Assembly: GCA_027022775.1 (NCBI GenBank)
Contig: JALVXO010000149.1
Span: 1 to 36,556 of the forward strand
From: Campylobacteraceae bacterium
GTDB taxonomy: Bacteria; Campylobacterota; Campylobacteria; Campylobacterales; Sulfurovaceae
Direction: 5' to 3'
DNA length: 36,556 nucleotides
How positions within the stretch are numbered: the first letter of the stretch is position 1; every line of letters starts with the position of its first letter. Under the pieces are notes generated by a model, which saw only the letters and a program-made list of their open reading frames with translations, had not been told where the DNA came from and did not search any database. Positions 1 to 36,556 of this stretch are shown piece after piece. Both the position numbers and the translations under genes were made by a program.

Positions 1-1
1 T

Positions 2-142
2 TATCTGCTTTCGGATGAAGGGCAAAAATTAATCTCTGAAACAGGAACTGCAAATTTGCTTGATGAAGAGGATAAAGATTTAAATGCCCTAGATAATTAT
101 GTTCTTCAAGAATTTAAACTTAGAATGAAAGAAAGACAATAG
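2..142 (+). CDS. C-terminal end of a protein truncated by the window edge; possibly a periplasmic substrate-binding protein
   Basis: Open frame from base 2 to TAG at 140-142: YLLSDEGQKLISETGTANLLDEEDKDLNALDNYVLQEFKLRMKERQ*. 'YLLSDEGQKLI' resembles the 'LLSPEGQ' segment common in ABC substrate-binding proteins. Confidence 0.45.
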   Translation, partial: YLLSDEGQKLISETGTANLLDEEDKDLNALDNYVLQEFKLRMKERQ

Positions 143-330
143 CAGTTTTTTTAGAGTGAGAGATACGAGGCGTTGAATATTTACTTTTTTGGTTACAAAA
201 GTGTAAATTCAACGACCCCATTAAAAATGCCCATAGGATAGTTTATCATTTTTGGTTATAGGAGCTTTATTTGGGGTGTTTGAACTGCAGTATGCATCCC
301 AAAGCTAGAGCTTTGAGACGAGGGGAGCGG

Positions 331-2228
331 TTAGGGTTTTATTTTGCATAAAACTTTTGCCTGCAGAATTTCTATCTCTTTTTTGGGTGAGATTTCCAGG
401 TGGGTTACGATTAATTTTAGTTTAATGGAACTGTCTTCAAAAACATAAGTTAATTTTTCCCATTTTGTTTTTTTATCTGTATCACTAGTTAAGCTGACAT
501 CAAGCCTTAATTTGTCGAAAAAGTTTTTTAAGCCTACTGTTACAGTTTTGTTTTCTGCTTTTACGGTTATGGTTTTTTTATCTAAAGAGATATAAGCGGC
601 TGCTGGTTCAATTTTGCTTTTTTGTTTAAAATTGTTAAAAGAGGTGTCGGCGTTAAAGAGATAATCATACCCTTTGATATCTATTACGCTATTTCCTAAA
701 TAGAGATATACTATTTTGGGTCTATTTGTATTATTGCTTTCATAATCCCACTTTGAAACATATTCAAACCCGAGTTTTCTAGTTAAATATCTTTCAAAGC
801 CAAACCATTTTCTGCGGGGGTAATCATAGCTTTTTTTGCTTTTGTACTCTTTAACATATTTTGGAAAAATCTTTTTAAACGGTTCTATGCCGTGGTAATT
901 TAGCAGATAAGAGATTGTAGAAGAGATTTGATATTTTGTTTTTAAAGAGCTTTTATTTAAGGGGGTGTTTTCTTGTATTAATTTTTTTAATCTTTTTGTT
1001 TGAGAATATTCGCTTACTTTATAAGCGCTTAAAGGGGTTAGCTGCGATATAAATATTAAAATGGAAAAAAGCAAAAAATAACAGAATATTTTGGAGATTT
1101 GGCAAATAAAAAATAGAGCGAAACAGATAAAATCCACACTCCATAAAGCGCTATCATATAACGGTTTATAGTGATACCGTATTCATTTATTCTGATAAAA
1201 AGGGCAAAAAAAAGCAGTGCAATTTGGGGAAGCAGGGCAATAAAAAAGACCTTTTTATATTTTTGGGTTTTACTGTTAAAGTAGGGCGTGTAATAGAGCA
1301 GTGTTACAATAGAAAATGCCGAAAATACAGTAATAAGCCAAGCTAATATATTTTTTGGAAGCTGGAAAGAGAGTGCAATATAAAATGTGTAAATGTACAA
1401 AATGATAAAGTAAACCAAAGAGAGCCCAAGCAGAATATTGCTGATAATTTTTTTAATTTTAAACCCAAAATTTGCATTAGCCGGTACATCATCTGCATTG
1501 GTCATTGGCAGCATGGGCACTGAAGTAAAGCCTCGACGCACCCTCCGGGTGCGCCTGCGTTTTTCCCCAGCACCCCTGCTACCAAGCACCAACGCATCTG
1601 ATGCACCTTCTAATGCAAAATTTGGGTTAAACTCATTTTTTGAAGGCTTGTTCCTTAAAAGAGTTAAAAATATATTATTTCCAATGACTCCTGCAGTTAT
1701 AAAAAAGAGTTCTGCATACCTTTTAGAAGCTATATTTATATCAAAAAGCTTATCTATAGCAAAAAGAGCAAGAGCAGCGCCGGCATAAATTAAAAGTGTA
1801 AAAAAAACAGTTGCCGCAAAAGATGATATTACTTTATCGATATGTTGCCACTCCTGCAGGCTACTGAAGCTTTTTTTATAAAGATAACTCCAAAAAAGCG
1901 ATACAAAAAGCATTATAAAGAGCGAGAAAAAAAGGTAAATTTTTATACTGATACTCTCTATAGATGCAAAATAGATTGCAAACCATACAGTTGCGGCAAC
2001 TGCTAAAAGATTTACAATTTTAGAAACTTTTAAAAATTTAAGTGATACAAATAGGAATAGAGCCAAAAAAGCGCTTACACCGTAACAAAAAAGTTTTTCG
2101 CTTAAAATTTTATCATCGCTCTCTATTGATAAAACCATAAAAATGGAAAAATAGAGCCCAGATAAAAAACTTAAAGGAAACTGAGTTAAATTTTCTTTAA
2201 AATTTTCGATTTGAAAAAATTTTTTCAT
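331..2228 (-). pseudogene. DUF4153-like integral membrane protein, split by a frameshift into ORFs 1056..2228 (N-terminal part) and 331..1137 (C-terminal part)
   Basis: The two ORFs overlap in different frames. Adding one T to the minus-strand T6 run (plus 1073-1078) joins them as ...LYFLFAKSPKYSVIFLLFSILIFISQLTPLSAYKVSEYSQ..., in keeping with the DUF4153 pattern (LRINEYGITINRY...GVWILSVSLYFL). The N-terminal ORF also carries an in-frame palindromic repeat. Confidence 0.65.
1464..1626 (-). repeat. Palindromic repeat element, copy 1, inside the DUF4153-like ORF
   Basis: Arms AACCCAAAATTTGCATTAG (from 1463) and CTAATGCAAAATTTGGGTT (to 1627) are inverted repeats with one mismatch; imperfect pairing continues for roughly 60 nt per arm. 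The centre has a GCACCCTCCGGGTGC hairpin. Outer parts match 18865-19041 in reverse orientation. Confidence 0.85.
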
Positions 2229-2247
2229 AAAGCATTCCTGGTGATGG

Positions 2248-4614
2248 TTACATCTCTATTACCCTCTCAAACATCTCTTTTATCTCTTTTTCATGGGAAA
2301 TTAAGAAAATTTGACGGTAGTTTTCTTTTATTTTGTTAAAACTTTCCATAATTGCATAGCGGCGCTGTTCATCCTGGCTTCCAAAAATTTCATCAAAAGC
2401 CAAAAATCCGATATTTGTATTTGAGCTTAATTCATTTAATGTTTTAGAGATTGCAATACGCAAAATAAGATTTGCCAAATCCACTTCGCCGCCGCTGAAA
2501 CGCTCTATCGGATAGCGCTTGCCTTCATCATAAATATAAAAATTAAACTCTTCATCAACCTCTATAAGCTGGTATTTTCCATCGGTCACTTCATAAAACA
2601 TATCACTTGCAATTTTGCTTATTCTTGGAGTTATTTTACTGTTTATTCTATTTTTGAAATCTGTTAAAAGCAGTTTGATTTTTTCATAATCTTCCCTGTC
2701 AAGCTCTTTGCTTTTTAGTTTTTGTTTATGCTGGCTGTTCTGTTTTAAAATACCGTTTTGGGCATTTATCTGCTCTTTCAATTTTGCCAGTTCTACTTCT
2801 AAATTTTTTATTTCTGTCTGTTTGGCATCTTTGCTTTTTAAAACCTCTTGGTAACCCTTTTTTGCATCCTCCTCCTCTTTTGGGTTGTATTTATGCTCTT
2901 TTAAATTTTTCTCTTCTGTTTCAATCTTTTTTTGCAGATTTTTTAATTCTTTTTTTTGCTCATTTATTGTCTCTTTTATTTTTGGTATCTGTTCAATTAA
3001 TCTCTGAACTGTTAAGAGCTTTTTATAAACCGCTTCTGTCTGTTTGAATTCATCTTCAACTTTTTGGTGCTCTTGGGGATTGTATTTTATCTTCTCCAGC
3101 CTATTGATTTCATCTTTGTTTTTTAATCCTTGTTGTAAAACATCTTTCTCTTTTTTTTCAATATCTTTTAAACGGTTTTCTAAACTTTCTATTGTTTTTA
3201 AATTACCGTAAATTCTTTTTAAATCATTTTCTAGTGCGGTTTTTGCAGAGAGTTTTTCCTCTATTTGAATGTCAATTTCTTGTAAAGTTTTTGTCAATTT
3301 TTTTAAACTGTTTTGGGTTAATGTATTGATATTTTTTGTCAACGAATTTACAACTTCGTCAAACTCATTCAAAAGAGGCCTAGTACAGACGGGACAGGCG
3401 GAATTTCTGCCCAGTTTTTTTATTTTAGCAAGCTGTTTTTTACTGTTTTCTATTAATGCCTGTGCGCTTGAGTGCTCTTTTAAAATTGAATTTCTTCTCT
3501 TTTGCAGGCTGTTTAAATTTTCGTTTACTGTTTTTAAACTCAGCTCCTTCGCTTTTTGCAAATTTAACATAAGCTCTTTTTTTAAAATCTCTTTTTTAAG
3601 CTTTTTATGCTCCTTTTTTAATCCTGCCAACTGTTTGCGCAGTGTCTCTTGTTCAAGTTTTAACCCCTCTTTTTTTATATGCATCTCTTTTGTTTTTTGA
3701 TGCTTTTGCATCTTTTCTTGAAGCTCTTTATAGCGGTTTAAAGCCTCTTTATTGCTGTTAAAAAACCGCTCTTCTGTTAAAAGCTGTTCTAAATTTTTAC
3801 TCTCTTTTTGCAAATTTTTTAAAGTGTTTGCCTCTTTTAACCTTAACTGTTCAATTTGATTTTTTAACTTAACATAACCCTCTTTTAAATTTTGAAAATA
3901 TTCCGCTTTTTTAAATGCTTCGTTGGCGCGGGCAGTAATATTTTTATACTCTTTTTGGGCATTTGTCAGCAGTTTTTGCTTTTTTTCGAGGTCATTTTTG
4001 AAATTTTCTATTTTTAAATTTATATTTTTTATCTCATCACTGCTTAATAAAATCTCTTCAAAGCTTTTTATTTCGCGTTTTAGCTCTCTTATCTTTAAAG
4101 CCAGCTCTTTTTCGATAAAATCTATCTTTTCCAATCCAAGAAGGCGGCGGATAATTTTTTTGCGCTCTTCGCTTTTTAAATTTGAAAGCGCAGCAAGCTC
4201 TTTTTGCGAAGCATAAACTGTATTTTCAAAAGCTTCTTTATTCATTCCGGTTAATTTTATGATTTCTAGGGTTGTCTCTTTGGATCCGCTTGCAATTTCT
4301 TCGCCGCTGCCATCTATTAAAGATGATTTAGCAATCAGGTTTTTTCCGCGCAATTGGCGTTTAACCACATACTCTTTAGAGTCTATTTCAAAACAGAGTT
4401 CGGCTTCTAAAGCCTCTTTATCCAATGCAGAACTGTTTTTTAAAAGCTCTTTTTTGGTATTGCATTCACCGTAAAGGGCAAATATTATTGCTTCAAAAAC
4501 TGTTGATTTCCCGCTTCCGTTTCTGCCCAGCAGTCCGGTTAAGCCGGGTGCGAAATTAAACTCTTTATCTTTAAAGCTTTTAAAATTTTTAAGCTTAAGT
4601 CTGCTTAAAACCAT
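2248..4614 (-). CDS. sbcC: SbcC/Rad50-type SMC-like ATPase (exonuclease subunit)
   Basis: 788 aa: LKLKNFKSFKDKEFNFAPGLTGLLGRNGSGKSTVFEAI (Walker A), long coiled coil with CPVC zinc hook, C-terminal FSGGEVDLANLILRIAISKTL signature and FLAFDEIFGSQDEQRR Walker B. Adjacent to sbcD. Confidence 0.93.
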   Translation of the reverse strand: MVLSRLKLKNFKSFKDKEFNFAPGLTGLLGRNGSGKSTVFEAIIFALYGECNTKKELLKNSSALDKEALEAELCFEIDSKEYVVKRQLRGKNLIAKSSLIDGSGEEIASGSKETTLEIIKLTGMNKEAFENTVYASQKELAALSNLKSEERKKIIRRLLGLEKIDFIEKELALKIRELKREIKSFEEILLSSDEIKNINLKIENFKNDLEKKQKLLTNAQKEYKNITARANEAFKKAEYFQNLKEGYVKLKNQIEQLRLKEANTLKNLQKESKNLEQLLTEERFFNSNKEALNRYKELQEKMQKHQKTKEMHIKKEGLKLEQETLRKQLAGLKKEHKKLKKEILKKELMLNLQKAKELSLKTVNENLNSLQKRRNSILKEHSSAQALIENSKKQLAKIKKLGRNSACPVCTRPLLNEFDEVVNSLTKNINTLTQNSLKKLTKTLQEIDIQIEEKLSAKTALENDLKRIYGNLKTIESLENRLKDIEKKEKDVLQQGLKNKDEINRLEKIKYNPQEHQKVEDEFKQTEAVYKKLLTVQRLIEQIPKIKETINEQKKELKNLQKKIETEEKNLKEHKYNPKEEEDAKKGYQEVLKSKDAKQTEIKNLEVELAKLKEQINAQNGILKQNSQHKQKLKSKELDREDYEKIKLLLTDFKNRINSKITPRISKIASDMFYEVTDGKYQLIEVDEEFNFYIYDEGKRYPIERFSGGEVDLANLILRIAISKTLNELSSNTNIGFLAFDEIFGSQDEQRRYAIMESFNKIKENYRQIFLISHEKEIKEMFERVIEM

Positions 4615-4623
4615 CTATTTCCT

Positions 4624-5721
4624 TTAATCAGCCATTGCAAAAAGTTCTTTTGCTTTGGTTAAGATTCTCTCCTGGTCTTCCTTTTTGCCAATTTCGCTTT
4701 TTATGTGCTCAAAAAAGTAATCCTGCAGGGTTATTGCTTCTACATTTTCATAACTTTTATCCCGGTTTTGTATCAATTCCCTTTTTACTTTTACATAAGC
4801 AGCGCCTTTAAAAAGCTCTCGTATATAAGAGTTGTCAATTTCAATTGAGAGGTTCATATCCAAATTGTAAAGCACTGCTTCTACAATTGCATCTTTTAAT
4901 TCGCTTAAATCGATATTTTTAATCTCTTTTTCCAAATTTTTAGCATCGATTTTATATTTTAAAAATTTGCGCAGTTTAATGCTTTGATGCTTTACGCTTA
5001 AACTGTTGCCAAGTTTAATTAACACATACCCTTTGTCATCCCTTGTGTCGCTGCTGCTTGTTCTTTCGCTTGAGCCGGCATAATAGACATTGTTAAATTT
5101 TTTTAAGCCGCTAAAACCGTGCCAGTGTCCAAGCGCTACATAATCAAACATTCCAAAAAGATGCTCTTTCTCTTTAGGAAAAACCCACTCTCCAAATTCA
5201 TGCATTAAATAGTGAGCGCCTACAGTAGCATGCATAAGAAGAATACGCCGTTTATCCAGGTCGATTGCGCTCTCTAACCTTTCAAGCTCTTGCAGAATTT
5301 TCTCTTCGGAATTTATATGCGGCAGAGCGTAAAAATTTATATCTTTAAATTCAAAAATTTCCATCTGCTGACCGTAGGCGGCATAAACATTTTTAAAACT
5401 GTCAAATATTTTTAAAATTGGAGTTAGCGCTTTGGTTTTGGGTGCTTCATGGTTGCCGGCTATTAAGATTAGCGGAATATTGGCGCGGCTGAGCCTTGCT
5501 ATCTGTTCAAGCGCAAAAGTTATGGCTCTGTTTGTAGGGGAGGCGCGGTGAAAAAGGTCTCCGGTGTGCAGTACAAAATCGGGTTTAATTTTTAAAATTT
5601 CATCTATTATATCGCTAAATGCTTTGTAAAAATCGGCTTCTCGCAAATTGATACCGTTGCTGTTAACAGCATCAAGGTCGCTAAAGCCCAAATGGGTATC
5701 GGAAAAGTGTACAAGTTTCAA
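4624..5721 (-). CDS. sbcD: SbcD/Mre11-type metallophosphoesterase nuclease
   Basis: 365 aa: MKLVHFSDTHLGF, LHTGDLFHRA, LIAGNHEAP, ALGHWHG phosphoesterase motifs; next to sbcC. Confidence 0.93.
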   Translation of the reverse strand: MKLVHFSDTHLGFSDLDAVNSNGINLREADFYKAFSDIIDEILKIKPDFVLHTGDLFHRASPTNRAITFALEQIARLSRANIPLILIAGNHEAPKTKALTPILKIFDSFKNVYAAYGQQMEIFEFKDINFYALPHINSEEKILQELERLESAIDLDKRRILLMHATVGAHYLMHEFGEWVFPKEKEHLFGMFDYVALGHWHGFSGLKKFNNVYYAGSSERTSSSDTRDDKGYVLIKLGNSLSVKHQSIKLRKFLKYKIDAKNLEKEIKNIDLSELKDAIVEAVLYNLDMNLSIEIDNSYIRELFKGAAYVKVKRELIQNRDKSYENVEAITLQDYFFEHIKSEIGKKEDQERILTKAKELFAMAD

Positions 5722-5722
5722 A

Positions 5723-6034
5723 TCAGACGCTCTCTATGGCTTTTTTTATTTTATCTTTTAGAACCGGCAGCTGGCGGCTGCAGAGCTGATAAATATCAGA
5801 TTTGTCCAAGCTGTTCTCTTCAATATTAAAATCAATATTTACCGGCAGCATGCTTTTTAACCTGTTTAGCACTTCGCTCATAGCCAGCAGCTGAAGATAT
5901 ACAGCATCCAGTATTTCTAAATTTTTTGGGGATTGCAAATTCTCTTTATCTATGCTCTTTAGAGCATTTTCACTGCTTTTGACACTCTCTAAAACCTGTT
6001 TTAGCACCGGCAGCAACAAAGATTTCTCCTGCAT
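5723..6034 (-). CDS. Small alpha-helical protein, possibly a degenerate HepT-like (DUF86) fold
   Basis: 103 aa. 'LEILDAVYLQLLAMSEVLNRL' and 'DIYQLCSRQLPVLKDKIKKAI' resemble two HepT helices; the RX4-6H catalytic motif is not present. Immediately upstream of sbcD. Confidence 0.45.
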   Translation of the reverse strand: MQEKSLLLPVLKQVLESVKSSENALKSIDKENLQSPKNLEILDAVYLQLLAMSEVLNRLKSMLPVNIDFNIEENSLDKSDIYQLCSRQLPVLKDKIKKAIESV

Positions 6035-6100
6035 CTAAACTCCTTTTAAAAATTATAGCATATTATGTTAAAATGTAATTTCTTACAAGGAGCATTTAAT

Positions 6101-6817
6101 ATGGAAAAACCCGCTTATGTGCTGCAGTTAGATAACAATCCTGAATATGGCAGGAATTTGGAAAAAATTTTTTATTATATTTCAAATCTTCCAGAAAATG
6201 CAATTATTTTAGCACCAGAAGTGTGTTTAACAGATTACGATTATGAGAATTTGGAAAAGGCGTGCCAATTTAGCGAAGAGGCTTTAGAGAAGTTGACAAA
6301 AGCGGTTGACAATCAGATAGTTGCATTGACAGTTTTGCGGAAAATTGGTACTGAATTTGTAAATCAGGCGGTTGTCATACATAAGGGGAAAATAGTTCAT
6401 GCTCAAAATAAACATAAACTTTTTAAATTGGGAAATGAGCATAAATATTTAAAAGCCGGAGATGAAAAAAATATTAAAATATTTGAGATAGACGGTATTA
6501 AATTTGGATTGTTAATCTGTTTTGAGTTAAGATACAAAGAGCTTTGGAAAAAACTGGAAGGAGCTGATGTTATTTTGCTGCCAAGCCAGTGGGGGCTGCC
6601 AAGAAAGCGGCATTTAGAGATTTTGGGCAATGCATTGGCGGTAATGAATCAATGCTTTGTGCTTGTTGCCAATTCATCAAAAGCCGATATGGCAAGTTCA
6701 AGCGCAATATATTCGCCTATGGGGGGTATAATTTTAAATGATGCCAAAGAGTGCATAAGCGGAACTATTGACTTTAAAGAGATAAAGTTTATGAGAAGGT
6801 ATCTTAAGCTTTATTAA
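6101..6817 (+). CDS. Carbon-nitrogen hydrolase (nitrilase superfamily) protein
   Basis: ORF with RBS AAGGAG before ATG at 6101 (MEKPAYVLQLDNNPEYGRN). Glu (ILAPEVCLTDY), Lys (HKHKLFKLG region) and Cys (LLICFELRYKELW) motif regions recognisable. Confidence 0.85.
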   Translation: MEKPAYVLQLDNNPEYGRNLEKIFYYISNLPENAIILAPEVCLTDYDYENLEKACQFSEEALEKLTKAVDNQIVALTVLRKIGTEFVNQAVVIHKGKIVHAQNKHKLFKLGNEHKYLKAGDEKNIKIFEIDGIKFGLLICFELRYKELWKKLEGADVILLPSQWGLPRKRHLEILGNALAVMNQCFVLVANSSKADMASSSAIYSPMGGIILNDAKECISGTIDFKEIKFMRRYLKLY

Positions 6818-7656
6818 AATAGAGGCTTCCCCTTCTCTTTATGCCAGTTTATAATATAATCCCAAGCTTCATGCGCACTGTTTACAACTTTAAATATATT
6901 TAAATCTTCCGGAGAAATCATTCCCTCTTCTATTAAAAATTCTATATTTAAAAGATTGTTCCACCACTGTTTGCCGACAATCGCCACCGGTATTTGCTTC
7001 ATAGAGTCTGTCTGCATTAATGTTAACAGCTCAAAAAGTTCATCCATTGTTCCAAAGCCGCCGGGATAAACCACCATCGCTTTGGCACGCTGGAAAAAGT
7101 GGAATTTTCTTATTGCAAAATAGTGAAACTGCAAGCAAAGCTCAGGGGTAATATAAGGGTTTGGATGCTGTTCGTGCGGCAGTTTTATATTTAATCCGAT
7201 TGAATTTGCACCAACTTCGTAAGCTCCTCGGTTTGCAGCTTCCATTATGCCGGGTCCTCCGCCTGTCATTACCATTACACGGTTATCTTTAACCCCTTTG
7301 CCGCTCTTGCCGATAAGCCGCCCAAGCTCTCTTGCATCTTCGTAATAAAAACTGTTATCAAGCGCTTTTGTCGCTTTTTTCAACTCTTGGCCGTTAACCC
7401 CTTTTTTAATCAATTCATCGACTCTGGCTTTGGCAACATCTTGCGGAAGCGTTCTGGCACTTCCAAAAATTGCTATTGTGTGCTCTATTCCAAATTTTTT
7501 CATTGCAAGTTCGGCTTTTAAATAGTCAAGTTCAAGCCTTACGCCGCGCGTTTCATACTCTTTTAAAAAATCTTTGTCATCTTCTGCAAGTTTGTAAGTC
7601 GGGGAATTTTCTATTTTTTTTAAAAGTTCCAGCTCTTCTTTTGTGTAATAAAACAA
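6814..7656 (-). CDS. LOG family protein (TIGR00730-like Rossmann fold)
   Basis: 280 aa with MTGGGPGIMEAANRGAYEVG and VVYPGGFGTMDELFELLTLMQ, the hallmark PGGxGTxxE motif. Confidence 0.9.
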   Translation of the reverse strand: MFYYTKEELELLKKIENSPTYKLAEDDKDFLKEYETRGVRLELDYLKAELAMKKFGIEHTIAIFGSARTLPQDVAKARVDELIKKGVNGQELKKATKALDNSFYYEDARELGRLIGKSGKGVKDNRVMVMTGGGPGIMEAANRGAYEVGANSIGLNIKLPHEQHPNPYITPELCLQFHYFAIRKFHFFQRAKAMVVYPGGFGTMDELFELLTLMQTDSMKQIPVAIVGKQWWNNLLNIEFLIEEGMISPEDLNIFKVVNSAHEAWDYIINWHKEKGKPLF

Positions 7657-7717
7657 TACCGCTCTCCAATGTTTTTTAGCGATATTGTAATCTTTTAAGA
7701 TAAATTTAAAATAAAAT

Positions 7718-7736
7718 TTCCCGCAAAAAGCGGGAA
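7718..7736 (-). terminator. Probable Rho-independent terminator downstream of the Kazal-like gene
   Basis: Inverted repeat TTCCCGC-aaaaa-GCGGGAA, followed on the minus strand by a T-rich tract (attttatttt). Confidence 0.65.
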
Positions 7737-7740
7737 TATT

Positions 7741-7968
7741 TTATTTGCAAGCCCCTTTTTTGTAAAATACCACATGTTTATCGCTGCAGGCTGCACAGCC
7801 GTTAGAGTAAGTTTTTTTGGTCGGGTATCCGCAAACAGGCGCATAAATCATAGGGCACATTTGCGGACGCGGATTTTTGCATTTTGTATATTTGCCAAAA
7901 TGGGGATTGTTTGGATTTACACATCCGCTTAAAAAAATAACCGCTGCAAAAAGTGTCAATTTTTTCAT
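7741..7968 (-). CDS. Kazal-type protease-inhibitor-like lipoprotein
   Basis: 75 aa with lipobox (FLSGC) and CPMIYAPVCGYPTKKTYSNGCAACSDKHVVFYKKGAC, a good Kazal pattern. Confidence 0.85.
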   Translation of the reverse strand: MKKLTLFAAVIFLSGCVNPNNPHFGKYTKCKNPRPQMCPMIYAPVCGYPTKKTYSNGCAACSDKHVVFYKKGACK

Positions 7969-7978
7969 AATTTCTCCT

Positions 7979-10900
7979 TTATCGGGTTTTTTCTGCTTTT
8001 AAAATGGTTAAAAGGTTTTCCCTCTCAAGAGGGGTCATTTTTTTATCGATTATTTCGCTTGCAGTGATATTTGGGTTTGGCTTATACCATGGCATCTCTT
8101 TAAAAATTTTGGTTAACTCTTTATCTTTAAATACCAATCCATACCTTGCAATAAGGGAGTTTCGTAAAATTCTTAAATCCCTTTTGCTGTATTTTTTCAA
8201 ATCTGCTTCGGTAAGTTTTCTCACTTTGACCCTGTAAAAATCGGCAAGCACCAAACTGCCGCCGCACCGTTTTTTCTCTTCGTTTAAAAGCGCTAATACA
8301 TTTTTTTTCTGCATTGCAGAGAGTTTTGCAAAAGCTGCGCTGGAACTGCTTATTTTTGGCTTATACCATTTAAACCGGCTAAAGAGTTTATGCAGGCTTG
8401 GATTTGTTTTTGAAAAATCAAGCCCGATTTGAGCAAAAATGCCGTTTCTTAAATGGTTAAGCTCAATAACGCTGTATCGGCTCAAATCGCCGGCTGGATA
8501 GTTAAACAGCTTTACATAATCCTCTCCGTTTAAAGTTTGATTGTTTTCGCTGTTGGAAGATGCGCTGTTTTGCACTTCGCTGGCAGCTGGCGCAATCTCT
8601 TTTTTAATTTCAACTCTTACATTGTTAATTTTGCTCACACCCCTGTATCGCGGCTTATACATATCTTCAATCAGCGCTGGAGGATAAATATAATCACCCA
8701 GAGTAACAGCCCTGGCTATATAAGCGGCTTTAAAAGCGCTGCCGGCTTTAGGCGTTTTTAATGCGGCAATAAATCTGTCGTCTCTGTAGCTAGAAGAGAT
8801 TTTTTCTGATAAACCGTTAAGCCACTTAAGCGAAGCGGTTTCATCAAATCCGCTGATATCAGGATTTTCCAGCTCTAAACCGGCAGGCAGGAAATCAATA
8901 ATTACAGGGTTTTTAATCATATTGTCATTTATTTTCCCCTCAATGACAACCACAACTCTCTGGTTTTTGGCAATTTGAGCCGGGTCTATTTTTTTGCCGT
9001 TTAGGGTGTAAACAGTTTTGTAAATCTCAAAACCGTTATTTTGCGCCTGGTTAAACCCTTTTACAGAAGGTGTTCCTATAAAGCTTAAACTGTACCAAAC
9101 CCCTTCATCGGCTCTATTGGTAACAATAGGAATTTCGTCTGCACTTTTAGAAACAATTACTAAAGGTTTGTTAGAGTTGTAAACTTTATTGTCAACTAGT
9201 AAATTGAGTTTTGCCGCTTTTATTTCAACAGCTTTTACAGCTCTTAAAATTTGGCTCATCTCTTGAGTGCTTAAATATTTTTTATCTTTTAAATCCAGCG
9301 CTAAATCTACAAAAACAGTTTTTGCCATAGCATCAAATCCTGCCTCTTTTAAAAGCACAATCAGCGCTGCTTTATCCCTTAAAGAGCCTCCGTAATTTAA
9401 ATATCCGCTTTTATTTAAATTATCTTTTGCCAGGCTGAATATCTCTTTTGCTCTCTTTTTTTCTCCTGCAGATGCAAGCGCTGCAGCTATGTGTCCCCAG
9501 CCAAGGGCGCTGTTTATTATAGGTTTGGATGTATGGATATCAACATAATTATTGGCATAATAATTTATCTCGCTTGTTAAAATTTTGCCGTTTCTTGCCA
9601 GTACATAAAGGGCATAAGCATCCGCTTCGTGTTCGCTGCCCCATTTGTCGAGGCTGTTTTGCAGCCAATTGAGCCCCTCTTTTATGTTTTGTGCAGGAAT
9701 ATCATACCCCTTTGCCTTTGCCCTTGTTAAGAAGTCTAAAACATAAGCGGTAATCCATTTAGAAGATTTGCTATCGCGCCATAAGCCAAAAGAGCCGTCC
9801 TCTTTTTGCAGGTAAAGCAGTCTCTCTATTGCGCTTGTAACAATATTTTTATCAAACTCCGTTTTTGCATCTAAAAATGGAAAAGCCCTGCTTGTTGTCT
9901 GTTCTGCGCATCTGCAGCAGTACTCTATTAGTTCTTCTTTAATGGAGTTTGCAGGAATTAGAGGTGTTGAAGAGATTTTAAGTTTTAACTTTGCAATATC
10001 GTTCCAGTTGTCAGCATCTATTAAATTTTTAGCAATTAAAGAGTCTCCTTTGTCCAAAATTCCGATTTTTCTGGCATAATTTTGAGGATAAGGGGATCTT
10101 ACAGCCAGTTTGAACTCTCTGCTGGCAACCGGTTTTGAATTTTTATATACAGTTATTTTTAATGAGCCGTTTTCTATTTTAACTGCTTTAATAGGTATAA
10201 GCTTTATAAGATTTTTTCCGTTATAAGTGTATTTAAACTGTCCAAGTTCGCTTTTTATGCCGCCTGTGCTTTCAATTTTAAAAATATACTCCCCATTTTT
10301 TATATTTTTATCAAATTTTGCGCTTAATGTAACTGTGCTTTGGTCCCCTTTTGCTAAAAAGCGCGGCATATACGCTTCTAGAGAGATGGGGTCTTTTACA
10401 ACAGTTTCACTGCTTGCGCTCCCGACCCTCTTTTTGCTCCAGGCAACCGCTGCTATTTTGAGAGTTCCTTGGAAAGATGGTATTTTAAATTTTATACTGG
10501 CTTTGCCGTTACTGTCAAATTTTACAGTTTCGCTGCAAAGAGCCACAACCTCTCTTTGGTTTACAGTTACATTCTTATTTGCTTCATTTGCCAGCTCATC
10601 TCCGGCTCCGACATCAAATTCTCCGTGTTCGCCTACTGCTTTTATTAAATTTGAATAGACATCTCTTAATTTTACACCCAGGCTTTTTTTGCCAAAAAAG
10701 TAAGCAGCAGGGTTTGGCGTTTTATATCCGGTAAGGTTTAAAACCCCTTTATCTACAGCAAAAACAGTTACATAGCTTAATTCGTTTTTTGCTTTTTTAG
10801 ATTCTAAACCGATTTTTAAAACGGTGTTTGATTTTACTCTTTTGGGCGCTGTTAATTTTAAATCTATAATTTTTTGAGGGTCGTTTATAGATATATGGGC

Positions 10901-13282
10901 TACGCCGACTGCCCTGTTTGCACCAAGTTTTTTACTCTGCGCCCTAAATGCGCTTGCTAAAATATAAACATCGCTTCCCCACTCTTTTTTAATTTTAAAG
11001 CTGGCTGTTAATTTTTTCCCTTTTTGGGCTTTAAGCTCTTTTCTTTCTAATATTTTGCTGTTTGCAATAAAAATTTCTACCGGTCCGCTGAATTTAGGCG
11101 TTATACTTACCTTTACCTCGCTTTTGGGCAGATACTCTTTTTTGTCTGTGGCTATTGGCAGTCTGTCCGGCGAGGCTTTAGAAGCGCTCTCATCATATCC
11201 GACGCTAAATCTGTAACTGCTTATATCTCCATCATCATCGCTTATCTCCAGGCGGTAAGTTCCCCAGTCTAATTTATTTAAAACAAACTGTGTTGGCTTA
11301 TCTTTTACTATAAGTTCGCCTTTAGTCATCTCTGTATAATCGCTGTATGTTTCATAATACTCCCACTCACCCTCTTCATTTCGCTCCCAATTCCACTCTA
11401 TCTCTTCTTCTACAAGCCTATAGTGCAGTTTTTTGCCTGCTGCTTTGCCGTTTTTTAGGTAAACTATATCAAAAACAGCATTTGCATCCAAATCTATGCT
11501 GTCATATTCAAATTTGGGTTTAATGCCTATATATCCGGGTTTATCATCATAAAAAACATTGAAATGCTCACTCACTTCCCTTCCGCCCGGTTCCATTACA
11601 GAGATTTTAATATAAGCAGAAACCGGAGCAGAGCTGTAAGTGTTGCTTTGCAGTTTTATTGGCAAAACAATAGTGCCGTTTTCATCACCCTCAAAATTTT
11701 TATCGGCAGCATGGTAATTTTTAAACTCTTCATCCACTTTGCCAAAATGGTAATTTTTATATTTTTTAAATGGATTTTTGCTTTTTTTCAAAATAACACT
11801 GTATTCGCCTTTTGGTTTTTTTAACGGGTCTTTGGTTAAATATCTGGCAACGGCTTTAATTTTAAACTCTTGATTGGGTTTAATAATATCTGGCTTTTGC
11901 AAAACCTTTACCTCTATTTTTGGAGGGATAAAATCTTCCAGCAAAAAGCTAAATTGCGCAAGGGGTTTGTCTTTGCCGGCATAAATTTCTATTTTGTATC
12001 TTCCGGTTTGAGAGTTTTTGCCAAGTTTAAAAACCCCTTTAAGAAAACCCAAAGAGTCTGTAGCTGCAGCGTAGCTTTTGTGCTCTTTCTCTTTTGGGTC
12101 AATCAGTTTTACGCTCAAATTAAGATTTTTAACCGCTCTGCCCAAAGAGTCTCTAACAAGCAGATAAAACGGAACGCTCTCTCCCGGTTTAAAAATGGAG
12201 CGGCTGCTGAAAATAAAACCGTCATATTTTCCGTGCACTTTTCGTCCGCCGACCCCTCTGTCGGTTAAATCCAGTTCTCCTCTGGAAAAATCCAATACAG
12301 TAAAATCTCCATTTTCCCCGTAAGCGTAAATCGCTTTGGGTTTTAAACCTTTTTTGCCGTTTAAAAACTCTTTTTTAAAAAAAGCGTAACCGTTTTTTGT
12401 TACTGCTGTTGCCAAAGTTTCATTATTTTTAGAAATAAGCTCCAGCTTTACTCCATTATATGCTGTTGCATTAGAGAGGTGCTTGGCAAAAATATGCAAA
12501 CCCTCTTGGCCTTCTGCACTGAAAAGCCCGATATCAGAAACCATAAACCACTGTGTATCGTTATCCCACATATCGGGCTTGCCGTTTTCGTTAAAATTCA
12601 TCGCAACCAGAATGTAAACGCCTGGTTTTAAATTTTTTAAATATTTTCCTACCGGAATTGCCGTGGTTTTTGGCACATTCTTTTTGTAATTTTTGATTTT
12701 TAAAGTTTTTTTCCATAGCAGATAACCGTCTTGGTTTTCTATATTATAAAGCTCATCAGAATAGGGTTTTCTAAACAAACCGTATCTATTTAGCATACCG
12801 ACTAAATTGTTTCTGTTTACCCGGTATAAATTAACTGCAAGCTTATCAATATTCATTGTCTCTATAGGAATAGATATATCCCCTTTGGATGGCAGTATAT
12901 AACCTTTGTCTTTAAAATTGAAGTAAGGCTCTAAATCGCCGGTTTTAAGGGTAAAACTGTAAGTTTTATCCAGAGATAAATCTCCCAGAGGAATATTTTT
13001 ATTTATTGTTACTTTATACTCTTTTTGAGGTTTTAACCCCTCAATGCAGATAGAATCGTATAAAAGTTTCACATTAAAATAGTCTTGGGGTATAATTTTT
13101 ATATATTTTTTTGCTTTAATTCCATTTGTAGCATCAAAATACCTGTCTACACGGGCGCAGATTGAAGTGCTTGAACTATTGCTTTTTGTATATGTTCTTA
13201 CTATTTTTAAAGGTATTGCATCTGCAAAAAGCATAGAAAAACTAAATAAAAACAGAATAAACAGTTTGCCAGCCCGCTTCAT
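7979..13282 (-). CDS. Bacterial alpha-2-macroglobulin (YfhM-like) with intact thioester motif and two C-terminal YARHG-like repeats
   Basis: Likely start at 13282 (MKRAGKLFILFLFSFSMLFADA, signal peptide, preceded by GGGGGA). CAEQTTSRAFPF thioester, MG2-type segment (IFSSRSIFKPGESVPFYLLVRD), TED-type helices. The track's upstream start (13345) is less likely. Confidence 0.9.
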   Translation of the reverse strand: MKRAGKLFILFLFSFSMLFADAIPLKIVRTYTKSNSSSTSICARVDRYFDATNGIKAKKYIKIIPQDYFNVKLLYDSICIEGLKPQKEYKVTINKNIPLGDLSLDKTYSFTLKTGDLEPYFNFKDKGYILPSKGDISIPIETMNIDKLAVNLYRVNRNNLVGMLNRYGLFRKPYSDELYNIENQDGYLLWKKTLKIKNYKKNVPKTTAIPVGKYLKNLKPGVYILVAMNFNENGKPDMWDNDTQWFMVSDIGLFSAEGQEGLHIFAKHLSNATAYNGVKLELISKNNETLATAVTKNGYAFFKKEFLNGKKGLKPKAIYAYGENGDFTVLDFSRGELDLTDRGVGGRKVHGKYDGFIFSSRSIFKPGESVPFYLLVRDSLGRAVKNLNLSVKLIDPKEKEHKSYAAATDSLGFLKGVFKLGKNSQTGRYKIEIYAGKDKPLAQFSFLLEDFIPPKIEVKVLQKPDIIKPNQEFKIKAVARYLTKDPLKKPKGEYSVILKKSKNPFKKYKNYHFGKVDEEFKNYHAADKNFEGDENGTIVLPIKLQSNTYSSAPVSAYIKISVMEPGGREVSEHFNVFYDDKPGYIGIKPKFEYDSIDLDANAVFDIVYLKNGKAAGKKLHYRLVEEEIEWNWERNEEGEWEYYETYSDYTEMTKGELIVKDKPTQFVLNKLDWGTYRLEISDDDGDISSYRFSVGYDESASKASPDRLPIATDKKEYLPKSEVKVSITPKFSGPVEIFIANSKILERKELKAQKGKKLTASFKIKKEWGSDVYILASAFRAQSKKLGANRAVGVAHISINDPQKIIDLKLTAPKRVKSNTVLKIGLESKKAKNELSYVTVFAVDKGVLNLTGYKTPNPAAYFFGKKSLGVKLRDVYSNLIKAVGEHGEFDVGAGDELANEANKNVTVNQREVVALCSETVKFDSNGKASIKFKIPSFQGTLKIAAVAWSKKRVGSASSETVVKDPISLEAYMPRFLAKGDQSTVTLSAKFDKNIKNGEYIFKIESTGGIKSELGQFKYTYNGKNLIKLIPIKAVKIENGSLKITVYKNSKPVASREFKLAVRSPYPQNYARKIGILDKGDSLIAKNLIDADNWNDIAKLKLKISSTPLIPANSIKEELIEYCCRCAEQTTSRAFPFLDAKTEFDKNIVTSAIERLLYLQKEDGSFGLWRDSKSSKWITAYVLDFLTRAKAKGYDIPAQNIKEGLNWLQNSLDKWGSEHEADAYALYVLARNGKILTSEINYYANNYVDIHTSKPIINSALGWGHIAAALASAGEKKRAKEIFSLAKDNLNKSGYLNYGGSLRDKAALIVLLKEAGFDAMAKTVFVDLALDLKDKKYLSTQEMSQILRAVKAVEIKAAKLNLLVDNKVYNSNKPLVIVSKSADEIPIVTNRADEGVWYSLSFIGTPSVKGFNQAQNNGFEIYKTVYTLNGKKIDPAQIAKNQRVVVVIEGKINDNMIKNPVIIDFLPAGLELENPDISGFDETASLKWLNGLSEKISSSYRDDRFIAALKTPKAGSAFKAAYIARAVTLGDYIYPPALIEDMYKPRYRGVSKINNVRVEIKKEIAPAASEVQNSASSNSENNQTLNGEDYVKLFNYPAGDLSRYSVIELNHLRNGIFAQIGLDFSKTNPSLHKLFSRFKWYKPKISSSSAAFAKLSAMQKKNVLALLNEEKKRCGGSLVLADFYRVKVRKLTEADLKKYSKRDLRILRNSLIARYGLVFKDKELTKIFKEMPWYKPNPNITASEIIDKKMTPLERENLLTILKAEKTR

Positions 13283-13406
13283 AAAATCCCCCTTAAACTG
13301 TTTATAAAACAGCTTTTGGGTTATTATATCTTTTAATTGTGACATTTGTTAAATTTATTTCTAAAATATTAACTCTATTGCAAAGAAGGGCTGTTTATTG
13401 CCGGAT

Positions 13407-14156
13407 TTAAAAGCTGTTTTTTATACCCAAAGGGCATTCGGTTTTGTTGCTGTATAGTGTTTTTCCGTTTTTTGAAGCATTATTTTCGTAATAGAAACAC
13501 TCTAAATAGTTTTTAGCCGGATTTGATAAAATTTTATAAAACCCTTTTGGCACTGCTATTTTGTCTTCTCCTATATATTTTGGATTATCCGGATAAATTA
13601 CAACATTTGCAACCTCTATTTCGCCTAAAATTACCGCCTCTTTTCTGGCATGCTCTTCCGCTTTTTCCCACTGCTCTCTGTTTACAGTTTCATCTTGCGG
13701 TATTATGTTTGCAAGAGAGTAGGTTGCCTCTAAACTCTCTTTACTCCAGTCAAAAGCGGCATCGGGCGCTAAATGGCCTCTGTCGTATCCGCTTCCGGTA
13801 TAATCGTAATATTGCGCCCTGTATTCTTGCGGCAGAGCCTCTTCTGCATAAAATTTTGGGCGCTCTTTTATATTTAACTCATTTACCAAATCGCCCTCTA
13901 ATTTGTAAACTACGCTTTTTGCAGCTTTATAACTGTAACTGTAGCAAATTTTAAAATAAACTTTGTCTATTATCTGGTCGCAGCTGCTGTTGATATATTT
14001 AGATTCTAAAGTTTCTTGAGGCTCATCCGGTTTTTCTGCACTGTAAGCGCTGTTGTTTACTTTAGGTGGCTTATATGTGTCATACTCTTTGCCGCCAATA
14101 TTGCACGATGTTAATATTAACCCAATAAAAGATAATAAAATGAAAGCTCTCTTCAT
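13407..14156 (-). CDS. Exported DNA/RNA non-specific endonuclease (NUC family), lipoprotein
   Basis: 249 aa; lipobox LILTSC; YDRGHLAPDAAFDWS (DRGH catalytic motif) and LANIIPQDETVNREQWE. Confidence 0.9.
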   Translation of the reverse strand: MKRAFILLSFIGLILTSCNIGGKEYDTYKPPKVNNSAYSAEKPDEPQETLESKYINSSCDQIIDKVYFKICYSYSYKAAKSVVYKLEGDLVNELNIKERPKFYAEEALPQEYRAQYYDYTGSGYDRGHLAPDAAFDWSKESLEATYSLANIIPQDETVNREQWEKAEEHARKEAVILGEIEVANVVIYPDNPKYIGEDKIAVPKGFYKILSNPAKNYLECFYYENNASKNGKTLYSNKTECPLGIKNSF

Positions 14157-14259
14157 ATAAAAACCTTAAGGAACATAAATTTAACAAGGATATAATATCA
14201 TATTTTGAATATAATTACCTTGATATCTATAAAAAATACATTATTTATCAATTTTGTGG

Positions 14260-15435
14260 TTAATTTCTGCTATTTAAAAGAAAAAGAAAATTGGCAATTT
14301 TATATGCAGCAGGGGCGCACTTTTTATGATTTAGCCGTAAATCGGTTTTGCTGTTTTGTGTAATAAATGGTTCTACCGGAATAAGTTTTACATCGGATAC
14401 AAAAAGATAATTTTTAAAAATATCAGCAGCTGCCGCAGAAAGCTGGTATGGAACAGCATCATCGCCTATACAGTGTAAAAATCTAATTGAAGAGCCGGGT
14501 ATAAAATCAATTGCGCTGTTTTCTTTTAAAGCTTCTTGAAATTTTGAATCTTGATAGTTTGAGATAAATGAGCTTTTAAAAAGCCCCTTCTCTCCGGAAA
14601 TTTTTTTAGGCAGGCTGTTATCTATGTAATTTTTAAGATGCTTTCCATTAAAAAGTTTTTGGGTTTTAAAAAGCGTGTAACTGCTTAAAATATCAGATAT
14701 ATCAAGATGGTACGCTTTTGCATAAGAGAGAGCAACTGCAGTTATTATGGAGGGTTTTTCTATTTTTTTATTTTTTAAAACCTCTTTTGCAACAGGTTCT
14801 AAAAAATATATTCCTGCAATAGGGATTGTCAATTTTATATTAATACCGCTCTTTTCCAGCTCTTCCAGGGCGCTTAAGGCTACAAAGCCGCCTTCGCTGT
14901 AACCGGTTAAAAAAATCTTTTTTATCTTTATTTGATTTAATTTAAGAAATTCCAAAGCAGCCAGTGTAAAATCTTTAACTGCTGCAGCGTTTTCCTTTTT
15001 GATAAAATATAAGTGTTTTCTTCTTGCGGATACTCCAAAGCCAATATAGTCCGGTTCTATTGTAATAAATCCGCTTTTTGCGCTAAAAATAGGAGCCGCA
15101 GTAAGAGGCTGTTTTTCTGTTGGGGCTTTTGCATTTAAAAAAATTGTCGGGTGGCAATTTATAACCAGATTAAAGCTTTTTCTCTTCTTTAAAGGTATAG
15201 ATACAGCGCCGCTAGCATTTATATCATTACCGTTAAAATCTTTGGTTTTGTAAATTATTTTGTAAACTTTGTAACTATAATTTACATGACGGTTTATATA
15301 GCGGTTCTTTGGGATAATATTTGATATCTCTTTTTTATTTAAACTATAAAGCAAAGAGCCGTCTATTAATCTGCTCTCTTTGTTGCACCCCTCAAATATA
15401 AAAATGACAGAAATCCATAAAAAAATCTTTTTCAT
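14260..15435 (-). CDS. Alpha/beta-hydrolase lipoprotein (secretory-lipase/prolyl-oligopeptidase-like)
   Basis: 391 aa; lipobox-like IFEGC; nucleophile elbow GYSEGGF; ASGAVSIPLKK; late HCIGDDAVPYQLS segment fitting the Asp position. Confidence 0.75.
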   Translation of the reverse strand: MKKIFLWISVIFIFEGCNKESRLIDGSLLYSLNKKEISNIIPKNRYINRHVNYSYKVYKIIYKTKDFNGNDINASGAVSIPLKKRKSFNLVINCHPTIFLNAKAPTEKQPLTAAPIFSAKSGFITIEPDYIGFGVSARRKHLYFIKKENAAAVKDFTLAALEFLKLNQIKIKKIFLTGYSEGGFVALSALEELEKSGINIKLTIPIAGIYFLEPVAKEVLKNKKIEKPSIITAVALSYAKAYHLDISDILSSYTLFKTQKLFNGKHLKNYIDNSLPKKISGEKGLFKSSFISNYQDSKFQEALKENSAIDFIPGSSIRFLHCIGDDAVPYQLSAAAADIFKNYLFVSDVKLIPVEPFITQNSKTDLRLNHKKCAPAAYKIANFLFLLNSRN

Positions 15436-15550
15436 GCAATATCCTTTATAAAGAATATTACAGAAAATTCACATAAATATTAAAAAATATAACAATTCGA
15501 AATATTTTTTAATATAATATTTCAGAGATAACTATTTAAAAAGCAAGATT

Positions 15551-16426
15551 TTATGCGCCGAAGTAGATAGGTTTGTTAATTAATACCGCTGCGGTTAAAA
15601 GAGATACAGCAATTAAAAGAGCAGTATACTTTTTTAACTCATTTTTTATGCCTATATAGAGCGGCATAAAAAGAGCAGAAGTTATAAAAAGCGCTAAATA
15701 GAGATTTCTAACCCTCATACCTTCTGCATAATCCAAAAAGGTAATCAATATAGCTGTAAAAACTCCAAAAACTGCTTGAAGAAGATACGGTGACGGGGTG
15801 GTTTTAGGGTCTGTAAGCATAAAAAATATATAAACTATAAATGAGGTTGAGTAAAATTTTGTTAAAAAGTGTGTAAGTTCCCAATTTGGGTTGGTAGAGC
15901 CAATAATTAAATATTCCAGCAGTATATAAGAGAGTATAAAAGCTATAGGAATTATAAATCTGTTTGCCCTGTATAAAACCGAAACTGCCAGCAGCAGGGT
16001 TGTTAAAATGGCAGCATACCCCTGGTAACCAATCTGCCCCACCACAGGCAGAGCTTTTGGATAAAAAAGAGCAAGCGCTGCAACAACTGCAAAATTTGAA
16101 GGGTTAAAAATATGCCTCTTTTTAAAAAGAATTAATCTTTTTTGCAAAAGCGCAAGAGAGATTAAAATATAAGGGATATACCATTTCAGCCAGCCAAGCA
16201 TTAAAACAATCCCAAAAGATGTAACTGCTGATGAGAAAGGAAAAAATTTTATTTTCCGGTTAGGGTTTGCAAATTTAATTGCAGCAATTTCAAATATGGC
16301 TGCATAGAGCGCTAAAAAAAATATCTCTTGCCACTTTGCAAGAAGAGTCCCGTTTAATTGGGCAATGATTAAAAGAAGAATTAAATTGGCAAATTGCTGA
16401 AACTGGATATTTTTTAAAAAACTCAT
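15551..16426 (-). CDS. RnfD/NqrB-like integral membrane protein
   Basis: 291 aa, multiple TM helices; NPSNFAVVAALALFYPKALPVVGQIG and FMLTDPKTTPSPYLLQAVFGVFTAI. Confidence 0.75.
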   Translation of the reverse strand: MSFLKNIQFQQFANLILLLIIAQLNGTLLAKWQEIFFLALYAAIFEIAAIKFANPNRKIKFFPFSSAVTSFGIVLMLGWLKWYIPYILISLALLQKRLILFKKRHIFNPSNFAVVAALALFYPKALPVVGQIGYQGYAAILTTLLLAVSVLYRANRFIIPIAFILSYILLEYLIIGSTNPNWELTHFLTKFYSTSFIVYIFFMLTDPKTTPSPYLLQAVFGVFTAILITFLDYAEGMRVRNLYLALFITSALFMPLYIGIKNELKKYTALLIAVSLLTAAVLINKPIYFGA

Positions 16427-16510
16427 AAAGAAATAGTATAAAAATATTGCTTATGGGAAGATTTTTAGCAAAATGATATTTAAAAGTGGTATAATGCGAA
16501 CCAAATTTAG

Positions 16511-16585
16511 TGGTGACCCCTAGGAGACTCGAACTCCTGTGGCCAGGATGAAAACCTGGAATCCTAACCGCTAGATGAAGGGGCC
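16511..16585 (-). tRNA. tRNA-Glu (anticodon TTC)
   Basis: Minus strand GGCCCCTTCATCTAGCGGTTAGGATTCCAGGTTTTCATCCTGGCCACAGGAGTTCGAGTCTCCTAGGGGTCACCA: complete cloverleaf, loop TTTTCAT, encoded CCA. Confidence 0.97.
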
Positions 16586-16662
16586 AAGTTTTGAAGCCTT
16601 CATTTGAAGTGACGAAATTTTACTCTAACATTTCTTAAAAAACTTTTAAAAAAGGTAAAAAA

Positions 16663-17142
16663 ATGAAAAAAATTACTAAAATTTTGACAATTTCGGCTTC
16701 TTTATTTGCTGCAACAGCATGTGTAGGACCTCAGCCAGAGTATAAAACAAGCAACAGCAGCATGATTGTTTTTAAAACACCAACAGTTAAATATGCAGAC
16801 CAGGGTTTTATAAACAGGGCTTCGAGTGAGACAAAAGTAGAAATTTACAGCAACGGGCAGGCTGTTATGAGTTTAAGAATAACCCCAAGCCAAATTTGTA
16901 TGAGTTCTATGGAGTGTATGGATGCAAAAGAGTTTAACAGAAAAATTTTGCATGCAGAATATCCGGCAGATACACTTGAACATATTTTTAAAGGAGAAAA
17001 AATATTTAACGGAAAAGGTTTGCAAAATCTGCCGTCAGGATTTATTCAGCATATAGGTTCTATTACTTATAAAGTTTCAAACGGCAATATCAATTTTACA
17101 GACAGCAGCAACGGAGTAAAAATAAAAGTGGTAAAAATATAA
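16663..17142 (+). CDS. Hypothetical lipoprotein
   Basis: 159 aa; MKKITKILTISASLFAATAC lipoprotein signal; no recognised domain. Confidence 0.7.
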   Translation: MKKITKILTISASLFAATACVGPQPEYKTSNSSMIVFKTPTVKYADQGFINRASSETKVEIYSNGQAVMSLRITPSQICMSSMECMDAKEFNRKILHAEYPADTLEHIFKGEKIFNGKGLQNLPSGFIQHIGSITYKVSNGNINFTDSSNGVKIKVVKI

Positions 17143-17170
17143 CATAAATTTGACATAATTTAATAAAAAA

Positions 17171-17281
17171 TTAAGGTTTTATGGATATAATTACAATGCC
17201 AAAACGGTTGAAATATTTGGCAAAGAGAGAAACAATTTTTTCATGACTCTCCTCCGTAAAAGAACAGTCAATCCAATTCAT
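17171..17281 (-). pseudogene. Possible truncated GNAT acetyltransferase N-terminus
   Basis: GGGAGGAG then ATGAATTGGATTGAC... = MNWIDCSFTEESHEKIVSLFAKYFNRFGIVIISIKP*; the first ~22 aa resemble the start of phosphinothricin-type GNATs. Confidence 0.3.
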
Positions 17282-17302
17282 CTCCTCCCTTAAAATTTAA
17301 AC

Positions 17303-17326
17303 TAAGAGCCTTTGGCTCTTACTTTT
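17303..17326 (+). terminator. Probable Rho-independent terminator
   Basis: TAAGAGCC-ttt-GGCTCTTA followed by CTTTTTC on the plus strand. Confidence 0.6.
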
Positions 17327-17356
17327 TCTATAAGCTTTCTTGCAAAAAAAATCTAT

Positions 17357-18078
17357 TTATCTACATTTAATTTTTACTGGAAGATAAGGTATGTCAGGAT
17401 AACTTGCAAAATTTATATCATTTGCATTTATTACTTTATATGCTATGATATGATATTTCATAATTGATTTTGGGACAGTATAAAGAGTTTTATCTTTCAT
17501 CCAATACGAAAAGTCCACTTTAGCTGTGCAATTTTTAATCGCCAAACTTTCTATTTTATCTATATAAAGATTAGAATCTTTAATTAACTTAGCAAGCTTT
17601 CTATGGTAACTGTTAGAGACCTCTTTGAATGAGTCGGTTGAACTGTAAGTGAATATTTTTTTTACCTCTTTTGGTTGTTTGTTAAAATATTTTACAAAAT
17701 TTGGAAAAGCTACTATACCCTGAAAAGTTGAAACTTTAATAATATCACTTTTTGCAACTGCCTTTCTAAATGAAAATGTTTTATTATCTGTATAAAATCA
17801 TCCATAAATCGATTAAAGCTTAAATGTTGCATACAATTTGTATGTACCCAAATTATTTTTTCTTCATTGTTATTTAAATCGACAGCAACTTTGCATTTCT
17901 CATTAGAGCTTGCATTATTAAAACCAGCGACTTTATACTTATGATAAATTTTTGCATAATAGTTTATATATTTATTTTTAAAATGAGAAAATTCCACATT
18001 ATTATTGTTATTGCCTGAGCAGGATATATTCAATAGGAGTAAAAAAACTCCTAACCCCATTTTTTTTAAATCGCACAT
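17357..18078 (-). pseudogene. Frameshifted hypothetical lipoprotein gene (ORFs 17713..18078 and 17357..17545 plus upstream in-frame sequence)
   Basis: Adding one A to the minus-strand A4 run (plus 17779-17782) joins ...FMDDFIQIIK with TFSFRKAVAKSDIIKVSTFQGIVAFPNFVKYFNKQPKEVKKIFTYSSTDSFKEVSNSYHRKLAKLIKDSNLYIDKIESLAIKNCTAKVDF..., open through to the stop at 17357. Confidence 0.6.
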
Positions 18079-18121
18079 TTTTTAATCTTCTAATTCCATA
18101 AAATAGATAGCAATAGGGGAG

Positions 18122-18170
18122 GGTGATAATGATAACCTTTTTTGTTAATTTTTGTTATCGTTATCGCCTC
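18122..18170. repeat. ~49-bp hairpin repeat, copy A
   Basis: GGTGATAATGATAAC...GTTATCGTTATCGCC is self-complementary and aligns with the reverse complement of 18777-18824. Overlaps the 3' end of the ORF ending at 18145. Confidence 0.6.
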
Positions 18171-18620
18171 TATCTTTACCGATAATAATACAAAGTTTAT
18201 CAATAAAAAAATCATTACTATAAACTACTGGTTTGCATAAATTCATTGTCTTGAAAATATAATGATTAATGTCTTTTTTGATAGCAATTCCTTTAACTTT
18301 TAAATTATTTACATCAAAGATAAAACTTTTATACTCTTTTTTGCATTTTAATTCAAATACATATTTATCTTCATAATGAAATATCCACTTGCAATTTTGT
18401 TTATCTTTAGTATTCATAAACAGTTTATACATTTGATTATATCGTTTTACTGTTTTTCTTCTATATACTTGGCTATTTACAGGATAATTATAATCACTAA
18501 TATTAAATTTTTTTGTTGAGACAAGCCTATTTTATCGAATAGAGAATAAAATTTATTGAATTTTATATTTTCGCAATTCAAAGATATAAAAAAAATTAGA
18601 ATCACATTTAAAAATTTCAT
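18145..18620 (-). pseudogene. Frameshifted hypothetical small lipoprotein gene
   Basis: ATG at 18618-18620 gives MKFLNVILIFFISLNCENIKFNKFYSLFDKIGLSQQK; one extra A in the minus-strand A7 run (plus 18508-18514) continues as KFNISDYNYPVNSQVYRRKTVKRYNQMYKLFMNTKDKQNCKWIF..., into ORF 18145..18432. Confidence 0.6.
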
Positions 18621-18776
18621 ATTAATTTTTTCTCCTTCTTCTCTTGAAAGTTCCACAGCTTATAGAGCAAGCATTACCTCGTTCCAATTGTCCTGAGATT
18701 TAGCAAAAAGTTATGAAATCTTGGAAGTGAGACTTCAGTCTTACTAAAATATTACCAATTAATCTCTTAATCTTTT

Positions 18777-18824
18777 GAGGTGATAACAATAACAAAAAAT
18801 CAACAAAAGTTATCATTGTCACCT
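18777..18824. repeat. ~48-bp hairpin repeat, copy B, inverted relative to copy A
   Basis: GAGGTGATAACAATAACAAAAAATCAACAAAAGTTATCATTGTCACCTT; reverse complement aligns with 18122-18170 over nearly its full length. Confidence 0.6.
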
Positions 18825-18864
18825 TGCTCTTTCGGCTTTTGAAACTAAAATGTTCAATTTTTAT

Positions 18865-19041
18865 CCCAAATTTTGCATTAGAAGGTGCATCAGATGCGTT
18901 GGTGCTTGGCAGCGGGGATGCTGTAGCTTCGAAACCGCAGCATCCTGAGCAAAGCGAACCGCGAAGGCAAAAGGCTTTACTTCAGTGCCCATGCTGCCAA
19001 TGACCAATGCAGATAGAATATTGGCTAATGCAAATTTTGGG
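18865..19041 (+). repeat. Palindromic repeat element, copy 2
   Basis: CCCAAATTTTGCATTAGAAGGTGCATCAGATGCGTTGGTGCTTGG...GGCTTTACTTCAGTGCCCATGCTGCCAATGACCAATGCAGAT...CTAATGCAAATTTTGGG; outer arms nearly identical to the reverse complement of 1464-1626, centre different. Confidence 0.88.
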
Positions 19042-19071
19042 TTTACATAAATTTCAGCTTAAACCATCCCC

Positions 19072-19219
19072 GTAGGTCGGGGTCTCCTCGACCCCTATTC
19101 CTGACCCCTATTCCTCCTATTCCACTAAACAGCAGGAACAAAAAACTTTTTAAGCTGTAAATTATAGTTTGCAAAAAGTTAAAAGTTAAGCCCTGACCCC
19201 TATTCATGACCCCTATTCC
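19072..19219. repeat. Cluster of GACCCCTATTCC direct repeats with adjacent GGGGTC/GACCCC hairpin
   Basis: GACCCCTATTC(C) at about 19090, 19103, 19195 and 19208; GGGGTC-tcctc-GACCCC hairpin at 19079-19095. REP/RAYT-associated-like composition. Confidence 0.65.
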
Positions 19220-19357
19220 ATAGCTATTGACAACTGTTGACAAATATCATATAATAGCTTGAAATAAAGGGGTTGTTTTTGTCAACTTGTAAAATTATCT
19301 GGGTTGGATGGCAGTAGTGCTAAAAACTGGAAGTACTCAAAAATAAAAGGATAAAAA

Positions 19358-19915
19358 ATGCTCACTCTCTACATTCACGGGTTTGGCAGCTGTGCATTAA
19401 GCCACAAAGCATCTCTGTTTAAAGATTACTACACTGGCAAAGGTTTAAAATTTTTAGCGCCGACGCTCTCTTACAATCCTAAATTTGCAATAGAGACACT
19501 CTGCGATATTGTGGAACTTTTTGACAGAAAGGTAAATTTAATCGGTTCATCACTGGGCGGTTATTATGCAATTTATCTTGCAAACAGGTATAAATTAAAA
19601 GCCGCTCTTATAAACCCATCTGTTTATCCCTATGAAACGCTTTCAAAATATATTCCAAAAGCTCTAAATTATTGCGATTTAAGCAGTTTTGAGTGGAATC
19701 AAACCCATCTGAACCTGCTTAAAAATTATGAAGTTCATAACCCGCTGCCGCAATATTTTATGGTGCTTTTGCAAAAGGGGGATAAAGATTTAGATTACTC
19801 CCAGGCAGCGCGGAAATTCAGCAGGGCAAAACTGATTATAGAAGAGGGAGGCAGCCACTCATTTGAAGGGATAGAGCACTACTTTGGGGATATAGAGGAG
19901 TTTTTTGTCTCATAA
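19358..19915 (+). CDS. YqiA/UPF0227-like alpha/beta-hydrolase esterase
   Basis: 185 aa: LYIHGFGSCALSHKASLFKDYY, LIGSSLGGYYAIYLANRY, LLQKGDKDLDYSQAA, GGSHSFEGIEHY. Confidence 0.85.
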   Translation: MLTLYIHGFGSCALSHKASLFKDYYTGKGLKFLAPTLSYNPKFAIETLCDIVELFDRKVNLIGSSLGGYYAIYLANRYKLKAALINPSVYPYETLSKYIPKALNYCDLSSFEWNQTHLNLLKNYEVHNPLPQYFMVLLQKGDKDLDYSQAARKFSRAKLIIEEGGSHSFEGIEHYFGDIEEFFVS

Positions 19916-20188
19916 AATAGAGTCTTTATGGTAATCGTAAAGGGTCTGTTTTACCCTCTCTTGGTTCAGTTTTTTAACCAGTTTGGCGCTTAAAGATTTA
20001 TAAGCGGCGCTGTCTAGTTTCATTTTTTCCATAATTTCACTTTCTGGCACGCCGCTGACCCACGCTTTTAACAGTTTAAACTCTTTTTTTGTAAGCCTCG
20101 CTTTAAGCGCCAATTCTAAATCCAATCCGCTCTTAAGCGGGTAAGAGAGAGATTTTATCAATTCATATAGTTTTGCTTCGTAACTCAT
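19910..20188 (-). CDS. Small hypothetical protein with HTH-like segment
   Basis: 92 aa; LTKKEFKLLKAWVSGVPESEIMEKMKLDSAAYKSLSAKLVKKL resembles sigma-region-4/LuxR-like HTH; overlaps the start of the M20 peptidase stop region. Confidence 0.6.
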   Translation of the reverse strand: MSYEAKLYELIKSLSYPLKSGLDLELALKARLTKKEFKLLKAWVSGVPESEIMEKMKLDSAAYKSLSAKLVKKLNQERVKQTLYDYHKDSIL

Positions 20189-21285
20189 TTAAAATTGCCT
20201 TTTGTAAAATTTTTAAAAATATCGGTAACCAGTTTTACTCTGTTCTCAAAACTTTTTTTAGATGCCCTCTCATTTACCGTATGGTCGCCGTCTCCAAAGG
20301 GCCCAAAACCATCAAGCGTAACAACGCCGCAGCTTGCGACAATATTAGCATCGCTTACGCCGCCCCTTTTTTCTGTTAAAATTTTCTCTCCGCAAAGCTG
20401 CTCTATCTGTTTAATAAACTCAAGCTGCCTGCTGTTTTCTTCCATAACATCGCGCTGAATTCCCCCGCTTAAAACCGCTTTGCTCCCTTTTACATAACTT
20501 GTATTAACAATTTTGTCTATCTCTTTTAAAAGGCGGTCTCTTTGGGCAGTTTTTGTATATCTTATCTCAAAAACAAGCCGCGCTTTTGGCGAAATTGTGT
20601 TTGCTCCAATTCCTCCCTCTATTTTCCCCACATTCACTGTTGTGCCCTCTTTTAAATCTGTTAGCTTTACCAGCTCTTGCAATTTAAAGGCAGCTTCCAA
20701 ATTTGCATCAACTCCCTGGGTATAATTGTTGCCGGCATGTGCAGCTTTGCCCTCTATGTCTATAAAAAATGTCCCTACCCCTTTGCGGGCGGTAACCACC
20801 TCATCATTAGCCCCCGCCGCTTCAAAAACCAGGCAATAGTCATATTTAGGCGCCAGTTTTTGGGTTAAAAATTTAGAGTTGTCGCTGCCTGTCTCTTCAT
20901 CGCTTACCAGCAAAAAATCGATATTGCTGATTTTCCCAAACTCTTTATAAACATTTCTTAAAGCCAGCAGCGCAACATAATTGCCACCTTTCATATCGCA
21001 AACCCCAGGCCCGTAAATGAACTTGTCATCCTCTTTGAACCCTTCAAAGCTCCCCGGCGGAAAAACAGTATCTAAATGCCCCAAAAGAAGCATCTTTTTA
21101 CCCTCTTTATGTTCCGATTCAAAATAGAGGTGGTTGCCTATATCGCTGTTTTCAAAAACCGTACTCTTAAACCCCAGCTCTTCGAGCCAATTTTTAAAAA
21201 TCTCCCCGCATCTGTCCACACCTTCTTTATTTTTTGTGTAAGAGTTAATCTCTATTGCTTTTTTCAATTCGCTGTAATCAATCAT
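20185..21285 (-). CDS. M20 family metallopeptidase (carboxypeptidase G2-like)
   Basis: 366 aa: LLGHLDTVFPPGSF, YGPGVCDMKGGNYVALLAL, LVSDEETGSDNS, GGIGANTISPKARLVFEIRY, GGVSDANIVAS. Confidence 0.9.
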   Translation of the reverse strand: MIDYSELKKAIEINSYTKNKEGVDRCGEIFKNWLEELGFKSTVFENSDIGNHLYFESEHKEGKKMLLLGHLDTVFPPGSFEGFKEDDKFIYGPGVCDMKGGNYVALLALRNVYKEFGKISNIDFLLVSDEETGSDNSKFLTQKLAPKYDYCLVFEAAGANDEVVTARKGVGTFFIDIEGKAAHAGNNYTQGVDANLEAAFKLQELVKLTDLKEGTTVNVGKIEGGIGANTISPKARLVFEIRYTKTAQRDRLLKEIDKIVNTSYVKGSKAVLSGGIQRDVMEENSRQLEFIKQIEQLCGEKILTEKRGGVSDANIVASCGVVTLDGFGPFGDGDHTVNERASKKSFENRVKLVTDIFKNFTKGNFK

Positions 21286-21499
21286 TATCTGCTGTCCTCT
21301 TTTTTTTAAATTTTATCAAATATTTTTTAATCTCTTGTAAATAAAAGTTTTTATCTTTTTAAAATAGTACCGTAAAATTGGATTAAATTTTAAGAAATTT
21401 GGATTTTTTTTCAAAAATTACTGATTTTTTTTAAAATTTAATTTACTTTTTTACCCTAATTATTATATTATTGCATAAATTTATTGATGAAGGGAAAAA

Positions 21500-22405
21500 A
21501 TGGGAAGAAAAGTGGGAATATGGATGTATCAGAATGGCGGCGGTGACATAATAGAGAAAAAACTTGTCAAAAAACTAAAAAAAAGAGGCATTAAGGCGGT
21601 AACTGGAATAAACCTGCGCAATGCGGTTGTAAAAAAGGGGCATATACTCCATGGAGAGACAAAAGTTGACAAACTTGACCTCTTTTTCTCTTATAATGCC
21701 GGTGAGCAGACACAGTATCAAGTTTATCTCTATAAGGCGTTAAACAGGGTTATACCTACAATCAACTCTTATGAATCTTTCGCACTTACCGAAGATAAAT
21801 TCCAAACAGCATACATATTAAAGCAAAATGGCATTCCAACTCCGGAGTTTTTTTTGTGTCACAGAGATGATACAAAGCATCTTGAGAAAATTATAAAAAA
21901 GTGGAAAAAAATGGTTTATAAACCCACAGACGGCTGGGGCGGGGTCGGTTTGACCAAAATAGATGGCAGCGAAACCCTTAAAATGCTTATGCCGTTTCTA
22001 AACTATGCAGATTTGCGCTACTTTTATGTAGAAAAGTTTGTAAAATATGACAATACCGATTTTAGGGTTGATATTGTCGATGGAAAATTTGTCAGCTGTT
22101 ATGGAAGAAAAGCGGGCAAAGATGACTGGCGCACTAATGTAACAAGCGGCGGGTCGGTATTTTTGCGCGAACCCAATGATGAAGTTATAAACTTGGCAAT
22201 AAAAGCGGCAAAGGTGTGCGGAACAGATATTGCAGGAGTAGATATTATTTACGATTTGGAGCGCGAAGAGTATGTGGTGCTTGAAGTTAACGGCATTCCG
22301 GCATTCGCAACGCCGGAACAGGAAAAACTGGGGCTTGATTTTAATGACAGAAAAATAGATTTAATAGTAGATTTAATTGACAGAAAAACAAAGGAGAAAA
22401 AATAA
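21500..22405 (+). CDS. ATP-grasp (RimK-like) ligase family protein
   Basis: 301 aa: MVYKPTDGWGGVGLTKI, DFRVDIVDGKFVSCYGRKA...WRTNVTSGGSVF, YVVLEVNGIPAF (E-x-N metal site). Confidence 0.85.
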   Translation: MGRKVGIWMYQNGGGDIIEKKLVKKLKKRGIKAVTGINLRNAVVKKGHILHGETKVDKLDLFFSYNAGEQTQYQVYLYKALNRVIPTINSYESFALTEDKFQTAYILKQNGIPTPEFFLCHRDDTKHLEKIIKKWKKMVYKPTDGWGGVGLTKIDGSETLKMLMPFLNYADLRYFYVEKFVKYDNTDFRVDIVDGKFVSCYGRKAGKDDWRTNVTSGGSVFLREPNDEVINLAIKAAKVCGTDIAGVDIIYDLEREEYVVLEVNGIPAFATPEQEKLGLDFNDRKIDLIVDLIDRKTKEKK

Positions 22406-23820
22406 TGGGACGCAAAAAAAATAAAAAAAACAGACTGCCTAGATTAGGGCTTTTATACCTTGATTATGTATTGAGATTTTTCGATAAATCAAACTTTAGA
22501 GGGTGGCCAGATAAGATTGAGACTGTGGTTTACCATTGGGGAAATGATAAAAAGCGCTTTATAGAAGAGGTAAAAAGAAAGAAAATCGACATCTTGATAG
22601 GAAATATTCCAGCAACGGCATATGAGACATTCAGAGAGATTGCAAGGGAGCTGCCGAATGTAAAATTTGTTCCTTCGCTTGATTCGCAGTTTGCAAATAA
22701 ATCAAAAGAGAATGTAACAAGATTTGCATGGAAATACAAAATACCTGTCCCAAAAACTTACATCTTTTACGATAAAAAGAAAGCTTGGGAATTTATAGAG
22801 ACTACTGATTATCCAAAAATTGTAAAAAGAAGTTACGGCCCTTCAAATTATGGCGGATATTTTGTACATAAAGTTGACTCTAAAGAGGAGGCAAAAGAGC
22901 TGTTTAATAAGAAAAAATATTACCCAATTTATATGCAGGATTTCGTGCCAATGAGCGCGGATATAAGGGTTATGCTAATTGGACATAAGCCGGTTTGCGC
23001 ATTTTGGCGCCGCCCGCCAAAGGGAGAGTGGCTTACAAACACCAGCCAGGGCGGCTCTATGGATTATCAGGATGTGCCAAAAGAGGTGCTCGATTTGGCT
23101 GTTAAGGTAAGCAAAGCGGCAAATGCGGAGTATTGGGCTTGCGACATCGCTGTAGGAGAAGATGGGAAATTAAGAATTTTAGAGTGCGCTACCGCTTTTG
23201 CGGCATTCCCGTATATCCGCGACTGGATAGGACAGTATCTAATATGGAAATTCTCAAACGGCCGCTTCCCGCTGCCTAATATCCCTATTTACAACTGGGA
23301 AGAGCTTGGAAAAATGGACTCTTCTGTATTAAGAACCTTAAGGTATATCACATTTGGACGCTACACTCCAAGTTATGATGGGGCATACTTTTTAGATAAA
23401 GTTAAGCAGGATGAAAATGGGGAATATTACCTCCATGAACTGGATAAAGAGTATCCAATGCTCAACACTTATGAGAGAAAAGAAGAGGAGTGGCCAAGCG
23501 AAATTTGGAACTTCCAAGACAGATACGGCAAATCAATTAAAGAGGTTGCATTCGATTCAAACGGAGGTTTAGACAGCGACGAATCGAGCCAAAAACCGAA
23601 AAAGAAAAAAAAGAAGAAAAAATCAAAAATATCAAAAAAAGAGTTTAAAAAAGTTTTAAAATCGGTTAAAGGCATAGGCGAAAAGAGGTCTTCTAAAATG
23701 ATGAAAAGATTCAGCCCTGAAGAGATTACAGAAATGGTTAAAAAAACACCGGGAATTTTGCAGGAGAGTTTTAAGTGGCTAAAAAACAAAATGGTAAAAG
23801 AGCTCCAGGAGAAGCTTTAA
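22405..23820 (+). CDS. ATP-grasp family protein with Lys-rich linker and C-terminal HhH-like domain
   Basis: 471 aa; starts in a TAATG overlap with the upstream gene. KIVKRSYGPSNYGGYFV, DIRVMLIGHKPVCAFWRRPPKGEWLTNTSQGGSM, LRILECATAFAAF; tail QKPKKKKKKKKSKISKKEFKKVLKSVKGIGEKRSSKMMKRFSPEEITEMV. Confidence 0.82.
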   Translation: MGRKKNKKNRLPRLGLLYLDYVLRFFDKSNFRGWPDKIETVVYHWGNDKKRFIEEVKRKKIDILIGNIPATAYETFREIARELPNVKFVPSLDSQFANKSKENVTRFAWKYKIPVPKTYIFYDKKKAWEFIETTDYPKIVKRSYGPSNYGGYFVHKVDSKEEAKELFNKKKYYPIYMQDFVPMSADIRVMLIGHKPVCAFWRRPPKGEWLTNTSQGGSMDYQDVPKEVLDLAVKVSKAANAEYWACDIAVGEDGKLRILECATAFAAFPYIRDWIGQYLIWKFSNGRFPLPNIPIYNWEELGKMDSSVLRTLRYITFGRYTPSYDGAYFLDKVKQDENGEYYLHELDKEYPMLNTYERKEEEWPSEIWNFQDRYGKSIKEVAFDSNGGLDSDESSQKPKKKKKKKKSKISKKEFKKVLKSVKGIGEKRSSKMMKRFSPEEITEMVKKTPGILQESFKWLKNKMVKELQEKL

Positions 23821-23940
23821 CAGTTTTTGGTTTATAATAATAAAACGGTTTATAAAAATTGCAAAATGTATTTTAACCCAAAATCTGCATTTTGCAATAT
23901 CTTAACCAAGTTACAGATTATAACAGTAAGGAAATCTGCT

Positions 23941-24449
23941 ATGAAAGAGATAACATTAGATACCACAATTGCCAGCCTGCTTGACGATTATGAAGGTATG
24001 AAGGATATTTTAATATCTATAAATCCAAAATATAAAAAGTTAAACAACCCGATTTTGCGCCGGACTGTTGCAAAAATAGCAACTGTAAAGCAGGCTGCGA
24101 TAATTGGCGGGATGGAGCCGTCAGATTTGCTAAACCGTTTAAGGGAAGCGGTCGGGCAGGAGCCTGTTTTATTTGACGAAAAAGAGACCAGAGAACCAGA
24201 ACCGCTGCCGGAGTGGTTTAAAGAAAAAGAAGCCATCACTTTGGATGCTAATGAGCTTTTAGACAGCGGTAAAACCCTCTTGCAGAAGTAAACAGAGCTT
24301 TAAAAAAGTTAAAAAGCGGCGAAATTTTAAAACTTACCGCCGACTTTAAACCCGAGCCTCTTATTGAAGAGTTTAAGAAAAAGGGTTATCAGGCTGCCTC
24401 AGAAAAATTAAGCAAAGAGTGTTATGTAACAAAAATAAAAAAGGGTTAA
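23941..24449 (+). pseudogene. DUF1858-like plus DUF2249-like protein, interrupted by an apparent frameshift
   Basis: ATG 23941: MKEITLDTTIASLLDDYEGMKDILISINPKYKKLNNPILRRTVAKIATVKQAAIIGGM. One extra A in the A4 run 24271-24274 gives ...ELLDSGKNPLAEVNRALKKLKSGEILKLTADFKPEPLIEEFKKKGYQAASEKLSKECYVTKIKKG* (stop 24447-24449), a good DUF2249 pattern. Confidence 0.7.
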
Positions 24450-24451
24450 AC

Positions 24452-26482
24452 TTATTTGGCGCTCTGGTTAATATCTCCTTTTATAAACCGCTCTTTTTTT
24501 AAATTGTCTACAGTATAGGTGGTTAAGTTTTTTAACTCTTTTTTTACTTTTTCCAAGCTTATATCGCTAAAGTAACATTTTTGCAAGCCGCACACTTGGT
24601 ACTCTCGTTGTTTTTTTGCATATTTATATATAAAAGGGTATTTAAACTCTTCTAAACTCTCTTTTAACAATCCCGCTTTAGGACCTTTTATCAGATATGC
24701 CCCCCTGTTTTTCATTTCAATGGCATTAAGCGCAGACGGAGAGTAACTTGGCTGCAGGTTTATTTCGTGCGCATAATTTAAAAGGGTGCTGTTTACAATA
24801 TTTAAAAGTTTATAATCCCCTTCTATCAATACTGTTTTAATTAAATTTTCTAAATTTTTTGCAACCGGGCTTTTATACCCTTTATCTCCAATTTCAGCTT
24901 CGACCCTAAACTCTCTGCCGCTGTTTTCATACCATTTTCCATTATCGTAAAAAAGGTTTACCGACTGGGTGACAATCTCTTTAAAAAGGTTTAAATAGTT
25001 TTCATCCAGAGTTGTTTGGTAAGCGCTAAAAAGCGCATCCGCTACAAAGCTGTAATCTTCTAAAAGCCCCTCTTGCAAAGGTTTATTCGGCAGCAGTACC
25101 TGATGGTACAGTTTACCTTTTTTATACATTAAATCAAGAAGTTTATGAAGCGAAGCAAGCGCCTCTTTTGCATATCTTAAGTCGACGGCAGATGCATCCA
25201 GTTTAGCTTTTATATAAAGCGCATTCCAAGAAGTTATAATTTTTTTATCTATAAATGGAAACTCTTTTTTAGTCCTGTACTCTTTTAAAAATGTGCGTTC
25301 TCTCTCATAAAGGTTATCCATGCTTTTTAAATAAGGCACACTGTAATCTCCGCTTTTAAAATTGCCCTCTTTTTCAATTCCAAAATAGTCAAGCACCTCT
25401 TGCGCCCTTTTTTTACTGACCCCTCTTTTAATTAAATAATCAAAAACTTTACTGTAATTGTAGATATAATAAAACCCCTCCTCCTCTTTTCCATTGAAAT
25501 TTTTGCTGTCAGCGCTTATGGCGCTGTAATAAAGCCCGTTTTTAATAAGATTTTTATCTATTTGCGCAATTGTCTCTTTTATAACTTTTGCATAAAGCTC
25601 TTTTTTGGTTATTTTGTAAGCTTTTGCGTAAACCGATATCAATTCAGCATTTGCATAAAGCATTTTCTCAAAGTGCGGAGTGCGCCATCTGGCATCTATG
25701 CAGTATCTGAAAAAGCCCCCGTCTATCTGGTCGTATATACCGCTAAGAGCCATTGTATCCAGGGTGCTTAATGCCATATTTAAAGCACTGTCGTCGCCAT
25801 TTATTAAATAGATATTTAAAAGAGCGTCAATACTGTTTGGCTGTGGAAATTTTGGAGCTTTGCCAAAGCCGCTGTTATTTGAATCGTAATAACTTTTGAA
25901 CTCTTTTAAAGCTTTTTGCAATAAACCGTCTTCTAAAATAGTGTTTCTATTTTTAACTTTTTTATATATTTTTACCGCTTTTTCTATATCTTCAGCCAAG
26001 CTTTCAAGTTTTTCGCGCGGCATCTTGGCAACTTTGTTTAGAAGGGCGATTAAATCGGTTTTTGGCATATAGGTGCCAAAAAACACAGCCTTTTTATTTG
26101 GCAGCAAAATTGCATTTAAAGGCCAGCCGCCCGGCCTGTTATTCATAATTAAATATCTTAACTGAAAATAGTCGTCTATATATTTTAATCTCTCTTTATC
26201 AACTTTTATACTTATATAATACCGGTTTAAAATATCAGCCACATCTTTTTGAGAAAAGCTCTCTTTTTCCATTACATGGCACCAGTGGCAGGTGCTGTAT
26301 CCAATTGAGACAAAAATAAGCTTATTCTCTTTTTTTGCTTTCTCAAAAGCTTTGCCGCTCCACTCATGCCAGTTTACAGGATTGTCTGCATGCTGGAGCA
26401 GGTACGGTGAGGTGGAACTGTTTAATTCATTTCCGAAATTTAAAATTGTAAAAAAAGCAATAAATACAAAAAATCGTAACAT
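24452..26482 (-). CDS. DUF255/thioredoxin-fold protein (YyaL/SPATA20-like) with N-terminal signal
   Basis: 676 aa: [93 protein letters not shown]. Confidence 0.92.
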
Positions 26483-26604
26483 TCTCCTTCTCCTTTAGCT
26501 ATTTTAAAAATTTAAATATAGCATAATTTTAAATAAAATTAAACATCTTGCAAAAAAATATTGCAAAAAATTGCATAATAAGCCTTATCCAAGCAAAACT
26601 TTTA

Positions 26605-26610
26605 TATAAT
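26605..26610 (+). promoter_or_regulatory. Putative -10 box (TATAAT) of the rpmJ operon
   Basis: TATAAT positioned ~8 nt before the structured leader; no clear -35. Confidence 0.55.
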
Positions 26611-26617
26611 TAGCGCC

Positions 26618-26728
26618 CCTGTCTGTATAGGCAGGAGTCTGCGTGAAGGGCTTTTATATAGTCCGCACCGTCTATATAAGAGCCGGAGAGGCTATTTGGC
26701 AGCTGCCAAAAACTCGCCTGTCCACGCA
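26618..26728 (+). ncRNA. Candidate structured 5' leader RNA upstream of rpmJ
   Basis: CCTGTCT-gtat-AGGCAGG (26618-26635); GGCTTTTATATAG/CTATATAAGAGCC (26649-26661/26672-26684, one G-U); TTTGGCAGCTGCCAAA (26695-26710); enclosing TGCGTG/CACGCA (26640-26645/26723-26728). Confidence 0.5.
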
Positions 26729-26763
26729 AAATTTAGGTGCAAAGAAAATTTTAGGAGCGCCTT

Positions 26764-26877
26764 ATGAAGGTTAGACCATCGGTTAAAAAGATGTGCGATG
26801 ATTGCAAAGTAATCAAGCGCAAAGGTATTGTAAGAGTGATTTGCAAAAATCCAAAACATAAACAGAGACAAGGATAA
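26764..26877 (+). CDS. rpmJ: 50S ribosomal protein L36
   Basis: [37 protein letters not shown]; absent from the ORF track because it is short. Confidence 0.97.
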
Positions 26878-26879
26878 TC

Positions 26880-27242
26880 ATGGCTCGTATTGCAGGGGTA
26901 GATTTACCGAAAAACAAAAGATTAGAGTATGCTCTAACCTATATTTACGGAATAGGTTTAACAAGCTCTAGAAAAATTTTAGATGCTACAGGCATCAGTT
27001 ACGACAAAAGAGTGCATGAGCTTACAGAGACAGAAGCAGCAGCAATCCGTAAAGAGATTCAAAATAACTACATTGTTGAGGGTGACCTTCGCAAAAAAGT
27101 TATGATGGATATCAAAACTTTAATGGATTTGGGCAACTATCGCGGCCTTCGCCACAGAAAAGGCCTGCCTGTTCGCGGACAAAAAACAAAAACAAATGCG
27201 CGCACAAGAAAAGGTAAGCGCAAAACTGTTGGTTCAGCATAA
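26880..27242 (+). CDS. rpsM: 30S ribosomal protein S13
   Basis: [26 protein letters not shown]...[24 protein letters not shown]. Confidence 0.98.
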
Positions 27243-27259
27243 TTTAGGAGTATTGGCAA

Positions 27260-27634
27260 ATGGCAAAAAGAAAAGTTAAAAAACAGGTTGGAAAAGGTGT
27301 TGTTTATATAGCTGCTACATTTAACAACACTGTAGTTACAGTCACAGACGAAATGGGCAATGTTTTGGCTTGGAGCAGCGCAGGAAGCCTAGGATTTAAA
27401 GGCAGCAAAAAGTCAACTCCTTATGCTGCGCAGCAAGCAGTAGAAGATGCTATGGCTAAAGCTAAAGAGTATGGCATTAAAGAGGTTGGCATTAAGGTTC
27501 AAGGTCCTGGTTCAGGAAGAGAGACTGCTATTAAGAGTGTCGGAGCTGTAGAGGGTATCCGTGTAACTTTCTTTAAAGATATTACCCCGCTTCCGCACAA
27601 CGGATGCCGTCCTCCTAAAAAGCGTCGTGTATAA
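27260..27634 (+). CDS. rpsK: 30S ribosomal protein S11
   Basis: [38 protein letters not shown]...[15 protein letters not shown]. Confidence 0.98.
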
Positions 27635-27657
27635 AATTTGTAGTAAAGGTAAGTTAA

Positions 27658-28284
27658 ATGGCAAGATATAGAGGTCCAAGAGAAAAATTAGAAAGAAGAC
27701 TTGGGGTTGATTTAGGATTAAAAGGCGAAAGAAGATTAGCAGGAAAAAGCGCATTGGAAAAGCGCCCTTATCCGCCGGGTCAACATGGCCAGCGCCGTGC
27801 AAAAATCAGCGAATACGGCATGCAGCTTCGCGAAAAGCAGAAAGCTAAATTTATGTATGGCGTAAGCGAAAAGCAGTTTAGAAACCTATTTAGAGAAGCT
27901 GCAAGAAGAGAAGGCAATACAGGGGAGGTATTAATTCAGCTGCTTGAGCAGAGATTAGACAATGTTGTTTACAGAATGGGCTTTGCAACAACCAGAGCTT
28001 TTGCAAGACAGCTTGTAAACCACGGGCACATTTTGGTTGACGGCAAAAGAGTTGATATCCCGTCTTACCGTGTTAAACCGGGGCAAAAAATTGAAATTAG
28101 AGAAAAAAGCAAAAACAACCCGCAAATTGCCAGATCAATTGAGTTGACAAACCAGACAGGTATTGTTGAGTGGGTAGATGTAGATAAAGATAAGCTGTTT
28201 GGCATCTTTACTAGAATCCCAGAAAGAGAAGAGGTTGAAATTCCGGTAGAAGAGCGCTTTATCGTTGAGCTTTACTCTAAATAA
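27658..28284 (+). CDS. rpsD: 30S ribosomal protein S4
   Basis: [19 protein letters not shown]...[39 protein letters not shown]. Confidence 0.98.
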
Positions 28285-28300
28285 TAGCAAAGGCTGGCAG

Positions 28301-29302
28301 ATGAATAAAATAAAAGTTGCTCCATTTGTTCCTGGCGAAGTTGATATTAAAGAGACTGGCAAAAACAGTGTAGAGATTTCTGCCTGGCCTTTTGAGCCCG
28401 GCTTTGCCATTACTATGGCGCACCCTTTAAGACGCCTTCTTTTAGGCAGCTCTATCGGGTATGCGCCAATCTCTTTAAAAATCGACGGTGTTAAACATGA
28501 GTTTGACTCTGTGCGCGGTATGAAAGAGGATATCGCTGTATTTATTATCAATTTGAAAAATACAAAATTTAAAATCAAAGAAGAGCTTGACCGCGCTGTT
28601 GTGGAGTATAGTTTCAGCGGCCCAAGAGAGGTAAGAGCCAGCGATTTGGAAAATGATCAGATTGAAGTGATTGAGGGTGATAATATTGTCCTTGCAACAC
28701 TCAATGAAGATGCAGAGCTTAACTTTAAACTGGAAATTGCAAAAGGCATAGGTTATATTCCAAGTGAAAATATAAGAGAGAGCGTTGACAGCGAAGCTAT
28801 AGCTTTAGATGCTTTCTTTTCGCCTGTAAAAAAGGCAAATTACAGAATTGAAAATGTTTTGGTAGAAGACAGCCCAAATTTTGAAAAAATTGTTTTTGAA
28901 ATTGAGACAGACGGCAGAATAACTCCTCGTGAAGCGTTTGGAAATGCGCTTGAGACAATGAATAAGCAGATGCAGGTATTTGGACAGGTGTTCGATATCG
29001 ATTTGGAAGCTACCAAAACAAAAGGCAAGAGTGAGAGTGCATTAAAGCAGCTTCTTATCCCTATAGATATGCTAGGATTTAGCGCAAGAAGCTCAAACTC
29101 TTTAGAGAGAGCCGGTATTAAGTTTATTGGCGAACTGGTATTAATGAGTGAAAATGAGATTAAATCTATTAAAAACCTTGGTAAAAAATCTCTAGATGAG
29201 ATTATGGGTGTACTTGAGTCTCACGGTTTTGGCAAAGATTTTGAGCTAGATGGCAAACTGAGAGCAGATTTAATCGAAAAAATCAAACAATTAAAAGCGT
29301 AA
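28301..29302 (+). CDS. rpoA: RNA polymerase alpha subunit
   Basis: MNKIKVAPFVPGEVDIKE...HPLRRLLLGSSIGYAPISLKIDG...C-terminal KNLGKKSLDEIMGVL. ATG at 28301 preferred over the track start at 28265. Confidence 0.97.
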   Translation: MNKIKVAPFVPGEVDIKETGKNSVEISAWPFEPGFAITMAHPLRRLLLGSSIGYAPISLKIDGVKHEFDSVRGMKEDIAVFIINLKNTKFKIKEELDRAVVEYSFSGPREVRASDLENDQIEVIEGDNIVLATLNEDAELNFKLEIAKGIGYIPSENIRESVDSEAIALDAFFSPVKKANYRIENVLVEDSPNFEKIVFEIETDGRITPREAFGNALETMNKQMQVFGQVFDIDLEATKTKGKSESALKQLLIPIDMLGFSARSSNSLERAGIKFIGELVLMSENEIKSIKNLGKKSLDEIMGVLESHGFGKDFELDGKLRADLIEKIKQLKA

Positions 29303-29311
29303 AGGATTACC

Positions 29312-29662
29312 ATGAGACATAGACATGGATATCGCAAACTTAACAGAAAGTCGCAGCATAGAGCGGCGCTTCTTAAGAATTTAGCGATTGCCTTGACAAA
29401 AGAGGGCAGAATTGAGACAACTCTTGCAAAAGCGAAAGAGTTGAGAAAATATTATGAAAAACTGATAACAAAAGCTGCCAAAGGCGATTTTAATGCTCAC
29501 AGAGCTGTATTTGCCCAGCTTCAGTGCAAAGAGAGCACAAAGAAACTGGTAGAAGAGATTGCTCCAGAGTATAAAGACAGACCGGGCGGATACACAAGAA
29601 TTATCAAAACAAGACAGCGCCGCGGTGATGCTGCAGAGATGGCGATTATCGAAAGAGTTTAA
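29312..29662 (+). CDS. rplQ: 50S ribosomal protein L17
   Basis: [37 protein letters not shown]...[23 protein letters not shown]. Confidence 0.98.
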
Positions 29663-29673
29663 CTATTAAAAAC

Positions 29674-29694
29674 TTTTAGGGCTATGCCCTAAAA
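29674..29694 (+). terminator. Probable terminator after rplQ
   Basis: TTTTAGGGC-tat-GCCCTAAAA perfect stem directly after rplQ; the T-run is offset, so strength is uncertain. Confidence 0.6.
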
Positions 29695-29929
29695 TTGCTT
29701 CTAAATCTTTTTTTACTGCGATAAACATTAATTTAGTTAAATAATAAATTCATATATTTAGCAGAATCTCTATTTTGCTTGCAGTTTTTTAATATATAAA
29801 TCTTTTTGTGGTATATGTATGTTAATTATTTAATCTGCGCATAAAAATAAAGTAAAAATTGCTATTATTAATCCATAATATGGTTTTAATTTAACTTTTT
29901 TTGTTATAATTCAAGAAAAAGGATATTGT

Positions 29930-30313
29930 GTGAGAAAAGTAGCAATAGTTTTATTTTCTTTATTGGCTTTTTCTGGTTGCGACAGTGTAACCGTAAAAAA
30001 ACATTTAAAATCTTATAAGTTATATTTAGTCCCGTTTAAAGAGTTTAAATCTTACGGCTGTACAAATGCAGAAGGGATTTTAATGGTTAAAGATGAATTG
30101 GTTGCCGGTCAAGCGCTTTTTGAACAAAGCGGAGTCGGCTTGACAATAAGAGGCGGATATAAAAATGAAACTCAAGAGATAGCTGTAGATTTTATAAATT
30201 CAGAAGGCGAATATGCAGGAATAGCCGGCGGGAAACTCGAAGCAAACGGCGGCAAAGGCTCATGGACTTTTGGCATCTGCGAAGGCAACTGGGTTGCTGT
30301 AAGAGAGCAGTAG
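29930..30313 (+). CDS. Hypothetical lipoprotein
   Basis: 127 aa from GTG; VRKVAIVLFSLLAFSGC lipoprotein signal; no recognised domain. Confidence 0.65.
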   Translation: MRKVAIVLFSLLAFSGCDSVTVKKHLKSYKLYLVPFKEFKSYGCTNAEGILMVKDELVAGQALFEQSGVGLTIRGGYKNETQEIAVDFINSEGEYAGIAGGKLEANGGKGSWTFGICEGNWVAVREQ

Positions 30314-30392
30314 GCTCTCTATTGCACTAAATTACCTTGGAGGCAAGGCTTTAATACCGCAAAAAAATTACCTGTAACTTGCATTAATAATA

Positions 30393-30590
30393 GAACCCTC
30401 TGAAAAACTATAAATTGAACGAAAGCTTTATAATTTTAGCAAAAAAATTTTATGTTAGCCGAAGGCTAAAAAAGAGCACTTAACCCCGAAGGGGCGCAAG
30501 AGGGAGCTCTTTTTAATAAAATTTTTTTGCGTTCGCGAAGCGAAAAATTATATCTGACTTGAGTGAAATTAATGGTTTTTCAGAGGGTTC
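30393..30590. mobile_element. MITE-like multi-armed palindromic element (198 bp)
   Basis: Perfect 16-bp termini GAACCCTCTGAAAAAC / GTTTTTCAGAGGGTTC, inner perfect 15-bp arm GCAAAAAAATTTTAT / ATAAAATTTTTTTGC, 9-bp AAAAAGAGC / GCTCTTTTT, plus three hairpins with GAA loops. Confidence 0.7.
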
Positions 30591-30673
30591 AATATAAAAC
30601 TCTTTTGTTGAATTTTCTGCAAAACCTAACTTTTGCCATTTTGCACCTTTTTGCACACTGTCACGGTTAAATA

Positions 30674-31000
30674 TTAGTCATCTTCCAAAGAGATATTATG
30701 CCTTGAAGAGTAGTATTTTGCAAGATAGTTTACAATACGCTTTTTAACTTCCGGTTTTAATTTCCATAAACCGTAGGCATTTTGCATCATTAAAACTTTG
30801 TATTCCCAAAATCTTTTATCTCCGCCGTTTAATATTATAAATCTGCCTGTATGGCATACAGTGCAGTTCTCTTTTACATCTTCTAAACCTTTATCGATAA
30901 TAAGGTTTGTAACAGGATCTTTTTTTAAACTCTTCTCTGCGCTAAACAGTATTAGCGGAACAAAAACCGCTAAAACAGCTGTAAATTTAATTAATTTCAT
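30674..31000 (-). CDS. Exported c-type cytochrome (single CxxCH)
   Basis: 108 aa; signal peptide MKLIKFTAVLAVFVPLILFSA; CTVCH heme motif; candidate Met ligands (VLMMQNAYGLW). Confidence 0.75.
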   Translation of the reverse strand: MKLIKFTAVLAVFVPLILFSAEKSLKKDPVTNLIIDKGLEDVKENCTVCHTGRFIILNGGDKRFWEYKVLMMQNAYGLWKLKPEVKKRIVNYLAKYYSSRHNISLEDD

Positions 31001-31159
31001 TTTTTCTCCTTTAAATTCCTGGTGATTTTTAACAAGATAGACCGATTATCGGTTATTTTTAACATTTTATCATTATTGTTTTTAATTTTAGTTATTAGCG
31101 CAGGCTAAAAAAGCGCTTTATCTCAAAATTAAATTAGCAGTTTTTAGAGCACTCAATTT

Positions 31160-32791
31160 TTACATAAATAGAATTAAGATAAAATTTAAAACCAAAGATA
31201 TAATCAAAACTGCCCTGCAGATACTCAAAGGATTTTTGCTTATAAAAGTTTCACCGGCAAAATAGTAAGGCTCTGCCTTATCGGGGTTATTTAACTCGTA
31301 AAGCATATTGGAAAAATGGGTGTATCTTTTTTTGGTATCGATTTCTATACTTCTTAAAATTACAATATCAAGCCATTTTGGAATATTTGGATTTAGGGAG
31401 CTTGGCGGTTTAGGGGGTTTGAAATTGGGGGTTTGAAACGGTTCTATTTCGCCGTAAGGCAGTTTGCCTGTTAGTGCTTCGTAAAGTGTTACGCCTATTG
31501 CAAAAATTTCGCTCTGCTCGGTAATAGGGGCGCCGTTAAAGCGCTCGGGCGCCAGATAACTTGGTGTTCCTGCCCGGCTTATTTCGCTGTAAGCTTCGGT
31601 AATTGAGCCAAAATCTACAAATTTAAACTGCTCTTTGGCTCTTTTGTTATAAACAATTATATTTTCGGGCTTAATATCGCCGTGAACCAAATCTTTGCGT
31701 ATTAAAAAAATTGCCGCTTTTAGCATAAAATTTGCAAGTTCAATGGCGCTGTCGATGCTTAATTTTTTCTTTTTTATTTTATTTTTTAAATCAATACCGT
31801 CGATATAACGCATTATATAGTATCGGTGCGTTCTATTGTTTGGCACGGCAGCTTTAACAAAAAAACCCGCTTTTAGCCGCTTTGCATTCCAAACCTCTTT
31901 GACAAAAAGGTCTAAAATTTTCTCATCGTCAATCGCCTCTTTGGGGGCGAATTTAATGACATATCTTAAACCTCTTTTAGAGCATAGCCATACCCTTTTG
32001 TGCTGTGCAAGCGGTTTTATGAGGGTGTAGCCGTCTATAATGTCCCCTTTTTTGTAAACGGGAGCGATTAAGAGATTTCTGTTTTTAAAATCGTTTCTTG
32101 GGTCTAGCTCTTTAACTTTAATTACTATCGCGCTGGTATCGTCGGGCAAATTATCATTAAATTTTCTGCTCGCTTTTTTTACCAAAAAAGAGGCGTTTAT
32201 TTCAATTCCGTCTCTTAACTCCTCTTCGCTTAAATCGTTATACAGCCCGTCGCTGCAAAGCAGTATTTTATCGCCGCTGTTTAAATTGTTTTCAAAATAG
32301 TAAGGATTTACGCTCTCTTCAAGCCCGATAGCTGCAGTTAAGATATGCTCCATATCTTTTTCGTCCATAGCGTGGTCTATTGAGAGCTGCGTTAATTTGC
32401 CGTCGCGCTTTAAGTAAATTCTGCTGTCTCCGACATTCGCTCCATATAGCCTTCTGCCCTCTATAACAGCCAGCGCCAAAGTTGTAACAAGCTCGGGGCG
32501 TCCATACTCTTGCATAGATTCCATATAAAGTATATGGTTTATATTTTTAATAAAGTGCAAAATAGCCTTTTGCATATCCCACGCTTTAGGGCGGTTTTTT
32601 AGGGAGTTTATTAAAAAATCAGCCGTTCTTTTAGCCGCTTTTGCACCGCCTGTTGCCGACCCGACCCCGTCGCAGACAACCGCTACCGCAATATCTTCTA
32701 ACTGCTTAAAAGAGTAAAAATCATCCCCTTTTAACTCTTTGCCCTTTGCCAAACCAAATGCCGAAATATCAATACTCTTTTTAGACACCAA
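31160..32791 (-). CDS. Bifunctional PP2C-type phosphatase / Ser-Thr protein kinase with C-terminal TM helix
   Basis: 543 aa: VVCDGVGSATGGAKAA, GANVGDSRIYL, LLCSDGLYNDL (PP2C); LVHGDIKPENIIV, FVDFGSITEA, GTPSYLAPERF (kinase); hydrophobic C-terminus. Confidence 0.92.
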   Translation of the reverse strand: MVSKKSIDISAFGLAKGKELKGDDFYSFKQLEDIAVAVVCDGVGSATGGAKAAKRTADFLINSLKNRPKAWDMQKAILHFIKNINHILYMESMQEYGRPELVTTLALAVIEGRRLYGANVGDSRIYLKRDGKLTQLSIDHAMDEKDMEHILTAAIGLEESVNPYYFENNLNSGDKILLCSDGLYNDLSEEELRDGIEINASFLVKKASRKFNDNLPDDTSAIVIKVKELDPRNDFKNRNLLIAPVYKKGDIIDGYTLIKPLAQHKRVWLCSKRGLRYVIKFAPKEAIDDEKILDLFVKEVWNAKRLKAGFFVKAAVPNNRTHRYYIMRYIDGIDLKNKIKKKKLSIDSAIELANFMLKAAIFLIRKDLVHGDIKPENIIVYNKRAKEQFKFVDFGSITEAYSEISRAGTPSYLAPERFNGAPITEQSEIFAIGVTLYEALTGKLPYGEIEPFQTPNFKPPKPPSSLNPNIPKWLDIVILRSIEIDTKKRYTHFSNMLYELNNPDKAEPYYFAGETFISKNPLSICRAVLIISLVLNFILILFM

Positions 32792-32881
32792 AGCCTCCTT
32801 GCTATTTTAATAATAGCAAAAAAGAGGCGATTTGGCTGCGTAAAATGTAGGCAGAAGCGGTTTTTAATACAAAATTTGGGA

Positions 32882-35212
32882 TTAATAATCCACCCTCCAG
32901 AGAATTGCAATCTCTTTTATATCTATTGCGCTTTTTTTAGGTTTTATAAAGAGTGTATCAATTGGGTAATTATCCAGGCTGTATTTCTCTTCGAGTGCAT
33001 CTATTTTCTCTTCTAAATCATCTTTAAGCTCTTGCAGTTTCTCCTGCAAATCTTCCAGCTTTGCTTCGGCGCGGCTTATGTCGCCTCTCTCTTTTAGCAC
33101 CCTGCTGCTTCTGCTAACCGCCGTGCCGATTTTGCTTACGCTTTTTCTTCCAAAAAGCGCGCCTAAAATCGACATTCCGGCTGTAATTAAAGAGCTTGTC
33201 TGGTCAGCTTTCTCTTTTTCAACCTGCAGCCGGGCGCGCTCTATCTGGCTCTCTACCCTGTCAAATTTAGATTCATACCGCTCTTTTAACTTCTCTAACT
33301 CTTCATCAAATTTATCTTTTAAAGCATCTTGCACCCTTACGGCAAAATCGTCATAACTCTCGCCTGGTTTAGATTCTAACCTTAAGCGTCTGCATCTGTA
33401 AAGTTCCAGTTTCTGGCTGGAGTAAATGTAATTTTTAAGCTCTTTTTGGCACTCTTTTAAATCTTTATCTTCACTGATAAACGGCGGCAGAGGCTTTAGC
33501 TTGGCATTTTGCGGCGCTTTTACAGAGAAGCTTTCAAGAGGTTCGTCAAGCTGTTGCGCTTCATCCCAATCGCAACTGTTTACTTCGTTTAAATCGATAT
33601 AAATGTTAAACTCTTTAGTTGTGTCTATCTGCCGTTTTGTATCGATATACTCAACCTCAACCGCAGCGGCAACTGTTGGAATATACTGTTTTTTACCGGT
33701 TATATCGGCTTCGAAACGCTGTATTACATCCCCTTGCAAAATTACGCTGTTTACATACTCTTGAGCGCTTTGGGCAAACGCTTTGGCTGGCTGGGTGCCC
33801 TCTTTTTTAGATGCCATAAGAAGGCTTATCTCATCTTTTTTAAGCGGTCCTTTAAGATAACTTAAGACCCATCTTGTTCCAAACAGCCTGATATCATCCA
33901 GATGTGCCGATTTTAAGAAAAAGACGCGCTTTTTCAAATTGGCAAGCAGGTTTGCAATTTCGCTTTTTTCAAAGCTGGAATCTATTTTGCCACCGAGCCC
34001 GTCAATTACCCTTTCGATATCTTGGGTGGTTTGCAGCCGCCCTATAAACCATGTTCCTATATTGCTTAACCCTTTGTAATCCAAATCAACCGGGTTTTGG
34101 GTGCTTAAAACCACCCCCAGCCCGTAAGCTCTTGCCTGCTTTAAGAGTGTAATCATCGGCTCTTTAGAAGGCGGGTTTTTAACCGGCGGGAAGAAACCGT
34201 ATATCTCATCCATATACAAAAGCGCGCGTAAACGGCTGCTTCCGCTCTGGCGGCGCATCCAAGCCACAATTTTATTTAAAAGAAGCGTTACAAAAAACAT
34301 TCTTTGCGGCTCGCTCAAGTGGGAAATGGAAAAAATCGCAACTTTCGCACTTCCGCCCTCTCCGTAAAGCAGTTTTTGGATATCGAGGCTCTCGCCCTCT
34401 AGCCACCCCATAAAAGAGGGCGACGCAATTACAGAATTGAATCTGTTTGCCAGTTTAAAGCGCTCATCTTTTGGGTAAAAACTCTCAAGCGGCAGCACGC
34501 CGACTTTTTTAAAGCTTGGCTGCAAAATAGAGCTAACAAGCGTATCCAGCCCCAAAGAACGGTCATTTTGCCACGCTTTAGCAATTATTTGCGACAAAAG
34601 AATAAACTCTTTGCTCTCAACAGGGTTAGCCTCTATCCCAATAAGTGCCAGCAGCGAACTTACAGTGCTTGTAAGATATGCGCTGAAATTATCGGTATCT
34701 TCCATAATTTCGCTGCCCGGTTTCTCCAGAGAGCTTAAGATGTTAATCCCAACTCCGGCAGTTGAACCTGGGGTATAAATGGTTTTTTCTACTTTTGCAA
34801 AGCGCTCTACGCGCGAACTGTCCTGCCCCCAGCTCTCTATTCCCTCTTTCCACATAGAGGCGATTTTTTTGGCATATTCATAAGGGTCTTCACCCTTTGC
34901 TTTGGCATCATCTGCTACCCACGGCTCAAAATTTTTAGGGTCAAACGAAGGGTCGGTTAAAAGCATATTGCCCATATCCCCTTTTGGGTCTATTACGATT
35001 GAGGGGATATTGTCAATTGCAGCCTCTTCAAGAATATCAATCCCAAGCCCGGTTTTCCCGCTGCCTGTCATCCCGATAATCGCAGCATGGGTTGTAAAGT
35101 TTTTATTTTTAAGAAGCGTTAAAACATCTGTCGGCTCAAAACTGTTTTTATCAACATCCTTTCCTAAATAAAAAAGCCCAGCTTTTTCGTAAATCTCTTT
35201 CGAAGCGCCCAT
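32882..35212 (-). CDS. HerA-like/DUF853 ATPase with C-terminal coiled coil
   Basis: 776 aa: AIIGMTGSGKTGLGIDILEEA (Walker A), VIDPKGDMGN, LLYMDEIYGFFPPVKNPPSKEPMITLLKQARAYGLGVVLSTQNPVDLDYKGLSNIGTWFIGRLQT. Confidence 0.9.
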   Translation of the reverse strand: MGASKEIYEKAGLFYLGKDVDKNSFEPTDVLTLLKNKNFTTHAAIIGMTGSGKTGLGIDILEEAAIDNIPSIVIDPKGDMGNMLLTDPSFDPKNFEPWVADDAKAKGEDPYEYAKKIASMWKEGIESWGQDSSRVERFAKVEKTIYTPGSTAGVGINILSSLEKPGSEIMEDTDNFSAYLTSTVSSLLALIGIEANPVESKEFILLSQIIAKAWQNDRSLGLDTLVSSILQPSFKKVGVLPLESFYPKDERFKLANRFNSVIASPSFMGWLEGESLDIQKLLYGEGGSAKVAIFSISHLSEPQRMFFVTLLLNKIVAWMRRQSGSSRLRALLYMDEIYGFFPPVKNPPSKEPMITLLKQARAYGLGVVLSTQNPVDLDYKGLSNIGTWFIGRLQTTQDIERVIDGLGGKIDSSFEKSEIANLLANLKKRVFFLKSAHLDDIRLFGTRWVLSYLKGPLKKDEISLLMASKKEGTQPAKAFAQSAQEYVNSVILQGDVIQRFEADITGKKQYIPTVAAAVEVEYIDTKRQIDTTKEFNIYIDLNEVNSCDWDEAQQLDEPLESFSVKAPQNAKLKPLPPFISEDKDLKECQKELKNYIYSSQKLELYRCRRLRLESKPGESYDDFAVRVQDALKDKFDEELEKLKERYESKFDRVESQIERARLQVEKEKADQTSSLITAGMSILGALFGRKSVSKIGTAVSRSSRVLKERGDISRAEAKLEDLQEKLQELKDDLEEKIDALEEKYSLDNYPIDTLFIKPKKSAIDIKEIAILWRVDY

Positions 35213-35366
35213 TTTGCAACCTTTAAATCTTTTCTGTTAGTATATCGTAAAATGGGTTGAATATCAATTATCCCAGATAATGCATATAATCTATCTATTT
35301 TTTCTATAATTAACCTGCTTTTATGTAAATGTTGTGTAAAATAAATTAAAAAGAGCATTTATAAGC

Positions 35367-36556
35367 ATGGTATATATATTCACTGTAATATCCCTTATAA
35401 CTGTTTTTTTGCTTTTTATCAGCTCAAAAAGGCTGTTAAGGTTTTTTAATTTAACAAATATTAAATTCAGCACTTACGACTCTAAAGAGAAAAAACCGGT
35501 ACAGCTAGAGCAAAAGCTGCTTGTACAGCTTGCAAGATTTGAGAAAAAGCTCTACAAGCTGCGCTTTACCAGGCGAATTATAGTAGAATTTAAAAGCGAT
35601 TTAAAAAACCGTAAAAAACCGTATTACAAATTTTATTACTACCAGTTAATAGACGGTATTCACGCCTATATAGAGGCAATACCTGCCAGCGGAAAAAATT
35701 ACACCTTTAACTACTGTTTTGAAACCGCTTACGAGAGTGGAAATGTCTGTTTAAGCACCAACAAGGAAAGTTTTATATTAAACTCTAAACCCAATAACAT
35801 GCACCTTTTTATCCATAAAAACCTCTCTATTAGAGAGCTTTACAATGCACACTTAAAAGACAGGCAAATCCCTAAAGAGCGTATTTATAAAAAAAGAATG
35901 TCTCCGCAGGAGTTTATTGCCAGCGAAATTAATAAAGAGCGCGACTATATAGAAAACTTAGTAAAAAACGGGTATGCAAAATATATTAACGGCAGCTTTA
36001 AATTTATTCCAAGCTTTAAACTGTTTAAAAAAACAAACAAAATATGCAAACTGTTAAACCTAAACCGTTACGGCATTAAACCTGTTTTTTATTTAAGCTT
36101 AATTTATATTTTTACAGCTTTCTCCATTTTTGGGGGATATATTATTATAGATAAATTAGAAAGCACAAAAAATAGAATTAAAATTGCAAATCCTAAAAAA
36201 GAGTTAAAAGAGTTTAACTTTAAAGTAGCATCTTTTTCAGGAATTACAGGCAGTTACAAAAAAACTATATTTTCGCTTAAAGAACCGATGGCTCAAATCG
36301 ATGCTTATTTAAAAAAATCAAAAATAAAAAGGGTTATTGGCGCCCCTTATGAAGGGCCGTTTGATATAAATCAAAGCTGTGCTCTGCCAGAGGGGTTGTT
36401 AAAAATGTATAAATGGCACAACGGCGTAGAGCAGTTAATACCAAACAGAAATTTCACCCCGTATGAGTATGCAAAAAGCAGCTTTACAAATAACTTGTCA
36501 AAAAATACTGTTTTTTTTGTTTTTGCTTTTCAAAACGCTATTGAGTATAAAGGGCT
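35367..36556 (+). CDS. Membrane protein with C-terminal SMI1/KNR4-like domain; truncated by window end
   Basis: Open from ATG 35367 (MVYIFTVISLITVFLLFISSKRLL) to the window end; late segment CALPEGLLKMYKWHNGVEQLIPNRNFTPYEYAKSS fits SMI1/KNR4. Not in the ORF track because it lacks a stop. Confidence 0.7.
   Translation, partial: MVYIFTVISLITVFLLFISSKRLLRFFNLTNIKFSTYDSKEKKPVQLEQKLLVQLARFEKKLYKLRFTRRIIVEFKSDLKNRKKPYYKFYYYQLIDGIHAYIEAIPASGKNYTFNYCFETAYESGNVCLSTNKESFILNSKPNNMHLFIHKNLSIRELYNAHLKDRQIPKERIYKKRMSPQEFIASEINKERDYIENLVKNGYAKYINGSFKFIPSFKLFKKTNKICKLLNLNRYGIKPVFYLSLIYIFTAFSIFGGYIIIDKLESTKNRIKIANPKKELKEFNFKVASFSGITGSYKKTIFSLKEPMAQIDAYLKKSKIKRVIGAPYEGPFDINQSCALPEGLLKMYKWHNGVEQLIPNRNFTPYEYAKSSFTNNLSKNTVFFVFAFQNAIEYKG

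Follow-up and report, generated by a model that had tools for sequence, protein, structure and literature searches.

The 198-bp palindrome at positions 30393–30590 of the window (the whole analysed stretch of 36,556 nucleotides, from an uncultivated Campylobacterales genome) is probably a MITE that is moved by an IS5-type transposase and carries a core folded on the + strand, which would act as an RNA insulator. The sequence comparisons strongly support the mobile-element reading, and the link between the MITE and an IS5-type partner appears well supported by them. The unusual part of the element is its conserved, strand-specific and transferable core. Least certain is the idea that this folded core may chiefly benefit the element, perhaps as a block to transcription across it.

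An initial annotation of the sequence had described nested arms of 16, 15 and 9 bp and three hairpins with GAA loops, and the position, the perfect arms and the hairpins all proved exact to the base (Table 1). Absent from it were a helix that pairs the segments lying between outer and middle arms and contains two tandem G-A motifs, a target duplication AATA/AATA flanking the arms, and a degenerate relic of a second copy at about 31077–31153. The RNA fold of the element reaches −76.3 kcal/mol compared to −41.3 ± 4.3 kcal/mol for dinucleotide shuffles, a value that was attained by 0 of 200 shuffles. No ORF of at least 80 aa lies within the 198 bp, and the element is located between two convergent genes.

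Table 1. Features of the palindromic element and its immediate flanks (positions of the window)
Feature	Position	Strand	Remarks
Whole element (MITE)	30393–30590	+	structured strand is +; fold z −8.1; four further near-complete copies in own genome
Outer arms GAACCCTCTGAAAAAC / GTTTTTCAGAGGGTTC	30393–30408 / 30575–30590		16 bp, perfect
Left terminal inverted repeat GAACCCTCTGAAAAACTAT	30393–30411	+	first 12 bases common to full-length IS elements
Right terminal inverted repeat	30572–30590	−	ends common to full-length IS elements
Left 4-bp target-site duplication AATA	30389–30392		just outside left arm
Right 4-bp target-site duplication AATA	30591–30594		just outside right arm
Left tandem G-A motif GAACGA	30417–30422	+	opposite 30561–30566; columns 90–98% conserved, not Watson–Crick paired
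Right tandem G-A motif GAGTGA	30561–30566	+	columns 92–100% conserved; two inner pairs covary AC/GU, GC/GC, AU/AU
Stem A, 5' arm TATAATTTT	30429–30437	+	pairs with 30544–30552; 96% paired, double changes at 5 pairs
Stem A, 3' arm	30544–30552	+	pairs with 30429–30437
Stem B, 5' arm	30439–30453	+	15 bp, perfect, pairs with 30516–30530; double changes at 13 of 15 pairs
Stem B, 3' arm	30516–30530	+	middle arm, pairs with 30439–30453
Hairpin 1, TTAGCC-GAA-GGCTAA	30455–30469	+	loop GAA/GCA/GTA/TTTA among copies
Stem C, 5' arm, invariant A-tract	30469–30477	+	9 bp, perfect; A/U-tract columns 94–100% conserved
Stem C, 3' arm, invariant T-tract	30506–30514	+	inner arm, pairs with 30469–30477
Hairpin 2, CCCC-GAA-GGGG	30484–30494	+	GAA loop kept in 34 of 52 copies
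Hairpin 3, TTCGC-GAA-GCGAA	30532–30544	+	double changes at all 3 pairs of its consensus helix

A genome-wide search for the termini and a look at target-site duplications had been proposed with the initial annotation, and both gave positive results. Further copies were found in the genome itself and in relatives. Four of those in the own genome are near-complete (C160, C53, C105, and C221; 93–96% identical), and they are accompanied by partial, larger and smaller variants as well as one 77-bp deletion derivative. The terminal inverted repeat that is common to the copies has the sequence GAACCCTCTGAAAAAC. Among 41 copies with placeable ends, 21 are flanked by exact 4-bp duplications, whereas 7.6 would be expected from permuted left and right flanks (0 of 5000 permutations); neither 5-base matches nor any other length tested were in excess in these 41 copies. 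Sites without the element in a same-genus relative revealed insertion polymorphism, which was seen in the genus that has no GAACCC ends and, in addition, for a single copy with GAGATC ends. At the window locus the flanks are not conserved within the genus at the DNA level in such an empty-site comparison. No phage or plasmid carrying the element was detected in the collections searched. A degenerate relic of the same element is located at 31077–31153 of the window, where the hairpin-1 region TTAGCGCAGGCTAAAAAAGCGC and the right end CAGTTTTTAGAGCACTC followed by AATT are recognizable and the left end is missing.

A candidate for the mobilizing partner emerged from the related genome G177, in which contig ends carry the terminus of the element followed by a transposase gene; IS ends and MITE occur together in this genome. 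With the last 66 residues of this transposase as a query, matches were obtained in 10 of 399 genomes of the order. The complete IS elements have a size of 1.21–1.27 kb (about 1.23 kb), carry GAACCCTCTGAA or a one-base variant at both ends, and share the first 12 bases and the type of 4-bp duplication with the palindrome. Their transposase of 326–330 aa matches NCBIfam NF033581 (IS5_4) at 243.8 and 251.8 bits (cutoff 140) as well as the Pfam families DUF772 and DDE_Tnp_1, and its nearest named plasmid match is ISPa41 with about 33% identity. One genome carries 12 copies of the IS, with duplications such as GATT/GATT and AGTT/AGTT; since these differ from AATT, a fixed terminal AATT is ruled out. 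The classical IS5 group uses a CTAR-type 4-bp target. The targets of the IS elements described here are WATT-like (AATT, TATT, GATT, and AGTT), so membership in the CTAR-target subgroup is not claimed. Core and IS co-occur in 3 genomes, which is above expectation given 15 genomes with the core and 10 with the IS out of 399 (P = 0.004). A transposase of this IS5 type was found neither in the assembly of the window, which is 81% complete, nor in most other element-bearing assemblies; in draft assemblies, the collapse of repeats could conceal it. A search for an autonomous element of the family that was based on the terminal inverted repeats yielded mostly chance matches outside the genus of the window. 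The full-length IS elements with the same ends and duplications in relatives suggest that a MITE mobilized in trans is the best account of the 198-bp element. With multiple copies, terminal inverted repeats, 4-bp target duplications, and an autonomous IS that shares its ends, the MITE half of the initial proposal (a MITE or a structured non-coding RNA/DNA element) is borne out.

The other half is supported too. The core of about 160 nt occurs in 15 of the 399 sampled genomes of the order, which belong to 8 genera from five families, with up to 22 matches in one genome. An alignment of 52 copies yielded a consensus fold of 60 pairs, 47 of which have changed at both positions without loss of pairing; such compensatory changes between copies had been a further suggestion of the first reading. 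There are 493 double-change cells compared to 132 ± 13 with shuffled partners and 52–100 with slid partners, and 94.8% of the cells are paired compared to 79.2% (shuffled) and at most 51.4% (slid), figures that overstate independence, given the relatedness of the copies and the use of one alignment both to derive the structure and to test it. Folding of the window copy as a single sequence yields the same helices as the consensus. The covariance model scores this copy at 209 bits on the + strand and 28 bits on the − strand, scores long forms outside its alignment at 159–193 bits, and has as its sole match in 701 kb of a relative one known copy, which is part of the alignment of the model. Conservation is highest in stem C, the helix with the A-tract and T-tract. 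No Rfam family matched at the gathering or a relaxed threshold, and a known RNA as the identity of the core was rejected on that account. The core is a folded strand that is kept by compensatory change over five Campylobacterales families and more than a deletion remnant, and the palindrome is clearly neither single-copy nor without conserved structure in relatives, a combination that would have spoken against the first reading. The argument that the same triloop in three different stems points to selection or shared origin is weaker, as only the loop of hairpin 2 is widely kept and the other two drift: in hairpin 1 the loop is GAA in 17, another GNA in 7, and UUUA in 9 of the 52 copies, and in hairpin 3 it is GAA in 16. 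Some copies occur in a long form of about 250–290 bp (L163, L164, and L169; C281, C41, and C255 of G000), which is common to several families and whose central loop holds an additional branched domain that includes a hairpin with the conserved loop AGCAGT and a covarying stem. A nested insert with CCCAAATTTTGTATTA-like inverted ends is present inside other copies (L072, L170, and L171).

Terminal repeats of at least two and possibly three kinds enclose the core; one genus has it without a recognizable terminal repeat. In G057, which belongs to another family, at least five copies have other common ends, CTGATATTACGCA...AAGGGAAAG, with a duplication type of about 8 bp (8 bp in the clearest case); an autonomous IS for these ends was not found. 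G344 contains one copy with AGAGGTTTTTGAAAAC ends and CTA on either side. In the genus without GAACCC ends (G358, G341, G282, G389, and G374), the outer arms vary from copy to copy, yet the two arms of any one copy still complement each other (20.4 for own arms versus 11.4 across copies; 0 of 5000 permutations). A pre-existing palindrome as the target was rejected for this genus, as orthologous empty sites in G282 contain none. The GAACCCTCTGAA ends also enclose other palindromes, namely CGTC-type repeats (L045 and L060) and, in Nitratifractor, a related palindrome (L106 and L107).

The polarity of the fold can be read from its outer helix, where GARYGA faces GARYGA and forms two tandem G-A/A-G mismatches around two covarying Watson–Crick pairs. 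The eight G/A columns are 90–100% conserved, compared to a mean of 80% for paired columns and 82% for other unpaired ones. Among inner pairs, 45 G-U events stand against 17 A-C events (p = 5e-4), with every pair type counted once per lineage. The conservation of the G-A positions and the excess of G-U over A-C argue for the + strand as the folded molecule, and the fold seems to be under constraint in single-stranded form with a fixed polarity, be it RNA or ssDNA. DNA, too, can hold G-T and sheared G-A pairs stably, so that the sequence is compatible with either molecule.

It is possible, if on balance doubtful, that the core is itself an undescribed structured module (RNA or ssDNA) which is mobile across the Campylobacterales and was captured by several unrelated transposon ends, i.e., the IS5 type with 4-bp duplications, the CTGATATTACGCA type of G057 with about 8-bp duplications, and the AGAGGTTTTTGAAAAC type of G344, and which in one genus does without a fixed terminal repeat and has copy-specific, self-complementary outer arms. 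Rather unlikely, in our estimation, is a fold of the + strand as ssDNA, formed during uptake or on the lagging strand, that a protein of the host or of the element recognizes. In favour of this proposal, GNA triloops as well as tandem G-A pairs form stably in DNA, and the complementary strand folds well under DNA parameters (z −7.6). Mini-hairpins of the d(GCGAAGC) type have been described as extraordinarily stable (PMC4686876). However, the IS5-type partner works on duplex DNA with terminal repeats, and a link to an HUH or tyrosine transposase was not found. The GCGCUUGCGU loop resembles the CUUG tetraloop of RNA, which also speaks against ssDNA.

A purely mutational origin has to be considered as well, since polymerase template switching is an established process that has been reported to create and maintain hairpins (PMC8794818). 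Switching between imperfect inverted repeats would perfect the arms and produce covariation without function, and it would be in line with whole arms that differ as blocks between lineages and with the copy-specific yet complementary outer arms of the one genus. But the opposed G-A mismatches should then vanish, whereas they are the best-conserved unpaired positions, and G-U and A-C should be equally frequent, which the 45:17 ratio contradicts; we consider this origin unlikely. Even more improbable is a cis element serving the host, such as a terminator or mRNA-stability hairpin at gene ends. It would agree with the convergent genes around the window copy and with the A-tract and T-tract of stem C, but only 7 of 42 scorable copies are situated between convergent genes (><) and 10 between divergent ones (<>), next to 14 in >> and 11 in << context, with neighbouring ORFs called by length only. 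Since there is no orientation or convergence bias relative to genes across these 42 copies, a host-regulatory role is not indicated, and a terminator or host-regulatory element was rejected on the basis of position. The compared sites in a relative also lack copies. In two genera, copies L165 (G358) and L205 (G302) occupy the same divergent intergenic region in opposite orientation.

According to the preferred explanation of an IS5-moved MITE with a folded core, the transposase would be supplied in trans by an IS that is or was present in the cell, recognize the GAACCCTCTGAA ends, and move the double-stranded element into A/T-rich intergenic sites, whereby 4 bp would be duplicated at insertion. 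The core would be retained for its action as a folded strand with fixed polarity, most probably, though with less certainty, as RNA under read-through from neighbouring genes. Its branched stem, with the central GC-rich hairpin between A-tract and T-tract, might stop transcription in both directions and so insulate the element together with its ends, and stem C with the two tracts is a possible terminator on either strand; against this role, a simple terminator scan with a loop limit of 8 called none. As a module, the core would have passed between different transposon ends. Bacterial MITEs are usually regarded as filler between the decayed ends of an IS. In the present element, the structure of the filler is better conserved than the ends and occurs together with different ones, an indication of selection on a folded strand that the transposon carries. 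Thanks to the many natural variants, the role of the fold is accessible to mutational tests, and the family might be added to RNA and mobile-element databases.

Among known repeats of the Campylobacterales, the GTAG/CGTC repetitive extragenic palindromes, which are present in Sulfurovum sp. NBC37-1 (PMC3733652), are likewise dispersed palindromes, and the CGTC type also occurs within GAACCCTCTGAA ends. They have only 20–40 bp and neither terminal inverted repeats nor target duplications, and an identity with them was rejected, as the 198-bp core is too long and lacks the GTAG/CGTC tag. CGTC-type repeats have been described as not associated with transposases (PMC3733652); the GAACCCTCTGAA ends around L045 and L060 are a possible route for their mobility. 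A second palindromic repeat family is located at 1459–1631 of the window, with 85-nt arms that are 74% complementary, in frame within a 390-aa membrane-protein ORF (1056–2228, − strand); another copy lies at 18860–19045 and pieces are found on C28, C22, and C160. It can be likened to the Rickettsia palindromic elements, which also lie in frame within ORFs. Yet another palindrome family, CACTCGATGGCGACAAAGGAGCAC..., occurs in the window's own family (L073, L080, L085, and L089 in G029; L074 and L081 in G015); its central hairpin is like that of the core, and L089 also contains the long-form domain. The literature searched for MITEs in Epsilonproteobacteria/Campylobacterota yielded nothing relevant. 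The element shares a covarying multi-branched fold with Rfam structured RNAs, but matches no Rfam family at threshold. With IS5-family elements (NF033581), which encode a DDE transposase, it has the terminal bases and the target duplication in common; unlike these, it is a palindrome without transposase, and nothing in the IS corresponds to its core. Reviewed bacterial MITEs such as Correia/NEMIS, ERIC/RU-1, RUP, and QMITEs (PMC2229807, PMC10969869) resemble it in size (~100–200 bp), terminal inverted repeats, target duplications, intergenic location, a transcript predicted to be foldable, and related IS transposases as movers. The element differs from them by its WATT-type 4-bp duplications, by a core that is common to unrelated terminal repeats and several host families, and by the tandem G-A motifs and the extensive compensatory change that were measured here.
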